A stretch of 64,000 nucleotides of DNA from Candidatus Desulfopertinax cowenii (GCA_001899445.1 MPOA01000002.1:124001-188000), one strand, 5' to 3'. Shown: positions 1 to 64,000, counted from the stretch's first letter. Program-made: numbers and translations. The notes: generated by a model from the letters alone, not told the origin.

Positions 1-771
1 GGGCTCTTGATCGCCGGTTTCAACCTCCCGGTCTGCTTTTTTATCAATGGGGCCAGCTTCATGGCGATGCTGGCCGGATTGTGCGTGCTCCGGGTCGGGG
101 ACCGGGCCTCCGACGGCCGGGATATGAAGAAGGTGTGGTCTGAAATCGGCGAGGGTCTGGGCTACATCCGAACCACTCCGGCGGTGCTGTACCCGATCAT
201 CCTGATGGCCGTGCTGAGCCTGTTTGCCTTCAATTTCAACGTGCTGGTTCCGGTTTACGCCCGGGACGTGTTACACCAGGATGCTGGGGGCTTCGGCTTT
301 CTGACGGGTGCCCACGGCCTGGGCGCCCTGTTGGGGGCCTTCTACTTGGCGTACATCAGCCACCGGGGTCCGCAGGTCCGGGTGCTGATCGCCGGCGCGC
401 TGGGTTTGTGCCTGGCCCAACTGGCCTTGGTTTCCGTCCACCTGTACTGGTTGGCGTGGCCCTTGTTGCTCGTTAGCGGCCTGGCGATGATGGTGTTTGC
501 CGGCCTGGTGAACACCACGGTACAGCTGGCGGTGCCCGACCACCTGCGCGGGCGGGTCATGAGCGTGTATTCCCTGGTCTTTCTGGGGATGATGCCCTTT
601 GGCAATCTGCTGGCCGGAGCGATGGCCTGGTTCTGGGGCGCGCCCGAGGCTTTCGCCCTAGGTTCGGTGTTAGGGTTGACCAGCCTGGCCCTGCTGGCAC
701 GCCGGCTCCGGTCCGACGTAACTACCTGTGACGAAGGCCAGCGGCCGAGCGTTGGAAGCCGGAATCAGTAG
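1..771 (+). CDS. MFS transporter, C-terminal part (5' end outside window)
   Basis: This is the C-terminal part (about 256 residues) of a major facilitator superfamily permease of the EntS / DUF894 type, an inner-membrane proton-driven exporter. The frame is open from base 1, so the true start lies upstream; the TTG at base 7 is only the first possible start in the window. Six or so hydrophobic segments are visible, with an MFS-like loop GRVMSVYSLVFLGMMPFGN and an N-proximal CFFINGASF segment typical of this branch. Substrate cannot be read from the sequence. The end is followed by the ATPase remnant region. Confidence 0.85.
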   Translation, partial: GLLIAGFNLPVCFFINGASFMAMLAGLCVLRVGDRASDGRDMKKVWSEIGEGLGYIRTTPAVLYPIILMAVLSLFAFNFNVLVPVYARDVLHQDAGGFGFLTGAHGLGALLGAFYLAYISHRGPQVRVLIAGALGLCLAQLALVSVHLYWLAWPLLLVSGLAMMVFAGLVNTTVQLAVPDHLRGRVMSVYSLVFLGMMPFGNLLAGAMAWFWGAPEAFALGSVLGLTSLALLARRLRSDVTTCDEGQRPSVGSRNQ

Positions 772-799
772 GGGGCGGTACGTTGAGTGTAAGATTTAG

Positions 800-970
800 G
801 TAGATGTTGCACTGGGAGTGCTGGGCTTAGCTACTCTGTGGGAAGCCGCCTTTGCGGACGTGGGCGTGGCATTAATAGCTATTTTCAATGCTACCAGAAC
901 CTTGCGGTACGCACGAGTATCCTCATTAAGTTTAATGCAAAAGGGGAGATATATCCCATATCGAATCTAG
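800..970 (+). pseudogene. remnant of a heavy-metal P-type ATPase (C-terminus only)
   Basis: Between the MFS gene and nifS there is an open frame of 56 codons with no start codon, bounded upstream by an in-frame TAG at 797-799. It translates to LGVLGLATLWEAAFADVGVA then LIAIFNATRTLRY, which matches the last membrane helix pair of CadA/ZntA/CopA-type P1B ATPases (the W-x-A-x-x-AD-x-G-x-x-L-x-x-x-N-x-x-R-x-L pattern). All catalytic parts (phosphorylation DKTG, ATP-binding loop) are missing from the window. I read this as the tail of a deleted metal-exporter gene. The homology is by eye only. Confidence 0.6.
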
Positions 971-982
971 GGGTGATCAGGG

Positions 983-2149
983 ATGAGGCGGATTTATCTT
1001 GACCACGCGGCTACGACCCCCGTAAGGCCTGAGGTTGCCGAGGTAATGACAAGATATTTGACTGCCAATTGGGGCAATCCCTCCAGTCCTCATTCAACCG
1101 GTCAAGAAGCCAGGAAGGGCATGGAGGATGCAAGAAAATACATCGCCAATCTGATTAATGCTTCTCCGGAAGAAATAATTTTTACCAGCGGAGGCACCGA
1201 AGCCGATAATTTTGCCCTCAAAGGCGTAACCTATGCCAGAAACAAGAAGCAGCATTTTATAACCACAAAGATAGAGCATCACGCCGTCCTTCACTGCGCG
1301 GAAGCGTTAGAAAAGGAGGGCCATGCCGTTACTTATCTTGACGTGGACAGCGACGGGCTGGTGGATCCGGACGATGTACGCCGCGCCATCCGCAAAGACA
1401 CGGCGTTAGTAAGCGTGATGCTCGCCAATAACGAAGTCGGCACGGTAGAACCGGTAGCGGAAATCGCGCGCATATGCCGTGAGCACGGTGTTCTGTTCCA
1501 TACCGACGCCGTTCAGGCCGTAGGCCAGATCCCAGTGGATGTCAAAGAACTCGGGGTGGATTTGTTGAGCATGTCCGCCCACAAGCTGTACGGGCCCAAA
1601 GGTATCGGGGCCCTCTATGTCCGCAAAGGAGTTAAGATCGCCCCCATATTGTACGGTGGAGCTCAAGAGCGCGGGAGAAGGCCGGGTACGGAAAACGTCC
1701 CGGGAATCGCCGGGTTTGGCAAGGCCGCGGAGCTGGCAGCGGCAGAATTAAACGAACACCGGGAAAAGCTGACCCGCCTGCGGGAAAAGCTCATAGAAGA
1801 GATATTCAGGCGCATCGAAGACGTTAAACTTAACGGCCACCGCCGGCGCCGCCTGCCGGGCAACGTCAACGTCAGCATCAAGTATGTAGAAGGTGAATCC
1901 ATACTTTTGAACCTCGACTTAAAGGGTATTGCCGCTTCCAGCGGCTCGGCGTGTATGTCCGGGACTCTCGAACCGTCCCACGTGCTGCTGGCTATGGGAA
2001 TACCCCGCGAGGTAGCCCACGGCTCTTTAAGAATGACTCTGGGTGCGTCCAATACCGAAGATGATATCGATTACGTCGTCGACGTTCTGGAAGAAACCGT
2101 AAAAAAACTGAGGGCGATGTCCCCGCTCGCGTCTCCCGGGAGGTGTTAA
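983..2149 (+). CDS. nifS: cysteine desulfurase NifS/IscS
   Basis: Pyridoxal-phosphate enzyme that takes sulfur from L-cysteine as a persulfide and passes it to Fe-S scaffolds or to the tRNA thiolation enzyme MnmA. It has 388 residues, full length for the family. The PLP lysine is about residue 201 in SMSAHKLYGPKG and the persulfide cysteine is about residue 324 in SSGSACMSGTLEPSHVL, with the short active-site loop of the NifS branch. ATG start follows AGGGGTGATCAGGG. The following nifU is destroyed and mnmA lies 217 bases downstream, so the surviving partner here is likely MnmA. The gene looks less GC-rich than those to its right. Confidence 0.96.
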   Translation: MRRIYLDHAATTPVRPEVAEVMTRYLTANWGNPSSPHSTGQEARKGMEDARKYIANLINASPEEIIFTSGGTEADNFALKGVTYARNKKQHFITTKIEHHAVLHCAEALEKEGHAVTYLDVDSDGLVDPDDVRRAIRKDTALVSVMLANNEVGTVEPVAEIARICREHGVLFHTDAVQAVGQIPVDVKELGVDLLSMSAHKLYGPKGIGALYVRKGVKIAPILYGGAQERGRRPGTENVPGIAGFGKAAELAAAELNEHREKLTRLREKLIEEIFRRIEDVKLNGHRRRRLPGNVNVSIKYVEGESILLNLDLKGIAASSGSACMSGTLEPSHVLLAMGIPREVAHGSLRMTLGASNTEDDIDYVVDVLEETVKKLRAMSPLASPGRC

Positions 2150-2150
2150 G

Positions 2151-2317
2151 ATGTATTCAGGGTTAAAGGGAAAACCGTTGAAGAGGCGAAACAGATTACC
2201 AACCGCGCCGTGGCAGAGGCTCTGGACGGGATGCCGCGAAACAAGCTACACTGCTCAAACCTGGCGGCCAACGCCCTGCACAAAGCCATTGACGACTACC
2301 TTTCCCGGTTTAAATAG
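2151..2317 (+). pseudogene. nifU: nifU remnant with internal deletion and frameshift
   Basis: One base after the nifS stop is ATG TAT TCA, the usual MYS start of NifU/IscU scaffold proteins, with the ribosome site GGGAGGTG at 2138-2145. The next bases jump, in another frame (the frame of nifS, open from 2150), to VKGKTVEEAKQITNRAVAEA then LDGMPRNKLHCSNLAANALH and a stop at 2317. That is the C-terminal third of NifU including its last cluster-binding cysteine (LHCSNLAA). The middle, with the other ligand cysteines, is absent. Either frame gives a non-functional product. Deletion with loss of frame is the simplest reading; a sequencing or assembly error would need to remove about 60-70 codons. 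Confidence 0.82.
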
Positions 2318-2365
2318 GCTGAAACTGACCGGGCTGCGGAGTAAAACGGGGAGGCATAAAAGCAT

Positions 2366-3562
2366 ATGCGGCAGGGGGTATTTCCCCGGCTCAATGAGGG
2401 CACTGTTAACCACGAACTGGATTGGCAACGAAGCCAGAACCGGTACGGCAATCCGGAGAAAGCAGTGGTTGCCATGAGCGGCGGAGTTGACAGCTCCGTG
2501 GCGGCATACCTGCTCAAAAACTCCGGTTTCGATGTCATCGGTGTTACTATGCAGGTATGGCCCGTGATCAACGAAGGACCTTCCCTGCCGCGGACTTGTT
2601 GTTCCCTGGGTGCGATTAATGACGCCAGGAACATAGCGTGGTCCCTGGGTTTCCCTCATTACGTCCTTAATTTTCGCGAACCCTTCGAGCGGATGGTTGT
2701 CGATCCTTTCATATCCGAATACCTAGCCGGGCGCACGCCAAACCCGTGCGTTGCATGTAACAAGCATATCAAATTCAATCTTCTCCTGCGGCGCACCGCG
2801 GAACTGGGCGCAAGGTGGCTGGTCACCGGCCATTACGCGCGGGTCTTCTACTCGCTGGAACACAACCGGTACCTTATGCTGCGGGGCATTGACGATCAGA
2901 AGGACCAAAGCTATTTCCTTTACATGCTCACGCAGGATCAACTGTCACGCATCCTGTTTCCGCTGGGAGGACTTAGGAAAAGCCAAGTACGGGACATAGC
3001 CCGCAAGGTAGGATTAAAAGTAGCTGCCAAACCGGAAAGTCAAGAAATATGCTTTATTCCTGACGGAGATTACAGAAACTTTGTTAATGAAAGAAGACCC
3101 GGCGCGGCACGACCCGGTCCCATTGTCAACACCGAAGGCAAAGTTTTGGGTGAACACTCAGGTGTGCATCACTACACCATCGGCCAGCGCCGCGGGCTGG
3201 GGTTGGCCTTGGGCCGGCCCGTTTACGTAGTGGCGCTGGATCCCGCTGAAAACACCGTGGTCGTGGGTGATAAGGAGGACTTAGAAACCGGTGCGTTTAC
3301 AACTACCGAAAATAATTTCATCCTTTTTGACAGGTTGACCGGCCCCGTAGAAGTAGAAGTTAAGATCAGATATACCACCCCTGTCGTAAAAGGGGTTATA
3401 GCGCCTTTGGAAGACGGGCGCGTACTGGTCAGGCTTTCCGAACCGCAGACGGCAATTACCCCCGGCCAGGCCGCGGTATTCTATCGCGGTGACCTGGTGA
3501 TAGGAGGCGGCACCATAGAGCGGAGTCTCAAACAGACTCCTCATAGTGGCTTTAGCTATTAG
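2366..3562 (+). CDS. mnmA: tRNA-specific 2-thiouridylase MnmA
   Basis: Thiolates uridine 34 of tRNA-Lys, -Glu and -Gln using ATP and a sulfur relayed from a cysteine desulfurase. It has 398 residues. The PP-loop is SGGVDSSVAAYLL (about 37-49), the catalytic CxxC is NPCVACN (about C128/C131) and the second active cysteine is in SQEICFIPDGDY (about C229). Compared with most MnmA proteins it has an extra N-terminal stretch of about 30 residues before the PP-loop. The ATG at 2366 is preceded by GGGGAGG (2348-2354), which supports the long start, but no ATG/GTG closer to the PP-loop fits better. Context with nifS is classical. Confidence 0.95.
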   Translation: MRQGVFPRLNEGTVNHELDWQRSQNRYGNPEKAVVAMSGGVDSSVAAYLLKNSGFDVIGVTMQVWPVINEGPSLPRTCCSLGAINDARNIAWSLGFPHYVLNFREPFERMVVDPFISEYLAGRTPNPCVACNKHIKFNLLLRRTAELGARWLVTGHYARVFYSLEHNRYLMLRGIDDQKDQSYFLYMLTQDQLSRILFPLGGLRKSQVRDIARKVGLKVAAKPESQEICFIPDGDYRNFVNERRPGAARPGPIVNTEGKVLGEHSGVHHYTIGQRRGLGLALGRPVYVVALDPAENTVVVGDKEDLETGAFTTTENNFILFDRLTGPVEVEVKIRYTTPVVKGVIAPLEDGRVLVRLSEPQTAITPGQAAVFYRGDLVIGGGTIERSLKQTPHSGFSY

Positions 3563-3566
3563 GTGG

Positions 3567-3833
3567 TTAGCGAGGTTCAACAGAACCGATCTTGGCCATT
3601 TTTTCAACGTCAGCGTCAGAAACGGTACTCAACTCGTTTAAAAATGCTTCCTGAAAGCTGCCGATACCTTTAGCCGACGAACTTTCATAAGCAATTTCTC
3701 CCACTACACCATATGTCGCTAAAGCATTGGCTGCGTCGTTGATTACATTGTCGCCAACAGCCACAAAAGCGCTTATTACCGCTCCCAGCAAATACCCCGT
3801 CCCTGCCACTTTTGCCATCCACGGGTGACCGTT
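3567..3833 (-). pseudogene. thiM: hydroxyethylthiazole kinase (thiM) C-terminal remnant
   Basis: On the minus strand the frame between TAA at 3834-3836 and the stop at 3567 reads NGHPWMAKVAGTGYLLGAV, ISAFVAVGDNVINDAANALA, then IAYESSSAKGIGSFQEAFL. This aligns by eye with the C-terminal third of ThiM (NGHP, the (V/T)(T/A)GTGC nucleotide loop, GPGSFxxAxxDAL end). The usual Cys of GTGC is Tyr here. The N-terminal two thirds of the kinase are missing. An ATG at 3818 could start an 83-residue peptide, but no ribosome site is seen. It ends 4 bases from the convergent mnmA stop. Confidence 0.72.
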
Positions 3834-3845
3834 TTAAGCACTTCT

Positions 3846-3881
3846 TTATGCTGGGAGGTCATCGGGTACTTTTATCGGCAT
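3846..3881 (-). pseudogene. metA: metA (homoserine O-acyltransferase) N-terminal 11-codon remnant
   Basis: ATG at 3881 reading left gives MPIKVPDDLPA and then TAA. MPIK(I/V)PD(D/E)LPA is the highly conserved start of MetA. It is preceded by an intact ribosome site (TTTGGAGG, 3899-3892 on this strand) and a good promoter. The next bases run into thiM sequence, so metA appears to have lost everything after codon 11, with its promoter, leader and start left in place. The match is short but very specific. Confidence 0.65.
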
Positions 3882-3931
3882 AATGTTAACCTCCAAAGTT
3901 AATTGAAACTAAATTGAGTTAATTAATCAGT

Positions 3932-3961
3932 ATTCTAAGATTACAGCGTAATAGTTGTCAA
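3932..3961 (-). promoter_or_regulatory. sigma-A promoter of the metA remnant
   Basis: On the minus strand TTGACA (3961-3956) and TAGAAT (3937-3932) are separated by 18 bases, giving a near-consensus vegetative promoter about 50 bases upstream of the metA start. The leader is too short to hold a SAM riboswitch. Confidence 0.6.
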
Positions 3962-4159
3962 CGAGTATTAGACCTGGGGTGCGATGTCAAAGTTCGCCTG
4001 GAGAATTGGCAAGGCATTGCCGCCTTGCCAGAGGAAGAACGCTTGGGCGCGATAGAGGGGCAGGTCCACGTTTTGGTAAAGACCCGGAGGCTTGGCTCCA
4101 AACAAACGTTCCCGCCCTTGAAGGGCCGCACGCCGGAAGACACTAGGTCAAGCATCTAA
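3962..4159 (+). pseudogene. unidentified gene tail without a start codon
   Basis: An open frame ending at TAA 4157-4159 encodes about 65 residues with protein-like composition, including VLDLGCDVKVRLENWQGIAA, LPEEERLGAIEGQVHVLVKT and TFPPLKGRTPEDTRSSI. There is no plausible start codon or ribosome site, and its left edge touches the metA-remnant promoter. A different frame starting at ATG 3985 is arginine-rich and looks like a shadow. I do not recognise the family. It is probably the 3' end of a lost gene, in line with its neighbours. Confidence 0.35.
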
Positions 4160-4299
4160 TACAAAAACCAAATCGGCTGGGAGATCACCTACTAAGTGTT
4201 GACACGGACGGGGGCGGGTTTTGTCTTTCTTGGATTAATCGGGTTATGCTATCATAAGAAGATACAGTATGGTAGCCGGTTGGTGGAGCGTGAAAAAGT

Positions 4300-5721
4300 G
4301 TGGAACTGATCCGGGACGGCAAAAACCGCTACCGACTGCCCCGCAAGGGCAAAATGCGGGTAGACGGCATAGTCTACGTCAACGAGTTCCTGAAACCGCT
4401 GCTCCGGGAAGACAAGAGCCTGGAGCAGTTGGCCAATGCCGCCATGCTGCCGGGCGTGGTGAACCCCGTGGTCGGTATGCCCGACATCCACGAAGGCTTC
4501 GGGCTACCCATCGGCGGGGTGATGGCGATGGCCGCGGACGGGGTGATTTCGGCTGGCGCGGTCGGCATGGACATCAACTGCGGCGTTCGGCTGTTGCGTA
4601 CCGACCTGCGGGTGCCGGAAGTCAGGGTTTCCCGGCTGCGGGAACTGATGCTGGCCGTCGAGAAGCACGTCCCCACCGGCGTGGGCAAGAAGAGCAAACA
4701 CTACGATCTTTCGCGGCGGGTGTTCGAGCGGGTGGTCCACGCGGGGGTTCGGGCCCTAGTGGAAGAGGGTTTGGCCCGGGAAACCGATCTAGAATTCATT
4801 GAGGAGGGGGGCTGCCTGCCGGACGCCAATCTCGACGCGGTGAGCCGGGAAGCCTGCAAGCGCGGCGCGGTGCAACTGGGTACCCTCGGGGGTGGCAACC
4901 ACTTCATCGAGTTCCAGGAGGTGGCCGAAGTCCTGGATCCTGTTCTGGGCGAGCGGATGGGACTGTTTCCGGGGCAGCTAACGGTGATGATCCACACCGG
5001 CAGCCGTGGCTTCGGTCACCAGATCTGTACCGATTTTTCCCGGAGCCTTTTGCCGGCAGCGAAGAAGTACGGCATCGACCTACCCAACAAGGGCCTAGCC
5101 TGTGCACCCATCGATTCGCCCGAGGGGCGGCGGTACTTCCAGGCCATGGCCTGCGCCGTGAACTTCGCCTTTGCGAACCGGCAGATCATCAGCCACGATA
5201 TCCGCCGCGCCTTTGGCGTGCTCTTCGGCCGCGACCCGGACGAACTGGGCATGCGGATCGTTTACGACGTGGCGCACAACATCGCCAAGTGGGAGCGCTA
5301 CGCCGGGCGAAAGCTGCTGGTACACCGCAAGGGCGCGACCCGGGCGTTGCCTCCGGGGCACGAGGCCAACCTCGGGTCCTACCGGGAAACCGGACATCCG
5401 GTGCTGATCCCGGGCAGCATGGGGACGGCGTCCTACGTGCTCGTGGGTACGCCAAAGGCAGCGGAGACCTTTTTCTCGGTGAACCATGGGGCGGGCAGGA
5501 CCCTGTCCCGCAGCGCTGCCAGCCGGACGATTACCCGGCAGCAGTTCGAGGATTCTATGGGCACGGTGTTGTACAATATCCGAAACTTCAAGGAGATCGT
5601 TGACGAGGCACCCCTGGCCTACAAGGATATCGACCAGGTGGTGGAAACCCTGGCCAAAATCGGCCTGACCCGGAAGGTGGCCCGGCTGCGGCCCCTGGCG
5701 GTCATCAAGGGAAAGGACTGA
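4300..5721 (+). CDS. rtcB: RNA-splicing ligase RtcB
   Basis: GTP- and manganese-dependent RNA ligase that joins 2',3'-cyclic phosphate or 3'-phosphate ends to 5'-hydroxyl ends. It has 473 residues, the normal length of the bacterial family. Seen motifs are VGMPDIHEGFGLPIGGVMA, GAVGMDINCGVRLL (metal ligands), GTLGGGNHFIEFQ (metal and GTP site) and HTGSRGFGHQI. GTG start at 4300 follows GGTGGAG at moderate distance. It is 6 bases from cca, so an RNA-end-processing operon is likely. No archease or RtcA gene is adjacent. The role in this organism (tRNA or rRNA repair) is not shown by the sequence. Confidence 0.96.
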   Translation: MELIRDGKNRYRLPRKGKMRVDGIVYVNEFLKPLLREDKSLEQLANAAMLPGVVNPVVGMPDIHEGFGLPIGGVMAMAADGVISAGAVGMDINCGVRLLRTDLRVPEVRVSRLRELMLAVEKHVPTGVGKKSKHYDLSRRVFERVVHAGVRALVEEGLARETDLEFIEEGGCLPDANLDAVSREACKRGAVQLGTLGGGNHFIEFQEVAEVLDPVLGERMGLFPGQLTVMIHTGSRGFGHQICTDFSRSLLPAAKKYGIDLPNKGLACAPIDSPEGRRYFQAMACAVNFAFANRQIISHDIRRAFGVLFGRDPDELGMRIVYDVAHNIAKWERYAGRKLLVHRKGATRALPPGHEANLGSYRETGHPVLIPGSMGTASYVLVGTPKAAETFFSVNHGAGRTLSRSAASRTITRQQFEDSMGTVLYNIRNFKEIVDEAPLAYKDIDQVVETLAKIGLTRKVARLRPLAVIKGKD

Positions 5722-5727
5722 TCTTGT

Positions 5728-7194
5728 GTGTTTCCACCGCTAGTGCGCAAGGTAATGGACATCATCTCTGACGCGGGCTACGAGGTTTACGTGGTTGGCG
5801 GGGCGGTCCGCGACCTTTTGCTGGGCTTTCAGCCCAAGGAATACGACATTTGCACCAGCGCCTGCCCGGTAGCGGTGCTCACCATGGCCGCCGAGAACAA
5901 CATCAAAGCCTACAAGAAGGGTGCGGCCTTCGGGGTGGTGGCCTGGGTGCTGGACGGCGAGGAGATCGAAATCGCTACCTTTCGCACGGAACTCTACGGG
6001 GACGACGCCCACCGCCCCGAAAAGGTGGAATTCGTCTGGGCGCTGGAGGACGACCTGGCCCGGCGCGACTTCACGGTGAATGCCATCGCCATGCGCCCTG
6101 ACGGTGAAATCATCGACCCCTTCGGAGGTTGCGATGACCTGAAGGCCGGGCTATTGCGGGCCGTGGGCGACCCGGGAGAGCGCTTCGAGGAAGACGCGCT
6201 GCGGATGTTCCGAGCCTGCCGCTTCGTCGCCGAGTACGGATTCGGCGTTGATCCCGGGACCAGGGCGGCCATCCCGCGGTCGCTAGAGCGGGTGGCCGGT
6301 CTTTCGGTGGAGCGGGTACGGGATGAAATCGACAAGGCGCTCCGGGCCGCGCACGCCGCGAAGGGACTGGGGCTGATGCGGGACACGGGACTCTTGGCGA
6401 CCACCTGCCGTGGCCGGACAGGCGGCCGCGCGGTAGCTGTACCGGTGTTACCCGAGGTGGACCGCCTGGCGGGCGTCGAACAGAACCCGGAACACCACCA
6501 GGTAGACGTGTGGGAACACACCCTCCGGGTTGTGTCCGGCGTGCCGTCCGATCCGGTGCTGCGCTGGGCGGCCCTGCTGCATGACGTGGCCAAGGGGCTG
6601 CCGGGGGTGCGCCGCCTGAACCGGCACGGGCTGCCGGCCGACTACGGCCACGCCGGCCTGGGTGCCGAGATCACCCGGGATATCCTTGAACGGCTACGGT
6701 TTCCCCCGTCTTTCATCAAGCGGGTGACGTGGCTGGTGCGTCACCATATGCACCACCCCGCGCCCGAGGAGAGAGCGGTGCTGAAGTGGCTAAAGAAGCT
6801 CGCGCCCAAGCTTCACGGGCGCGCGGAACTGATGGACGCTGTGCGGCAGAGTCTCGTTCTGCGACGGGCCGACCTGCTGGGCGGCAAAGTGAATCCCGCG
6901 GCGGTGCTGGAAGAGAACGCGCAATTGGAAGCAGTGATTGCGGAAGTGGTTGCTCGGGTGCCCTTTTATACCGAGGACCTAGCCATCAGCGGGGGCGAGG
7001 TGGCCGAGCTGGTGGGCCGCGGGCCGCAGGTGAAACAGGTGCTGGAAGACCTGGTGGTCCGGGTGCAGGGAGGGTTCCTGGACAACAGTCCGGGTGTCCT
7101 GAAGGAGGCCGTCCGCAAGAAAGCCTGGCGGAAACGACTGTCGATGGTCGAGGGCCGGAAGTCGGAGGGCGGCGGAAATCCCGCGTTTTCGTGA
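5728..7194 (+). CDS. cca: CCA tRNA nucleotidyltransferase with HD domain
   Basis: Class II CCA-adding enzyme or poly(A) polymerase-family protein of 488 residues. The N-terminal nucleotidyltransferase fold has VYVVGGAVRDLLLG and the DxD-type carboxylates in KEYDICTSACP. The next parts are RRDFTVNAIAM, DPFGG and the neck signature RFEEDALRMFRACRF. An HD phosphohydrolase domain follows at about 270-340 (LLHDVAKGLPGV, VRHHMHH), as in many clostridial enzymes, where it can remove 2',3'-cyclic phosphate or 2'-phosphate. Start is GTG at 5728, after GGGAAAGGA. The HD domain fits the rtcB neighbour, since both act on RNA 3' ends. Confidence 0.93.
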   Translation: MFPPLVRKVMDIISDAGYEVYVVGGAVRDLLLGFQPKEYDICTSACPVAVLTMAAENNIKAYKKGAAFGVVAWVLDGEEIEIATFRTELYGDDAHRPEKVEFVWALEDDLARRDFTVNAIAMRPDGEIIDPFGGCDDLKAGLLRAVGDPGERFEEDALRMFRACRFVAEYGFGVDPGTRAAIPRSLERVAGLSVERVRDEIDKALRAAHAAKGLGLMRDTGLLATTCRGRTGGRAVAVPVLPEVDRLAGVEQNPEHHQVDVWEHTLRVVSGVPSDPVLRWAALLHDVAKGLPGVRRLNRHGLPADYGHAGLGAEITRDILERLRFPPSFIKRVTWLVRHHMHHPAPEERAVLKWLKKLAPKLHGRAELMDAVRQSLVLRRADLLGGKVNPAAVLEENAQLEAVIAEVVARVPFYTEDLAISGGEVAELVGRGPQVKQVLEDLVVRVQGGFLDNSPGVLKEAVRKKAWRKRLSMVEGRKSEGGGNPAFS

Positions 7195-7220
7195 GCTTAA
7201 AGCCGGAGAAACGAGGCAAA

Positions 7221-7268
7221 AGACCGGATGATTCCCGGATCTTTTGTTTTTTTAAGGTTAAGATCCGG
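7221..7268 (+). terminator. terminator region after cca
   Basis: A bulged stem GACCGG...CCGGATC is followed by TTTTGTTTTTTT (7242-7253), the form of a Rho-independent terminator. The right arm CCGGATCTT (7235-7243) can instead pair perfectly with AAGATCCGG (7260-7268), so two alternative folds are possible. Confidence 0.55.
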
Positions 7269-7294
7269 TTAGGTGACAGGAATTTGCCAGAGAT

Positions 7295-7345
7295 CGGAGA
7301 ATACCGATGCCGTAGACCGCGCCTTCGGGACCGAAAGTTGGTTCC
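7295..7345 (-). pseudogene. short ubiX-like coding fragment
   Basis: Bases 7295-7323 match 10535-10563 inside the start of the intact ubiX with one mismatch in 29 bases. On the minus strand the frame here reads GPEGAVYGIGILRSLANSC, parallel to GASGAVYGISILRELTDCG of UbiX. There is no start codon and homology ends on both sides. It is either a leftover of a second ubiX or a small duplicated piece. Confidence 0.4.
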
Positions 7346-7386
7346 AGTCCGCGGCTCAAGACGCAAATCGCAAGGGGTGTAATTTT

Positions 7387-8292
7387 TTGAGAACAAGGAT
7401 CGGGAACGCGCTAATCAAAGCCTGTCTGATTAGCACGGCGGTCGGTGTGATCTGGGGTTTGAGCAGCTTCTCGGTGCCGGGTGCGGAAATCGTTGTTCCG
7501 GCGGCGGCCAGCCAGGCGGAGCGGCAGTACACGGTAGTGCGGGGCGATACGCTATGGGCGATCGCTAACCGGCTGGACACCTCGGTCGAGGCGCTGAAAC
7601 GGGCGAACAACCTGCAAGGCGACGTTATTTTTCCGAACCAGGTGCTAGTTATTCCCGGTACGGGTGTTACAGTCCAGGCTGCTGCTGAATCTCGGGTTGA
7701 TGAACCTGTTGACGAACAAGTGGAATCCCCGGTTACCAGGACGTACACCGTGGTGGCGGGGGATTCCCTCTGGTCCATCGCGCAGCGGACGGGGGTTTCG
7801 GTGTCGGCCCTCAAGCGGGCCAATAACATTCAGAACGACTTCCTGGCGGTCAACCAGGTGCTGGTGCTCCCGGATGAGCCGGCGGTCTTCGCGCAAGCGC
7901 CACCCAGTCGGTCCGGCGACCGCGTCCAAACCATCCTGGACTATGCCCGGACACTGGCGGGACATCCGTACCGGTGGGCCGGCAGTGCGCCCGGCGGGTT
8001 CGACTGCTCCGGTTTCGTGGTCCATGTTTTCGGGCGTCACGGTATTTCGCTGCCCCGGACTTCCTACGACCAGTTCAAGGTGGGCACGCCGGTGGGTCGC
8101 AATGAACTGCAGCCGGGCGACCTGGTTTTCTTTACTACTTACCGATCCGGGGCGTCCCACGTGGGAATCTACTACGGAAATGGCCAATTCCTGCACGCCA
8201 GTTCGGCCAGGGGCAGGGTGATCTGGACCAACCTTAACACGCACCAGTACTACGACAGCCGGTTCCTGGGCGGACGCCGGGTGGTACCCTAG
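7387..8292 (+). CDS. secreted peptidoglycan hydrolase: two LysM domains plus NlpC/P60
   Basis: Cell-wall D,L-endopeptidase of about 301 residues. A signal-peptide-like N-terminus (MRTRIGNALIKACLISTAVG and a hydrophobic run) leads to LysM 1 (YTVVRGDTLWAIANRLDTSV) and LysM 2 (YTVVAGDSLWSIAQRTGVSV), which bind glycan. The C-terminal NlpC/P60 domain has catalytic Cys in GGFDCSGFVVHVF, a His in SHVGIYYGNGQFLHASS and LQPGDLVFF. I chose TTG 7387 because AAGGGGTG lies 8 bases upstream and it begins the signal peptide; a longer frame from GTG 7273 would bury the signal. The 190-base leader holds no riboswitch that I recognise. Confidence 0.92.
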   Translation: MRTRIGNALIKACLISTAVGVIWGLSSFSVPGAEIVVPAAASQAERQYTVVRGDTLWAIANRLDTSVEALKRANNLQGDVIFPNQVLVIPGTGVTVQAAAESRVDEPVDEQVESPVTRTYTVVAGDSLWSIAQRTGVSVSALKRANNIQNDFLAVNQVLVLPDEPAVFAQAPPSRSGDRVQTILDYARTLAGHPYRWAGSAPGGFDCSGFVVHVFGRHGISLPRTSYDQFKVGTPVGRNELQPGDLVFFTTYRSGASHVGIYYGNGQFLHASSARGRVIWTNLNTHQYYDSRFLGGRRVVP

Positions 8293-8635
8293 CTCCGAAC
8301 GGTATCCCCTTCCGCCTAGCACTCAGCACCATGAGTGCTGGGCAGTACGGCTCGGTTCGGCGTTGCGCGCTGGTAAACGCGCTGTTGGTGCTTGGCGGGC
8401 CTGGTTTCGCCGTCACGGGCCACCGATTCCTGCAAACCGGTGGCCGGTAAACGCGTTCATCCCGCCCGTACCGGCCCTGGCCGCGAGGGATCGTGGTTAG
8501 GGCCTCTTCATAATGATAGCGATTTCATCTCCGCCCGCTGTTAATTTCGGGCTCCAGTCGTAAAGACGGGAAGCGGGGCGGGGCTGCAAGCGCGTTGACA
8601 TTGATGGAAAAAACTGATACAGTGGGTGTGGCTTA
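8293..8635. other. intergenic region with two stem-loops before mgtE
   Basis: About 340 bases without a gene. It contains the perfect stem AGCACTCA/TGAGTGCT (8318-8325 / 8332-8339, loop 6) and the perfect stem GGCCACCG/CGGTGGCC (8418-8425 / 8438-8445, loop 12). The decamer GGTAAACGCG occurs twice, at about 8371 and 8446. The first stem may terminate the LysM gene but has no T-run. Nothing coding is convincing. Confidence 0.5.
8594..8622 (+). promoter_or_regulatory. sigma-A promoter of mgtE
   Basis: TTGACA (8594-8599) and TACAGT (8617-8622) with a 17-base spacer. Transcription would begin only a few bases before the ATG at 8636, so there is no room for a magnesium (M-box) riboswitch downstream of this promoter. 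Confidence 0.65.
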
Positions 8636-10003
8636 ATGGGGGTGATAAAGGTGGAGAATTTCGAAGCAATCCGCGAAAAAATCCGCGAATTGCTGGCTGA
8701 GGACCGGCCAGGGCGGCTTCAGGACTTCCTGCCGGAGATCCACTACGCGGACCTCGCGGAGGTCTTGCGTACTCTGGAACTGGACGAGCGGGTGAAACTG
8801 CTCCGTTGCCTGAAGAGTGAGCGGGCGGCCCAGGTCCTGTTTGAACTGGACCGCGACGAGATTCTCCCGCTGCTGGAAGGACTGGGCCCCCGGGTCAGCG
8901 CCCTGGTCCTGCAGGAGATGTCCAGCGACGACGCCGCCGATCTGATCGGTGATCTGCCCGAGGACGAGCAGCAGCGCTACCTCGGGTTGATGTCCGGCGA
9001 CGAGGCCGAGGATGTCGCCGAACTGCTTGAGTATGGCGAGCAGACGGCCGGCGGGCTCATGACCACGGAGTTCGTGGCCATCAACAAGGAGTTGACGGCG
9101 GACGAAGCCATCAAGTTTCTGCGCCAAACGGCGCCCGATGCCGAGACCGTATACTACGTGTACGTGGTGAACGACCATAATCAACTGGTCGGGGTGATTT
9201 CGCTCCGGGAACTGATCGTCTCCGCCCCCGACGCCCGGATCGGGGACGTGATGCGGACCAACGTGATTAGCGTCAACGTCCACACCGACCAGGAGGAAGT
9301 GGCGCGGGTGGTGGCCAAGTACGACTTCCTGGCCATCCCGGTAGTCGGTGATCACGGGGAACTACTCGGGATCATCACGATTGACGACGTTCTGGACGTC
9401 ATCGAGGAGGAGGCCACGGAAGATTACCTGCGCTTGGCCAACGTGCACCAGGAACGTTACCTGGAACTCGGGGTCCTGCAGCGGGCCGGCCGGCGCCTAC
9501 CCTGGCTGATCGGGCTACTGTTCGGCGCCCTGCTGGCCGGCAGCGTGGTCCAGGTTTTCGAGGACACGCTGGCCGGGGTCGTGGCGCTAGCCTTTTTCAT
9601 GCCGGTGATGGCGGGCGGTCCTGGAAATGTGGGTACCCAGACCCTGGCGGTGGTGGTGCGGGGCTTGGCGACCGGGGAGATCGACTCGCGCCGGGGTTTC
9701 TGGGTCATTCTCAAGGAAATCCGGGTGGGATTGATCGTGGGCGCGGTCAGCGGACTGGTTCTGGCTGGGATCGCCACCCTCTGGCTCGATTCGGTGATCC
9801 TGGGCTTAGTGGTTGGGACGTCCTTGGCCCTAAGTATGGCGGTGGCCACCGTGATCGGCGGCCTTATCCCCCTGCTTATTAGCCGGGTGGGCGTGGACCC
9901 GGCGCTGGCTTCCGGACCGTTTATCACCACCATGATGGACGTGATCAGCCTGATGATCTACTTCACGGTAGCTTCCATTACGCTCTTTCGGTTCTTGGGT
10001 TAG
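8636..10003 (+). CDS. mgtE: magnesium transporter MgtE
   Basis: Magnesium-gated Mg2+ channel of the inner membrane, 455 residues. The N-terminal cytosolic domain (about 1-125) has the MgtE superhelix repeats (LPEIHYADLAEVLRTLELDE, MSSDDAADLIGDLPEDEQQ). Two CBS domains follow (about 130-250; MTTEFVAINKELTADEAI, RTNVISVNVHTDQEEVARVV), then five membrane helices (about 280-455) with PVMAGGPGNVGTQTLAVVVR in the pore. ATG 8636 has a weak ribosome site; GTG 8651 lies just behind GGGGGTGAT and is a good alternative start. The stop overlaps the convergent ubiX stop by 4 bases. Confidence 0.95.
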   Translation: MGVIKVENFEAIREKIRELLAEDRPGRLQDFLPEIHYADLAEVLRTLELDERVKLLRCLKSERAAQVLFELDRDEILPLLEGLGPRVSALVLQEMSSDDAADLIGDLPEDEQQRYLGLMSGDEAEDVAELLEYGEQTAGGLMTTEFVAINKELTADEAIKFLRQTAPDAETVYYVYVVNDHNQLVGVISLRELIVSAPDARIGDVMRTNVISVNVHTDQEEVARVVAKYDFLAIPVVGDHGELLGIITIDDVLDVIEEEATEDYLRLANVHQERYLELGVLQRAGRRLPWLIGLLFGALLAGSVVQVFEDTLAGVVALAFFMPVMAGGPGNVGTQTLAVVVRGLATGEIDSRRGFWVILKEIRVGLIVGAVSGLVLAGIATLWLDSVILGLVVGTSLALSMAVATVIGGLIPLLISRVGVDPALASGPFITTMMDVISLMIYFTVASITLFRFLG

Positions 10004-10596
10004 TCCCGGGTGCCGGGTTCCCCGGCCTCCGGGAGGCGGAATTCCGCGCCCCAGCGCGCGGTAAGGTCGTGCACCACACCTAACTGGTCCAGAACCCGGG
10101 CCGTGGTAAACCGTACCAGGTCCTCGATTTTCCGGGGGCGCAGGTAGAAGGCGGGTATGGGGGGCATGATGGTCACCCCGAGGCGGGCGAGTTTTAGCAT
10201 GTTTTCCAGGTGGATGGGGCTTAAGGGGGTTTCCCGGGGCAGCAGGACGAGGCGCCGCCGTTCCTTGATGGTCACGTCGGCTGCCCGCTGGGTGAGGTTT
10301 TCAGCGTAGCCGTGGGCTACCCCGGCCAGGGTCTTCATGCTGCACGGGGCGATTACCATCCCGTCGTGCCGGAAGGAGCCGCTGGCGATGTCGGCGGCAA
10401 AATCGTCCTCGCGGTAGGCGAACGCGGCGTACTTGGACACCTGGTTCGGGTCTAGGCCGGTTTCCTGCCGGATGATGTAGCCGGCGGCCCGGCTGATGAT
10501 CAGGTGGGTCTCTATGCCGCAGTCCGTAAGTTCCCGGAGAATACTGATGCCGTAGACCGCGCCTGAGGCGCCCGTAATCGCCACCACGATCCGCAT
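10000..10596 (-). CDS. ubiX: flavin prenyltransferase UbiX
   Basis: Makes prenylated FMN, the cofactor of UbiD-type decarboxylases, from dimethylallyl phosphate and FMN. About 198 residues. Visible motifs are ITGASGAVYGISILREL (phosphate and FMN loop), SGSFRHDGMVIAPCSMKTLA and RRRLVLLPRETPLSPIHLEN. ATG at 10596 follows GGAGAAAGGCAGGAA; a longer frame to 10677 has no better site. UbiD is not in the window. It stands alone between two + strand genes. Confidence 0.93.
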   Translation of the reverse strand: MRIVVAITGASGAVYGISILRELTDCGIETHLIISRAAGYIIRQETGLDPNQVSKYAAFAYREDDFAADIASGSFRHDGMVIAPCSMKTLAGVAHGYAENLTQRAADVTIKERRRLVLLPRETPLSPIHLENMLKLARLGVTIMPPIPAFYLRPRKIEDLVRFTTARVLDQLGVVHDLTARWGAEFRLPEAGEPGTRD

Positions 10597-10780
10597 CCGG
10601 GATTCCTGCCTTTCTCCTGCCCGGGCCCTACCGGGGAACCGGACATCCAGGGCTAAAATATGGTAAAACCTGGACAACCCTCCATGCCGCTGGCCAGCGA
10701 CACCACGGGGGATGAAAATGGAACGCGGTTTCTATGGTAGTATTGTACTTTATTAAGGTCGCAAAGGAAAGGATTGTCCG

Positions 10781-11521
10781 GTGAAACTGTACCAGACCGA
10801 GGCCATCGTGCTCCGCGCCTTGGCCGTCCGGGAGGCTGACCGGGTGCTGGTACTCCTCACCCGCGAACAGGGAAAACTCCGGGTCTGGGCCCACGGCGCG
10901 GCCCGGCCGGCCAGCCGTAAACGTGGCGCCGTGCAGCCCTTCTGCCGTTCGCGTTTCCTGCTGGCCCAGGGCCGGGAGATCGACACGGTGCGCCAAGCCG
11001 AAGTGCTCGAGGATTTCGCCTTTTTGTATGCCGACCTAAAGGCGCTAGGCCTGGCCGTCTACCTGTGTGAGCTGGCGGAAGGGTTCGCGCCCGAGGGCCA
11101 ACCGAACCCGGGGATCTACCGGCTGCTCCTCCAGGTGTTGCGCCGCCTGACCGGGCCGCGCCGGGATTTGCTGGTCCGGTTTTTTGAGAGCAGCATCCTG
11201 GCGCTTTCCGGCCTGCGGCCCGAACTGGACGTGTGCGCCGCTTGCGCGGGCCGGCCCGCCGGCCCGCTGCGTTTCAGCCCGCGCTTGGGCGGCTTACTTT
11301 GCGGGGCGTGCCGGGCGAGAGATCCGGCTGCTCCGGCCTGCCGCCCGGCCACGGTCCGGGTGCTGGGCAAAATGCTGGACTGGCCGCTGAACCGGGTCGG
11401 ACGGTTGCGGGTTGACCCGGTAACCGCCCGGGAACTGGCCACCGTTTTGCATGCCTGTATCTGCTACCACCTGGAACGCGAGCCCAAAAGCCTCGCCTTC
11501 CTGCGCAAACTGGGAGAATGA
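10781..11521 (+). CDS. recO: DNA repair protein RecO
   Basis: RecFOR pathway protein that anneals DNA and helps load RecA on SSB-coated strands. It has 246 residues. The N-terminal OB fold begins MKLYQTEAIVLRALAVREAD, followed by a helical domain and a zinc finger with CAACAG ... CGACRARD (about 150-185). GTG start at 10781. The position ahead of glyQS matches the Bacillus order recO-glyQ-glyS. Confidence 0.95.
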   Translation: MKLYQTEAIVLRALAVREADRVLVLLTREQGKLRVWAHGAARPASRKRGAVQPFCRSRFLLAQGREIDTVRQAEVLEDFAFLYADLKALGLAVYLCELAEGFAPEGQPNPGIYRLLLQVLRRLTGPRRDLLVRFFESSILALSGLRPELDVCAACAGRPAGPLRFSPRLGGLLCGACRARDPAAPACRPATVRVLGKMLDWPLNRVGRLRVDPVTARELATVLHACICYHLEREPKSLAFLRKLGE

Positions 11522-11549
11522 TGGTGATTTGTCAATTCAAGGGGAAAAC

Positions 11550-11578
11550 TTGACTTTTTGTCTACCCGGTGATATTTT
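11550..11578 (+). promoter_or_regulatory. sigma-A promoter of glyQS
   Basis: TTGACT (11550-11555), 17-base spacer, TATTTT (11573-11578), about 105 bases before the glyQ start. The leader lacks the T-box core AGGGTGGNACCGCG. Confidence 0.55.
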
Positions 11579-11682
11579 TTAGCTGCTATGATCCTTATTG
11601 GAAATTCAGCAAAAACCTCCTGTTTCTCCGGTGTGAGCGGGGCGGGGGGTTTTATGATGAGGTTGTGAGGGGTGAAGCGCGC

Positions 11683-12570
11683 TTGCACTTTCAGGACTTG
11701 ATTCTAACCCTAGACCGTTTCTGGGGCGACCGGGGGTGTATCATCCAGCAGCCGTACGACGTCGAGAAGGGCGCCGGAACCATGAACCCGGCCACCTTCC
11801 TGCGGGTGCTTGGCCCCGAACCGTGGAACGTCGCCTACGTGGAACCGTCCCGCCGGCCCACCGACGGCCGCTATGGGGAAAATCCCAACCGCCTGCAGCA
11901 TTACTACCAGTACCAGGTCATCTTGAAACCCTCGCCCGACGACGTGATTGACATCTACCTGGACAGCCTGCGGGTGATCGGGATCAACCCCCTGGAACAC
12001 GACATCCGCCTGGTGGAGGACAACTGGGAGTCGCCCACCCTGGGCGCCTGGGGTCTGGGCTGGGAGGTCTGGCTGGACGGGATGGAGATTACCCAGTTCA
12101 CCTATTTCCAGCAGTGCGGCGGCTTCGACCTGAAACCGGTATCGGTCGAGATTACCTACGGACTGGAACGGCTGGCGCTGTACCTGCAGGGCAAGGACAG
12201 TGTGTTCGATATCGTTTGGACCGAAAATATCGCCTACCGTGACGTGCACTTCCAGGGCGAGGTGGAACACTCCCGGTACAACTTCGAAATTGCCGACCCG
12301 GAGATGCTGCACGACCTGTTCGACGATTACGAACGGGAGGCCCAACGCATCCTGGAGCAGGGCCTGGTACTGCCGGCCTACGACTACGTGCTGAAGTGTT
12401 CCCACACCTTCAACTTGCTGGACGCCCGGGGCGCCATCAGCGTTACCGAGCGCACCGGGTATATCGCCCGGGTGCGCGCTCTGGCCCGCGGCTGCGCCCG
12501 CGCTTACGTTGAGCAGCGGGAGCACCTCGGCTTCCCGCTGCTCAAAGGTGGTGTAACAGGTGGCCGCTAA
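11683..12570 (+). CDS. glyQ: glycyl-tRNA synthetase alpha subunit
   Basis: Catalytic subunit of the heterotetrameric bacterial glycyl-tRNA synthetase. About 295 residues with the family signatures [37 protein letters not shown] and [23 protein letters not shown] 11683 gives the standard N-terminus and follows GAGGGGTGAAG; GTG 11665 would add six residues, and the longest frame from 11569 is unlikely. It overlaps glyS by 11 bases. Confidence 0.96.
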
Positions 12571-14647
12571 CTTCCTTCTGGAGATCGGTACCGAAGAGAT
12601 TCCAGCCCGTTTCCTACCTCCCGCGCTGGAGGAACTGGCCGCCAAGGCCGAAAACCTGCTGGCTGAATACCGCCTGGGGCATGGGCTGTTGTCGGTGTAC
12701 GGCACGCCCCGGCGGCTGACCTTGTACGTGCGTGAGCTGGCAGCTGCTCAAACGTCCCTGGTTCGGGAAGTCAAGGGTCCGCCCCGAAAAGCGGCCTTCG
12801 ACCTCGACGGCAACCCGACCAGGGCGGCAACCGGTTTTGCCCGCAGCCAGGGTGTGGCGGTGGCGGATTTGGTCACCCGGCCGGTGGGCAAGGTGGAGTA
12901 CGTGTTCGCGGTGAAGGAAGAGGCCGGGCGGCCGGCCGCCGAGATCCTGGCCGAACTCTGCCCCCGGCTGATCGCCGCGCTTTCTTTCCCGAAGTCCATG
13001 CGCTGGAGCGATCAGGAGTTCCGGTTCATCCGTCCGATCCGGTGGGTTTTGTCCCTTTACGGCGCGGACGTGGTGGAGTTCGAGGTGGCGGGTGTTCGCT
13101 CCGGGCGCCACACGTGGGGCCATCGTTTCCTGAGCGCCGGACGGTTGGCGGTGCCGGACGCCGACAGCTATTTCGCGCTCCTGGAGGACAACTTTGTGAT
13201 CCTGGACCCAGCCCGGCGCCGGGAACTGGTCTGGGAACAGGTGCGGGCGGCGGCCGCGGCCGAGGGCGGAACCGTGGACGAGGACCCGGGACTCCTGGCC
13301 GAGGTGGCCGACCTCCTGGAGTACCCCACCGCTTTCTGCGGCCGGTTTCCGGAAAGTTACCTGGCGCTGCCCGAACCGGTGCTGGTCACCCCGATGCGCG
13401 AGCACCAGCGGTATTTCCCGGTGCGCGGTGCCGACGGACGGTTGCTGCCGCTGTTCATCGGCGTGCACAACGGGACCTCGGAACACCTGGACCTGGTCCG
13501 GTCCGGGAACGAAAAGGTGTTCCGGGCCCGCTTGGCCGACGCCGAGTTTTTCTTCTGTGAGGACCTGGAGACGCCTCTGGCCAAGAAGGGCGCCGAACTC
13601 CGGAAAGTGATCTTCCAGGAGGACCTGGGTACCATGCACGATAAGGTGCAACGCCTGGCGGTGCTGGTGGATTACTTGGCCGGCAAATTGGGGCTGGACG
13701 ACGTTGGGCGGCGCCGGGCGCTGCGGGCGGCGGCGCTTTGTAAAAACGACCTCGTAACCGGCATGGTGTACGAATTCCCCGAACTGCAGGGGGTCATGGG
13801 CCGGGAGTACGCCCTGCGCGACGGGGAGGACCCAGTGGTGGCCGAAGCGATCCGGGAACAGTACCTGCCGCCCCCGGGCGGGGATGAACTGCCGCGGACC
13901 GGGCCGGGACTGGCGCTGGCGCTGGCCGACCGGGCGGACAACCTGGTGGGCGCCTTCGGCCGGGGCATCCAGCCCACCGGTTCCCAGGACCCTTACGCCC
14001 TGCGCCGCCAGGCCCTCGGGATCTGCCACCTGGTACTGGACACGCCGGCTTACCTGGACCTGGACGGCCTGTTCCGGGAGGCGCACGCCGCCTACGGCGG
14101 CTGCTTGGCCGTGGGTGCCGGCGAGACCGTGACCGCGCTGGCCGAGTTTTTCGGACAGCGCCTGCGGGGCCTCTTCCAGGACCGGGGACTGGCCTATGAC
14201 GTGGTGGAGGCCGTGCTGGCGTCTGGCCACGCCGACGTCCGGGACGCCTGGGAACGGGCGGTGGCGGTGACCGAGTTCCGGGAACACCCGGCTTTCGAGG
14301 ACATCTGCACCGCCTTCACCCGCGCCCACAACCTGGCCCGGAACGCGACCGGCATGCGGGTGGACCCCGGGTTGTTCGTTGATCCGGCGGAGGACGCCCT
14401 GTACCGGGCTTACCTGGACGTACGGGACCGGGTGGACGGGGAGATCGCTGCGCGCCGGTACGGCCAGGCTTTGGCTATCCTGGCGGAGCTGCGGGAACCG
14501 GTGGATCATTTCTTCGACGCGGTACTGGTCATGGCTGACGATGCGGCCGTACGCGCAAACCGCCTGGCCCTGCTGCGCCTGACGGCCGGGTTGTTCAGAC
14601 GGATCGCGGACCTCTCTAAAATTGTCAAGGGGCAGGGGACGGTTTAG
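12560..14647 (+). CDS. glyS: glycyl-tRNA synthetase beta subunit
   Basis: tRNA-binding subunit paired with GlyQ, 695 residues, full length. Begins with the conserved [20 protein letters not shown] and contains [34 protein letters not shown] and the HD-like part [20 protein letters not shown] followed by a C-terminal DALR-type anticodon-binding helix bundle. GTG 12560 start, translationally coupled to glyQ. The stretch GGCTGGTT...AACCGGCC after the stop (14651-14672) may fold but lacks a T-run. Confidence 0.96.
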
Positions 14648-14679
14648 TAGGGCTGGTTGCAGGGAACCGGCCATATAAT

Positions 14680-14748
14680 CTAGTATTACTAGTATTAAAT
14701 GAAGTATTTGTTCAGCCTCAACGGAGCAATGGTATAACATATTGCTCC
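14680..14748 (+). promoter_or_regulatory. palindromes around the ccpN promoter (possible operators)
   Basis: CTAGTATTACTAG (14680-14692) is a perfect odd palindrome next to a TATAAT-like box (14674-14679). The inverted repeat GGAGCAAT/ATTGCTCC (14723-14730 / 14741-14748) encloses TATAAC (14733-14738), a -10-like hexamer, and ends directly before the ribosome site GGGGGAGG. Position fits an operator for autoregulation by the encoded repressor, or a leader hairpin. Confidence 0.45.
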
Positions 14749-14763
14749 GGGGGAGGAAAGAGA

Positions 14764-15405
14764 ATGGAACTCACCAAGCGACAGGAAGCGATCCTGCAGA
14801 TCGTCAAGGGAAACGGACCGATTACCAGCGAACAGATCGCGGAACGGCTCTCCCTGACGCGGGCTACTCTACGCCCCGATCTGGCCATCCTAACCATGGC
14901 CGGACTGCTGGAGGCCCGCCCCCGCGTCGGTTATTTTTTTAGCGGCAAGTCTCCGAACCGCATCGTGGCCCAAAAACTCCGCCGGGTTCAGGTGGGCAGC
15001 GTGCAGTCCCACCCGGTGGTGGTCCGAGACGACACCTCCACCCACGATGCCATCGTCAGCATGTTTCTCGAGAACTGCGGCACGCTGTTTGTGGTGGACG
15101 AGCGCGGTTTCCTGCAGGGCGTCGTTTCGCGCAAGGACTTGCTCAAGCTGAGCGTCGGCAGCCTCCACGATCTGCACAAGCTGCCCATCGGCGTGGTGAT
15201 GACCCGGATGCCCAACGTGATCACCGCCGAGAGTGGGGAATCGGTGTGGGATGCCGCCAAGAAACTGGTCACCCACGAGGTGGACGCCGTGCCGGTGGTG
15301 CGCCGCGTGACCGCCCCGGACGGAACCGAGGGGCTGGAGGTCGTAGGGCGCCTGAGTAAGACCAATATCACCCGGCTTTTTGTCGAACTCGGGGAAAGCA
15401 CGTAA
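14764..15405 (+). CDS. ccpN: CcpN/YqzB-family transcriptional repressor (HTH + two CBS domains)
   Basis: Regulator of 213 residues. An N-terminal winged helix ([40 protein letters not shown], about 1-60) is followed by two CBS domains (about 75-205; [37 protein letters not shown]). In Bacillus CcpN represses gluconeogenic genes and its partner YqfL modulates it. ATG start behind GGGGGAGG at ideal spacing. The next gene is the PPDK regulator, the same pair as in Bacillus. Confidence 0.92.
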
Positions 15406-15422
15406 AGGGGGTTCAATGCGTT

Positions 15423-16256
15423 TTGCGTTTAGAGGATTCGCGCCCGGTGATTTACATTATTTCCGACTCGATCGGGGAAACGGCCGAGTTGGTAGCCCGG
15501 GCGGCCGCTAGCCAGTTTGACCACGGCCAGGTGGAGATCAGGCGGGTACCGTACTTGACGGAGCCCGAGGACGTCCGCGAGGTCGTGGAGGAGGCCAGCG
15601 GTTCCCCGAGCATCATCGTGTTCACCCTAGTGCTCCCCGGGCTGCGCGAGGCGCTGCTCCGGGAGGCCGAAGCCCGGAACATCCAGGCCGTGGACATTAT
15701 GGGTCCGGTTATGCAGGCCCTTTCCTCCGTTACCAGCGGCGCGCCGCGCCTGGAGCCTGGCCTGATGCGCAAGGTGGACGAGGAATACTTCCGCCGGGTA
15801 GAGGCCATCGAATTCGCGGTCAAGTACGACGACGGCAAGGACCCCCGGGGCATCGTCCAGGCCGACCTGGTGGTGTTGGGCGTCTCCCGCACGGGCAAGA
15901 CTCCGCTGAGTATGTACCTGGCGCATAAGCGGCTCAAGGTGGCCAACATTCCCCTGGTTCCCGAGGTGGCGCCGCCGGAGGAAATCTTCTCCCTGCCGCC
16001 GCACCGGCTGATCGGGCTAAACATTGACGCGCAGCAGCTCGTCGGCATCCGGCGGGAGCGGCTGAAAGCGCTTGGCCTGCCACCGGACGCTGGCTACGCC
16101 CAGAGTGAACGGGTACTGAAGGAACTGGCCTACGCTCGAAAAATCTTTCAACGCGCGGGCGCCTCGGTGATCGACGTCACCAATAAGGCGGTGGAAGAGA
16201 CAGCGGGCAAGGTGCTGGAGATCTACTACAAAGGCGAACGTTACCGGTTTGAATAG
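15423..16256 (+). CDS. PPDK/PPS regulatory protein (bifunctional kinase/phosphorylase, DUF299)
   Basis: Phosphorylates and dephosphorylates a threonine of pyruvate phosphate dikinase or PEP synthetase to switch it off or on. It has 277 residues. Typical features are [22 protein letters not shown], the P-loop-like [20 protein letters not shown] and [15 protein letters not shown]. The TTG start at 15423 follows AAAGGGGG; 17 bases separate it from ccpN. Its dikinase target is not in the window. Confidence 0.93.
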
Positions 16257-16341
16257 GGACGCCCGGGGGAGTCGTTCCCGACGAAGCAATCGTCGCTCAG
16301 CCGAGGATGAAAATAAGGGTTTGTTTTTTAGGGGTGGACGT

Positions 16342-16926
16342 TTGGCGGAACTGCGACTGTTCTGGGCCCTGAATCTGCCGGGAGAGCTGAAAACGAAACT
16401 CGCGGGGTTTCAGGCCGAACTGAAAAAAATATCTCCGGATGCGAAATGGGTGGAGCAGGAAAATCTGCACCTGACGGTGAAGTTTCTTGGTGCGGTGGAA
16501 AGTTCCAGGGTACCGGCGCTGACCCAGGCGGTGGCGAAAAGCGTGTCCGGACTGGCGCCGTTCCGGTTGGAATTGGCGGGCTGGGGTACCTTCGGGCGCC
16601 CGGCGCGCGTGCTCTGGACCGGTGTAACCGGGGATCTCGCGGATTTGCAGGAGCTGCGGACCCGGGTGGAGGCGGCCCTCGTGCCGTTGGGTTTTGCGGC
16701 GGAAAAGAAACCCTTTTCGCCGCACCTGACGCTGGCGCGGTTCCGGTCGTCCCGGAACCTGGTAGCGCTGCGGGAGCAGGCCAGCGCCCTGGCGGCCGAA
16801 CAGGGTCTCTGGGGCGAGTTCATGGTGGACCGGATCGACCTGATGCGGAGCACCCTTACCCGGCAGGGACCGGTTTACCGGGTGATTTCAGCGGTTGACC
16901 TGACGGATAATCCGGGTCAGCTTTAA
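16342..16926 (+). CDS. thpR: RNA 2',3'-cyclic phosphodiesterase (2H family)
   Basis: 2H phosphoesterase of about 194 residues that opens 2',3'-cyclic phosphate ends of RNA (formerly called 2'-5' RNA ligase). It begins ELRLFWALNLPGELKTKLA and carries the two HxTx motifs LHLTVKFLG and PHLTLARFR about 85 residues apart. TTG 16342 lies 6 bases behind GGGGTGG and gives the normal start; the upstream-extended frame is arginine-rich and unlikely. It sits between the ccpN pair and dnaG, where Bacillus has no such gene. Confidence 0.9.
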   Translation: MAELRLFWALNLPGELKTKLAGFQAELKKISPDAKWVEQENLHLTVKFLGAVESSRVPALTQAVAKSVSGLAPFRLELAGWGTFGRPARVLWTGVTGDLADLQELRTRVEAALVPLGFAAEKKPFSPHLTLARFRSSRNLVALREQASALAAEQGLWGEFMVDRIDLMRSTLTRQGPVYRVISAVDLTDNPGQL

Positions 16927-17003
16927 ACTCCGGGGATCGGTACTTTTGCGTTACCTGCGAGCTTATAGCTTATAGTATTTAAAGGTTTTATAAGAAAAGA
17001 GGG

Positions 17004-17630
17004 ATGCCCTTGCTGGTAATAGCAATTAACGGCAGCCCGCGGAAAGATGGAAACACGGCCCAGGTTTTGCAATCAGCCCTGGAGGAGGCCGCCGCGCTGG
17101 GGGCGGAAACCGCTTTCCTCCAGGTTTCCGACGGAATCAGGGAAGCGAAGATTCCGTATTGCGCCCACTGTTCCACTCCGTGCAAGGGCGTGTGTTATGA
17201 GGGCACCGCCCTGGCCGGGATGTTGGACCTTCTGGGCCGGGCGGATGGGGTGATCATGGGCAGTCCGGTTTATTTCGGAACGGTTACGGCCCCGCTCAAA
17301 GCGTTTTGGGACAAAACCCGCCGGTTGCGCAAGGAGTTTGCGCTTTTGAACGTGGTGGGTGGGGCGGTGGCCGTAGGCGGTTCCCGGTTCGGGGGACAGG
17401 AAACCACGGTGCGGGCGTTGCACGACATGATGCTCACCCAGGGTATGACCCTAATCGGGGACGGGCATCTGAGCGGAGATGTCGGACATCATGGTGTATG
17501 TGCCCAGCAGCCCGTTCAGGATGATCAGGAGGTTTATAAGCGGGTGCGCCTGCTGGTGCACCGGGTAGTTGAGGTCGCGCGGGCGACGGCTGAGCTTCGC
17601 CGGGCAAGTCGAACGGCCGCGCAGAGCTGA
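17004..17630 (+). CDS. NADPH-dependent FMN reductase-like flavoprotein
   Basis: Flavodoxin-fold oxidoreductase of 208 residues. INGSPRKDGNTAQVL (phosphate loop binding FMN) lies at the N-terminus, with IMGSPVYFGTVTAPLKAFWD (flavin ring contact) and GGAVAVGGSRFGGQETT after it. A cysteine group, YCAHCSTPCKGVCYEG, at about 53-68 is typical of the iron-sulfur flavoprotein (Isf) relatives, but the spacing differs from the classic Isf motif, so I do not claim a cluster. The C-terminal 30 residues are Arg/Ala-rich. A strong terminator follows. Confidence 0.87.
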   Translation: MPLLVIAINGSPRKDGNTAQVLQSALEEAAALGAETAFLQVSDGIREAKIPYCAHCSTPCKGVCYEGTALAGMLDLLGRADGVIMGSPVYFGTVTAPLKAFWDKTRRLRKEFALLNVVGGAVAVGGSRFGGQETTVRALHDMMLTQGMTLIGDGHLSGDVGHHGVCAQQPVQDDQEVYKRVRLLVHRVVEVARATAELRRASRTAAQS

Positions 17631-17636
17631 TTCGCT

Positions 17637-17666
17637 CCCCGGGTTCCAGCAGCCCGGGGTTTTTTG
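17637..17666 (+). terminator. Rho-independent terminator
   Basis: Perfect stem CCCCGGG (17637-17643) / CCCGGGG (17653-17659) followed by TTTTTTG. Confidence 0.88.
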
Positions 17667-17717
17667 TTCGGTGCCGGGGTTGTTGTCGGGCCCGGACGGT
17701 GCAAAGGGGGGAGGCGG

Positions 17718-18746
17718 GTGAGTAACAAGGCGGAACTGCGGTTCCGGACCGAGGACTGGGAGGCGAGAATGCTCTCGCCCTACGCCTGCCGGAGCGCCGA
17801 AAGCCGCGGTCGGGAGCGGCCGGAAGAGGAGTGCGCCGTGCGGACCGTCTTCCAGCGCGACCGCGACCGGATCATTCACTCCAAGAGTTTCCGGAGGTTA
17901 AAGCATAAGACCCAGGTGTTCATTATTCCGGAGGGCGACCATTTCCGCACCCGGCTCACCCACACCCTGGAAGTAGCGCAGATCGCCCGGACGATCGCCC
18001 GGGCGCTGCGGCTCAACGAGGACCTGACCGAGGCCATCGCCCTGGGACACGACCTGGGCCACACCCCTTTCGGGCACACCGGGGAAGCGGCGCTCAACGC
18101 GGTACATCCCGGGGGCTTCCGGCACAACGAACAGAGCCTGCGGGTGGTGGAGCGCCTGGAGGGCGGCCGGGGGTTGAACCTGACCTGGGAGGTGCGAGAC
18201 GGCATCCTGAACCACACCGGCCCGAGCCGGCCGGCAACGCTGGAGGGCCAGGTGGTACGGATCGCGGACCGGATTGCCTACATCAACCACGATATCGACG
18301 ACTCGCTGCGCGGCGGCGTGTTAACGTCGGACCGTCTGCCGCGAGACTGCCTCGAGGTGCTGGGACTCACCCATCGCGATCGGATTAATACCATGATTGT
18401 AGACCTAATTACCACTAGCCTGGAGCGGCCGGAGATTTCGCTTTCTCTGCGGGTCGGGGAGGCGATGAACCGGTTGCGCGATTTTCTCTTCGCCAACGTC
18501 TACGTCAGTTCCGAGGCTAAGCGGGAAGAGGGCAAGGCCCGGCACGTGGTCCAGTACCTTTATCGCTACTTCACTAAACACCCGAACGCCCTGCCGGCCG
18601 AGTACCGGCGCCGGGTGGAGGCGGACGGCGGGTCGCGGGCCCAGGTGGTGTGCGATTACATTGCCGGCATGACCGACCGCTACGCGGTCGCCGTTTTTCA
18701 GGATCTTTTTGTGCCGCAAGGTTTCCCGGTGCTCCGGGAACCTTAA
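17718..18746 (+). CDS. dgt: dGTPase-like HD phosphohydrolase
   Basis: Deoxyguanosinetriphosphate triphosphohydrolase-like protein (YqfG/Dgt2 branch), 342 residues. The N-terminus (SPYACRSAESRGRERPEEE) and RDRIIHSKSFRRLKHKTQVF are family hallmarks. Metal ligands are in TRLTHTLEVAQIARTIARAL, ALGHDLGHTPFGHTGE and DRIAYINHDIDD. GTG 17718 lies just behind GGGGGGAGGCGG. In Firmicutes this gene is often beside dnaG, as here. Confidence 0.93.
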   Translation: MSNKAELRFRTEDWEARMLSPYACRSAESRGRERPEEECAVRTVFQRDRDRIIHSKSFRRLKHKTQVFIIPEGDHFRTRLTHTLEVAQIARTIARALRLNEDLTEAIALGHDLGHTPFGHTGEAALNAVHPGGFRHNEQSLRVVERLEGGRGLNLTWEVRDGILNHTGPSRPATLEGQVVRIADRIAYINHDIDDSLRGGVLTSDRLPRDCLEVLGLTHRDRINTMIVDLITTSLERPEISLSLRVGEAMNRLRDFLFANVYVSSEAKREEGKARHVVQYLYRYFTKHPNALPAEYRRRVEADGGSRAQVVCDYIAGMTDRYAVAVFQDLFVPQGFPVLREP

Positions 18747-18819
18747 AAATTGTCGACATAGGGCAGGAAAATCAGATGGTTGCCGCGAATAAATCAGGTA
18801 GTGGGTTCCGGTTTGACGG

Positions 18820-20615
18820 GTGGTCTTTGTGGGCGGGTTGATTCCCGAAGCACTGGTGGAAGAGGTCTTCACCCGGGCGGACATCCTGGATGTGATTTCG
18901 GAGTACGTGCGCCTGGAGAAGAAGGGACGGCACTACCTGGGCCTGTGCCCGTTCCACCGGGAGAAGACGCCGTCATTCACGGTGACGCCCGAGCGGCAGA
19001 TGTTCTACTGTTTCGGCTGCGGGGTCGGAGGTAACGTCTTTAAGTTCTTGATGCTTAAAGAAAACCTTAGCTTCCCCGAAAGCGTGCGGTACCTGGCCAG
19101 CCGTGTGGGTGTGCATATCCCGGCGCATTCCCCGCCGCAGGATGCGAAGTACGAAAGGTATTACCAGGTCAACGAGTGGGCCCGGGATTTCTTTCGGCTC
19201 GAGCTCGAGCGAGGGAAAGAGGGGTACCTGGCCCGGGCGTACCTGGCCCGGCGCGGCATCACCCCAGAGATCAGGGAAGAATTTCAGCTGGGTTTCGCCT
19301 CACCCCGGTGGGACGCGCTGAAAACCTACCTGATGCGTAAGGGTTGCAGCCCCGAGGAACTGGTAACCCTGGGCCTGGTGAATCGGGGAGAAAGGGGAAC
19401 CTACTACGACCGCTTTCGCAACCGGGTTATCTTCCCGGTGTGGAACGCGTCGGGGCGGGTGATCGGATTCGGGGGACGGGTGCTGGACGATGGCCAGCCG
19501 AAGTACCTTAACTCCCCGGAGACGCCCGTTTTTCACAAGGGGCAGACGCTTTACGCCCTGCACCTGGCGCGGCAGGCGATTCGTAACGAGGGCTGTGCGG
19601 TGATCGTCGAGGGTTACCTGGACGCCATTGCGGCCCACCAGTACGGGCTCCGGAACACGGTGGCCTCGCTGGGAACCAGCCTGACGCGGGAACAGGGTCG
19701 GCTGTTAATGCGCTACACCATGGACGCCCTGATCGCCTACGACGCGGACACGGCCGGGATTGCGGCCACGATCAGGGGGCTTGACCTGCTCCAGGAGCTG
19801 GGTTGCCGGGTGAAAGTGGTCAGCCTGCCGAAAGGCCGAGATCCTGACGATTTTCTGCGGGAAGCGGGCGTGGCCGGCTGGACCCGCCTGGTGGCGAGGG
19901 CCGTGCCCCTGCTGGAGTATAAGTTGGCCAGCATCGGCGCTCAGACCGGGACGGCAACGGCGACCGAAAAACTGGCGGTGCTTCGGGAAGTTTTACCGAA
20001 TCTACGCGCCTTGTCGAGCGAGGTGGAGCGGGAAGAAGGTTTTCAGATCGCCGCCAGGGCCCTGGGAATAACCTGGGAAACAATACGCAGCGAATACCGC
20101 CGGTTTACAGCCCGTACCAAAGAAAATTGGGCAAAATCGGATAAAATTGCTAAAAAGATGCATAATATAGTTACTAAACCGTCCCAGGCCAGGGGAAAAG
20201 CCGAAACCGGGATACTGCAAATCATTCTCCAAAATCCCCTGTTGTTGGAGGCGGTCAGGAAGGAGTTAGGGGAAGCATTTTTCAAAGACGCCAGGTACCA
20301 GCGCATCTTCGAAGCCTGTCTGCGGCACTATAATAAACCTGGGTTTGCGCCGGCACTGCTGGCCAACTACCTGGAGGAAAGCGAACAAGAGGTATTCAAC
20401 GCTCTGATGGGACGGGAACTGGGCGACAAGAACCCGGAGCTTGAGCTTGGAGAATACATCAAGGCGATTACACGCCTAGATACCAGGGAAAGGATGAGGG
20501 AGCTCCTGAATGATGTCGCCGCGGCCGAGAAGGCGGGCGACCGGCAGCGGGTAGACCAGCTGATGCAGGAGATTCAAAAACTATCAAAAAGCACCCTGGA
20601 AAGGGGGGAGCAAGC

Positions 20616-20619
<4 letters not shown>
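18820..20619 (+). CDS. dnaG: DNA primase DnaG
   Basis: Primes lagging-strand synthesis. 599 residues if started at GTG 18820; GTG 18829 or TTG 18838 ([18 protein letters not shown]) are equally possible, and no clear ribosome site decides. The CHC2 zinc domain shows [13 protein letters not shown] and [16 protein letters not shown], the catalytic core has [20 protein letters not shown], and TOPRIM has [16 protein letters not shown] and [12 protein letters not shown] DnaB-binding helical domain lies at about 450-599. It overlaps rpoD by 4 bases. Confidence 0.96.
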
Positions 20620-21701
<1,082 letters not shown>

Positions 21702-21704
21702 CGC

Positions 21705-21740
21705 GAACGGTCTCACATTGACGGCGGGACCGTTCTTCGT
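21705..21740 (+). terminator. terminator after rpoD
   Basis: Perfect stem GAACGGTC (21705-21712) / GACCGTTC (21728-21735) followed by TTCGTT. The T-run is short. The stem shares bases with the tRNA promoter. Confidence 0.65.
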
Positions 21741-21746
21741 TATAAT
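21718..21746 (+). promoter_or_regulatory. sigma-A promoter for the tRNA pair
   Basis: TTGACG (21718-21723), 17-base spacer, TATAAT (21741-21746), starting about 15 bases before the first tRNA. Its -35 box lies in the loop, and its spacer in the stem, of the rpoD terminator. Confidence 0.7.
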
Positions 21747-21767
21747 TAACTTTGCGTAACTTGAAGG

Positions 21768-21843
21768 GGGCCCATAGCTCAACGGTCAGAGCATCCGGCT
21801 CATAACCGGCTGGTTCCAGGTTCGAATCCTGGTGGGCCCACCA
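21768..21843 (+). tRNA. tRNA with CAT anticodon (tRNA-Met, or tRNA-Ile2)
   Basis: Cloverleaf with acceptor GGGCCCA/TGGGCCC, D-arm AGCTCAACGGTCAGAGC, anticodon loop CTCATAA closed by CCGG/CCGG, T-loop GGTTCGAATCC, and encoded CCA. CAT could be elongator Met or the lysidine-modified Ile; sequence alone does not settle it. It is not an initiator by the acceptor pairing (G1-C72). Confidence 0.93.
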
Positions 21844-21879
21844 TTTTGAGATTCAAGCCGGTCGTCGGCCGGCAAGCGT

Positions 21880-21954
21880 GGGCGATTAGCTCAGGGGGAG
21901 AGCACCTGCCTTACAAGCAGGGGGCCGCTGGTTCAAATCCAGCATCGCCCACCA
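21880..21954 (+). tRNA. tRNA-Val (TAC)
   Basis: Acceptor GGGCGAT/ATCGCCC, D-arm AGCTCAGGGGGAGAGC, anticodon loop CTTACAA (anticodon TAC) closed by CCTGC/GCAGG, T-arm GCTGGTTCAAATCCAGC, encoded ACCA end. Confidence 0.95.
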
Positions 21955-22107
21955 GTACTTCATTCATTCTGCCGCGTACTCCTTCAATCATCTCATCAAC
22001 GTGCGAAGACCTCAACCTGATGAATACCTATGAATTTTTCTGGCGCAGGGATAAGGTCGCTTTTTTCGTCATGTGGAGAAGACTTTGTGGTAAATGAGGT
22101 GTGACGC

Positions 22108-22572
22108 ATGACCACTGTCTCCAACTATCCGACTTTCAGCATTCCCAGCTTGGAAAGCCTTCTCGAAACCGCGGCGGCGGGGAGTCCGGAAAGCATTGAC
22201 CGTACCTATCTTGCGGGAATAGTGGGTCTGACCCCCAAAAATGCCGACTTACTGCAGGCGGGGCTGGAAACGCTGGGCTTCGTCGGGCCGGACGGCGTCC
22301 TGACCGCGGACGGGCGCCTGGTGGTAAGCGGCGGAGACGGACGTGCTGCGGCTTTCGGCCGGGCGCTGGAGCGGGTTTATGCTGAGATGTTGGCAGTGCT
22401 CCTGGAAAACGAGGAGTTCAATCTTGATCAGGTGCACCGTTTCCTGGAACAGCGCACGAATTTAAGGCTGAGCGGTCGCCAGAAGGTGGCCGCCGTATTT
22501 AAGTACCTGCTCGTAAACAGCGACCGTGAAGACTGGAAAAAGAGGTTTAGTCAAAAGAAGTGCTTCGCCTAG
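22108..22572 (+). CDS. conserved hypothetical protein (helical, about 154 residues)
   Basis: No family recognised with certainty. It begins MTTVSNYPTFSIPSLESLLE and has an HTH-like middle (YLAGIVGLTPKNADLLQAGL, ETLGFVGPDGVLTADGRLVV), which resembles a winged-helix fold of DUF5343 type. The second half is helical (RALERVYAEMLAVLLENEEF). Start ATG 22108 follows AATGAGGTGTGACGC. No partner gene is adjacent. Confidence 0.65.
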   Translation: MTTVSNYPTFSIPSLESLLETAAAGSPESIDRTYLAGIVGLTPKNADLLQAGLETLGFVGPDGVLTADGRLVVSGGDGRAAAFGRALERVYAEMLAVLLENEEFNLDQVHRFLEQRTNLRLSGRQKVAAVFKYLLVNSDREDWKKRFSQKKCFA

Positions 22573-22724
22573 CGGTGTGGTAAGCGCTTAGTGAAAAGCT
22601 GAAACCGGTGCCGGCAGATGAAGGCGTAGTTGCCATTGCGCTTTGTGTCCGAAGCGCTGGCTGCATCGTGGATACAAGGCCGACCTTTAAGGAGCAGTTT
22701 TTCAAGGGTTTGAAATTGTAACGT

Positions 22725-22753
22725 TTGACAGCCCCTGGGCCGGCGGGTATAAT
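22725..22753 (+). promoter_or_regulatory. consensus sigma-A promoter of trmK
   Basis: TTGACA (22725-22730), 17-base spacer, TATAAT (22748-22753): both boxes match consensus fully. The short leader holds the small hairpin GGGGTAC...GTACCC (22774-22796). Confidence 0.8.
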
Positions 22754-22821
22754 CTGGATCAAAGACGGAGAAGGGGTACTCGGTTCGGGTACCCTTTCGT
22801 TGTCCGGGAGGTGCGGAGGCG

Positions 22822-23517
22822 GTGGAAGCCAGGCTTCCGGCGCGCCTGCAGGCCGTAGCTGATTACGTACCTCCGGGGAAGACGGTGGCCGACATTGGCA
22901 CCGACCACGCCCTACTGCCGGTCTACCTGGTCACCCGGGGGGTGTCCCCCCGGGTGATCGGGGTGGAGAAGGCGCCCGGCCCGCTGGAGGCTGCCCGGCG
23001 GGCGGTGGCCGCAAACGGCCTTGAGGGGCGCATCGGGGTCCGCGCCGGCGACGGCCTGCGGCCGCTGAAACCCGGCGAGGCCCGGGTGCTGGTGCTGGCC
23101 GGGATGGGGGGGCGGACCATCGCGAAGATCCTGGACGCGGCTCCGGCGATCGTCCGGGCGGCGGATACCCTGGTATTGCAGCCTCAGGAACCGGTGGTCC
23201 CGGCGCGCCGGTGGCTGTACGCCAACGGGTGGCGCATCGCCGACGAGAATCTGGTCGAGGAAACGGGACGGATCTACCTCGTCATCCGGGCGGTACACGA
23301 GCGGCCGGAGCCGGTGGATGACTTGCTGCTGGAGGTCGGGCCGGTGCTCGCGGCCAAAAAACACCCGTTGCTCGGCCGCTACCTTCACGGAATAGTGCAG
23401 CGCTACGAAAAAATACTGGCCGGTCTCAACCGGAGCGGCCGGAAGGACTTGGACGAACGCCGGGCAGCGGTCCGGGCTCGGCTGGAAAGACTGGAGGCGT
23501 TGCGAAAATGCCTGTAA
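22822..23517 (+). CDS. trmK: tRNA (adenine-22-N1)-methyltransferase TrmK
   Basis: SAM-dependent methylation of A22 in tRNA. It has 231 residues with a Rossmann fold: ADIGTDHALLPVYLVTRG (SAM loop), GVEKAPGPLEAARRAV, GDGLRPL and LAGMGGRTIAKIL (TrmK signature), plus LVLQPQEP and a C-terminal coiled coil. GTG 22822 behind GGGAGGTGCGGAGG. Overlaps the NIF3 gene by 10 bases, as trmK-yqfO do in Bacillus. Confidence 0.93.
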   Translation: MEARLPARLQAVADYVPPGKTVADIGTDHALLPVYLVTRGVSPRVIGVEKAPGPLEAARRAVAANGLEGRIGVRAGDGLRPLKPGEARVLVLAGMGGRTIAKILDAAPAIVRAADTLVLQPQEPVVPARRWLYANGWRIADENLVEETGRIYLVIRAVHERPEPVDDLLLEVGPVLAAKKHPLLGRYLHGIVQRYEKILAGLNRSGRKDLDERRAAVRARLERLEALRKCL

Positions 23518-24299
23518 AATGCCAGACCATTATCACTTTTGTGGAAGAGATGGCCCCCAAGGCCCTGGCCCTGGAGGGCGATAACACCGGGTGGCAGGTG
23601 GGCGATCCCGACAGCGAGATCGAGGCCGTCCTGCTGACCATGGACGTGGACGGCCCGGTGGTCGACGAGGCCCTGGAGATTAACGCGGGGTTGATCGTCG
23701 CCCACCACCCGCTGATCCACAAGCCTTTCCGGAGCCTCCGGCTGGACCTCCCCGCCGGGGCGCTATTAGCCCGGCTGGTCCGCGCCGGCCTCAACGTTTA
23801 TGCGGCGCACACCAACCTGGACGCCGCCGAGCGCGGCGTGAACGCCGTGTTGACCGAGCGGTTGGGGTTGACAGAGGTCAACATCCTCTCTGAAGAATCA
23901 GCAGTGTTCGGGCGCATCGGACGCCTGAAAGAGCCTATGTCGTTTACAGATTTTGTAGAATTGGTCAAAAAGGCTCTGGGCGTACCAATCGTTAGGGTAG
24001 GGGGACCACAGGGTCGTTTGATTTCCAAGATTGCTCTTTGCGGTGGTTCAGGAGGCGATTTCTGGCCGAAGGCGGCCTTCGCCGGCGCCGACGTGTACGT
24101 TACCGGTGACCTTAAATACCACACCGCGCGGGACATCCTCGCCGCCGGGATGAACTTCGTCGACCCGGGCCACTACCCGAGCGAGCGGATCATCCTGGAA
24201 CCGCTGGGCGACTACCTGGCCGAACGCTGCCGCGCTGCCGGTGCCGACGTGCGCATCGGCATCGCCCGGACGCACCAGGACCCATTTGTCAGCGTTTAG
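23508..24299 (+). CDS. NIF3-family metal-binding protein (YqfO-like)
   Basis: NIF3/DUF34 protein annotated in databases as GTP cyclohydrolase I type 2; true function unsettled. 263 residues, the short form without the inserted PII-like domain of Bacillus YqfO. Metal ligands are visible in LIVAHHPLIHKPF, NLDAAERGVN and the C-terminal DPGHYPSERIIL. ALEGDNTGWQVGDPDSEIEA is the characteristic N-terminus. Confidence 0.93.
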   Translation: MPVKCQTIITFVEEMAPKALALEGDNTGWQVGDPDSEIEAVLLTMDVDGPVVDEALEINAGLIVAHHPLIHKPFRSLRLDLPAGALLARLVRAGLNVYAAHTNLDAAERGVNAVLTERLGLTEVNILSEESAVFGRIGRLKEPMSFTDFVELVKKALGVPIVRVGGPQGRLISKIALCGGSGGDFWPKAAFAGADVYVTGDLKYHTARDILAAGMNFVDPGHYPSERIILEPLGDYLAERCRAAGADVRIGIARTHQDPFVSV

Positions 24300-24399
24300 A
24301 GCCTGAGGATTAAAGTTCCGGACCCTACGGCCGGGTGCGGTTAGAAACGACCGCTACGCGCCGGATGATGGTCCTAAACGGCGCAAGACGCAATATTTC

Positions 24400-24428
24400 T
24401 TGATTTTTTATATCCTGGATGCTATCAT
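24400..24428 (+). promoter_or_regulatory. promoter of rnpB
   Basis: TTGATT (24400-24405), 17-base spacer, TATCAT (24423-24428), six bases before the predicted RNA 5' end. Confidence 0.65.
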
Positions 24429-24434
24429 GAATAT

Positions 24435-24839
24435 GGTGAGTAAACCAGGTGATCGCGGATACTTGCAGGTGTCCGAGGAAAGTCCGAGCTCCGCAGGGCA
24501 GGGTGCTGGGTAATACCCAGTGGGGGCGACTCCAAGGAAAGTGCCACAGAAATGCAGACCGCCCAACACCCAAGCCAGTAGCCGGAGGTCCCTCCTTATT
24601 AAAAAGGCGATCTTATTCTACTGGGTTGAGTGTTGGGTAAGGGTGGAACGGTGCGGTAAGAGCGCACCAGCGGTCAGGCGACTGGCCGGCTAGGTAAACC
24701 CCACCCGGAGCAAGACCGAATAGGGGGACAATGGAGTGGCCCGCTCCGTCCCCGGGTAGGTCGCTAGAGGCGCCAGGGCAACCGGCGTCCCAGATAGATG
24801 ATCACCCACGACAGAACTCGGCTTACAGGTTTACTCACC
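24435..24839 (+). ncRNA. rnpB: RNase P RNA (class A)
   Basis: Catalytic RNA that trims tRNA 5' leaders. The ends pair as P1 (GGTGAGTAAACC at 24435-24446 with GGTTTACTCACC at 24828-24839). The universal core elements are present: CCGAGGAAAGTCCGAGCTC near the 5' side, GCCACAGAAATGCAGACCGCC, the P-domain strand GGTAAGGGTGGAACGGTGCG, and AGATAGATGATC...ACAGAACTCGGCTTACAG at the 3' side. About 405 nt, typical for ancestral type A. Both ends are accurate to a few bases. Confidence 0.96.
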
Positions 24840-24850
24840 GCAATTTATGG

Positions 24851-24880
24851 AAAGGCTTACTGGAAGGTGAGCCTTTTCTT
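24851..24880 (+). terminator. terminator after rnpB
   Basis: Stem AAAGGCTTAC / GTGAGCCTTT with a short GGAAG-type loop, followed by TTCTT. Confidence 0.65.
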
Positions 24881-24968
24881 ATGGTGAGAAAAGTCACCCT
24901 TAGTGGACGGTTATGGAAGGTGCCATAATGTCTTGGCGCCCAAATCCGGATCAGAGTCTTGAGAAGGT

Positions 24969-25634
24969 TTACCAAGCTTCAGGCCCACTGTTTCTTGAGG
25001 CCATGCGAATAGGTATCCCGTGCGCGTTCAGGATTTGCGACAGGGGGCGGCCGAAAATGAAAAACTCGTATTCCTTCCACAATCCCAATTCGGACCCGGC
25101 GTAGGCGCGTAGTGCCCGGTCTTTTCGGACCAGTTCAGCCAGCCTTGACAGGGTTTTTGATTTTTCCGTTTCCCGGGATAGGTTGTCTATCAGCTTCTTC
25201 ACCTCGTGGTAAGGACATTCCTGCTCGTGCGCTTCGATAAGTTCCAGCACCGGGTCCCCGGCATTGATGATGTCGGCACGCACGATGGTGTTATTGCCCA
25301 TGACCGACATAAGAGCGGCGGGATCCCAACATTTCAAAAGGCGACATTCTAGGAACCGGTGTTTGTAAATGGTACACGAAGAGTCTCGCTCGTCAAAAAA
25401 GCAGCAAGACCAATCCTGTTCTTTCCCGCGCACCTTGATCAATTCCCGGTCAGTCGGCCTCAGGGAATTAAGGTTGGGATCGAACACCAATTCACCTTTC
25501 CTGATGGTCACCAGGTGCTGATGCCCCACGTGTCCGGCCAGTAAAATGCTCTTGTCTTCGTGGTGGAGGGTCGGACCGCCTTTCCGGCAGCAGGTGCCAC
25601 AACGTACACAGCCATTCCTGTTAGTGTTTTGCAT
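24969..25634 (-). CDS. YkgJ-family cysteine-cluster protein
   Basis: About 221 residues from ATG 25634. The N-terminal NGCVRCGTCCRKGGPTLHHE and WSCCFFDERDSSCTIYKHRF with RLLKCW match the YkgJ (Fe-S or zinc-binding) cysteine pattern CxxCGxCC...C...CxIYxxRPxxCR. The middle has HEQECPYHEVKKL. The rest is helical with no known domain. The longer frame to 26087 overlaps the divergent PPC gene and has no support. Ribosome site AAAGGCAGA is modest. Function unknown. Confidence 0.78.
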   Translation of the reverse strand: MQNTNRNGCVRCGTCCRKGGPTLHHEDKSILLAGHVGHQHLVTIRKGELVFDPNLNSLRPTDRELIKVRGKEQDWSCCFFDERDSSCTIYKHRFLECRLLKCWDPAALMSVMGNNTIVRADIINAGDPVLELIEAHEQECPYHEVKKLIDNLSRETEKSKTLSRLAELVRKDRALRAYAGSELGLWKEYEFFIFGRPLSQILNAHGIPIRMASRNSGPEAW

Positions 25635-25830
25635 GATTCTGTCTGCCTTTCCACGCCGGTGTTGCATAACTCCTGTATACCCCAGAGCTGATTGTATCAC
25701 ATTTCGGACTGAGATTGCTGTACCTGCTCCGCCGCATCGGGGGATGAATCCGCTCTTAAAAAGGAATTGGGATTGCCGGGAACGAACTATTGGGGAAAAA
25801 CCTGAAGAACTGTTGAGGAGGGCGATACCA

Positions 25831-26274
25831 ATGAGGTATTCGGAAGCCGGCCTGGGCCGGGTTTTTGTTTGCCGCCTGGAAGACGGGGACCGTTTGCCGG
25901 ACACGATCGAGGACTTTGCCAGGGAACACGGGATCAAGGCGGCCATGGTGTTTTTCCTCGGCGGCGCCGAGCGGGATGGCAAAGTGGTGGTCGGGCCGGA
26001 AGACGGCGCGGCAAGCAAGCCCGTGCCCATGATCGAGCGGTTGCTGGGGGCAAGTGAGGCCCTGGGTGTCGGCACAATCTTTATCAATCAGGACAAGATC
26101 CCCAAACTCCATTTGCACTCCGCTTTTGGGCGTCAACGGGAAACCATCACCGGTTGCACCAGGGAGGGCATAGAGATCTGGCGCATCGGCGAGGTGATCA
26201 TCCTGGAACTCACCAATACTTCCGCCCAAAGAAGAATAAATCCTCAGACCGGTTTTGAACTCCTGGAGGTCTAA
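25831..26274 (+). CDS. PPC / DUF296 domain protein
   Basis: Small protein (147 residues) of the plants-and-prokaryotes conserved (PCC/PPC) family, a trimeric fold found alone in bacteria and with AT-hooks in plants. Motifs are RVFVCRLEDGDRLPDTIEDF, AREHGIKAAMVFFLGGAERD and KIPKLHLHSAFGRQRET (the histidine cluster that probably binds zinc). ATG 25831 follows GAGGAGG. Role unknown; it is divergent to the YkgJ-like gene. Confidence 0.88.
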   Translation: MRYSEAGLGRVFVCRLEDGDRLPDTIEDFAREHGIKAAMVFFLGGAERDGKVVVGPEDGAASKPVPMIERLLGASEALGVGTIFINQDKIPKLHLHSAFGRQRETITGCTREGIEIWRIGEVIILELTNTSAQRRINPQTGFELLEV

Positions 26275-26382
26275 TCCGCGCTTGGCAGGAATACCGCTGC
26301 GGCTTGTCAAAGCCATGGTTGTAACCGGTGGTGACCCCGCATCCCCCTGCTCTTGGTTTCCCTTTTGACCTTAAGTACCAGC

Positions 26383-26895
26383 TTATTTTCGCTTCTCCGT
26401 GGATTCCGCCGGGGAGCTTTCTTTATTCGTGCTGTCCGTTGCGGTCAGCCCGCGGATCAACCCGTCAGCTGCCTGTAACAGGTTAGTCAAATCCAGTTCG
26501 TCGCCCGCGGCGGCACGGCCCTTGGATGTGTTGGGGAAAGGGTTTTTCCCTTTTTGGATCGCGTCAATGATCAGTGCCAGTCCGCCAGCTATGATCTGGA
26601 TCATTTGCCCCGTGGTTTCCGCCAGAGCACAGTAGTACCTGATGGTGTCCAGTACCTGTTGAACATCGGCGGTGGTCTTGGGTGTTTTGGGTCTTTCGGC
26701 TGCTTTCTGCGTTGTCTGAATCGCCTTTTGCTGGGCTTCAAACTTCGCCAACCGGTCCACCACCCGGTCTAGGGTGGTAACCAAACGTGCGATCCGGTCT
26801 TTCTGCCAGCTGAGTTTACCCTCCAGTTTATCAACTTTGCCGACCAGTTTTTCCAACAAATCTGCTCTCTTGTCGATGGGTTCCAAAACGCACAC
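26383..26895 (-). CDS. hypothetical coiled-coil protein
   Basis: 170 residues from a GTG start at 26895 behind AAGGGAAG. Residues about 8-75 form a heptad-like helix (LLEKLVGKVDKLEGKLSWQK), followed by QMIQIIAGGLALIIDAIQKG, which could be a short membrane or amphipathic segment, and a polar Ser/Thr/Lys tail. No family recognised. The Lys/Gln-rich composition suggests a structural or anchoring role, but this is a guess. Confidence 0.55.
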   Translation of the reverse strand: MCVLEPIDKRADLLEKLVGKVDKLEGKLSWQKDRIARLVTTLDRVVDRLAKFEAQQKAIQTTQKAAERPKTPKTTADVQQVLDTIRYYCALAETTGQMIQIIAGGLALIIDAIQKGKNPFPNTSKGRAAAGDELDLTNLLQAADGLIRGLTATDSTNKESSPAESTEKRK

Positions 26896-27060
26896 TTCCC
26901 TTCATTGGAAATACCCAACCCCACGCGCTCAAGCCCTCCCGGGTTCACGCGTGCCTGCCGGCAGGATCGCCATTAAGCGGCCGGTCCGAGCAGTTGGTAT
27001 TTCCAGGTTATGAAAGTCTGCCAAGTCTTGTGCCTGGACGGACGGCCCGCGGTAACCAGT

Positions 27061-27086
27061 AAGGGCTACACGGGAGTGTAGCCCTC
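27061..27086 (-). terminator. hairpin downstream of the small membrane-protein gene
   Basis: Perfect 10-bp stem AGGGCTACAC/GTGTAGCCCT with a GGGA loop; on the minus strand it follows the 27116 stop and ends in CCCTTACTGG, so the T-run is poor. Confidence 0.5.
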
Positions 27087-27115
27087 CGGGAATGGAGTGT
27101 TCCACAGGCGAAGTT

Positions 27116-27283
27116 TTAGCTTCCGACCACGTACAGGATGACCGCGAACAGGATCAAGGCGACGGCCGCGGCGGGACTAATGGTTCCGGTAAGCACCAGG
27201 CCGATGGCGATGAGTACAAGCAATACCAACACCGCTGGTGCGATGGCTAGAGCCTTGACCCCACCTTCCAGGGGATTAGGCAT
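27116..27283 (-). CDS. small hydrophobic membrane protein (55 residues)
   Basis: ATG at 27283 lies behind an excellent AAAGGAGGG site. The product MPNPLEGGVKALAIAPAVLV continues as two membrane helices separated by TGTISPA and ends in YVVGS. It is of the type called DUF-like small integral membrane proteins in Firmicutes; I know no function. The longer frame reaching 27709 is not needed. Confidence 0.7.
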   Translation of the reverse strand: MPNPLEGGVKALAIAPAVLVLLVLIAIGLVLTGTISPAAAVALILFAVILYVVGS

Positions 27284-27532
27284 GCAGGATCCCTCCTTTG
27301 ACAGGTTAATGGGCAATGCCTTTATCTGGTATTCGTTATAAACATATGAAAGCGGTGGGAATTTGGTGCTTTGGGTATTGTCCGCAGGGATGGGAGACGG
27401 TGGACCTACTAAAGCCTGTTCCTCATTAACACTGGCCACAGGGAACCGTTTGACTTGTGATAAAATACACATTATAATTACCAACTGGTGTCTTAACACG
27501 TATTTACGACAAAAGCAGGGACGGAGAGTGGT

Positions 27533-29242
27533 ATGCAGATGGCAGCACAGCGGATCCTCATCATCGGCGGTGTGGCGGCCGGGCCAAAGGTGGCCGCTCG
27601 GGCCCGGCGGTTGCTTCCCGACGCCGAAATCACCGTGATCGACAAGGGTCGATACATATCCTACGCCGGCTGCGGAATGCCCTTTTACATTGACGACCAA
27701 GTCGGCCATTTTCGTGAACTGTTTAGCACCGGCTACGGGCTCCCGCGGGACGCGGAGTATTTCCGCAGTGAACGGGGGATCAACTTCCGGACCCGTACCG
27801 AGGCGCTATTCATTGACCGGGCAAGAAAGGAGGTCCTGGTCAGGGACCTGGAAACCGGCCGCCAATCAAGACTGGGCTACGACCAGCTGGTTCTGACCAT
27901 CGGTGCGGAATCGGTTATGCCCCGGATTGAAGGGACCGATTTCGCGGGCGTGTTCAAGTTCCGGGACCCCGGGGACGCGCAGACCGTCAAGGAGTACCTG
28001 GAGAAAAGGGACGTTCAGGAGGTCGTGGTAGTGGGAGCCGGGTTCATCGGCATCGAACTGGCCGGCGCCCTGGCCAACCTGAAACTCCTGACCACGGTGA
28101 TTGAATTCCAGGAGCAGATCCTGCCCCTGACCCTCGACCCGGATATGGCGCGGTTGCTGGAACAGCGGCTCGCTGCGGCGCACGGCATTGAATTCCGCAC
28201 CGGGGAGCGGGTAATCCGGCTGGAGGGCGACGAACAGGGTCGGGTGTGCCGGGTGGTTACCGACCGGGGCGGTTACGACGCCGAACTGGTGATCATGGCG
28301 GTCGGGGTGCGCCCCAACGTGGGGCTGGCCCGGGAGGCCGGACTGGCCATCGGGGAAACCGGCGCGATCCTGATTGACGAATACTGCCGCACCAGCGACC
28401 CCGACATTTACGCCTGCGGCGACTGCGTGGAAACCACCCACCGGTTGACGGGGCAAAAGGTATACGCGCCGTTTGCGTCCGCCGCTAACCGCCAGGGGCG
28501 GGTGGTGGCCGACAACCTGGCCGGCCGCCGCAGTGTTTACCGGGGGGTGCTCGGGACGGCCGTCTTGCAGGCCGGGTCCTTCAACGCCGGCCGCACCGGG
28601 CTGACCGAGGAGCAGGCCCGCCGGCTGGGCTACGAGGTGGTGACCAGTATCGTACCCCAACGCGACCGGACGCACTATCACCCCGGCAGCGGCATGGTGA
28701 TTCTGAAGATCATCGCCGACCGGGCTTCCGGGCGTCTCCTGGGCGTGCAGGGCATCGGGCCCGGCGAGGTGGTGAAGCGGATCGACGTGGCCGCCGCCGT
28801 CCTGCACTTCGGCGGCATGGTCAACGACCTTATTGAAATGGACCTGGGCTACGCGCCGCCGTTCAACATGCCGATTGATCCCCTGCAGCACGCAGCCAAC
28901 GCCCTGGTCAACAAGCTGGACGGCATTGTGGAGACCATCAGCGCCGACGAACTCAAGGCGAAACTCGACGCGGACGAGGACTTCGTTCTGCTAGACGTGC
29001 GCCTGGAAAAGGAGACGAGACACCGCAAGATCGACGACCCGCGGCGCATACTGGTCACTCTGGGCGAACTCCGCCGCCGAGTGCACGAGATTCCCCGGGA
29101 CAAGGAGATCATCACCATTTGCGACATCGGAGTCCGCAGTTACGAGGCCTACCGCCTGCTACGCGGTGCCGGGTTCGCCAAGGTGAAATCGGTGGAGGGC
29201 GGTATGCGGACCTGGCCCTACGGCCCCGCGAGCATGTTTTAG
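27533..29242 (+). CDS. CoA-disulfide reductase-like flavoprotein with C-terminal rhodanese domain
   Basis: FAD- and NAD(P)H-dependent pyridine nucleotide-disulfide oxidoreductase, 569 residues. The FAD loop is RILIIGGVAAGPKVAARARR, the single redox cysteine of the CoA-disulfide reductase / NADH oxidase group is in SYAGCGMPFY (about C47), the NAD loop is VVVVGAGFIGIELAGALANL, and the FAD-binding DPDIYACGDCVE is present. The C-terminal rhodanese domain (about 465-569) has LLDVRLEKE and a persulfide Cys in TICDIGVRSYEAYR. Such fusions reduce polysulfide, CoA persulfide or CoA disulfide, which fits a sulfur-metabolising anaerobe, but the substrate is not proven. ATG follows GGACGGAGAG. Confidence 0.92.
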   Translation: MQMAAQRILIIGGVAAGPKVAARARRLLPDAEITVIDKGRYISYAGCGMPFYIDDQVGHFRELFSTGYGLPRDAEYFRSERGINFRTRTEALFIDRARKEVLVRDLETGRQSRLGYDQLVLTIGAESVMPRIEGTDFAGVFKFRDPGDAQTVKEYLEKRDVQEVVVVGAGFIGIELAGALANLKLLTTVIEFQEQILPLTLDPDMARLLEQRLAAAHGIEFRTGERVIRLEGDEQGRVCRVVTDRGGYDAELVIMAVGVRPNVGLAREAGLAIGETGAILIDEYCRTSDPDIYACGDCVETTHRLTGQKVYAPFASAANRQGRVVADNLAGRRSVYRGVLGTAVLQAGSFNAGRTGLTEEQARRLGYEVVTSIVPQRDRTHYHPGSGMVILKIIADRASGRLLGVQGIGPGEVVKRIDVAAAVLHFGGMVNDLIEMDLGYAPPFNMPIDPLQHAANALVNKLDGIVETISADELKAKLDADEDFVLLDVRLEKETRHRKIDDPRRILVTLGELRRRVHEIPRDKEIITICDIGVRSYEAYRLLRGAGFAKVKSVEGGMRTWPYGPASMF

Positions 29243-29276
29243 GGCCAGGGCCATAGAGCATATCTCATCGCCAGAA

Positions 29277-29306
29277 AGCCCCGACATCAATTGTCGGGGC
29301 TGTTTC
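29277..29306 (+). terminator. Rho-independent terminator
   Basis: Perfect 10-bp stem AGCCCCGACA (29277-29286) / TGTCGGGGCT with a small loop, followed by GTTTCT. It separates the flavoprotein gene from the polysaccharide locus. Confidence 0.85.
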
Positions 29307-29370
29307 TATGGTTGGGACTCTCCCTTGAAAATCCCGTATCGGGTTAAAGCGGTGGCAATTGAGATGCTAA

Positions 29371-29406
29371 ACACATATGTTGGGAAGAACACATTATGTT
29401 GGAAGA
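29371..29406. repeat. 18-bp tandem repeat ahead of the polysaccharide locus
   Basis: Copy 1 ACACATATGTTGGGAAGA (29371-29388) and copy 2 ACACATTATGTTGGAAGA (29389-29406) abut directly and differ by small indels. They lie about 50-85 bases before the first glycosyltransferase start in an AT-richer leader. Possibly regulator sites. Confidence 0.5.
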
Positions 29407-29454
29407 TCGGCAGCTTGGCGTTTCTTTCAGTGTGACGGGGTGTCAGACTAAAGC

Positions 29455-30171
29455 ATGTTCCAGCGCACAACAGAAACTAAAGAATCGAAAACCGTAAGCG
29501 TGATTATTCCCGCGCTTAACGAAGCCGAGGCCATTCAGGACGTAATAAAGTCCATTCCGCAAAGCGGGTTGGCCGCGTTGGGTTACCAGTCACAGATCCT
29601 GGTGGTGGACAATGGTTCCACTGACGGTACCGGCGAGCTGGCCCGGCAGGTGGGGGCGGAGACGGTGTACGAACCGCGGCGGGGGTATGGCCGGGCTTAC
29701 AAGACCGGCCTGGCAAGAGCCCGGGGTCAGATCCTGGTTACCTGCGACGCGGATCTGACTTATCCGACCGAAATGATTCCGGATTTAGTGCGCCTGCTGG
29801 TGGAGGAAGACCTGGATTTTATTACCACGAACCGGTTTCACGATATGGTTCCAGGGGCGATGTCCGCCCGCAACCGCGTTGGCAACGCCGTTCTCAACCT
29901 TGCGCTGCGCCTGCTTTACGGTATCCGGATTGCGGATTCCCAGTCGGGAATGTGGGTACTGAAAAAGGAACTTGTTTCTAAATTACGGTTGATTTCGGAC
30001 CAGATGCCTTTTTCGGAAGAGCTAAAAATAGAGTGTATTTTCTATGAACGGTGCCGCTGGCGGGAGGTGCCCATAACTTACCGGGAGCGAGTGGGGCCGG
30101 AAAAACTGCATGGTTGGCGGGACGGATTCCACAACTTAATCTGGATGTTTCGGAAGCGTTTTGTGCGTTAG
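29455..30171 (+). CDS. family 2 glycosyltransferase (dolichyl-phosphate-sugar synthase type)
   Basis: 238 residues. GT-A fold with VSVIIPALNEAEAIQDVIKS, VVDNGSTDGTGELARQVGAE and the DxD metal site in CDADLTYP. Length and ending resemble DPM1-like enzymes that charge a polyprenyl phosphate with a sugar, without extra membrane segments. ATG 29455 has no strong ribosome site. First gene of the long surface-polysaccharide locus; the next start is 13 bases on. Confidence 0.88.
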   Translation: MFQRTTETKESKTVSVIIPALNEAEAIQDVIKSIPQSGLAALGYQSQILVVDNGSTDGTGELARQVGAETVYEPRRGYGRAYKTGLARARGQILVTCDADLTYPTEMIPDLVRLLVEEDLDFITTNRFHDMVPGAMSARNRVGNAVLNLALRLLYGIRIADSQSGMWVLKKELVSKLRLISDQMPFSEELKIECIFYERCRWREVPITYRERVGPEKLHGWRDGFHNLIWMFRKRFVR

Positions 30172-30183
30172 GTGGGGTTGCGT

Positions 30184-31176
30184 ATGCCGCACTGTTTGGT
30201 TTCGGTGGTGGTGGTGGCGAAAAACGAGGCCCGGAACATTGAAGCCTGCCTGCAGTCCCTGTTGGGGCAGGATTTTCCGAGCGGCGGTTATGAGGTTATC
30301 GTAGTGGACGGTGGTTCAATGGATCGTACGCGGGAGATAGTGACCCGTTACCCGGTTGTGCTGATTACGGATCGTTTCGGTACTCTGGGCCACCAGCGAA
30401 ACACCGGCGTCCAGCACGCTTCCGGATGCTATGTCGCTTTCACCGATGCCGACTGCGTGGCCGATACTTCGTGGTTGAAAAACCTGGTGGAAACCATCCA
30501 GAAGGCCGGGCCGGAAGTGGCTGGGGTCTGCGGCCCTAACCTGGTGTGGCCCCAAGACTCCGATTTTGCCCGGGTGGTGGGCTATACCCAGGAAACCTTT
30601 CTCGGTTCGGGTGGGTCCGTCCAAGCCGCCAACCCAGGGCGGTTCCTCAGCCGCGCCAACACGCTGCCCAACTGCAACGCCGTTTACCGGAGAGATATCC
30701 TCGTTCGGGAGGGCTACGACAACCGTCTCGGAGTGGGGGAGGATGCGGACTTAAACTTTCGTTTGCGGAGACGCGGCTATCGTTTTCTGTATGCGCCGCG
30801 GGCCGTGGTATGGCACCGTCGTGCTCCCGACTTGGGGCGCTTCGCGGCCAAAATGTTTGCCTATGGGGAAGCCATGGGGAAACTGACCAGAAAACACCGG
30901 GCCGTGGTGCGCTGGTACGCCTTCCTTCCCCCATCGGTGTTACTGGTCGGCCTGCTGATGCTGGGAAGTTACCCGTTTTACCGGGTCTCGGCAGTGCCGG
31001 CCCTGGTGCTGGGTGGTATAGCGCTCTATGCGGCGGGGGTGGCGTTTTCGGTGCTACAGGTGTTTCGCAAGTTTCCCAAACCCGTGTGCCTCTGGTCCGC
31101 CATGCTGATTCCGGTCCAGCATTTGGCATACGGCCTCGGTTTTCTGAGCGGCGTGATGCGGGGTACGCTCCGATGA
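30184..31176 (+). CDS. family 2 glycosyltransferase with C-terminal membrane helices
   Basis: About 330 residues. GT-A domain with SVVVVAKNEARNIEACLQSL, VVDGGSMDRTREIV, FTDADCVADTSWL (DxD) and GVGEDADLNFRLRRRGYRF (acceptor-site ED); C-terminal hydrophobic segments (FLPPSVLLVGLLMLG, LVLGGIALYAAGVAFSVL) anchor it. ATG 30184 behind AGGTGGGG is preferred over GTG 30172. Overlaps the next gene as ATGA. Confidence 0.88.
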   Translation: MPHCLVSVVVVAKNEARNIEACLQSLLGQDFPSGGYEVIVVDGGSMDRTREIVTRYPVVLITDRFGTLGHQRNTGVQHASGCYVAFTDADCVADTSWLKNLVETIQKAGPEVAGVCGPNLVWPQDSDFARVVGYTQETFLGSGGSVQAANPGRFLSRANTLPNCNAVYRRDILVREGYDNRLGVGEDADLNFRLRRRGYRFLYAPRAVVWHRRAPDLGRFAAKMFAYGEAMGKLTRKHRAVVRWYAFLPPSVLLVGLLMLGSYPFYRVSAVPALVLGGIALYAAGVAFSVLQVFRKFPKPVCLWSAMLIPVQHLAYGLGFLSGVMRGTLR

Positions 31177-32630
31177 AGGTTTACCTCCTGAACCCACCTT
31201 ATTTCCCGCGCTTTATCCGCAGTGCCCGTTGGCAGGACACCGGGCGGGGGGGGACGCTGTACTACCCCGTCTGGCTGGCCTATGCTTGCGGCTTCCTGGA
31301 ACAGTATTATGAAACCCGTTTGGTGGATGCTCCGGCCTGGAACTGGGACCGGCAGCGGGTAATCGAAGACGTCCGGTCCCACCGGCCGGACGTGATTGTG
31401 GTTGATTCCAGTTTCCCCAGCCTCAAGAACGATGTGACCGTGGCCGGTTTTTTGAAGGAAGTTTCCGGGGCAACCACCGTAATGGTCGGGCCGCCCGCCG
31501 CCTTGCTCTCTGAACGCATCCTAGCCGACAGTGCGGTGGACGTGGTGGCCCGGATGGAGTACGAACACACCCTGCTCCACCTGGTTCGTACCCTGGAAAA
31601 AGGCGGCCGGCTGGAAACGGTTCCGGGCATCTCGTACCGCTCCGGCGGCCGGATCCGGCACAACGCGGACCGGGGCTTCACCGCGGATCTGGACGAGATT
31701 CCGTTTGTGAGCCGGGTATACCGGAGGCACCTGGATATCCGGGACTATTTCCTGGGGTCCTCCCTTTATCCCATGGTGCAGATCTTCACCGGCCGGGGCT
31801 GTCCTTACCTGTGCACCTTCTGTTCCTGGCCCGAGACGTTGATGGGGCGCAAGTACCGCGTGCGCAGCGTGAAGAACGTCCTGGACGAGTTGGAGTGGAT
31901 TCAGGCCAATCTGCCCGGGGTGCGGGAGGTGTTTTTCGAGGACGACACCTTCACCGTGAGCAGCCGGCGGGTGGCGGAGTTCTGCACCGGTTACCGGCAA
32001 AGGAGGTTGCGCGTTGCCTGGGCCTGCAACGCCCGTGCCACCCTGGACCCCGAGATAATGAAGGAAATGAAGCGCGCGGGGTGCCGGCTGCTGATCGTGG
32101 GTTACGAATCTGGCAGTGATGAGATTCTAAAGAACATTCGTAAGGGCATCACCACCGACGACATCCGGAACTTCGCGCGAGCTGCGCGCCGCGCGGGGCT
32201 CCTGGTGCACGGGGACTTCATCATTGGCCTGCCGAGGGAGACCCGGGAAACGGTGGCGTCCACCGTGCGGCTGATCCGGGAGGTGAGACCGGATATCCTG
32301 CAGGTTTCGGTGGCTTCGCCCTTTCCGGGCACCTGGTTCTACCGGTGGGCCCGGGAAAACGGGTACCTGGTGACCGACGACCCTGGAGATTACCTGGACG
32401 ATCAGGGGCACCAGCGGTCGGTGGTGTCCTATCCCTGGCTGAGCGCCGAAGAAATCGCCGCGTACGTGGATTGCATCCTGCGGGATTATTACCTTTCCGT
32501 CCGGTACGTGCCGCTGGCGTTCAGGCAGGTTTTCCGGCGAAACGGCCTTTACGAGCTTATCCGGCTGGGGTACTCGGCCCGGAAGTTTCTGAGTTACATC
32601 CGGGGCCGCTGGGCCTATCGGTCGGGGTGA
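31173..32630 (+). CDS. B12-binding radical SAM enzyme (BchE/HpnP-like class)
   Basis: 485 residues. N-terminal cobalamin-binding Rossmann domain (about 1-150; MKVYLLNPPYFPRF, DVIVVDSSFPS) lacks an obvious DxHxxG, as in many of this class. The radical SAM core has the cluster motif GRGCPYLCTFCSWPETLMG (CxxxCxxC) at about 210 and FFEDDTFT, followed by GYESGSDEILKNIRKGITTD. Such enzymes methylate unactivated carbons or rearrange ring carbons. Its place among sugar genes suggests C-methylation or deoxygenation of a sugar or lipid carrier, but the substrate is unknown. Confidence 0.88.
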   Translation: MKVYLLNPPYFPRFIRSARWQDTGRGGTLYYPVWLAYACGFLEQYYETRLVDAPAWNWDRQRVIEDVRSHRPDVIVVDSSFPSLKNDVTVAGFLKEVSGATTVMVGPPAALLSERILADSAVDVVARMEYEHTLLHLVRTLEKGGRLETVPGISYRSGGRIRHNADRGFTADLDEIPFVSRVYRRHLDIRDYFLGSSLYPMVQIFTGRGCPYLCTFCSWPETLMGRKYRVRSVKNVLDELEWIQANLPGVREVFFEDDTFTVSSRRVAEFCTGYRQRRLRVAWACNARATLDPEIMKEMKRAGCRLLIVGYESGSDEILKNIRKGITTDDIRNFARAARRAGLLVHGDFIIGLPRETRETVASTVRLIREVRPDILQVSVASPFPGTWFYRWARENGYLVTDDPGDYLDDQGHQRSVVSYPWLSAEEIAAYVDCILRDYYLSVRYVPLAFRQVFRRNGLYELIRLGYSARKFLSYIRGRWAYRSG

Positions 32631-32643
32631 GGGGAGAAAAACC

Positions 32644-33696
32644 TTGCGGATCGCGCTGTTGGTGCCCAACTTCGCCGAGCACGACGGCAGTGCCCGGGTA
32701 GCCGAACTGCAGGCGCTGGACTTGGCCCGGCGGGGGCACGCGGTTACGGTGGTCGCCCTGGGGGGGAACATCCGTCCCCCGCGGGGAGAATACCGGGTGT
32801 GCCTGCTGGGTATGCCCCGCGGTCTCCTGGGACAGAGAATCTACCGGCTGCTGTTCCCCGTGAATCTACCGGCGACCTGCCGTTGGGTGAAAAGGCTCCG
32901 GGAGTTCGACGAATTAATCGTGCACTTGTACCCGCTCACCTGGCTGGCGTACTGGACGCGCCGCCTGTACGGTACCAGGTACGTGTTCTGGTACCACGGG
33001 ATAATGGATCCCCGGTTCTTCCCCTATCTGTACGAACGTTTATACATCCGGGCCCAGATTTTCCTGACCAAGCTGACGGTGAGAAACGCGGACCGGGCCG
33101 TGGCGGTAAGCGAGTTTGCGGCCGCCGAACTGCGCAGCTACACCGGGTTGGACGCCACGGTCGAGTACAACCGGGTAGACGACTGCAGATTTCACCCAGG
33201 GGTGCCGGGCGAGGTTGTGAGAAAACGGTTCCGCCTGAGTTGCGAACCGCTGATTCTTTTCGTTGGCGCGCTCCGACCGGTCAAGGGAGTGTTTCAGCTG
33301 ATCCAGGCCTTTCAACTGGTGCGTCGTTCTATTCCGCGGGCCAGATTGTTGGTCATCGGCACGCCCGACTACCGCTACTATTACCGGCGGCTGAAAAGCG
33401 CCGGGGGGGACGGGGTGACTTTTGTAGGTTTTGTCCCGCACGCGGAGCTGCCGTTCTATTACGCGGCCTGCGACCTGTACGCCAGTTGTTCCTTTTGGGA
33501 AACTTTTAACCTGCCCTTGTGGGAGGCGGAGGCTGTTGGGAAACCGGCGGTGGTCTTCGATATCCCCCCACACCGGGAGAGAAAGGGGCCGGAGCGGAAA
33601 CTGGTGCGAACCGGCGACCTGGAAGAGTTCGCCCGCGCGTGCGTGCGGATATTGACCAAAACCGGCCGCGCCGGCGGGGGCGGGGCGGCGCCATGA
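32644..33696 (+). CDS. family 4-like glycosyltransferase
   Basis: 350 residues, GT-B fold. N-half begins MRIALLVPNFAEHDGSARVA; the C-half has ILFVGALRPVKGVFQLIQAF and the nucleotide-binding AACDLYASCSFWETFNLPLW (E-x7-E). TTG 32644 follows GGGGAGAAAAACC. Overlaps the HprK-like gene by 4 bases. Sugar and acceptor unknown. Confidence 0.86.
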   Translation: MRIALLVPNFAEHDGSARVAELQALDLARRGHAVTVVALGGNIRPPRGEYRVCLLGMPRGLLGQRIYRLLFPVNLPATCRWVKRLREFDELIVHLYPLTWLAYWTRRLYGTRYVFWYHGIMDPRFFPYLYERLYIRAQIFLTKLTVRNADRAVAVSEFAAAELRSYTGLDATVEYNRVDDCRFHPGVPGEVVRKRFRLSCEPLILFVGALRPVKGVFQLIQAFQLVRRSIPRARLLVIGTPDYRYYYRRLKSAGGDGVTFVGFVPHAELPFYYAACDLYASCSFWETFNLPLWEAEAVGKPAVVFDIPPHRERKGPERKLVRTGDLEEFARACVRILTKTGRAGGGGAAP

Positions 33697-34760
33697 CCAG
33701 GTATTACACGGTGGACGACTTGCTCGTTTTCAGCGTGGACTACCGGCCTTCGCTCACCGACCGGGTGCTCCAGGGACTGCTGGGAGTCTGGGACGCCGAA
33801 TTGCGGGGCTTGGAGACGAATGCCCCGGAAGCGCCGGTCGACATGGCGTTCAGGATCGGACCGGTACCGCGGCCGGCGGCGGCACACTTGATACTCGACG
33901 ACAGCTACCGGGGGTCCGCTGCTTACCTGTGGGGCACCGCAAGATACGGCCGGTTCCGGTGGACGACGGAGATCGGAAGCGGCGAACGTCCGCGGCGGGT
34001 CACCATTGAGGCCGGGCCGCTCACCAGGCCGTGGCTCGCGGAGTTGGCAATCCTTCCCCTGGTATGGTTTGAGCTAAACCGCCGGAACTGTCCGGTGGTT
34101 CACGGGGCCGCTGTGGCCCTAGGCGACCGGGTCTGCCTGTTGGCGGGCCGGAGTGGCGCCGGCAAGTCCACGCTGGCCCTGCGCCTGGCCGCACGGGAGT
34201 TCGGCCTGGTCAGCGAGCACTTTACCATTCTCGGTGCGGATGGGGTGCGTCCGCTGCCCACTCCCCTGCACGTGATGGATTATAACCTGACTTCCCTGGT
34301 CCGGACGGGAATGCGCCCCGGACACCGTTTGGCGTACTGGTTCCGGCAGCTGCTGCGCGTGGCCACGGGGTGGCGGCTGGCCACCAAGATCATGCCTGCC
34401 GACCTGCTGGCGTCCCGGATGGTTCCGGGAGGCCGGCTCCACGGTTGTCTGTTCTTGCTTCCGTGCTCCAACTGCCAGAACATGCGGGTCGAACGGGTGG
34501 GCGCCGAGACGTTGGCGGAACAACTGACGCATAACCAGAGAATGGAAAACCTGCCCGTCGAGAGATTGATGCTGACCGGGGCTTATCTCGCTCCGAGTGG
34601 CGACTGGAGCCGTTATTGGGTCGAGTACCGTTCCAATTTGCGAACTCTGCTCCAAACCGTTTCGGAACTGTACCGGGTAACGGTGCCCTTGCAGTTGAAC
34701 GACGAAACCGTGGAAAGAATCGGGGGGCTGGTCAGTGACATTCTCCAGAGCGGTGCATAA
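33693..34760 (+). CDS. HprK-like P-loop kinase (first of tandem pair)
   Basis: 355 residues. Residues about 130-200 match the HPr kinase/phosphorylase catalytic fold: VVHGAAVALGDRVCLLAGRS then GAGKSTLALRLAAREFGLVS, with an intact Walker A (GRSGAGKST) and EHFTILGADGVRPL after it. The HprK-specific N-terminal domain and the signature for HPr binding are absent, so it is one of the HprK-related kinases found in polysaccharide and exosortase or peptide-modifying loci. It probably phosphorylates a serine/threonine or sugar; the target is unknown. Overlaps the second kinase gene by 26 bases. Confidence 0.75.
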   Translation: MTRYYTVDDLLVFSVDYRPSLTDRVLQGLLGVWDAELRGLETNAPEAPVDMAFRIGPVPRPAAAHLILDDSYRGSAAYLWGTARYGRFRWTTEIGSGERPRRVTIEAGPLTRPWLAELAILPLVWFELNRRNCPVVHGAAVALGDRVCLLAGRSGAGKSTLALRLAAREFGLVSEHFTILGADGVRPLPTPLHVMDYNLTSLVRTGMRPGHRLAYWFRQLLRVATGWRLATKIMPADLLASRMVPGGRLHGCLFLLPCSNCQNMRVERVGAETLAEQLTHNQRMENLPVERLMLTGAYLAPSGDWSRYWVEYRSNLRTLLQTVSELYRVTVPLQLNDETVERIGGLVSDILQSGA

Positions 34761-35835
34761 GCTGGATAGAGTTCTAAATTATAACATACACGGTGTTCTC
34801 GGTTTACGGGTATCCCTGGTGCAGGGAAGCCTGGTTTCCAGGCTGGGAAGCCTGCGCTACGCTTCCTTTCGTGGCCCGTTCCCCACCGGGGTCCGGTCGC
34901 TCACTTTCAAATGCGGTCCCTTTGAACGGGATGCGGGCGGGTGTTGGGTGATTGATCGCCGGTACTTCGTCCGGGAAAACTACTTTTACAGCGAAGATCG
35001 GGAAGGGTGCTGCTCCTGGCGTATCGAGCTGGACGGCCTGGATAACGATCATACCACGATCAATTTCCACCTGGTTAATCCCGGCCGGGGGTACCGGAGA
35101 ATCTACCGTGAAGCGTTCCTGCCCGGTGCCGTACTGCTCTCTGCCATCAACCGCAAGCTCTTTCAGGCCGGTCTTTTCCTGGCCCACGCTGGCGCGATTG
35201 TCCGTGGGGGCAAAGCCTACGTACTGGCCGGGAGGGCGGGTTGTTTTAAGACCAGTCTCTGCGTGGATTTGGTCCGCCATTTCGGGTTCCGGTGGTTAGG
35301 GGACGATCGGGTGTTGCTCGCTCAACAGGGGGACGTATGGAGCTTTCCTAATTTTGGTGCTGTTTTTGATTACATGGTTGATCACCTAGCGGACGAAACC
35401 CAATGGGGTTTAGGTGCCCGCCTGCGGTTCCTGGTCAACTGGTGGCGGCGGCGCGGGGATGATGCGCCGAGTCGCCACGAAGCGCGCACGGGGCGGCTGG
35501 CGGGGCTGTTCCTGCTTAACCGGAGTTCGGAAAACGGGTTTACCGTCAGCCCCGCGGTGGACGCCGGGAGGGTGGCCCGCGCGCTGGTGGTGAGTAACCT
35601 GCTGGAGGAATTCAAGGGCCTAGAAGGCTTGGGGTTGAGCACCGGCCCGTTTTACCGGTACCTGACCGCTTATTCCCTGGTTTACCCCGGCAGTCCGGCG
35701 GCCTGTTTCGAGGCGGCGGCGGAGAGAATGCTCCGGGAAATAGTGGGCGGAATACCGGTTTTGGAAGTCACCTTGCCGTACAGATACTCATTGGCCACCG
35801 CCGAGAAGCTGCACGCCCTGTTGGAGACACTTTAG
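34735..35835 (+). CDS. HprK-like protein with degenerate Walker A (second of pair)
   Basis: 366 residues, same architecture as its neighbour. The P-loop region is FLAHAGAIVRGGKAYVLAGR then AGCFKTSLCVDLV, so the canonical GxxxxGK(S/T) reads GRAGCFKT, with Phe in place of the Gly before Lys. WLGDDRVLL fits the HprK Asp pair. It may bind nucleotide weakly, or act as a structural partner of the first protein. GTG 34735 start. No PqqD, asparagine synthase or nucleotidyltransferase partner lies beside the pair. Confidence 0.68.
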   Translation: MTFSRAVHKLDRVLNYNIHGVLGLRVSLVQGSLVSRLGSLRYASFRGPFPTGVRSLTFKCGPFERDAGGCWVIDRRYFVRENYFYSEDREGCCSWRIELDGLDNDHTTINFHLVNPGRGYRRIYREAFLPGAVLLSAINRKLFQAGLFLAHAGAIVRGGKAYVLAGRAGCFKTSLCVDLVRHFGFRWLGDDRVLLAQQGDVWSFPNFGAVFDYMVDHLADETQWGLGARLRFLVNWWRRRGDDAPSRHEARTGRLAGLFLLNRSSENGFTVSPAVDAGRVARALVVSNLLEEFKGLEGLGLSTGPFYRYLTAYSLVYPGSPAACFEAAAERMLREIVGGIPVLEVTLPYRYSLATAEKLHALLETL

Positions 35836-35846
35836 GGGCTGGAGGA

Positions 35847-36923
35847 ATGTCCAAAGTCGTTGGCATCATCGGTAACCGACTGGTGCCCTGCAACGAAGCC
35901 TACGCCAACCAGGTTCGGGTGCTGGCCCGGGCGCTGGGGGCCCGGGTGCTGACCAGCGCGGATCTGGGACCCTGGCCGCCGTTGCGGCGATGGGACGGTT
36001 ATCAGCTGGTAAACAGCCGGTTTTACGAGCGGGGCACCCCGATCTTGTCGATCCTGAACGGGGCCCTGTTGTATCTGGCTTTGAAGTGGTTTGAACGCCG
36101 GTGTGACGTGATCCTGCTGGCGGGCGGCGTGGAAAGCCGTTTCTTATGTTACCTGGCCTTGGAAAAATGTGTGCCCGTTATCGGCACCATCGACGACCAG
36201 GGAGCGGCCCGGCGGTTCGCCCGGGAGATCGCGCCCCGGCTGCGGGGCGTCATCGCCCAGAGCAACCGGGTACGAAAACAGTTGATTCAGTTGGGAGGGC
36301 GGGCGGACCGTATCGTACGGCTGTACCCGCTGGTGAACCCGGAACTCTTCGACCTGCCTGAAGAGACGCCACCCTTGAACCCCTTCAGGATACTGTTCGC
36401 CAGCGCGCCCAACGTGGAGGCGGAGACCGAGGACAACTTCCGGGCCAAGGGAGTGGATCTGCTGCTGGCCGGGTTTCGCCGATTCTGCGCGGCGAACGCT
36501 GCTGAACTGACCATTCTGTGGCGGGGCCGGCACAACCGGGATCTGAAGCGGAGCCTGGAGGAACAGGGTCTCGGCCGGTGGGTGCGGGTGATCGACGCGG
36601 TTGTCCCTGATATGGGTGCCCATTATGCCCGGACGCACGTTACCGTCATACCCTACCGAACCGCCTGGCGCAGCCCGCAGATCCCGCTCTCGGCCGTGGA
36701 ATCCCTGGCCGCTGCTCGGCCGGTGGTGGTCACCGACGTGGTGGAAATGGCGGAACTGGTGGGCTGCCGGAACTGCGGCGTGGTCTGTTCCCCGGATGCC
36801 GCAGACCTGGCGCGGGCGTTTGCCCGCTGCCGGGACGACTACCGGCGTTACCAGCGGGAGTGCCGGGCGGTGGCGGGGGAGCTTTACCGGATGAGTTTGG
36901 GCAATGTGGAGAGGGTTCTGTGA
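35847..36923 (+). CDS. GT-B glycosyltransferase
   Basis: 358 residues. N-half starts MSKVVGIIGNRLVPCNEAYA; C-half has AVESLAAARPVVVTDVVEMA, the E-x7-E-like end of family 4 enzymes, and a Cys-rich tail loop (VGCRNCGVVCSPD). ATG after GGGGCTGGAGG. Overlaps the next start by 4 bases (GTGA). Confidence 0.82.
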   Translation: MSKVVGIIGNRLVPCNEAYANQVRVLARALGARVLTSADLGPWPPLRRWDGYQLVNSRFYERGTPILSILNGALLYLALKWFERRCDVILLAGGVESRFLCYLALEKCVPVIGTIDDQGAARRFAREIAPRLRGVIAQSNRVRKQLIQLGGRADRIVRLYPLVNPELFDLPEETPPLNPFRILFASAPNVEAETEDNFRAKGVDLLLAGFRRFCAANAAELTILWRGRHNRDLKRSLEEQGLGRWVRVIDAVVPDMGAHYARTHVTVIPYRTAWRSPQIPLSAVESLAAARPVVVTDVVEMAELVGCRNCGVVCSPDAADLARAFARCRDDYRRYQRECRAVAGELYRMSLGNVERVL

Positions 36924-38104
36924 GGATCCTACAGATCTATGACGGGGATGGAACGGTGGGGCCGCAAGGTTCGGTTTCTTCGGTTGTTTTTTACCTCGCC
37001 AAGCACCTGGCGGTTTTGGGCCACCGGGTTACGGTTCTGGAGCGGGGAACGGGGACCAATCCCCACCTGGAAGAGATCGGCGTTTCGTGCCGGCGGGTGA
37101 ATGTGCCCAGACGGGCGGGACTGCCCTACCAGGAGGTCGCCCGCTTTCCTCTGGGGCCGCTCAGGCTGGCGGTGGACCGGTTCCTGCTGGCCCTGGCCTT
37201 CCATCAGGAGACCAGGAAACCTTTCGACGTGATCCACGTGCATTTTCCGTTCGCGGCCTGTGTGCTGGTGCACCTGGCCCGGCGGCTACGGTCAAAGATG
37301 GTTTACACCGCCCACGTGGGCGAGGAGGCGCTGCGGCTGTCCGCCGCGAAAACCGGTGTTCCCCTGGCCCTGAGGATTTTCAAGCCGGACCTGCATCTGC
37401 TGGGAAGAATCAGGGCCGGAGTGGTGCTCAACGACCGTCTCCGGGTCAGCCTGGTCGTCCGTGGCTTCAAGAACGTGACCACGATTCCCAACGGCGTCGA
37501 AGTCGAGGAATTCAACGTTTCCCCCGGGTCGGTGGCCGAACTGCGGCGGCAATTGGGCCTAAGCGGCCGGACCGTGTTGTTCGCGGGCACCATAACGCCG
37601 CGGAAGGGTGTGGAGGTGTTGCTGCGGGCGGCGGCGCTGATCCGGGACGCCGACTTTCTGCTGGCCGGCAGCACGGCGGTGGACGCGGATTTCACAGCCC
37701 GGATGCGGCGGTTGGCGGCCGAGTCCGGGTTGGAGACCAGGGTTCGTTTTCTGGACTTCGTTCCCGCGGAACGCCTGAAGGTCCTTTACGCGGCCTGTGA
37801 CGTGTTCGTGCTGCCGTCCTTTGAGGAGGGGGATCCGGTGGCGCTCAAGGAGGCTCTGGCCACCGGCAGGCCTCTGGTGGGCACCGCGGTCGGCGGGATT
37901 CCGGCCCAGATCCGGGACGGCTGGAACGGTTTCCTGGTCGTTCCCGGGGATCACCGGCAACTGGCGGCCAGGATCGCCCGTCTCTTGGAGAGGCCCCGGG
38001 AAAGGGACAGGATGGGCGACAACAGCCGTCGCCTGGCTGAACGGGAGTTCCACTGGTCCCGCGTTGCCGGGCTTTATGAAAACATTTACAGGGGGATCGC
38101 CTAG
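36920..38104 (+). CDS. family 4 glycosyltransferase
   Basis: 394 residues. Starts VRILQIYDGDGTVGPQGSVS from GTG; has TVLFAGTITPRKGVEVLLRA and the donor-site ACDVFVLPSFEEGDPVALKE, the classical E-x7-E, followed by GRPLVGTAVGGIPAQI. Retaining enzyme; donor not predictable. Confidence 0.92.
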   Translation: MRILQIYDGDGTVGPQGSVSSVVFYLAKHLAVLGHRVTVLERGTGTNPHLEEIGVSCRRVNVPRRAGLPYQEVARFPLGPLRLAVDRFLLALAFHQETRKPFDVIHVHFPFAACVLVHLARRLRSKMVYTAHVGEEALRLSAAKTGVPLALRIFKPDLHLLGRIRAGVVLNDRLRVSLVVRGFKNVTTIPNGVEVEEFNVSPGSVAELRRQLGLSGRTVLFAGTITPRKGVEVLLRAAALIRDADFLLAGSTAVDADFTARMRRLAAESGLETRVRFLDFVPAERLKVLYAACDVFVLPSFEEGDPVALKEALATGRPLVGTAVGGIPAQIRDGWNGFLVVPGDHRQLAARIARLLERPRERDRMGDNSRRLAEREFHWSRVAGLYENIYRGIA

Positions 38105-38106
38105 AC

Positions 38107-38838
38107 ATGGAGCAGTTTTGCGCACATACGCCTGGATCGGCGGGGGAACTGCGCGACCGGCACCGCCGGGTGTTGGAGATCTTCGCCGCCCGCCGGCCGC
38201 GCCGGTTTCTGGACGTCGGCTGCGGGGACGGTCGCTTTACCGCGTTTCTGAAAAACGTGGCGGGCGCCGACGAGGCGCACGGTGTGGAACTGTCCCCCTC
38301 CGGGGTGGAAAAGGCGCGGAAGCACGGTATCCTGGCGGCTTGTGTGGACGTGGGCACCGAGAGACTGCCCTGCGCGGACGGCTTCTTCGACGCCGTTTTC
38401 GCCGGTGAAATCATAGAGCACCTGGTGGACCCGGATCACCTCCTGGAGGAGATCCACCGGGTGCTCGCTCCCGGGGGATTCCTCGTGCTTACCACTCCCA
38501 ATTTGGCGGCGCTGCACAACCGGCTGGCCCTGCTCCTGGGGTATCAGCCTTTCCCGATGGGTGTGAGCCTGCGGCACAACCTGGGGCGCGTGTGCGAACC
38601 GGCGGCGCCGCAGTCACTGGATCACGTGCGGGTGTTCACTCTCCGCAGCCTGTTGCTGCTGCTGCGGCGACACGGGTTCACCGTGGTCACGCTGCGGGGT
38701 GCCGGCGCCCAACTGCCCGGCGGAGTCAAGTTCCGGCTGTGCAGCCTGCTGGAACGGTTGCTGGCGCGGCTGCCGTCCCTGAGTTACCGGGTGGTGCTGG
38801 TCTGCGAAAAGAGGTCGCCAGCGGGGGGTGCGTTTTGA
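38107..38838 (+). CDS. class I SAM-dependent methyltransferase
   Basis: 243 residues. SAM loop FLDVGCGDGRFTAFL (about 33-47), GVELSPSGVEKARK, and IIEHLVDPDHLLEEIHRVLA with PGGFLVLTTPN: the common methyltransferase type 11/12 pattern. Likely methylates a sugar or the glycan end. Overlaps the following glycosyltransferase by one base. Confidence 0.88.
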   Translation: MEQFCAHTPGSAGELRDRHRRVLEIFAARRPRRFLDVGCGDGRFTAFLKNVAGADEAHGVELSPSGVEKARKHGILAACVDVGTERLPCADGFFDAVFAGEIIEHLVDPDHLLEEIHRVLAPGGFLVLTTPNLAALHNRLALLLGYQPFPMGVSLRHNLGRVCEPAAPQSLDHVRVFTLRSLLLLLRRHGFTVVTLRGAGAQLPGGVKFRLCSLLERLLARLPSLSYRVVLVCEKRSPAGGAF

Positions 38839-39980
38839 TGGGAGGGACCGGTTACCGCGTCGCGGTTGTGACCCTCCCTGTGGCTGACATTTGCGGCTAC
38901 GAGAACCTGCGTTATCTGCTGGAGCAGCTGGAACCCCTGGCGGCGAACCTGTACGCCGTCACCGGCCCCTGCCGCTTTCCCGGCCGCCGGGTCGAAGTGT
39001 GCGCGATTGCGCTCTGGCACACCGAGAACCAGTGGGGGAAGATGGTCCGGCACCTGGTCGTGGACCTGAAAATCTGCAGGCACTTGCTCCGGATCGCGCG
39101 GCGGGTTGACGTGGTAATACTGTTCGTCGGAGCCAGGAGTTACCTCCTGGCCGCCCTGCTGAGCCGGATCCTGGGTAAAAAACTGGTGGCCTTTTCGTTC
39201 ACCACCGCCGGGACCATTGCTCGGATCAAGAAAGTGACCCGGCAGGAGCGGGTCTCGTCCGCCCTGGCCGGATTGCTGGAGCGGTGGGTGTTGACCCTGG
39301 CGCACCAGATCGCGGTGCAGGCCCCCGCGGTGGCAGCTTTCAGCGGCCTGGAACGATACCGGCGCAAGATCGCGGTGTACGGGGCGAAGCACATCGACTT
39401 CGCCCGCTTCCGGCCGGTAAAAGAACTTGGTGCCCGGCCGAACGCGGTGCTGTACGTGGGTTCGCTAATTGAGCTGAAGGGCGTGCGCCGGCTGCTGCGG
39501 GCTTTCCCCCTGGTGCTGGCGCGGGTTCCCGACGCCCGCCTGAACATCTGCGGTTTCGGCCCGCTCCACCGTTCCCTGGTGGCGGAAGCGCGGGCGCTGG
39601 GGATTGCGGACCGGATACGCCTGCCCGGGTGGATCGGGAGCGAGGAGGTGCCCGGGTACCTGAACAACGCCCGCCTGCTGGTCCTGCCCTCGCAGAGCGA
39701 GGGAGTTCCGGCTATCGTCCAGGAGGCCATGGCGTGCGGTACTCCGGTGGCGGCCACCCCGGTGGGAGGTATACCGGACCTGATCGTGGACCGGCAGACC
39801 GGTTACCTGATTCCCGACGGTACGATAGAGGCGATTGCGGCGACAATCATCAGGGCGCTCACCGATCCGGACGCGTCCAAAATCGCGGCGGCGGCCCGGC
39901 AGTTGGTCGCGGCACGGTACTCCCACGCCGAATTGGTACGGCAGTGCCGGGCCGGACTGGAACGACTGGGGATAAAGTAA
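38838..39980 (+). CDS. family 4 glycosyltransferase
   Basis: 380 residues from ATG 38838 (behind GCGGGGGGTG). C-half has VLYVGSLIELKGVRRLLRAF, PGYLNNARLLVLPSQSEGVP and EAMACGTPVAATPVGGIPDL, the retaining GT4 donor site. N-half has a likely membrane-associated segment (DVVILFVGARSYLLAALLSR). Confidence 0.92.
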   Translation: MGGTGYRVAVVTLPVADICGYENLRYLLEQLEPLAANLYAVTGPCRFPGRRVEVCAIALWHTENQWGKMVRHLVVDLKICRHLLRIARRVDVVILFVGARSYLLAALLSRILGKKLVAFSFTTAGTIARIKKVTRQERVSSALAGLLERWVLTLAHQIAVQAPAVAAFSGLERYRRKIAVYGAKHIDFARFRPVKELGARPNAVLYVGSLIELKGVRRLLRAFPLVLARVPDARLNICGFGPLHRSLVAEARALGIADRIRLPGWIGSEEVPGYLNNARLLVLPSQSEGVPAIVQEAMACGTPVAATPVGGIPDLIVDRQTGYLIPDGTIEAIAATIIRALTDPDASKIAAAARQLVAARYSHAELVRQCRAGLERLGIK

Positions 39981-39994
39981 GGGAGGAATCCGGA

Positions 39995-41122
39995 ATGCGG
40001 ATACCACCGGCGAAGGTTTATTTTAGCGCCGAGGACCAGCGGGCTGTCCTTGACCTGATCGGCAACTGCCTGTCGAACGGCCGGCTGACTATGGGCGCCT
40101 ACGGCCGGCAGTTCGAGGACGAGTTCGCGCGCTACGCCGGCACCCGCTACGCGGTGGCGGTTAACAGCGGCACCAGCGCCATTGAAATTCCGATGCGGAT
40201 TTTCGGGGTTAGGAACCGGGAAGTGCTGGTACCCGCCAATACTTTTTTCGCTACCGTACTGGCCGTGTTGCACGCCGGGGGGCGGGTGCGGTTTGTGGAC
40301 TGTGATCCCGAAACCCTTTCCCTGGACCCGGAGGACCTGCGGCGCAAGGTCACCCCGTCCACGGCCGGCGTCATTGTGGTACACATCGGGGGCTTGGTCA
40401 CGCCCAAGATAGAAGAAATCCAGGCCTTATGCCGGGAGCACGGGCTCTTTCTTTTCGAGGACGCTGCGCACGCCCACGGGAGCGCCTACCGCGGGCGGAT
40501 GGCGGGCACCTTTGGGGACGCGGCTTCGTTTTCCTTTTATCCCACGAAGCTCGTCACCTGCGGCGAGGGTGGCATGATCGTCACCGACGACAAGCGCGTG
40601 CGGGACGAAGCGCTGCTTTACCGGGATCAGGGCAAGGTTTCCTTCACTCAGAACCGGCACGGCAAGCTGGGGTATAACTGGCGGATGAGCGAGTTGCACG
40701 CGGCGGTAGGGCTGACTCATTTCCGCCGCCTGGAGGAGTTCATTGCCGAGCGTACCGCGCTGGCCGCCGTTTACGACCGGGGACTGCGGAAGATTTCCGG
40801 CCTGCGGCCGCTGGCGATTCCGGACGGGTGCCGGCCCAACTACTACAAGTACGTGGCGCTGCTGGACGAAGGGATCAGCCGGTCCCGGTTGAAGGCCCGG
40901 CTGCGGGAAGAGTACGGCGTGGGCCTCAGCGGCGAGGTGTACGAGTGCCCCTGTCACCTGCAGCCCATATTCGCGGGACGCTTTCGACCGGGTGACCTGC
41001 CGGCGGCGGAAGACCTCTGTGCCCGGCACATCTGCCTGCCGCTTTACCAGGGGATGGGCCTGGATGACGCCGGCTACGTTCTCGATTCCCTCGACAAGGT
41101 GCTGCGTTCCGAGTGCAAATAG
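39995..41122 (+). CDS. DegT/DnrJ/EryC1 aminotransferase family protein
   Basis: 375 residues. PLP-dependent sugar aminotransferase fold: NGRLTMGAYGRQFEDEFARY, VNSGTSAIEIPMRIF, LFLFEDAAHAHGSAYRGRMA, SFSFYPTKLVTCGEGGMIVT (Schiff-base Lys in FYPTKLV) and GYNWRMSELHAAVG. ATG 39995 follows GGGAGG. Probably aminates a keto-sugar nucleotide made by a neighbour; the following epimerase and the later neuB/neuA suggest an amino-sugar or nonulosonic acid. Confidence 0.92.
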   Translation: MRIPPAKVYFSAEDQRAVLDLIGNCLSNGRLTMGAYGRQFEDEFARYAGTRYAVAVNSGTSAIEIPMRIFGVRNREVLVPANTFFATVLAVLHAGGRVRFVDCDPETLSLDPEDLRRKVTPSTAGVIVVHIGGLVTPKIEEIQALCREHGLFLFEDAAHAHGSAYRGRMAGTFGDAASFSFYPTKLVTCGEGGMIVTDDKRVRDEALLYRDQGKVSFTQNRHGKLGYNWRMSELHAAVGLTHFRRLEEFIAERTALAAVYDRGLRKISGLRPLAIPDGCRPNYYKYVALLDEGISRSRLKARLREEYGVGLSGEVYECPCHLQPIFAGRFRPGDLPAAEDLCARHICLPLYQGMGLDDAGYVLDSLDKVLRSECK

Positions 41123-41143
41123 ATGCGGGAAGGAGATTACTCG

Positions 41144-42070
41144 ATGCGTTGTCTGGTTACGGGTGGGTCCGGTTTCATCGGCTCCCACCTGGTTGACAAA
41201 CTTCGGGAACGGGATATCGAGGTTTGTGTTTTTGACATGGTAATGCCGCGTTACCGGAAGGACATTGAATACTACCAAGGCAGCGTGCTCGATTTTGACG
41301 CCGTGCGGATGTCGATGCACGGTATTGACGCGGTGTTTCACCTGGCGGCGGTGGCCGACGTGAAAGACGTCTTCCAAGAGCCCCACTACTCCGAAGCCAT
41401 CAACGTCCGGGGCACTATCAACGTCCTGGAAGCGGCCCGGCGGACGCCGTCTGTCCAGCGGGTGATCCTGGGCAGCACGACCTGGGTTTACAGTGACGCC
41501 CCCGGTGAGCGGGTTGATGAAAGCACTCCCCTGGGTGCTCCCAAACATCTCTACACCGCCAGCAAGCTGGCCGCCGAATACTACTGCGAGAGTTACCGGC
41601 ACCTCTACGGACTGCAGACTACCATTCTGCGCTACGGCATCCCCTACGGCCCCCGCTCCCGGGCCGGGGCGGTGTTGCCCACTTTCGTGTCCCGGGCGCT
41701 GCGGGGGGAACCGATTACCATCGCCGGGGACGGCCAGCAGTACCGGAAGTTCGTGTACGTGGAAGATCTGGCCCTGGGAAACCTGCTGGCTTTGAAACCG
41801 GTGGCTGCCAACCAAACCTACAACCTGGATGGCCGGGAGAAAGTGACCATCAGGCAAATTGCCGAAACGGTGCAGCGGCTTGTGGGGAACGTGGAGATCC
41901 AGTACGTTCCGGCCCGCCCCGGGGACTTCTCGGGCAAGGAAGTGTCCAGTGAAAAGGCCCGGATCGAATTGGGCTGGGAGGCAAGCACCCCCTTCGAAGA
42001 GGGAGTGCGGCGGTATGTGGAGTGGTACCGCGCTGAGGGTCAGTACCAACAAGACTGGGTGGAGCTTTAG
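41144..42070 (+). CDS. NAD-dependent epimerase/dehydratase (SDR)
   Basis: 308 residues from ATG 41144, which sits 7 bases behind AAGGAGA; the ATG at 41123 has no site. Rossmann loop CLVTGGSGFIGSHLVDKL, STTWVYSD, and the catalytic Y-x3-K in HLYTASKLAAEYY. It belongs to extended SDR sugar-nucleotide enzymes. The exact reaction cannot be read. Confidence 0.9.
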   Translation: MRCLVTGGSGFIGSHLVDKLRERDIEVCVFDMVMPRYRKDIEYYQGSVLDFDAVRMSMHGIDAVFHLAAVADVKDVFQEPHYSEAINVRGTINVLEAARRTPSVQRVILGSTTWVYSDAPGERVDESTPLGAPKHLYTASKLAAEYYCESYRHLYGLQTTILRYGIPYGPRSRAGAVLPTFVSRALRGEPITIAGDGQQYRKFVYVEDLALGNLLALKPVAANQTYNLDGREKVTIRQIAETVQRLVGNVEIQYVPARPGDFSGKEVSSEKARIELGWEASTPFEEGVRRYVEWYRAEGQYQQDWVEL

Positions 42071-42098
42071 GTTGCATTCGGATAGGGGTGAAGCCGGG

Positions 42099-42815
42099 TT
42101 GTTGATATCGGTTGTTATCTGCGCCTATAACGCGGCCCGCACTTTGCCGCGGGCCCTGAAAAGCGCGTGCCGCCAGACCCTCGGGCGGGGGTACGAAATC
42201 CTGGTGATCAACGACGGGTCGGAGGATGCGACGGAGGCAGTGATTGCCCCGTACCTGCACGCCGTGCCAAACTTAAGGTATTTGGCCAATTCCCGGAACC
42301 GGGGCCTAGTTGACAGCTGCAACCGGGCGCTGGCTGCTGCCAGGGGCCGGTATTTCATCCGGCTGGACGCGGACGACCAGTTGAGTTCCTTGGCCCTGGA
42401 ATGCCTGGTGGCGCCCCTGCGGGCCGACGAAACCGACTTCAGCTATGGTGACCGGGTGGAAGTTGACGAGGAGCACGGGGTCGTCCGGGTGAAACGCCTG
42501 GGGGGCCGGTTAGACCTGTTTCAGCTGACGGCGGCCGGAACCCTGATGCGGCGGGATCTTATGCTGCGGGTCGGCGGGTACAGGGAGTTCTTTTGGGAAG
42601 AATTCGACCTCTATATCCGTTATTTAACCGCCAGCGGCAGACCCCCGGTTCATATTCCCCGGGTGTTATACCATTATCACCTGCACCCGGACAATATGAC
42701 CAGGGACAAGGAGGCCACGCGGCGCGGCTGGCTGCAACTCAAAAAACAATGGGGTTTTAATGTTCTTTCCAAATACGGCCGGTTGCCGGACTTTTTGGGG
42801 ACTGGAGGGTTGTAA
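42099..42815 (+). CDS. family 2 glycosyltransferase
   Basis: About 238 residues from TTG 42099 (site AGGGGTGAA). ISVVICAYNAARTLPRALKS, VINDGSEDATEAVI and IRLDADDQLSSLALECL (DxD) give a GT-A fold. Alternative starts at 42072 and 42102. Confidence 0.9.
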   Translation: MLISVVICAYNAARTLPRALKSACRQTLGRGYEILVINDGSEDATEAVIAPYLHAVPNLRYLANSRNRGLVDSCNRALAAARGRYFIRLDADDQLSSLALECLVAPLRADETDFSYGDRVEVDEEHGVVRVKRLGGRLDLFQLTAAGTLMRRDLMLRVGGYREFFWEEFDLYIRYLTASGRPPVHIPRVLYHYHLHPDNMTRDKEATRRGWLQLKKQWGFNVLSKYGRLPDFLGTGGL

Positions 42816-42817
42816 CC

Positions 42818-43642
42818 GTGAAAACCATCGTGATTGCCGAAATCGGGGAGAACCACTTGGGCGACCTGGAACGGGCCAAGGAGATGGTCGCCGCGGCCGC
42901 GGCGGCGGGAGCGGACTACGTCAAATTCCAGTCCTACCGCGGGGCCGACGTGGCCGACGATGACCCGGAGAAGGAGTGGTTTTCCAGGGTGGAACTGTCC
43001 GACCGGGATCACTACGTGTTGCGGGAACACGCCCGCAAGAACGGCGTCGAGTTCCTGAGTTCGCCCTTCACCCTGGAAAGGGCCCGTTTTCTCTGCGAGG
43101 GTCTGGGTCTGACCCGGATCAAGATCGCCTCCTCCGAGATGTTAAATTGCGAACTTCTGGACTACGTGAACACCCGTGCGGAGACCGTTTTTCTGTCGAC
43201 CGGAATGTCCACCCTGGAGGAGGTGGATCGGGCGCTGTCCCGCCTGGGGAAAGTGCCGGAACGTTACGTGCTGCACTGCGTGACCCAGTACCCGGCCAAG
43301 CCCGGGGAACTGAACCTGCGGGTCATCCGAACCCTGCAGGCGGTGTTCGAGGACTGCCGGGCGGGTTACTCCGACCACAGCCTGGGCATCGATGCCTGCC
43401 TGGCGGCGGTGGCCTGTGGGGCACGGGTGATCGAGAAGCATTTCACCCTCGACAAAGGACTGCCGGGAACCGATCACGTGCTGTCGGTTACCCCGGAGGA
43501 ACTGCGGGAACTGATCACCCGGATCCGGCACCTGGAAACCATGCTGGGCAGCCCGGTCAAGCAGCCGACGCCGCGCGAACTGGCGATTAGGGAGTCGGTG
43601 CGGGGGCGATTTGCGAAGGGAGCGGCGGTGAGAGCGGAATGA
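42818..43642 (+). CDS. NeuB-family nonulosonate synthase without SAF domain
   Basis: PEP-dependent condensing enzyme family (sialic, legionaminic or pseudaminic acid synthase). TIM barrel: TIVIAEIGENHLGDLERAKE, ADYVKFQSY, KIASSEMLNCELLDYV, STGMSTLEEVDRAL, YSDHSLGIDACLAAVACGA and IEKHFTLDKGLPGTDHVLS. It has 274 residues while NeuB proteins usually have about 340-350; the C-terminal SAF (antifreeze-like) domain, which closes the partner's active site, is missing. GTG 42818 start. Adjacent to a NeuA-like cytidylyltransferase, so the product is probably CMP-activated. Confidence 0.87.
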   Translation: MKTIVIAEIGENHLGDLERAKEMVAAAAAAGADYVKFQSYRGADVADDDPEKEWFSRVELSDRDHYVLREHARKNGVEFLSSPFTLERARFLCEGLGLTRIKIASSEMLNCELLDYVNTRAETVFLSTGMSTLEEVDRALSRLGKVPERYVLHCVTQYPAKPGELNLRVIRTLQAVFEDCRAGYSDHSLGIDACLAAVACGARVIEKHFTLDKGLPGTDHVLSVTPEELRELITRIRHLETMLGSPVKQPTPRELAIRESVRGRFAKGAAVRAE

Positions 43643-44289
43643 TCCTTGGGATCACCCCCGCCCGCGGGGGCAGCAAGGGACTGCACCGTAAGAACCTGCG
43701 CCCGCTGTGCGGCAAGCCGTTGCTGGCCTGGACCATTGAAGCGGCCCGGGAAGCCCGCTTGCTGGACGAATACGTGGTCTCCACCGAGGACCGGGAGATT
43801 GCCCGGGTGGCCCGGCAGTACGGCGCGCGGGTGCTGCCCCGCCCGCCGGAACTGGCGGGAGACGGGACCGCTACGCTGGCTGTGCTGCAGCACGTGCTGG
43901 CGCTTCGGCCGCAGGCGACCGTGCTGGTGTTGCTGCAGGCCACCTCACCCATACGGGCCCCGGGCCTGATCGACGCCTGTGTACGGCGCTTCCTGGAGAC
44001 GGGGGCCGATTCTCTGGCCACCGGGTTTATCTGCAAGCACCGGGAGTACGGCACCGATCAGCGGCGGCGGCAGGACGTGCCGGGTTTCTTCTGTGACGAC
44101 GGCAACGTGTACGTGATGAAGGCGGCCCTGATCCGGGAAGGGGACCGGTTCGGCCGGGTCCGGGAAAAAGTGGTGATAGACAAGAAACAAAACTTGGACA
44201 TCGACGACGAATTCGACTTCTGGCTGGCCGAACAGGTACTGCGAGGGCACGGCCGCTGTCACCAAGGGGAGGCGCGGGCAGGTGAGTGA
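43639..44289 (+). CDS. NeuA-like CMP-sugar cytidylyltransferase
   Basis: 216 residues. ITPARGGSKGLHRKNLRPLC is the CTP-binding signature; QATSPIRAPGLIDAC, DDGNVYVMKAAL and IDIDDEFDFWLAE follow in the family order. No C-terminal esterase domain. It overlaps the upstream synthase by 4 bases and the next gene by 8, which links it to the NeuB product. Confidence 0.9.
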   Translation: MILGITPARGGSKGLHRKNLRPLCGKPLLAWTIEAAREARLLDEYVVSTEDREIARVARQYGARVLPRPPELAGDGTATLAVLQHVLALRPQATVLVLLQATSPIRAPGLIDACVRRFLETGADSLATGFICKHREYGTDQRRRQDVPGFFCDDGNVYVMKAALIREGDRFGRVREKVVIDKKQNLDIDDEFDFWLAEQVLRGHGRCHQGEARAGE

Positions 44290-46123
44290 TCTGGTTCTGG
44301 CGGAAACGGCCGTCCAGGTCCGGGAGTTTCGCCGGCTGGTTCCCGGGACGGCCCACTGGGTAGCCGTCGGCCCGGGGGCAATGCACGAGTTGGAGCGGCT
44401 GGGCATCGGGTACACCATCCCCGAGGATTATTACAGACCGGACCAACTGCTTTCCGTCGGCGAGCGTTCGCGGGCCGCCGCCGCTCGGATCTGCCGGCTT
44501 CTGGATGAACGTTTGGCGGCGGTCCGAAAAGAGTTCGCCGACGGCCGGCTCACGTATATGTTCAACTATTACAGCTTTTCGGCGCAGATCGATCTCCTGG
44601 CAGCCCGGACATTTCAGCTGAACCGGATCATCCGTTCGGTTCAACCGGCACGGGTCTGGGCGGCGGCGCCGGGAACGCCCCGGGGTGTGGCCGGCGTCAC
44701 TTACGGTTCCCTGTTGGGTTTGGATGGGTGGCCGGTCAAGGCGAGGCCGGTGGTCCTGCCTGCGGTCGGCACCGTTCCGGGCGAGGACTGCCGGACCGGC
44801 AGGTACATGACCCGGTTTCCCTCCGGGGCCGCGGGGCACAAGTTGGTGAATGCCGCGCGGGTATGGCTGTGGAATCTGGGTCCTCCCTTAGCGAAGGCAC
44901 GGCACGCCTGCTTTTACCTGCTTAATGCGGAAAACAAGGCTGTGGCCCGGGAATTGCCGCGCCGGGGCGTACGCGTGAGCATTTTCCCGGTGCGGGACTG
45001 GTCTTGGCCATTATATGTTTCAGAAACGCGGCGGCGGAAAATCTGCCGCGATCTGGAGACAGACACTGATTTCCGGCGTTGTTTTTACTGGAACGGTATC
45101 GACGCTTACCCGTTAGCCGTTTCGGACGTCCAATTTCTGGTGCAGCATCTTTCCAGTCAATTGATAAACGCCTACCGGTACGCCGGGGCTTTTTTCCGGC
45201 GGGAGAGGGTGTCCTTTCTGCTAACCAGGAGCAAGGTGCGGGCAGTGGACCACAGTGTTTGCCAGGCGGCCCGGGAATCGAACGTAACGGTATGCAACTG
45301 GCAGCACGGTGCCGTTGGTTTTGCCGGGCACCACACCCTGAAATACACGGAGCTGTTGACGACCGACCTGTTTCTGGCTTTCGGCCGGGGGGTGTGCCGG
45401 GCCTTGGAGCGGGATGCGGCCGGCTACCCGGCGACCGCGATGCCGGTGGGTTCCCCGGAACTAGACCGCTTGAGGGGCACCTGGTGCCGGAGACGGGGAC
45501 GGGTAGCCCGGTTGCTGCCCGCCGGGGGGGCGGCCGCATCCCTTCTGTGTGTGTACGCCACGACAAACTACCTGGAGCACTGCTGGTATTCCGGATACGA
45601 ACCGCCCTTCTCGGACACGCTCTTTTACCAGTCGCAGCTGGCCCTTCTCCGGGGTCTGCGGGCCATTCAACCGCTCCGGGGGGTGGTGAAATGCCATCCC
45701 AACCCCGCTTATGCGCCGCCCCCCTGGATTGCGGACCTTGCCGGGGAAGAGTCCTGGACGGTGGTCCGGGACCAGTGTTCGTTCGTGGAACTGCTGGCCT
45801 ATGCCGACCTGGTGGTTCTGGACTGGCCGAGCACCACCCTGCTACAGGCCCTGGTCACCGACCGCCCGCTTTTCGTACTGACGCGGCATCGCCGCCTGTA
45901 TCCGGGTGTTGTGAAGTTGCTGGCCCGCCGGGCGGTGCTGGCCGAGGAGCCGGAAGACCTGGTGCGTCAGGTGCGCGCCTTTGCCGAGACCGGTCGGTAC
46001 CCGGCCGACGTTCGGGATACGGCTTTCCTGCTGGACTACGGCCTGCACCTGGCGGACGGGCGAACCCGGGAGCGGGCGGCGGACTCCATCGCCGGCGGCC
46101 CGGCCGGACCACAACGAAAATGA
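44282..46123 (+). CDS. large surface-carbohydrate biosynthesis protein (GT-B-like)
   Basis: 613 residues, GTG start overlapping the neuA-like gene. I do not recognise a named family for sure. The C-terminal half has the look of capsule or CDP-glycerol-type transferases: CNWQHGAVGFAGHHTLKY, VKCHPNP and DLVVLDWPSTTLLQALVTDR (PST/T-rich acceptor loop). The N-half is a possible second Rossmann domain. Similar in style to 49372-51324, with the same HPF/HP-type loop and GSS/PST-type loop. Confidence 0.65.
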   Translation: MSDLVLAETAVQVREFRRLVPGTAHWVAVGPGAMHELERLGIGYTIPEDYYRPDQLLSVGERSRAAAARICRLLDERLAAVRKEFADGRLTYMFNYYSFSAQIDLLAARTFQLNRIIRSVQPARVWAAAPGTPRGVAGVTYGSLLGLDGWPVKARPVVLPAVGTVPGEDCRTGRYMTRFPSGAAGHKLVNAARVWLWNLGPPLAKARHACFYLLNAENKAVARELPRRGVRVSIFPVRDWSWPLYVSETRRRKICRDLETDTDFRRCFYWNGIDAYPLAVSDVQFLVQHLSSQLINAYRYAGAFFRRERVSFLLTRSKVRAVDHSVCQAARESNVTVCNWQHGAVGFAGHHTLKYTELLTTDLFLAFGRGVCRALERDAAGYPATAMPVGSPELDRLRGTWCRRRGRVARLLPAGGAAASLLCVYATTNYLEHCWYSGYEPPFSDTLFYQSQLALLRGLRAIQPLRGVVKCHPNPAYAPPPWIADLAGEESWTVVRDQCSFVELLAYADLVVLDWPSTTLLQALVTDRPLFVLTRHRRLYPGVVKLLARRAVLAEEPEDLVRQVRAFAETGRYPADVRDTAFLLDYGLHLADGRTRERAADSIAGGPAGPQRK

Positions 46124-47640
46124 CGCTGGCGCGGACTTTGACTACCAACATCCGGTTTTCATTCCTGGAGCGGGCGGTCAGTTTCGGGGTTTCCTTGGCC
46201 CTGCTGCCGTACATGGTCTCCAAGGTCGGCCCCGAAATTTACGGGATGTACGTCCTGGTGCTGGCCTTCACCGGTTATCTGGGGGTCCTGGATCTCGGGG
46301 TATCGGCGGCAATTGTCAAGTACGTGGCGGAAGATCTTGCCCGGGGTGACCGGGAGCGCGTCCGCGCCGTCATCAGCGCCTCCTTCTCGTTTTACGTGGT
46401 GGTCGGGCTGGTGATCGGCGGCTTGCTTCTAGCGATGTCTGTCTGTTTCCCGCACTTCTTCGCGGTGGCTCCGGAAAACACCCCCGTCGCCCGCGGTCTC
46501 TTTTGGGTTTCGGCGGCGGCCAGCCTGCTCGTCTGGCCCGGACGCACCTTCGAGGGGGTGTTACAGGGGCTGCAGCGCTACGACCTGCTGTCCGGCCTGA
46601 ATGCGACCGGGACTCTGCTCACGGCGGGCGCGGCGGTAGTGGTGCTTGAGAACGGGCTGGGCATAACCTGGTTTCTAGCGGTCAGTTGCGGGATTATGGT
46701 GCTGAAGTACGCCGGGGCCGCCCTGACCGGGATGAGACTCTTGCGGACCGGGCTGCGTTTTCCGTACCTGGAGAAAGACGTGTACCAGACGGTGTTCAGC
46801 TTCAGTTTTTTCATTTTTCTCGGCACCTTGGCCAACATTCTGATCTTTCATCTGGACGACATCGTGGTGGGGGCCTTCGTCTCCGTGGCGGCCGTGACCC
46901 TGTACAAGGTGGCGTACACGGTGCAGAACGGCTTCCGGATGGTGCACGGGCTGATTTGCGGACCGATCTTGCCGGCGTGTGCCGACCTGGCAGGGCGTGG
47001 GGATCTTTCCGGCCAGAAGGCGCTGTTGCTGCGGGGTACCAAGTACGTATCCCTGGTGGTGGTACCCATGGTGATTATTGCCATGGTCTTTGCTCCGCGG
47101 TTTGTTCCGGCCTGGATGGGGGCCGGTTTCGAATCCAGTGTGATCTTGACTCAATGTCTCGTCACGTTCTGGATCTTTAACGGCACCCTTGGGGTGGCCG
47201 GCACCATGTTAACGGCCCAGGGTTATGCCAAAACCCTGTTTAAAATCGCCTGTCTCAACGCGGTTGTCAATCTGGTACTGAGCCTGTTGTTGGTGCAGTA
47301 TCTGGGAGTTCTCGGGGTGGTTCTGGGAACGGTGATCCCCATGGTTTGCCTTAATTTCCCGTTGGTACTGTCTTGCGCCTTGAAGGTGTTTGAAGTCAGC
47401 TTTTCGGAGTTCTTCGGCAAATCAGTCCGGGCCAACCTGGCGGTCTACCTTGTTGCCACTTTCCTTTCGTGGTTGTTGATGGCGATCGGAGGCTCCGAAA
47501 ACCTGTTCCTTGTGTTGGGAGAAATGATCCTGGTTTACCTGGTAACCTTGGGTATGGCTTACGGTGTGGCCCTATCTCCCGGGGAGCGCCAGGAAATCAG
47601 ACGCCTACTTTACCGCAGGGAGGAGTCCGGTGAGAGATAA
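46120..47640 (+). CDS. polysaccharide flippase (Wzx / MATE-type)
   Basis: 506 residues with about 12-14 membrane helices; starts MTLARTLTTNIRFSFLERAV, with LPYMVSKVGPEIYGMYVLVL and LGVLDLGVSAAIVKYVAED, the usual N-terminal pattern of oligosaccharide flippases. It would move the lipid-linked repeat unit across the membrane. ATG overlaps the previous stop by 4 bases. Confidence 0.92.
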   Translation: MTLARTLTTNIRFSFLERAVSFGVSLALLPYMVSKVGPEIYGMYVLVLAFTGYLGVLDLGVSAAIVKYVAEDLARGDRERVRAVISASFSFYVVVGLVIGGLLLAMSVCFPHFFAVAPENTPVARGLFWVSAAASLLVWPGRTFEGVLQGLQRYDLLSGLNATGTLLTAGAAVVVLENGLGITWFLAVSCGIMVLKYAGAALTGMRLLRTGLRFPYLEKDVYQTVFSFSFFIFLGTLANILIFHLDDIVVGAFVSVAAVTLYKVAYTVQNGFRMVHGLICGPILPACADLAGRGDLSGQKALLLRGTKYVSLVVVPMVIIAMVFAPRFVPAWMGAGFESSVILTQCLVTFWIFNGTLGVAGTMLTAQGYAKTLFKIACLNAVVNLVLSLLLVQYLGVLGVVLGTVIPMVCLNFPLVLSCALKVFEVSFSEFFGKSVRANLAVYLVATFLSWLLMAIGGSENLFLVLGEMILVYLVTLGMAYGVALSPGERQEIRRLLYRREESGER

Positions 47641-49357
47641 CAGAATTACCCTAGTCCTGTTGGTTTTGTTCTTTGTGGCCGCGGGCGTCTTTGTGCTGTA
47701 CCTGGCTTCGGTCCGGCTATGGCTGCACGATGCCCTGCCGGTGGCTTTCTTCTGGGTGCCGCTTCTGCTGATGGCGGGCCTGATCCTGTTTCAGCTGGTC
47801 GGCTATCCGCGGTTCGACGTGCGTATCATCCTGCTGGAAGTGCTGGTGCTGGGGGCGCTTCTGCACAGCATTTTGAAAATCCCGTACTTCGGATTGTACG
47901 ACAGCGATTCATACGAGCTGCTGATGACGGTAGTGCGGACCCTGGAGCATGGGGTGGCGACGTCGCCGGTGGCCGAGATCCGCAACGAGTTGTGGCCCGC
48001 CCTGGTCCTGTGGGCGGCGCTGCTGGTCCAGGTATCCGGGCTTGACCCTTTCGCCGTAGTCCGGTGGAGTCCGGTATTTCTGAATTTGCTGTTCCTGGTG
48101 CTCTTGTTCCTGCTCTTCAGGAACATTTACCCGGCTGGCGGTCCGGTGGCGCTGCTGGCGGTGCTGCTCCTGGCCTGCCTGGAACCCAACGTCACCTTCG
48201 GCTCGGCTTTCACCCGCACTGCCGTGGCCCTGGTGGTTTTTGCCACCATTCTGCTGCTTTTCCAGGTCGTCCGCCGGGAAAGGATTCAGTTCGAGGCGAC
48301 CATCGGACTCATCTTGGGCTTGATCGCCCTGGCTTTTACCCACCACCTTACCGCCTTTATGGCCCTGGTGTTTCTGTTGGTGCATCCGGCAGTGGTCTGG
48401 TGGTTGGGATTTCTGCGCGGCCGCGGGCCGTCCCCGGCCGGAACCGCGCCGACCTTTGCGCCCGGTGCGACGGTAATTACCCTCTTTTTCACCGCCACTT
48501 TCGCCTACTGGATTTATGCCGCGGACGCCGGAACTTTCACCGTTCTGGTCAGGTTTCTGGAAAGCTTGTTCACGGCCGACGCTCTGGGGGTGGGAACCTA
48601 CGGCGGGCAGTACTACGTTGCCACCCACATCGTCAGCTTGAGGGGATACGTCCTGTACTGGGGATTCTATCTATTTCACGTCCTGTTCGCGGGTCTCCTG
48701 GCCTACGGGCTGCTGCGCCGGCACCGTTTCCGGCGGCCGGAAAGCTACTCGTTTGCGATTTTCCTGGGAGTTTGCGCGGGACTGGCGGCGATCCAGATGT
48801 TCGTAATGCCCCGAACCATGGTTGATGCCGGTCCTTTCCGCTTCGTATTCCTCGGCTGGGTGCTGGGTTTTGGCGTGCTGGCCGAATGCATTTGGCGGGA
48901 CTACCGGGGATGGTGCCGGCGGGTATGTTTCGCCGTAGTAGGCATGTTCATTGTTTACAACTTCATCGCACTCCCGCCGGAGGCGTGGAATCCAAACGCC
49001 CCCGGGAGGCCCACCAACGTATTGCTCGAGGACTACCATATGGCCGAAGCACTGACCTGGGAAGGGGAAGGTGCAGCTTTCAAGAACGGAAGGCTGGCCA
49101 TTTATCACGTCTCCGGGGTGCGCAGCCAACCCTTAGGCTATCACCTGAATATGCCCGCTCAACTGGATGACCTGGATTGGCTGGTGCTGGACCGGAGGGA
49201 GATCCAGAGTAGCTTGGAGCTGCTGGAACACGGCAAGTACCCAGGCAGTGTCCCGGTGCTGGAGCGGATAGTTGAATACGCCGGCGCCAAGTGCCACTTG
49301 GCCAACCGGATTTACGAATCGGAGCACCTGGTAGTGCTGCGCCATCTTCGCCATTAA
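47630..49357 (+). CDS. polytopic membrane protein, Wzy or GT-C type
   Basis: 575 residues, 11-13 predicted membrane helices and a soluble C-terminal part of about 110 residues. FGLYDSDSYELLMTVVRTLE in the first periplasmic loop resembles the acidic pair of GT-C enzymes. It directly follows the flippase, where a polymerase or lipid-linked glycosyltransferase is expected. Family not firmly recognised. GTG 47630 behind GGGAGGA. Confidence 0.7.
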   Translation: MRDNRITLVLLVLFFVAAGVFVLYLASVRLWLHDALPVAFFWVPLLLMAGLILFQLVGYPRFDVRIILLEVLVLGALLHSILKIPYFGLYDSDSYELLMTVVRTLEHGVATSPVAEIRNELWPALVLWAALLVQVSGLDPFAVVRWSPVFLNLLFLVLLFLLFRNIYPAGGPVALLAVLLLACLEPNVTFGSAFTRTAVALVVFATILLLFQVVRRERIQFEATIGLILGLIALAFTHHLTAFMALVFLLVHPAVVWWLGFLRGRGPSPAGTAPTFAPGATVITLFFTATFAYWIYAADAGTFTVLVRFLESLFTADALGVGTYGGQYYVATHIVSLRGYVLYWGFYLFHVLFAGLLAYGLLRRHRFRRPESYSFAIFLGVCAGLAAIQMFVMPRTMVDAGPFRFVFLGWVLGFGVLAECIWRDYRGWCRRVCFAVVGMFIVYNFIALPPEAWNPNAPGRPTNVLLEDYHMAEALTWEGEGAAFKNGRLAIYHVSGVRSQPLGYHLNMPAQLDDLDWLVLDRREIQSSLELLEHGKYPGSVPVLERIVEYAGAKCHLANRIYESEHLVVLRHLRH

Positions 49358-49371
49358 CGGGGGGTAAGCCG

Positions 49372-51324
49372 ATGGAACGCGTGCTGATTGCTGTTGACCG
49401 ACCGGACTACAGGCTGGACTGTGGTCGGAGAGAATCGCTGTTGTCTTCGCCGGGGGATATCATATATTTCTTGCCTCTCGCCTTTTCTTCCGACACTTTC
49501 GAGGGCTACGCATCGTGTCTCGACCTGGAAACGACGGTACATCGCATTGACCTTGCCGGGGACATCGTGGAACGCACGGATGGATTCCGGGAATTTTGGC
49601 GGCGGGAGCTTTACCGGCTCGCTAACGCGACGGTGAGAGGCAAGCCCCTGGTTGAATGGCTACACTTGGCCCGTATGGACGTCTCCTACTGGTGGCTCAC
49701 TCTAATGGCCGAAAGGAATCCGCTCAAGTCGGCCTCTCTGGACCGGGGGTTTGTCGCTTACACGGTTACCCGATTTCTGGAACGGTACGACATTTCCCTC
49801 CTGATCCTGGGGATCGAGGAACCGGTGGTGCGCCGTTACCTGGAAATTTGGTGCCGGAAACGGGGGACCGCCTGCCGGTTACTATGGAACCACCGGGACC
49901 GGCGTCGGAGGCGGGGGCGGCACGGCTACCCGGACCTTTATTTCGTCGCCCGAGAGGCACTGCTCGGATACGGATTGCGGTTTCTACAGTGGGCGACCGC
50001 TCCCAAACCCCGTGGTGACCGCCGGGTGCGGACTTGCATCGTGACCTATTTTCCTCATTTCCAGGAATCCGAAGCCGCGCGGGGACGCTACCTGGACAAT
50101 TACTTTGGACCGCTGGGGAAACGGTTCGCTCCGGATACCTTGGTGTGGCTTGGTCTCCCGGTCCACAAACCGGGGTATGCCGCCGGCAGATTGGCGTGGT
50201 ACCGGAGTGCCTTCCGGAAACAGGGGCACCAAATCGTCCTGGCCCATGAACTGCTGACCCCACCCGCTTTCCTCCAGGTTTTGGGGCAATACCTGCGGCT
50301 GGCGGCTCGTGGGCGGCAGGCGTGGAAGGAATTGTCGGGGATGGGGGCCGCGCCCGTAGTTGCTTTGGTTGGGGAGGACTGGAAGAAGTCTTTGCTCGGT
50401 TGGACACTCGTGGAGAACCTGTTTCTGTTTGAGTCCTTCGGGAATCTGTTTCGGAAATACCCGAACCTGGAACGCATCCTATACCCGTGTGAGATGCAGG
50501 CCTGGGAAAAGGTGCTGATTGCGGCCCGGAACAAGCACAACCCGGCCTGTAAAATCATAGGTTATCAGCATACATTTGTTCCCGATATGTACCTTCATTA
50601 CCACCCGCATCCATTTGAGCTAAGGGATGCGGGAAACGGGAAACACAGCTTGCCCCTGCCGGACCGGCTGCTGGTGAACAGCCGGGCGTCTTTCGACCTG
50701 CTGACCGACAGCGGCTGGGACGCGGACTTGCTGGCCGTTGTGGAGGCGTTGCGCTACCACCACGTCCGTGGGTACCTGGACCAAGGTTCCCGGGAGAAAC
50801 GTGACCAGGTGGTGGTCTTAGGGAGCATCGTCGATCGTGAAAACCAGCGGTTGTTTCGCTTGGTCCAGGAGGCGCTCGACGGGATGGCGGGATTCGAACT
50901 CCTGATCAAGCCGCATCCGTTCCGGAGGGTGGAACAGTATCTTGAGCCGCGGGTGCTCCGGAGCAATGGTTGGCGGGTGACCGATGAACCCATCGACCGG
51001 TGCCTGGCGGAAGCCAAGGTGGCTGTGGTCGGAAGTTCCGGGGCCGCGGTTGATGCTCTGGCCTTGGGGTGTCGGGTACTGCTGGTGCACTTCCCGGACG
51101 CCATCAACGCCTCGGTATTGCGTAAGGTGAATTCGCCGGCGGTGTGGCACGTAACCAGCGCCCGGGAACTCCGCGCGGCCGTGGCCCGTGCTCTCCGGGA
51201 GTACGATCCGGAACTGCAACATCAGGGAATGAATCTGGTCCGCTACTTGCTGGCGCTGCCGGAGAATCCGGAAAGCACGGAGCTTTTTTACCGTGAAATC
51301 GGTGGGCTCGGGGATGGTGAGTGA
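49372..51324 (+). CDS. surface carbohydrate biosynthesis protein (TIGR04326-like)
   Basis: 650 residues from ATG 49372 behind GGGGGGTAA. The C-terminal half has KIIGYQHTFVPDMYLHYHPH, ADLLAVVEALRYHH, LLIKPHPFRRVEQYLEP and AKVAVVGSSGAAVDALALGC, a pattern I associate with the LIC13510-type surface-carbohydrate protein family and with capsule-type transferases. The N-half (LLILGIEEPVVRRYLEIWCR) is less clear. It probably transfers or assembles a sugar on the outer glycan. Confidence 0.68.
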   Translation: MERVLIAVDRPDYRLDCGRRESLLSSPGDIIYFLPLAFSSDTFEGYASCLDLETTVHRIDLAGDIVERTDGFREFWRRELYRLANATVRGKPLVEWLHLARMDVSYWWLTLMAERNPLKSASLDRGFVAYTVTRFLERYDISLLILGIEEPVVRRYLEIWCRKRGTACRLLWNHRDRRRRRGRHGYPDLYFVAREALLGYGLRFLQWATAPKPRGDRRVRTCIVTYFPHFQESEAARGRYLDNYFGPLGKRFAPDTLVWLGLPVHKPGYAAGRLAWYRSAFRKQGHQIVLAHELLTPPAFLQVLGQYLRLAARGRQAWKELSGMGAAPVVALVGEDWKKSLLGWTLVENLFLFESFGNLFRKYPNLERILYPCEMQAWEKVLIAARNKHNPACKIIGYQHTFVPDMYLHYHPHPFELRDAGNGKHSLPLPDRLLVNSRASFDLLTDSGWDADLLAVVEALRYHHVRGYLDQGSREKRDQVVVLGSIVDRENQRLFRLVQEALDGMAGFELLIKPHPFRRVEQYLEPRVLRSNGWRVTDEPIDRCLAEAKVAVVGSSGAAVDALALGCRVLLVHFPDAINASVLRKVNSPAVWHVTSARELRAAVARALREYDPELQHQGMNLVRYLLALPENPESTELFYREIGGLGDGE

Positions 51325-52109
51325 TGTCTGTTACGGCATTCAAGCGACGGCTGCTTGAAAACCGGGTTTCCGTGGGAAGTTGGATAACCCTCGGTCATCC
51401 CGCGGTGGCCGAGATCATGGCCGCGGCCGGCTTTGACTGGTTGGCGATCGATATGGAACACAGCGTGATCACCCTGGACGTGGCCCAACAGTTGATACAG
51501 TGCATTGAATCGCGGGGTGTGGTGCCGCTGGTCCGGCTTCCCGAGAACAACGCCACCACCATTAAGCGGGTGATGGATGCCGGGGCGGCGGGGGTGATCG
51601 TGCCTATGGTGAACGGTCCGGAGGACGCGACCCGCGCAGTACGGGCCACCAAGTACCCGCCGCGAGGCTGTCGGGGCCTTGGTATCGCCCGGGCCCAGGG
51701 CTACGGGGCGTCGGTCCTGGAGTACGTGCAACGGATCGAAGAGAATGCAGTGGTCATTGTGCAAATCGAAGACGTGCGGGCCGTAAGCCAAATTGACCTG
51801 GTTTTCCAGGTACCCGGAATCGACGGTTATCTCATCGGCCCCTTTGACCTCTCCGCTTCGATGGGGTACGCCGGGCAGCTGGATCACCCCGAGGTGGCGG
51901 CGGCGGTGGAAAAGGTTTTCCAGAGCGGGCGGCGACACGGGATTTGTGCGGGTTTCCACGTCATTCCCCCTTCAACGGCCGAAATAAAAAAGCGATTTGA
52001 TCAGGGTTACCGATTCCTGGCCTACAGCCTGGATGTCCTGTTCCTGGGGGAAACGTGTCGGAATGGTCTGGAAACGTTGCGGGCGATACGGGAGGCAAAG
52101 ACACCATGA
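51324..52109 (+). CDS. HpcH/HpaI-family class II aldolase
   Basis: 261 residues. RVSVGSWITLGHPAVAEIMA, FDWLAIDMEHSVITLDV, PLVRLPENNATTIKRVMDAG, YPPRGCRGLGIAR and VIVQIEDVRAV (metal Glu/Asp) form the family pattern. Members cleave or form 2-keto-3-deoxy acids from pyruvate and an aldehyde with a divalent metal. Between a surface-carbohydrate gene and a KdsB-like cytidylyltransferase it more likely works in the synthetic direction to make a 3-deoxy-2-ulosonic acid. That is inference. Overlaps the cytidylyltransferase by 4 bases. Confidence 0.9.
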   Translation: MSVTAFKRRLLENRVSVGSWITLGHPAVAEIMAAAGFDWLAIDMEHSVITLDVAQQLIQCIESRGVVPLVRLPENNATTIKRVMDAGAAGVIVPMVNGPEDATRAVRATKYPPRGCRGLGIARAQGYGASVLEYVQRIEENAVVIVQIEDVRAVSQIDLVFQVPGIDGYLIGPFDLSASMGYAGQLDHPEVAAAVEKVFQSGRRHGICAGFHVIPPSTAEIKKRFDQGYRFLAYSLDVLFLGETCRNGLETLRAIREAKTP

Positions 52110-52873
52110 AAATAATCGGCGTAATTCCGGCCCGAATGGAATCATCCCGGTTTCCGGGCAAACCGCTGGCCTTGATCAACGGTATACCGATGATCGAGCA
52201 CGTGCTGCGGCGGGCCGAACTGTGCCGCCTCCTCGATGAGGTATTAGTGGCGACCTGTGATCGGGAAATCGCGAACCATGTTGCCGGCCTCGGGCGCCGG
52301 GTGGTAATGACTTCCGCCAGCCACGAGCGCTGCGTCGACCGTGTGGCCGAGGCGGTTCGCCACCGGCCCGACGCCGGGGTGGTGGTGGTCATCCAGGGCG
52401 ACGAACCCATGCTGCGCCCGGAAATGATCGAGACCGCCCTGGAAGCCCTGATCCGCGACCGGTCGGTGCTCTGTGTTAACCTGATGGCCCCGGTCACCAG
52501 CCACGAGGAAACCACGGACCCGAACGTGGTTAAAGTGGTTGTTAATCAGGAGGGCCTGGCGCTTTACTTTTCCCGGGCGCCTATTCCTTACCGCCATACC
52601 GACACCGGTGACGGACCAGTTTACTTTAAGCAGGTGTGTGTCATGCCTTTTAGCCGCGAGATGCTGCTCACCTTTTCCCGCCTGCCGCCCACCCCCCTGG
52701 AAAGGTGGGAGTCGGTGGATATGCTGCGCGCCCTGGAGCACGGTTACCGGGTGCGGATGGTTGAAACCGGGTGGGAGACTTGGAGCGTGGACACGCCGGG
52801 CGACTTGGAAAGAGTGGCCGCCAGGATGGCGGATGACCCACTGGTCCGCCGGTACGGTGGAGGCGGCGTATGA
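52106..52873 (+). CDS. KdsB-like CMP-ulosonate cytidylyltransferase
   Basis: 255 residues. IIGVIPARMESSRFPGKPLA is the KdsB signature, with VLVATCDREIANHVAGLG, VVVVIQGDEPMLRPEMIETA, LYFSRAPIPYR and RWESVDMLRALEHG after it. Gram-positive genomes rarely carry kdsB; here no KdsA, KdsC or KdsD is in the window, so the substrate need not be Kdo. It probably activates the product of the adjacent aldolase. Confidence 0.9.
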   Translation: MKIIGVIPARMESSRFPGKPLALINGIPMIEHVLRRAELCRLLDEVLVATCDREIANHVAGLGRRVVMTSASHERCVDRVAEAVRHRPDAGVVVVIQGDEPMLRPEMIETALEALIRDRSVLCVNLMAPVTSHEETTDPNVVKVVVNQEGLALYFSRAPIPYRHTDTGDGPVYFKQVCVMPFSREMLLTFSRLPPTPLERWESVDMLRALEHGYRVRMVETGWETWSVDTPGDLERVAARMADDPLVRRYGGGGV

Positions 52874-53688
52874 TTCTCGGGCGACTGGTGGACCGGTTGT
52901 GTATTCATTCCTTGCGGGCCGCGGTTTGTTCCCAGGGTCTGGCTCCCATGTACGCCCGCTTGACACGGATCGTCCCGGATATCAGTGCCCAGTATACCGG
53001 CTTCAGCCTGAAAGCCCCCCATTTGCTGGTGAAGGTGCGGGCGCTGCACGCCTTTCAGGTGTCCCTCGTCATCGAGGCCTTGCGCCGCTTGGGGGCGGAT
53101 GAAGGCCGGACGGTAAGGGTGGTGGACATCGGGGATTCAGCGGGAACGCACATCACCTATCTGCGGGCATTGTTTCCACGGATCGAGGGATGGAGTGTCA
53201 ACCTAGACCGGGAAGCGGTGGCCCGGATCCGGAGCAAGGGCCTGCGGGCGATCCAGGCCCGGGCCGAAGACTTTTCCGCCTACCCGGTGAACGCGGAGAT
53301 TTTGATGTGTTTTCAGTTGCTGGAGCATCTATCCTGTCCGGTCGATTTTCTCAGGGCCCTTTCCAGCCGGTCGACCTGCCGCTTTTTGGTATTGACGGTA
53401 CCTTATCTGCATCGTAGCCGGGTTGGTCTGCACCAACTGCGCCGTCAGGAAAAAGTGGCCACGTCCGCTGAAAACACCCACATCTTTGAACTGTGCCCGG
53501 CTGACTGGGGCCTGTTGTTCCGGCACACCGGGTGGTCACCGGTCCACGAGGAAGTTTTTTGGCAGTACCCACGCACCGGTCCGTTGCGCTTGATGCGGTT
53601 TTACTGGGCCGGGCGGGATTTTGAGGGCTTTTACGGCGCCCTGCTCCAGCGGGATCAAACCTGGTCCGGGCTGTACCAGGATTGGTAG
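52870..53688 (+). CDS. putative SAM-dependent methyltransferase
   Basis: 272 residues, ATG overlapping the previous stop by 4 bases. Class I Rossmann pattern is weaker than usual: RVVDIGDSAGTHITYLRAL (SAM loop) and WSVNLDREAVARIRSKGLRA, then EILMCFQLLEHLSCPVDFL. It probably modifies the ulosonic acid or the glycan; not certain to be active. Confidence 0.68.
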   Translation: MILGRLVDRLCIHSLRAAVCSQGLAPMYARLTRIVPDISAQYTGFSLKAPHLLVKVRALHAFQVSLVIEALRRLGADEGRTVRVVDIGDSAGTHITYLRALFPRIEGWSVNLDREAVARIRSKGLRAIQARAEDFSAYPVNAEILMCFQLLEHLSCPVDFLRALSSRSTCRFLVLTVPYLHRSRVGLHQLRRQEKVATSAENTHIFELCPADWGLLFRHTGWSPVHEEVFWQYPRTGPLRLMRFYWAGRDFEGFYGALLQRDQTWSGLYQDW

Positions 53689-53702
53689 AAAGGGAGTACA
53701 GA

Positions 53703-54632
53703 TTGAAAATCTTGATTTCAACCAGTTTGTTCGGGTGTTACGACCCGCGACCGCTAGAAAGGTTGCGGGCGCAGGGTTGGAGCCTGGTCTTGAATCCCTA
53801 CGGCCGCCAGCTGACTGAACCGGAGGTCCTAGAGTTGCTGGCCGACTGTGACGGGATCATCGCCGGTACCGAGCCGCTGACCGCGCGGGTGCTGCGGGGA
53901 GGGAGGTACCTCAAGGTGATCTCCCGTTGCGGGACCGGATTGGATAACGTCGATCTGGAGACCGCCCGGAATCTGGGTATCCCGGTTATGCGTACCGCCG
54001 ACGCGCCGACCCAGGCGGTGGCCGAACTGACCCTTGGACTCATCCTGGATGGCCTGCGGGGCATCACCTGGCATGACCGGGTAATCAGGGCCGGAAGCTG
54101 GGAGAAATCCATGGGCCGCCTGCTAGCCGGCAAGACCCTGGGGCTCCTGGGGTTGGGGCGAATTGGGAAAAGGTTGGTGCAATTAACCCGGCCTTTCGGC
54201 CTGACTTACCTGGCCTGGGACCGGATGCCGGACGAAGAGTTCGCCCAAACCCACGGGACGGAGTACCGGGCGTTAGAAACCGTCCTTAGCGTAGCCGATA
54301 TTATCAGTTTGCACCTGTCCTATGAACCCACGTTGCATAAGCTCATTGGTGCCCGGGAATTAGCTCTGATGAAAAAAGAGGCTCTGCTGGTAAACACTGC
54401 CCGGGGGGAACTGGTGGACGAGGAGGCCCTATACCAGGTGCTGCGGCGACGCCAAATCGGCGGCGCGGCACTGGATACCTTTGCCCGGGAACCTTATACC
54501 GGCCCGCTGCGAAACCTGCCCAACGTGGTGCTGACCAGCCACATCGGTTCCTACGCCCGGGAGGTACGGGTGCGGATGGAAATGGAAGCGGTTGAAAACC
54601 TGATACGTGCCTTGACGGGGTTAAGAAAATGA
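53703..54632 (+). CDS. D-2-hydroxyacid dehydrogenase (phosphoglycerate-dehydrogenase-like)
   Basis: About 309 residues from TTG 53703 (site AAAGGGAG). Catalytic and NAD motifs: ISRCGTGLDNVDLETARNLG, GKTLGLLGLGRIGKRLVQLT, MKKEALLVNTARGELVDEEA and NVVLTSHIGSY (His). No ACT domain, so not SerA for serine synthesis; in a sugar cluster it may reduce or oxidise a keto-acid intermediate. Overlaps the epimerase by 4 bases. Confidence 0.9.
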   Translation: MKILISTSLFGCYDPRPLERLRAQGWSLVLNPYGRQLTEPEVLELLADCDGIIAGTEPLTARVLRGGRYLKVISRCGTGLDNVDLETARNLGIPVMRTADAPTQAVAELTLGLILDGLRGITWHDRVIRAGSWEKSMGRLLAGKTLGLLGLGRIGKRLVQLTRPFGLTYLAWDRMPDEEFAQTHGTEYRALETVLSVADIISLHLSYEPTLHKLIGARELALMKKEALLVNTARGELVDEEALYQVLRRRQIGGAALDTFAREPYTGPLRNLPNVVLTSHIGSYAREVRVRMEMEAVENLIRALTGLRK

Positions 54633-55525
54633 AAGTCGTCGTTTTTGGCGGGTCCGGCTTTGTGGGGAGCCACGTTGCCGACGCCCTGAGTGAAGCGGGG
54701 TACCGGGTGCTGGTTTTTGACCGGGTAGCCTCGCCCTACCTCCGGAATGATCAGGAGATGATGGTCGGGGACATCCTGGAGGCCGAAGCCGTTCGTCGGG
54801 CTGTGACCTGGGCCGAAGTCGTGTATCACTTCGCGGGAATCGCGGACCTGGACGACGCCTCCACCCGGCCGCTGGACACCGTCCAGCAAAACATCGCCGG
54901 AACGGTGCAGGTGCTGCAGGCCGCACTGGACGCTGGGGTAAGGCGGTTTGTTTACGCCAGTACGATTTACGTGTACAGCGACCTGGGCGGTTTTTACCGC
55001 TGCAGCAAACAGGCCGCTGAACTCTACATCGAGGAATACCACCGGAAATACGGGTTGGCCTACACCATTTTGCGGTTCGGCACCATTTACGGGCCCCGAG
55101 CGGACAACCGGAACAGCGTGTACCGTTACCTGCGGATGGCGCTGACCACGGGCCGGATTGACTGTCCGGGCACCGGTGAAGAGGTCCGGGAATACATCCA
55201 CGTTCTGGACGCTGCGCGTTTGAGCGTCCGGGTACTGGATCCGGAATTCGCCAACCAGCATGTCACCATCACCGGTCATCAACCCATGCGATTCTCCCAA
55301 ATGCTGGCGATGATCCGGGAAATCTTAGGCACCGGGGTCTCCATTCACTACCACCCGGCGGGGAGGAACGACCATTATTCCCTCACTCCCTATTCCTTCG
55401 TGCCCAAGCCGGGCAAAAAGCTGGTGAGCAACTGTTACGTCGACATGGGGCAGGGACTGGTAGAGTGCCTGCAGGAAATCTACCTGGACCTGCAGCGCGG
55501 TGGCGGAACCGGAGGTGGCCCATGA
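54629..55525 (+). CDS. NAD-dependent epimerase/dehydratase (SDR)
   Basis: 298 residues. VVVFGGSGFVGSHVADALSE (Rossmann), YASTIYVYSDLGGFYRCSKQ with YRCSK as Y-x3-K, and RFGTIYGPRADNRNSVYRYL. Sequence style matches the epimerase at 41144. Substrate unknown; part of the aldolase-KdsB module. Confidence 0.88.
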   Translation: MKVVVFGGSGFVGSHVADALSEAGYRVLVFDRVASPYLRNDQEMMVGDILEAEAVRRAVTWAEVVYHFAGIADLDDASTRPLDTVQQNIAGTVQVLQAALDAGVRRFVYASTIYVYSDLGGFYRCSKQAAELYIEEYHRKYGLAYTILRFGTIYGPRADNRNSVYRYLRMALTTGRIDCPGTGEEVREYIHVLDAARLSVRVLDPEFANQHVTITGHQPMRFSQMLAMIREILGTGVSIHYHPAGRNDHYSLTPYSFVPKPGKKLVSNCYVDMGQGLVECLQEIYLDLQRGGGTGGGP

Positions 55526-56193
55526 TTAGGGCGGTGCTGCTGGATTTCGACGGGGTTATCCTGGAATCGGTGGCCTACAAGACCCGGGCTTTTGAAGCCT
55601 TGTTCGCCGGTGAGGCGCCCGAGGTGCGGGAGGCCATTGTTCGGTATCACCTCCGGCACGGCGGCGTCTCCCGCTACGAAAAGTTCAGGCACATTTACGC
55701 CAACATTCTGGGGCGTCCGTTGCCCGCGGAACGTCTCGCGGCGTTGTCCCGCGATTTCTCCAGGCTCGTGGTCGACCAGGTGGCCGCGGCGGAATGGGTG
55801 CCTGGGGCGCGGCGCTTCATCAGGCGCAACCACCGGCGCCGCGACCTGTTCGTAGTGTCCGGCACACCGGGGGCCGAACTGCGCGCGATCGTGGCCCGCA
55901 GGGGGCTGGCGGCTTGTTTTCGGGGGATCTTCGGATCGCCGGACCCCAAGCCGGTCCTGATCCGGCGCATCCTGCGCAAAGGGTCGTACCGGCCGTCCGA
56001 AGCGGTGTTGGTGGGGGACGCGGAAACCGATTTGGATGCCGCCCGGGAAACCGGCATCTTTTTCGTCGCGCGCACGGGCCCCGTTTTCCGGGGTGGCGGC
56101 GGATTCCGTCTTCCCGATCTGCGTGCACTGGAAGCGGTCCTGAGGTGCCTGGACGAGGAAAGCGGGGAACCAGCCGGTGGAGACTGGGGGTGA
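55522..56193 (+). CDS. HAD-superfamily phosphatase
   Basis: 223 residues. Motif I LLDFDGVILESVAYK, motif II VVSGTP, motif III KP region (GSPDPKPVLIRRIL) and motif IV VLVGDAETDLDAARETG. Cap between motif I and II places it with beta-phosphoglucomutase-like phosphatases, unlike the cap-less KdsC. It could remove the phosphate from an ulosonate phosphate before activation by the KdsB-like enzyme. Confidence 0.9.
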   Translation: MIRAVLLDFDGVILESVAYKTRAFEALFAGEAPEVREAIVRYHLRHGGVSRYEKFRHIYANILGRPLPAERLAALSRDFSRLVVDQVAAAEWVPGARRFIRRNHRRRDLFVVSGTPGAELRAIVARRGLAACFRGIFGSPDPKPVLIRRILRKGSYRPSEAVLVGDAETDLDAARETGIFFVARTGPVFRGGGGFRLPDLRALEAVLRCLDEESGEPAGGDWG

Positions 56194-56197
56194 CGGA

Positions 56198-57076
56198 GTG
56201 AGAGTTTCGGTGATCGTGCCCACCCGCAACCGTGCCGTCCTGCTGGCCGAAACCTTGGAATCTATTTTGCGCCAGACCTTTACGGACTTCGAACTGCTGG
56301 TGATCGACAACGATTCCGGCGACCAAACCGCGGGTCTGGTGGCGGCCTACCGGCAGCAGGACCCGCGGGTGCGGTACCTTTATCATTCCGAACGAGGTAT
56401 CGCCCGGGCCCGAAACGCCGGACTGCGCGTCGCCCGCGGGGAATACGTGGCGTTTTGCGATGACGACGATCTCTGGCGGCCGGAAAAGCTGCAGGTGCAG
56501 GTGGATTTTCTGGACCACCGGCCGGAGGTGGCGCTGGTCTGCACCAACGCCGTCACTTTTGGTGACGGGGTTCCGGAACGGCGGATTTACCGGCGTACGC
56601 CGCGAATACTCACTTTCCGGCGCCTGCTGCGGCAAAACGAAATCTGCAACTCCTCGGTATTGGCAAGGCGGGAGGTGCTGGATCAGGTGGGCTGGTTTGA
56701 CGAGCGTCCGGAGTTTCACGCGGTGGAGGATCACGAGTTCTGGCTGCGGATTGCCTACCGGCACCGGATCGTGTTTCTAGACCGGCCGCTGGTACGGTAC
56801 CGCATCCACAGCCGGGCGAACCGGCGCCGGGGGGTTGATGCCGTGGAGGCCTGGGGCACGGTGATCGACAAGCTTTGGACCAGCGGATTGATCAATCCTT
56901 CCCTCTACGCCGCCCTGAACGCCAGGGTGGAGTTGGAACGGCGCTGGCAGTTGCTGAAGTCGGGGCAGACCTCCCCGCGGGCGGCCCTGGGGCCACCGCT
57001 CGCGGTGGGGCACAGGTTCAAACTGCTGCTCAGGCTGTGTTACACGCGATTCCGGGGTCGGAATACCACGACCTGA
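56198..57076 (+). CDS. family 2 glycosyltransferase
   Basis: 292 residues from GTG 56198 behind GGGGGTGACGGAG. VSVIVPTRNRAVLLAETLES, LVIDNDSGDQTAGLV, FCDDDDLWRPEKLQV (DxD) and AVEDHEFWLRIAYRHRIVFL. Inverting GT2 with no membrane anchor. Last transferase before the UDP-sugar genes. Confidence 0.91.
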   Translation: MRVSVIVPTRNRAVLLAETLESILRQTFTDFELLVIDNDSGDQTAGLVAAYRQQDPRVRYLYHSERGIARARNAGLRVARGEYVAFCDDDDLWRPEKLQVQVDFLDHRPEVALVCTNAVTFGDGVPERRIYRRTPRILTFRRLLRQNEICNSSVLARREVLDQVGWFDERPEFHAVEDHEFWLRIAYRHRIVFLDRPLVRYRIHSRANRRRGVDAVEAWGTVIDKLWTSGLINPSLYAALNARVELERRWQLLKSGQTSPRAALGPPLAVGHRFKLLLRLCYTRFRGRNTTT

Positions 57077-57114
57077 TGATTATATGAAGGCCGGGTGAAG
57101 GTGGGAGTGACAGG

Positions 57115-58509
57115 ATGCGGATAAGCGTGCTGGGAACCGGATACGTGGGGTTGGTTACGGGAGCGGCGCTGGCCCACTTGGGAAACCAGGTTGTCTGTCA
57201 TGATATCGATCGGGAACGAATCGACCTGTTGCGGGCGGGCCGTCTGCCCTTCTACGAACCGCATCTGGATGAGGTGGTTCAGCCGGCCCGTAGGCGCGGG
57301 AATCTGATCTTCGTATCCGGGGAATTTGCGCTGCTCAACGAGGCCGACGTCATTTTCATCTGCGTGGGGACGCCCAGCCTCCCCGGCGGGAAAGGGATCG
57401 ACCTGCGGTTCGTGCGGGCCGCGGCCACCCAGATCGGCGAAATCCTGGAGCCCGGGCGCCGGCGGGTGGTGGTCAACAAGAGCACGGTGCCGCTGGGTTC
57501 CAGGTGCTGGGTGGAAACGCTGGTGAAAGAGGTGCTGCACCGGAGGGGAAGACGACGGGAGATGGAATTGGCCACCGTAAGCAACCCGGAGTTTCTGCGG
57601 GAGGGAAGCGCGGTATACGACGTGTTTTTCCCCGACCGCATCGTCATCGGTACCGAGGACGAGTGGGCGGTGGAGACTCTTCACGAGTTGTACCGGCCGA
57701 TCATCGAACGTTCCTTCACCCCTCCGGCTTCACTGGCGGCCGCACCTTCCGGGCAATTTTCACCGGTTCCCTTCCTGTGGGTCAGCCCGGCCGGGGCGGA
57801 ACTGATCAAATACGCGGCCAACGCCTTCCTGGCCACGAAAATTTCATTCATTAATGAGATTGCCAACATTTGCGAGGTGCTGGGTGCCGACGTGCGGGAG
57901 GTGGCCACCGGCCTGGGGCTGGACCGGCGGATCGGGCCCGAGTTTCTGGCCGCCGGAGTGGGTTGGGGGGGCAGTTGCTTCGGGAAGGACCTGAACGGCC
58001 TGATGGCGGATGCCCGGGCCTACGGTTACGAGCCCGCGCTGTTGCGGGCCGTGTTTGACCTGAACTACCGCCAGCGGATGGTGGTGGTGAAGAAGCTGCA
58101 GAACTTGCTGAAGACCCTGAGGGGGATGGTGATTGCGGTGTACGGCCTGTCTTTCAAGCCGCAGACCGACGATCTGCGGGATGCGCCCAGCCTGGACGTG
58201 ATCAAAAAGCTGGTTTCCCTCGGGGCTTTGGTCCGGGTGTTCGATCCGGTGGCGACCGGGGCCTTCCGCCGGCTGTGCCCGGACCCGGAGGTCAAAGTCT
58301 GCCACGATCCCGATGAACTGGTGGAAGGGGCCGACGGTCTGGTGATCGTCACCGAATGGCCGCAGGTCAAGGAACTGGACTGGGAACGGGTGGCGAACAG
58401 GATGCGCCGCAAAATCATCGTGGACGGGAGAAACGTACTGGCAGGCGGAGGTTTGGAGCAATATGGCTTTGCTTATCAGGGTGTCGGAATCCCGGTTAGA
58501 CCGGGGTAA
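57115..58509 (+). CDS. ugd: UDP-glucose 6-dehydrogenase
   Basis: NAD-dependent four-electron oxidation of UDP-glucose to UDP-glucuronate. 464 residues, full length. RISVLGTGYVGLVTGAALAH, VFICVGTPSLPGG, NPEFLREGSAVYDVFFPDRI, KYAANAFLATKISFINEIAN and the catalytic cysteine in GVGWGGSCFGKDLNGL; GLSFKPQTDDLRDAPSLDVI closes the domain. The next gene decarboxylates its product. ATG behind GGTGGGAGTG. Confidence 0.95.
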   Translation: MRISVLGTGYVGLVTGAALAHLGNQVVCHDIDRERIDLLRAGRLPFYEPHLDEVVQPARRRGNLIFVSGEFALLNEADVIFICVGTPSLPGGKGIDLRFVRAAATQIGEILEPGRRRVVVNKSTVPLGSRCWVETLVKEVLHRRGRRREMELATVSNPEFLREGSAVYDVFFPDRIVIGTEDEWAVETLHELYRPIIERSFTPPASLAAAPSGQFSPVPFLWVSPAGAELIKYAANAFLATKISFINEIANICEVLGADVREVATGLGLDRRIGPEFLAAGVGWGGSCFGKDLNGLMADARAYGYEPALLRAVFDLNYRQRMVVVKKLQNLLKTLRGMVIAVYGLSFKPQTDDLRDAPSLDVIKKLVSLGALVRVFDPVATGAFRRLCPDPEVKVCHDPDELVEGADGLVIVTEWPQVKELDWERVANRMRRKIIVDGRNVLAGGGLEQYGFAYQGVGIPVRPG

Positions 58510-59461
58510 GGTTTCGCTGGTCAGCGGGGCGGCCGGTTTCCTGGGCAGCCACCTGGTGGACCGGCTGCTCCGAGAGGGGCACTTTGTGGTCGGCCTCGAC
58601 AATCTGCTCACCGGGAGCCTGGAAAACCTGGGACTGGCTCTGCAAAACCGGAAGTTCCTGTTTGTACCCGAAGATCTGGCCGCCCTGCCGGAGGTGCACC
58701 TGGCGGGACGGCTGGACTACATCTGGCACCTGGCCAGTCCGGCCAGTCCGGTGCATTACCGGAGACACGGGGTGGAAACGATGCTGGTCAACAGCTTGGG
58801 CACGAAGAGGATGCTGGATCTGGCCGTGTCCTGCGGGGCGGCCTTTCTCCTGGCCAGTACGTCGGAGGTATACGGCGACCCCGAGGTACACCCCCAGCCG
58901 GAAAGCTACTGGGGCCGGGTGAACCCAAACGGGGAACGGGCCTGCTATGATGAAAGCAAGCGCTTCGCGGAAGCCCTGACCTTCGAGTACCGTCGCCGAT
59001 ACGGGATTAACGCGCGAGTGGTCCGTATTTTCAACACCTACGGGCCGCGCATGCAGCCGGCTGACGGCCGGGTGGTACCCAACCTGATCCGGCAGGCGCT
59101 GCGAGGGGAGCCGTTTACCATCTACGGTACGGGCAAGCAAACCCGCAGTTTTATCTATGTCGACGACCTGATCGAGGGGCTTTACCGAGCGCTGACGTGG
59201 CCGGCGACAGACGGTGAGGTTTTTAATCTTGGTAATCCCGACGAGCGCTCGGTTATCGATCTGGCCCGGGTGATCGCCGCGCTGCGGGGCGTGGAACCCC
59301 GCATGGAGTTCCATCCCCTGCCGGCCGATGATCCAACACGCCGGTGTCCGGACATCACCAGGGCCCGCCGGGTCCTGCACTGGGAGCCAAGAACTCCGCT
59401 CGAAACCGGGTTACGGGCGACCATCAATTGTTTTATGGGGGTTTGTAAACGCCATGGCTAG
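58463..59461 (+). CDS. UDP-glucuronate decarboxylase (UDP-xylose synthase-like)
   Basis: 332 residues. VSLVSGAAGFLGSHLVDRLL, WHLASPASPVHYRRHGVETM, LLASTSEVYGDPEVHPQPES and NGERACYDESKRFAEALTFE (Y-x3-K within CYDESK) are the UXS hallmarks. Makes UDP-xylose from UDP-glucuronate. ATG 58463 overlaps ugd by 47 bases, with GGAGC close upstream; a later start is possible but would cut the N-terminus. Confidence 0.9.
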   Translation: MALLIRVSESRLDRGKVSLVSGAAGFLGSHLVDRLLREGHFVVGLDNLLTGSLENLGLALQNRKFLFVPEDLAALPEVHLAGRLDYIWHLASPASPVHYRRHGVETMLVNSLGTKRMLDLAVSCGAAFLLASTSEVYGDPEVHPQPESYWGRVNPNGERACYDESKRFAEALTFEYRRRYGINARVVRIFNTYGPRMQPADGRVVPNLIRQALRGEPFTIYGTGKQTRSFIYVDDLIEGLYRALTWPATDGEVFNLGNPDERSVIDLARVIAALRGVEPRMEFHPLPADDPTRRCPDITRARRVLHWEPRTPLETGLRATINCFMGVCKRHG

Positions 59462-60425
59462 AATACGCAGGGCTCTCGTCACGGGCGGGGCCGGGTTTAT
59501 CGGCTCCCATCTGGTCCGGAGGCTGCTCAATGACGGCTGGCAGGTTTACGTGGTGGATAACCTTTCCACCGGGCATCTCGACAACGTTCCGGCCGGGGCG
59601 GAGTTTCAGAAACTGGACCTTTCGTCGCCGTCCTCCACCAGGTATCTGCCCGTGGGAGTCGACGTAGTCTTTCACCTCGCCGCCCAATCATCCGGAGAAG
59701 TTTCCTTCGCGCGGCCGGACGCCGACCTGCAAGCCAACAGCCGGGCGACGCTGTTGCTTCTGGATTGGTGCCGGACGCGGGGGATCACCCGTTTCCTGTT
59801 CGCCAGTTCCATGGCGGTGTATGGGGACACGAGACAACTGCCGGTGCGCGAAGATATGTGCCCGGCGCCGAAATCCTTCTACGGCATCCATAAACTGGCT
59901 TCGGAGCACTATTTGCGGGTTTTCCAGAAGCTCGGCTTGTGCACGACTGCTCTCCGGCTGTTCAATGTGTACGGCCCCGGCCAGAACTTGGCTAACCTGA
60001 AGCAGGGGATGGTCAGTATCTACCTGTCCTACGTGGTTCGCAGCGAACCGGTGCTGGTAAGGGGAAGCGCCGCCAGGTTCCGGGATTTCGTCTTTGTGGA
60101 TGACGTGGTAGAGGCTTTCATCGCCTGCCTGGACCGGCCGTCAACCTGCGGCGGTATCTACAACGTGGGCAGTGGAACGAAAACGACGGTCGGCGAATTG
60201 TTAACGCTGATACTGCAAGCCTGCGGCCGGGTGCCGGACGGTTACCCGGTGATCTTCGCCGGGGGCACCCCGGGTGACCAGCACGGCATCTACGCCGATT
60301 GCACGGCCATATGCCGGGATACGGGTTGGCGCGCGCGAACGGATCTTCGGACCGGGTTGCGGCGGATGGCGGTCTGGGCTCTTGGCCGGCCGGACCACGC
60401 GGGGCTGTTCAAAGGAGAGAAGTAA
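59454..60425 (+). CDS. NAD-dependent sugar-nucleotide epimerase (GalE/WbpP-like)
   Basis: 323 residues from ATG 59454. RRALVTGGAGFIGSHLVRRL, VDNLSTGHLDNVPAGAEFQK, ASSMAVYGDTRQLPV, FYGIHKLASEHYL (Y-x3-K) and RLFNVYGPGQNLANLKQGMV. Most likely a UDP-glucose or UDP-xylose 4-epimerase; with the upstream pair a UDP-arabinose route is possible. Overlaps uxs by 8 bases. Confidence 0.9.
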   Translation: MARIRRALVTGGAGFIGSHLVRRLLNDGWQVYVVDNLSTGHLDNVPAGAEFQKLDLSSPSSTRYLPVGVDVVFHLAAQSSGEVSFARPDADLQANSRATLLLLDWCRTRGITRFLFASSMAVYGDTRQLPVREDMCPAPKSFYGIHKLASEHYLRVFQKLGLCTTALRLFNVYGPGQNLANLKQGMVSIYLSYVVRSEPVLVRGSAARFRDFVFVDDVVEAFIACLDRPSTCGGIYNVGSGTKTTVGELLTLILQACGRVPDGYPVIFAGGTPGDQHGIYADCTAICRDTGWRARTDLRTGLRRMAVWALGRPDHAGLFKGEK

Positions 60426-60430
60426 TCCAA

Positions 60431-60685
60431 ATGAAGGGCGGCAAGGAAGTGTCGAGCTACGGGCGTGTTGGCTCCCGAAAAGGGTGCCGCCAGGGAACTG
60501 GACCGCGTACCGAAGACTGCTGTTCCGGGTGCTCAAGGCGCCGGAAACAGTGCCGGCGGCGGACACGGCGGCTCGCGGTAATTCGGGTGGCGTTTGAGAG
60601 CTCGGAACCATGCACTAACGGCCGGCAAGAACATATGATGCCTCTGGGCCGGTACCCTGCCGCTTGTGGTTGTTTAATTTTGTGA
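60431..60685 (+). CDS. possible small Cys/Arg-rich protein
   Basis: 84-codon frame starting MKGGKEVSSYGRVGSRKGCR behind a fair ribosome site (AGGAGAGAAG). Cysteine-rich (CRQGTGPRTEDCCSGCSRRR) and very basic. Two other frames across the same bases are also open, so it may be chance. I see no family. The whole gap 60426-60705 otherwise holds no clear gene. Confidence 0.25.
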   Translation: MKGGKEVSSYGRVGSRKGCRQGTGPRTEDCCSGCSRRRKQCRRRTRRLAVIRVAFESSEPCTNGRQEHMMPLGRYPAACGCLIL

Positions 60686-60705
60686 CCGGATAGGAGCAAG
60701 CCAAC

Positions 60706-61560
60706 GTGAGGTGGGAACTGAAAAACGAGTTTGCGGTTATCTGGGGCGTATCTGCGATTCTGCTTGTAATTGCCGGCTTGACCGAACTGCAGATCCCGCG
60801 CGTTGTTTTGGGCCTTCCCTGTATCCTCCTGTTTCCCGGCTATGTCCTGGTAGCCGCCCTTTTCCCCGGCAAAAAGGGATTGAGCGGCGCCGAGCGGCTG
60901 GCGCTCAGTCTTGGTCTGAGCGTGGTGATCGTAACGCTGGGCGGTCTGATCCTGAATTACGGCTTGGGGATTTACCCGGTCACCGTGTTCGGTTACCTGT
61001 TCCTGTTCATCACCTGCCTATCGGTTTTGGGCTGGCACCGGCGCCGGCGGCTCCCGGCGGAAGAGCGCTTCTGCATCGTACTTGATCTTGACCCCAAATC
61101 GAGGATCAGCTCCCGTGCGGACCGGGTACTGGTGCTGGCCCTGGCCGGCGCCCTGCTCTTTGCGTCGGGTTCCCTGGCCTACGTGCTGTCTGCTCCCGCG
61201 GTGGGGGAAAGGTTCACGGAGTTTTACCTGTTGGACACTTCGGGGCGAGCCGAGAACTATCCCCGTGAAGTCCGGCCCGGAGAAGCCTGCCGCCTCATTC
61301 TGGGGATAGCCAACCACGAACACCGTGATGCGGTCTACCGGGTGAAATGCCTGGTAAACGGACATCTGGAATGGCGACTCGGTCCCCTGCGGCTGGCCCA
61401 CGGTGAACGGGTTGAGCGGCTGGTTTCCTTTACGTCCCGGTCCGAACCGGGGGAGATGCAGGTGGTTTTCTACCTGTACCGCGATGGCGAAACCGAACAC
61501 TTGCGGGCGTTGCACCTGTGGGTGAAGGTAGTCGAAGCCGAAAGCGAGGATGGTCTGTGA
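60706..61560 (+). CDS. DUF1616 membrane protein
   Basis: 284 residues. Four to five membrane helices in the N-terminal half (FAVIWGVSAILLVIAGLTEL, LGLPCILLFPGYVLVAALFP, ERLALSLGLSVVIVTLGGLI) with the DUF1616 signature FPGYVLVAALFPG and LERLALSLGLS-like loop, then an external beta-rich domain (about 165-280). Family of unknown role, common beside exosortase or polysaccharide genes. GTG start after AGGAGCAAGCC. Confidence 0.82.
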   Translation: MRWELKNEFAVIWGVSAILLVIAGLTELQIPRVVLGLPCILLFPGYVLVAALFPGKKGLSGAERLALSLGLSVVIVTLGGLILNYGLGIYPVTVFGYLFLFITCLSVLGWHRRRRLPAEERFCIVLDLDPKSRISSRADRVLVLALAGALLFASGSLAYVLSAPAVGERFTEFYLLDTSGRAENYPREVRPGEACRLILGIANHEHRDAVYRVKCLVNGHLEWRLGPLRLAHGERVERLVSFTSRSEPGEMQVVFYLYRDGETEHLRALHLWVKVVEAESEDGL

Positions 61561-62369
61561 GCTTCAACAAGGTTCAGAACCCGGGTGGGCCGTTTCCCGG
61601 AGGGCTGGACCGCTGCAGGTTTTCGGAATCCCTCGGGTGGTGGCTGTACGCCGGTGGATTGGCCGCCGCCGAAATCGTGGTCGGGTATGTTGACCCGGTG
61701 GCCGGGGTGCTGATCCACGCCGGTCTACTGGTTGTCCTGCTGGTGCACGCCGCCCACGCCGCGCGGCGGCAGCGGCATCTGCTCTACCTGGTGCTTACCA
61801 TCGCGCCCCTGATCCGCATCCTGAGCCTGGCCATTCCCATGGTCTTAATTTCCCCGTCACTGACCTACCTGGTCACCGGTTTGACCGTGTTGGTGGCCGC
61901 CGGGCCGGTGGTACGGGTGGGCGGTTTTACCCCTGGTGAGATCGGCTTGCGCTGGGGTTTCTGGCCCGTTCAGCTGCTGGTGGGCTTGAGCGGCATTCCG
62001 GTGGGAATCGCCGAGTACTACCTCCTGCGGTCTGAACCGCTGGTGGATGCGTTGCACTGGGGCGAGGTGCTGCTTCCGGCTTTGGTGCTCCTGGTCTGTA
62101 CGGGGTTCGTGGAGGAGTTTGTTTTCCGGGGGATGATGTTTCGGGCGGCCCGCAGGTACGCGAGCAGGTGGCACGCCCTGATTTACGTCAATGTCGTGTT
62201 CGCGGTCCTGCACATCACGCACCTGGTGCCGCTGGACGTTTTCTTCGTGTTCCTGGTGGGCGTGTACTTCACGGTGGTCGTCGTGCGGACCCGCTCGCTG
62301 TTCGGGGTGGCTCTAGCCCACGGCCTGGCCAACATTATGCTTTACATTGTTTGGCCGTTTTTCGTCTAG
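61557..62369 (+). CDS. CPBP-family intramembrane metalloprotease
   Basis: 270 residues, about eight membrane helices. Conserved motif 1 EEFVFRGMMFRAARR (EExxxR), motif 2 NVVFAVLHITHL (FxxxH), motif 3 LAHGLANIMLYIVW (HxxxN/B) of the CAAX/Abi protease family. GTG 61557 overlaps the previous stop by 4 bases. Possible role in processing a surface protein, not evident. Confidence 0.88.
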   Translation: MSFNKVQNPGGPFPGGLDRCRFSESLGWWLYAGGLAAAEIVVGYVDPVAGVLIHAGLLVVLLVHAAHAARRQRHLLYLVLTIAPLIRILSLAIPMVLISPSLTYLVTGLTVLVAAGPVVRVGGFTPGEIGLRWGFWPVQLLVGLSGIPVGIAEYYLLRSEPLVDALHWGEVLLPALVLLVCTGFVEEFVFRGMMFRAARRYASRWHALIYVNVVFAVLHITHLVPLDVFFVFLVGVYFTVVVVRTRSLFGVALAHGLANIMLYIVWPFFV

Positions 62370-62501
62370 AAGTTCGGGCGGTAACGGTCCACGGCTTAAA
62401 AAATCCTGGTAAAAAAATTCTGGTAAAAAGGGTCACGGCGCTGGCCTGCGGCATACAATGACTGTAGTGGCAAGTGCTGGTAGAGGAGGGAAACGCAATT
62501 G

Positions 62502-62768
62502 ATGATTGTCTCCACGGTAACGACCACCACGACTACAACCACCACGGCGCTGGCCTCAGTAGCCACGGTGCTGGGTCTGATTGCGGCGGTGCTTTTGATC
62601 GCACTGCTTGGCGCCCGGGAGCTGGCCGCGGCCCGGACGGTGGTGGGCCAGGGCTTGAAAACGTCCTTCGCCTTCGCCTTCAAAAGGTTCCTGACGGTCG
62701 CCATCGCACCACTGATCCTCGTATTCGCCGCCATCGTCATTACCGAGATCTTGTTGATCGTTTGCTGA
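62502..62768 (+). CDS. small membrane protein with poly-threonine N-terminus
   Basis: 88 residues from ATG 62502 (TTG 62499 also possible) behind GAGGAGGG. N-terminus MIVSTVTTTTTTTTTALASV, then a helix LGLIAAVLLIALLGARELAA and a second C-terminal helix (IAPLILVFAAIVITEILLIV). No family recognised. The nine threonines use mixed codons, so it is not simple base repeat drift. Confidence 0.6.
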   Translation: MIVSTVTTTTTTTTTALASVATVLGLIAAVLLIALLGARELAAARTVVGQGLKTSFAFAFKRFLTVAIAPLILVFAAIVITEILLIVC

Positions 62769-62835
62769 TGGGCAGGTAAGGCATCGGCGGAGCCTCCTGT
62801 AACCTGGGGCTGTTTGTTTTTTTAGCCCGACAGTG

Positions 62836-62875
62836 TAAAACAGGCCGGTCCGCTGAGGACCGACCCGTTTCACGT
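62836..62875 (-). terminator. terminator of the small minus-strand gene
   Basis: Long stem (GTGAAACGGGTCGGTCC / GGACCGGCCTGTTTTAC with few mismatches, loop TCAGC) just after the 62879 stop on the minus strand. A second hairpin with a T-rich loop follows at about 62805-62826. Confidence 0.6.
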
Positions 62876-62878
62876 TGA

Positions 62879-63058
62879 TCAGGTCTTTACCATGGGTCTG
62901 AATAGGTCGATAATGCCGAGAACGATGAGGGCCAGGCCGAATCCGATCAAGCCGGCGCCAAAGAGACCGGTGACGAAGAGCCAACCTACGGCCGCCACGA
63001 TGACGCCCAGGCCGATCACGATCCAGCTGGTGAGACTGCCACGGTTCGCTTCAGCCAT
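62879..63058 (-). CDS. small membrane protein (59 residues)
   Basis: ATG at 63058 behind an AAAGGAGGTGT site. Starts MAEANRGSLTSWIVIGLGV; two helices (VIVAAVGWLFVTGLFG, GLIGFGLALIVLGIIDLF) and a short charged end. The frame to 63067 adds MFR without better site. Similar in build to the 55-residue protein at 27116, but not clearly homologous. Confidence 0.7.
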   Translation of the reverse strand: MAEANRGSLTSWIVIGLGVIVAAVGWLFVTGLFGAGLIGFGLALIVLGIIDLFRPMVKT

Positions 63059-63134
63059 GCGGAACACCTCCTTTGGATCTTAGGATGTCCCGCGGGGCAG
63101 AAGAATATTCCACATGTTTTATCGATTGGCAGTT

Positions 63135-63914
63135 TTAGCGGATCATGAGACGGCGCATCAGGTGAACCGCGAAGGGGAGCAGTACGGCGGACACTAAAGC
63201 CAGCCAGAGGGTGCTGTACAGCAAGGTTGGGCTTAAGTCACCGGTAACCAAACCGCGGGTCAGAACCACCACGTGGTAGAGGGGGCTGCACCAGGCCAGC
63301 GTCTAGATGACCGGATGCAGGTCGGACAGGGGGAAGAAAACTCCCGAAAACAGGAACAGCGGGGTGATGATCAGGGAGAAGAAATAGTGAAAGCTGTCGA
63401 TGTTGGGAACCAGGCCGGTCCAGAGCAGGGACAGCAAAGCGAACTGGAAGCCGCCCAGGATCATTGCCAGCGGAATTAGCAGCGCCCAGGCGGACGGGAC
63501 CAGGCCCAGGGCGAAGATCACGAACAGGATGATTGAGCCGTACAGTACACTCTTGAACGTGCCCCAGAGCAACTCGCCCAGCACCACGTCGTCCATGCTC
63601 AGCGGGGTGGCCACCATGGCCTGGAAAGTCTTTTGGTACTTGAAGCGGACAAAGGTGCCGTAGGTGCACTCGTAGGTGGTGGCAAACATGGCCGAGGCGG
63701 CTACCAGGCCGGGGGCGAGGTAGTTCAGGTAGGGAAGCCCCTCCATGGGCCGCACGTAAACCCCGAGGCCGATGCCGAGCGCGGCCAGGTACAGCAGGGG
63801 TTCGACGAAGTTCAGCGCGACACAGGTCTTCCAGGTGCGCGCGAAGACCGTAAGGTGGCGCTGGAACACGCGCACGCTCAGGGGGGAGAAATCAAGGCGC
63901 AGGTTGCCGGTCAT
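63135..63914 (-). pseudogene. ABC-2 type permease interrupted by an in-frame amber codon
   Basis: Read from ATG 63914 this is a NodJ/DrrB-like ABC-2 permease: MTGNLRLDFSPLSVRVFQRH, GLVAASAMFATTYECTYGTF, LFLFSGVFFPLSDLHPVI, then TAG at 63303-63305, and the same frame continues TLAWCSPLYHVVVLTRGLVT to a normal stop at 63135 after RRRLMIR. Family members have Gln near this point, so CAG to TAG is likely. The first 203 residues end in the fifth helix region, so the truncated protein is probably inactive. A sequencing error or amber suppression is also possible. Confidence 0.85.
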
Positions 63915-64000
63915 GATTCGAAACCCCTTCCGGTAAGTTTCAGGAATACGTCCTCCAGCGTAGCCGGCCGGAGCAGCAGGCGGGAAAACCGGTGTTCCCG
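63911..64000 (-). CDS. ABC transporter ATP-binding protein, C-terminal end (partial)
   Basis: Only the last 29 codons are in the window: REHRFSRLLLRPATLEDVFL followed by KLTGRGFES and TGA. PATLEDVFLKLTGR is the typical end of DrrA/NodI-type ATPases. Its stop overlaps the ATG of the permease by 4 bases, so the two form an operon. Confidence 0.88.
   Translation of the reverse strand, partial: REHRFSRLLLRPATLEDVFLKLTGRGFES

What the first reader, a model, noticed from the sequence alone, without database searches (positions are those of the whole stretch)
51324..56193. Aldolase / KdsB-like module that may make an unusual CMP-ulosonic acid
Six overlapping genes encode an HpcH/HpaI aldolase, a KdsB-like cytidylyltransferase, a methyltransferase, a D-2-hydroxyacid dehydrogenase, an SDR epimerase and a HAD phosphatase. 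KdsB-type enzymes activate 3-deoxy-2-ulosonic acids, normally made by KdsA from PEP, and KdsA, KdsD and KdsC are not in the window. The pyruvate-type aldolase may build the ulosonate instead. Sequence shows the genes and overlaps; the pathway is inference. A separate NeuB/NeuA pair in the same locus means two CMP-sugars are likely.
Basis: partly seen in the sequence, partly recalled or inferred. Interest (0 to 1): 0.68.

Follow-up and report, generated by a model that had tools for sequence, protein, structure and literature searches.

The report
Aldolase-fed CMP-ulosonic acid sugar cassette
A run of overlapping genes pairs a pyruvate aldolase with a re-tuned relative of the enzyme that activates the endotoxin sugar Kdo; the same gene set recurs in many bacterial and some archaeal groups, often where the normal Kdo pathway is missing, so it probably builds an undescribed acidic surface sugar by a different chemical route.

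Summary
The six genes are real and form one overlapping array, which should also include the TIGR04326-like protein just upstream (49369-51324). The window's near-complete genome has one KdsB, no KdsA, no WaaA and no LpxC. Aldolases of this clade (about 46-57% identical, found by sequence alone) lie with a cytidylyltransferase in 78 of 81 loci, usually within 100 bp, across 12 phylum-level groups including Hadarchaeota and Woesearchaeota; 28 more distant HpcH aldolases of the same phylum have none nearby. In 67 loci the cytidylyltransferase is KdsB-type; in 11 a PseF/NeuA-type enzyme takes its place. Cassette KdsBs form one clade; all 70 keep the catalytic residues but have lost Kdo-site residues H181, E210 and Q211 (now Q, D, M). 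The aldolase is in 119 of 125 Nitrosomonadaceae, KdsA in none of the 125. Best reading: a class II pyruvate aldolase makes a 2-ulosonic acid other than Kdo, which is then CMP-activated. The sugar, and the exact roles of dehydrogenase, SDR, HAD and methyltransferase, remain unknown. No paper I could reach describes the cassette.

The parts
49369..51324 (+). TIGR04326-like surface carbohydrate protein, GT-B-like; probable glycosyltransferase of the cassette (alternative start 49291)
   Evidence: NCBIfam TIGR04326 203.6 bits, below cut-off 250; AF2 model of low confidence (mean pLDDT 49) matches GT-B-fold proteins; found in 2 of 398 genomes of the phylum, both with the aldolase-KdsB pair; directly follows the SDR in G268
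51321..52109 (+). HpcH/HpaI class II pyruvate aldolase, cassette clade
   Evidence: PF03328 128.5 bits; HpaI catalytic D42, H45, R70, E149, D175 conserved in 41/41 cassette members
52106..52873 (+). KdsB-type cytidylyltransferase with altered sugar pocket
   Evidence: PF02348, TIGR00466 168.9 bits over cut-off 155.2; residue signature; separate clade, support 100/100
52870..53688 (+). putative SAM methyltransferase; occupies the slot of a methyltransferase family (MT2) seen in related cassettes
   Evidence: weak Methyltransf_23 match; the same slot is filled in L009, L026, L084, L152
53682..54632 (+). D-2-hydroxyacid dehydrogenase (PGDH/GhrB-like)
   Evidence: PF02826/PF00389; catalytic Arg, Glu and His visible in NTARGELVD, FAREPY and TSHIGSY; a homologue lies near the aldolase in most loci
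54629..55525 (+). extended SDR of the nucleotide-sugar epimerase/dehydratase type
   Evidence: PF01370 148 bits; GGSGFVG and YRCSK motifs; near the aldolase in most loci
55522..56193 (+). HAD-family phosphatase
   Evidence: PF00702/PF13419; DFDGV and GDAETD motifs; no KdsC model among its NCBIfam hits

Best explanation
The genes form a biosynthetic cassette for a CMP-activated 2-ulosonic acid that is not Kdo. A class II (metal-dependent) pyruvate aldolase condenses pyruvate, or a close analogue such as hydroxypyruvate, with a sugar-derived aldehyde to give the ulosonate, in place of a PEP-dependent synthase such as KdsA or NeuB. The HAD phosphatase, the SDR and the 2-hydroxyacid dehydrogenase prepare or modify the aldehyde or donor. 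The KdsB-type enzyme couples the ulosonate to CMP. The TIGR04326-like GT-B protein, or a similar transferase, passes it to a surface glycan. Shown here: genes and overlaps, conserved linkage, absence of KdsA, catalytic residues, changed Kdo pocket, interchange with a NeuA/PseF-type cytidylyltransferase. Inferred: direction of the aldolase, identity of donor, aldehyde and product, order of steps, and the transferase role.
For: Linkage: the aldolase clade was found by sequence alone; 78 of 81 loci carry a cytidylyltransferase on the same strand, mostly within 100 bp (67 KdsB-type, 11 NeuA/PseF-type). Control: 28 more distant HpcH aldolases of the phylum have none within 1.5 kb. Function swap: two cytidylyltransferases of different subfamilies fill the same slot, each belonging to a family that activates 2-ulosonic acids. 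Orphan KdsB: no KdsA, WaaA or LpxC in the window's genome or in G077/G080; no KdsA in the Hadarchaeum or Nealsonbacteria genomes, which hold only the cassette KdsB; aldolase in 119/125 Nitrosomonadaceae, KdsA in 0/125, LpxC in 0 of 20 tested. Residues: R10, R15, K19, R78, Q98, D100, R157, D235 in 70/70 cassette KdsBs; Kdo-site H181, E210, Q211 (E. coli numbering; site list for 3DUV in PMC12058783) present in 12/12 housekeeping enzymes and replaced by Q, D, M in 70/70. Trees: cassette KdsBs and cassette aldolases each one side of a branch.
Against: No biochemistry. HpcH/HpaI aldolases are known to me as catabolic enzymes and could run in the cleavage direction. 7 of the 28 non-cassette aldolases also have a 2-hydroxyacid dehydrogenase next door, so part of the cassette may be an old catabolic pair. 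The KdsB still passes the TIGR00466 equivalog cut-off. Three loci lack a close cytidylyltransferase: L014 (contig cut where the gene sits in its relative L013), L048 (KdsB about 6 kb away) and L051. The pocket argument rests on alignment to published KdsB sites, not on a solved complex of this clade.
Confidence: 0.72

Rival explanations
1. The cassette makes Kdo itself by a KdsA-independent route: the aldolase joins pyruvate and D-arabinose, and the KdsB-like enzyme makes ordinary CMP-Kdo for a capsule or glycoprotein.
For: The KdsB HMM score is over the equivalog cut-off; KpsU, the capsule CMP-Kdo synthetase, is the closest solved structure; genomes with the cassette KdsB as their only KdsB have no KdsA.
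Against: H181, E210 and Q211 of the Kdo site, and neighbours G183, Y185, Y187 and S74, are invariant or nearly so in housekeeping KdsBs and changed in essentially all cassette enzymes. Several genomes with a canonical KdsA/KdsB pair carry the cassette-type KdsB as a second copy. WaaA is absent from the window genome and the four Nitrosomonadaceae tested.
Confidence: 0.12
2. The aldolase and 2-hydroxyacid dehydrogenase supply a small decoration (for example a lactyl or glyceryl group) or a precursor for the nonulosonic acid made by NeuB/NeuA, and the KdsB-like enzyme activates a product made elsewhere.
For: A NeuB/NeuA pair lies 8 kb upstream in the window and within 10 kb in L009, L026, L027, L051 and L060; the dehydrogenase is PGDH/GhrB-like.
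Against: Only these 5 of 81 loci have NeuB nearby. Many hosts have no KdsA to feed the KdsB.
Confidence: 0.1
3. The cytidylyltransferase activates something other than a ulosonic acid, such as a phosphonate or hydroxy acid.
For: Nucleotidyltransferases can activate phosphonates (PMC6697681, abstract listed; not read in full). The pocket is unlike that of Kdo enzymes.
Against: No PEP mutase-like domain among the window proteins scanned (not searched genome-wide). Q98, said to bind the sugar (PMC2901514), and R157, a listed Kdo-site residue, are kept in 70/70. Replacement by PseF/NeuA-type enzymes points to 2-ulosonates.
Confidence: 0.04
4. The aldolase is an ordinary catabolic enzyme that lies beside glycan genes by chance.
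For: The family is mostly catabolic; NCBIfam equivalogs HpaI, GarL and RhmA are hit, though below cut-off.
Against: 78 of 81 clade members sit with a cytidylyltransferase against 0 of 28 other aldolases, conserved across bacteria and archaea.
Confidence: 0.02

Closest known systems
Kdo pathway (KdsD-KdsA-KdsC-KdsB, then WaaA or KpsC/KpsS)
   Same: The KdsB-type CMP transfer step, with conserved catalytic and metal-binding residues; a HAD phosphatase is present
   Different: No KdsA, WaaA or LpxC in the window genome; a pyruvate aldolase instead of a PEP synthase; Kdo-site H181/E210/Q211 changed; the HAD is not KdsC by HMM
Nonulosonic acid pathways (NeuB/LegI/PseI plus NeuA/LegF/PseF)
   Same: The end product is a CMP-2-ulosonate; in 11 loci the cytidylyltransferase is PseF/NeuA-like
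   Different: NeuB is absent from the cassette and from the neighbourhood of most loci; the carbon chain would come from a pyruvate aldolase
HpcH/HpaI class II aldolases (HpaI, GarL, RhmA/YfaU)
   Same: PF03328; same five catalytic/metal residues; make or cleave 4-hydroxy-2-oxo acids
   Different: Separate clade with its own signatures (for example S20, T23, H26, M85, M96, Q126); linked to CMP-sugar genes; equivalog cut-offs not reached
TIGR04326 surface carbohydrate proteins (named after Leptospira LIC13510)
   Same: Near full-length match to the model; GT-B-like
   Different: Score below the curated cut-off; function not established

Membership tests
CMP-Kdo synthetase (KdsB/KpsU) | CTP_transf_3 family and KdsB equivalog score | tested here: met
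   PF02348 160 bits; TIGR00466 168.9 over 155.2
CMP-Kdo synthetase (KdsB/KpsU) | Catalytic and metal residues (R10, K19, Q98, D100, D235) | tested here: met
   Conserved in 70/70 cassette members; roles from PMC3149649 and PMC2901514
CMP-Kdo synthetase (KdsB/KpsU) | Kdo-site residues H181, E210, Q211 (E. coli numbering; H185, E214, Q215 of 3DUV) | tested here: not met
   Q, D, M in the window protein and in 70/70 cassette members; H, E, Q in 12/12 housekeeping enzymes (site list)
CMP-Kdo synthetase (KdsB/KpsU) | Activity on Kdo | not testable with these tools
   Needs purified enzyme
Kdo biosynthesis pathway | KdsA in the genome | tested here: not met
   Own genome 99.96% complete; only two DAHP synthases
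Kdo biosynthesis pathway | KdsC and KdsD | not tested
   Not searched genome-wide; the cassette HAD shows no KdsC match
Kdo biosynthesis pathway | Kdo transferase WaaA, and LpxC for lipid A | tested here: not met
   Absent in G000, G077 and G080
HpcH/HpaI class II pyruvate aldolase | PF03328 and HpaI residues D42, H45, R70, E149, D175 | tested here: met
HpcH/HpaI class II pyruvate aldolase | Being a known catabolic equivalog (HpaI, GarL or RhmA) | tested here: not met
   Scores 200, 191 and 168 against cut-offs 369, 393-407 and 441
Nonulosonic acid (NeuB) pathway | NeuB-type synthase within the cassette | tested here: not met
   NeuB lies 8 kb away in the window; within 10 kb in only 5 of 81 loci
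TIGR04326 | Score over curated cut-off | tested here: not met
   203.6 against 250 bits

The most novel reading that the evidence does not exclude
An undescribed class of CMP-ulosonic acid, whose carbon chain is built by a class II pyruvate aldolase instead of a PEP-dependent synthase, is a widespread surface sugar of bacteria and some archaea that lack Kdo, and is a core envelope component of the Nitrosomonadaceae that have lost LPS.
Probability: 0.5. Interest if true: 0.85.

Novelty: new variant of a known kind. Interest (0 to 1): 0.7.

Why it matters
The CMP-activated sugars that I know of (Kdo and the sialic/nonulosonic acids) are built from PEP by dedicated synthases. A conserved, aldolase-fed cassette would be another way to make this class of sugar. 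It would explain many 'KdsB' genes annotated in organisms that cannot make Kdo, including archaea and monoderm bacteria, and would warn against using kdsB as a marker for LPS. It also gives a concrete candidate for a surface sugar of the ammonia-oxidising Nitrosomonadaceae, which lack the lipid A pathway (PMC3087551).

Tried and rejected
An alternative kdsA elsewhere in the genome: rejected, the two hits are DAHP synthases. Chance neighbourhood: rejected by the 28-aldolase control. The idea that cassettes without KdsB lack an activating enzyme: rejected, since a PseF/NeuA-type gene sits there. Literature searches for an aldolase-KdsB cassette or for ulosonic acids in Nitrosomonas gave nothing describing it. 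The AF2 model of the TIGR04326 protein had low confidence (pLDDT 49) and supports no more than a GT-B-like fold. The KdsB ternary-complex paper that I tried by DOI was not held, so Kdo contacts come from a secondary list. PDB matches of the SDR and dehydrogenase were too broad to name substrates.

Full report
OBSERVATION. The six genes are real and lie on one strand with 4-7 bp overlaps. HMMs confirm an HpcH/HpaI aldolase, a KdsB-type cytidylyltransferase, a weak methyltransferase match, a D-2-hydroxyacid dehydrogenase, an extended SDR and a HAD phosphatase. The array begins one gene earlier, with a TIGR04326-like protein that overlaps the aldolase. The likely KdsB start is 52106 and the likely HAD start 55522.

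GENOME CONTEXT. The window's genome (1.78 Mb, 99.96% complete) has this one KdsB; the other hits to it are a PseF-like gene and the window's own NeuA. KdsA is absent: the two PF00793 matches are 337-aa DAHP synthases beside aromatic amino-acid genes. WaaA and LpxC are absent too. In the whole class only 3 of 113 genomes have a KdsB, and in all three it is next to this aldolase.

CONSERVED CASSETTE. A scan of named genomes with a three-member aldolase alignment returned 80 loci at 49-57% identity. Adding the G077 locus (46%), 81 loci were examined with gene calls and BLAST. On the aldolase's strand within 6.5 kb, 67 carry a KdsB-type and 11 a PseF/NeuA-type cytidylyltransferase, with most gaps under 100 bp. 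A 2-hydroxyacid dehydrogenase is near in 64 of the 67 and 10 of the 11; an SDR in 59 and 7; a HAD in 56 and 7. Hosts include Bacillota, Chloroflexota, Pseudomonadota, Thermodesulfobacteriota, Myxococcota, Nitrospirota, Elusimicrobiota, Omnitrophota, Eiseniibacteriota, Nealsonbacteria, Hadarchaeota and Woesearchaeota; 56 of the 67 KdsB-type loci are Pseudomonadota, mostly Nitrosomonadaceae, so the sample is uneven. Exceptions are L014 (the contig ends where its relative L013 has the gene), L048 (KdsB about 6 kb away) and L051 (other NeuA-like genes).

CONTROL. Of 30 HpcH aldolases examined from a 299-genome sample of the phylum, only the two clade members (window and G268) have a cytidylyltransferase within 1.5 kb; the 28 others (up to 42% identical) have none. 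The aldolase clade is one side of a branch (100/99). This separation is partly built in, because members were chosen by similarity; the linkage is the independent result.

THE CYTIDYLYLTRANSFERASE. Cassette KdsBs form one group apart from housekeeping KdsBs, KpsU and E. coli KdsB (100/100, branch 0.86). R10, R15, K19, R78, Q98, D100, R157 and D235 (E. coli numbering) are kept in 70/70. The columns H181, E210 and Q211, invariant in 12 housekeeping enzymes, are Q, D and M in 70/70; G183, Y185, Y187, S74, G75 and T125 also change in nearly all. Active-site residues listed for the H. influenzae KdsB structure 3DUV are K74, Q98, R157, H185, E214 and Q215 (PMC12058783). I equate H185/E214/Q215 with H181/E210/Q211 because these are the only invariant His and Glu-Gln pair in that region. 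The C-terminal domain binds Kdo (PMC3149649) and Q98 contacts the sugar (PMC2901514). Inference: same chemistry, different ulosonate.

THE ALDOLASE. D42, H45, R70, E149 and D175 of HpaI are conserved in 41/41 cassette members, so a class II pyruvate aldolase reaction is expected (family knowledge). The clade has its own nearly invariant positions, such as S20, T23, H26, S48, M85, M96 and Q126.

SUBSTITUTIONS AND ACCESSORIES. L026 lacks the SDR and HAD but has a Gfo/Idh oxidoreductase, a GmhA-like SIS isomerase and an inositol-monophosphatase-like phosphatase; L084 has the first two plus a TIGR04425 AroB-like enzyme. This hints that the cassette needs an NAD-dependent sugar oxidoreductase, a phosphatase and sometimes a sugar-phosphate isomerase to make the aldehyde; that is inference. 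PF04199 'cyclases' and MptE-like proteins recur.

TRANSFERASE. The TIGR04326-like protein occurs in only two of 398 sampled genomes of the phylum, this one and G268, the only other genome in the aldolase sample with the aldolase-KdsB pair. In G268 the order is aldolase-KdsB-MT-HADH-cyclase-HAD-SDR-TIGR04326. A low-confidence model matches GT-B folds. It is the best candidate for the transferase, but this is inference.

NITROSOMONADACEAE. The aldolase is in 119 of 125 family genomes; KdsA is in none of 125; LpxC is in none of 20 tested, while one other proteobacterium with the cassette (L037) has LpxC and KdsA. In the four members searched for it, the cassette KdsB is the only KdsB. Opiyo et al. 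(PMC3087551) had noted that N. europaea retains only lpxK.

VERDICT. Confidence that this makes a CMP-activated non-Kdo ulosonate through an aldolase is about 0.7; the sugar's identity is open.

Noticed in passing
window 42818-43642: The NeuB-like ORF is only 274 aa and matches PF03102 alone, so it seems to lack the C-terminal SAF domain for which a 360-aa homologue in L009 has room.
   Followed up: no
L034 7018-10540 and the other Nitrosomonadaceae loci: Nitrosomonadaceae lack KdsA (0/125) and LpxC (0/20 tested) yet 119/125 carry the cassette aldolase: an LPS-less diderm family with a conserved CMP-sugar cassette.
   Followed up: partly
G000 contig C6 352344-355727 (L002): A PseB-like and PseF-like pair elsewhere in the genome suggests a further CMP-nonulosonic acid, perhaps for flagella.
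   Followed up: no
L084 15892-16977: A TIGR04425 AroB-related putative sugar phosphate phospholyase lies beside a KdsB-type cassette with Gfo/Idh and GmhA-like genes.
   Followed up: no
L125, L129, L130, L135, L139, L140, L141: Non-cassette HpcH aldolases in the phylum often have a 2-hydroxyacid dehydrogenase next door, suggesting that the cassette pair was recruited from catabolism.
   Followed up: no
L018 8599-9993; L008 684-2090; L076 5577-6878: A conserved 430-470 aa protein with no Pfam or NCBIfam match (L018 copy tested), loosely Maf/DUF115-like by eye, directly precedes the aldolase in several cassettes; possible alternative transferase.
   Followed up: no
window 60706-62369: DUF1616 and Rce1-like CAAX protease genes at the 3' end of the glycan island.
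   Followed up: no
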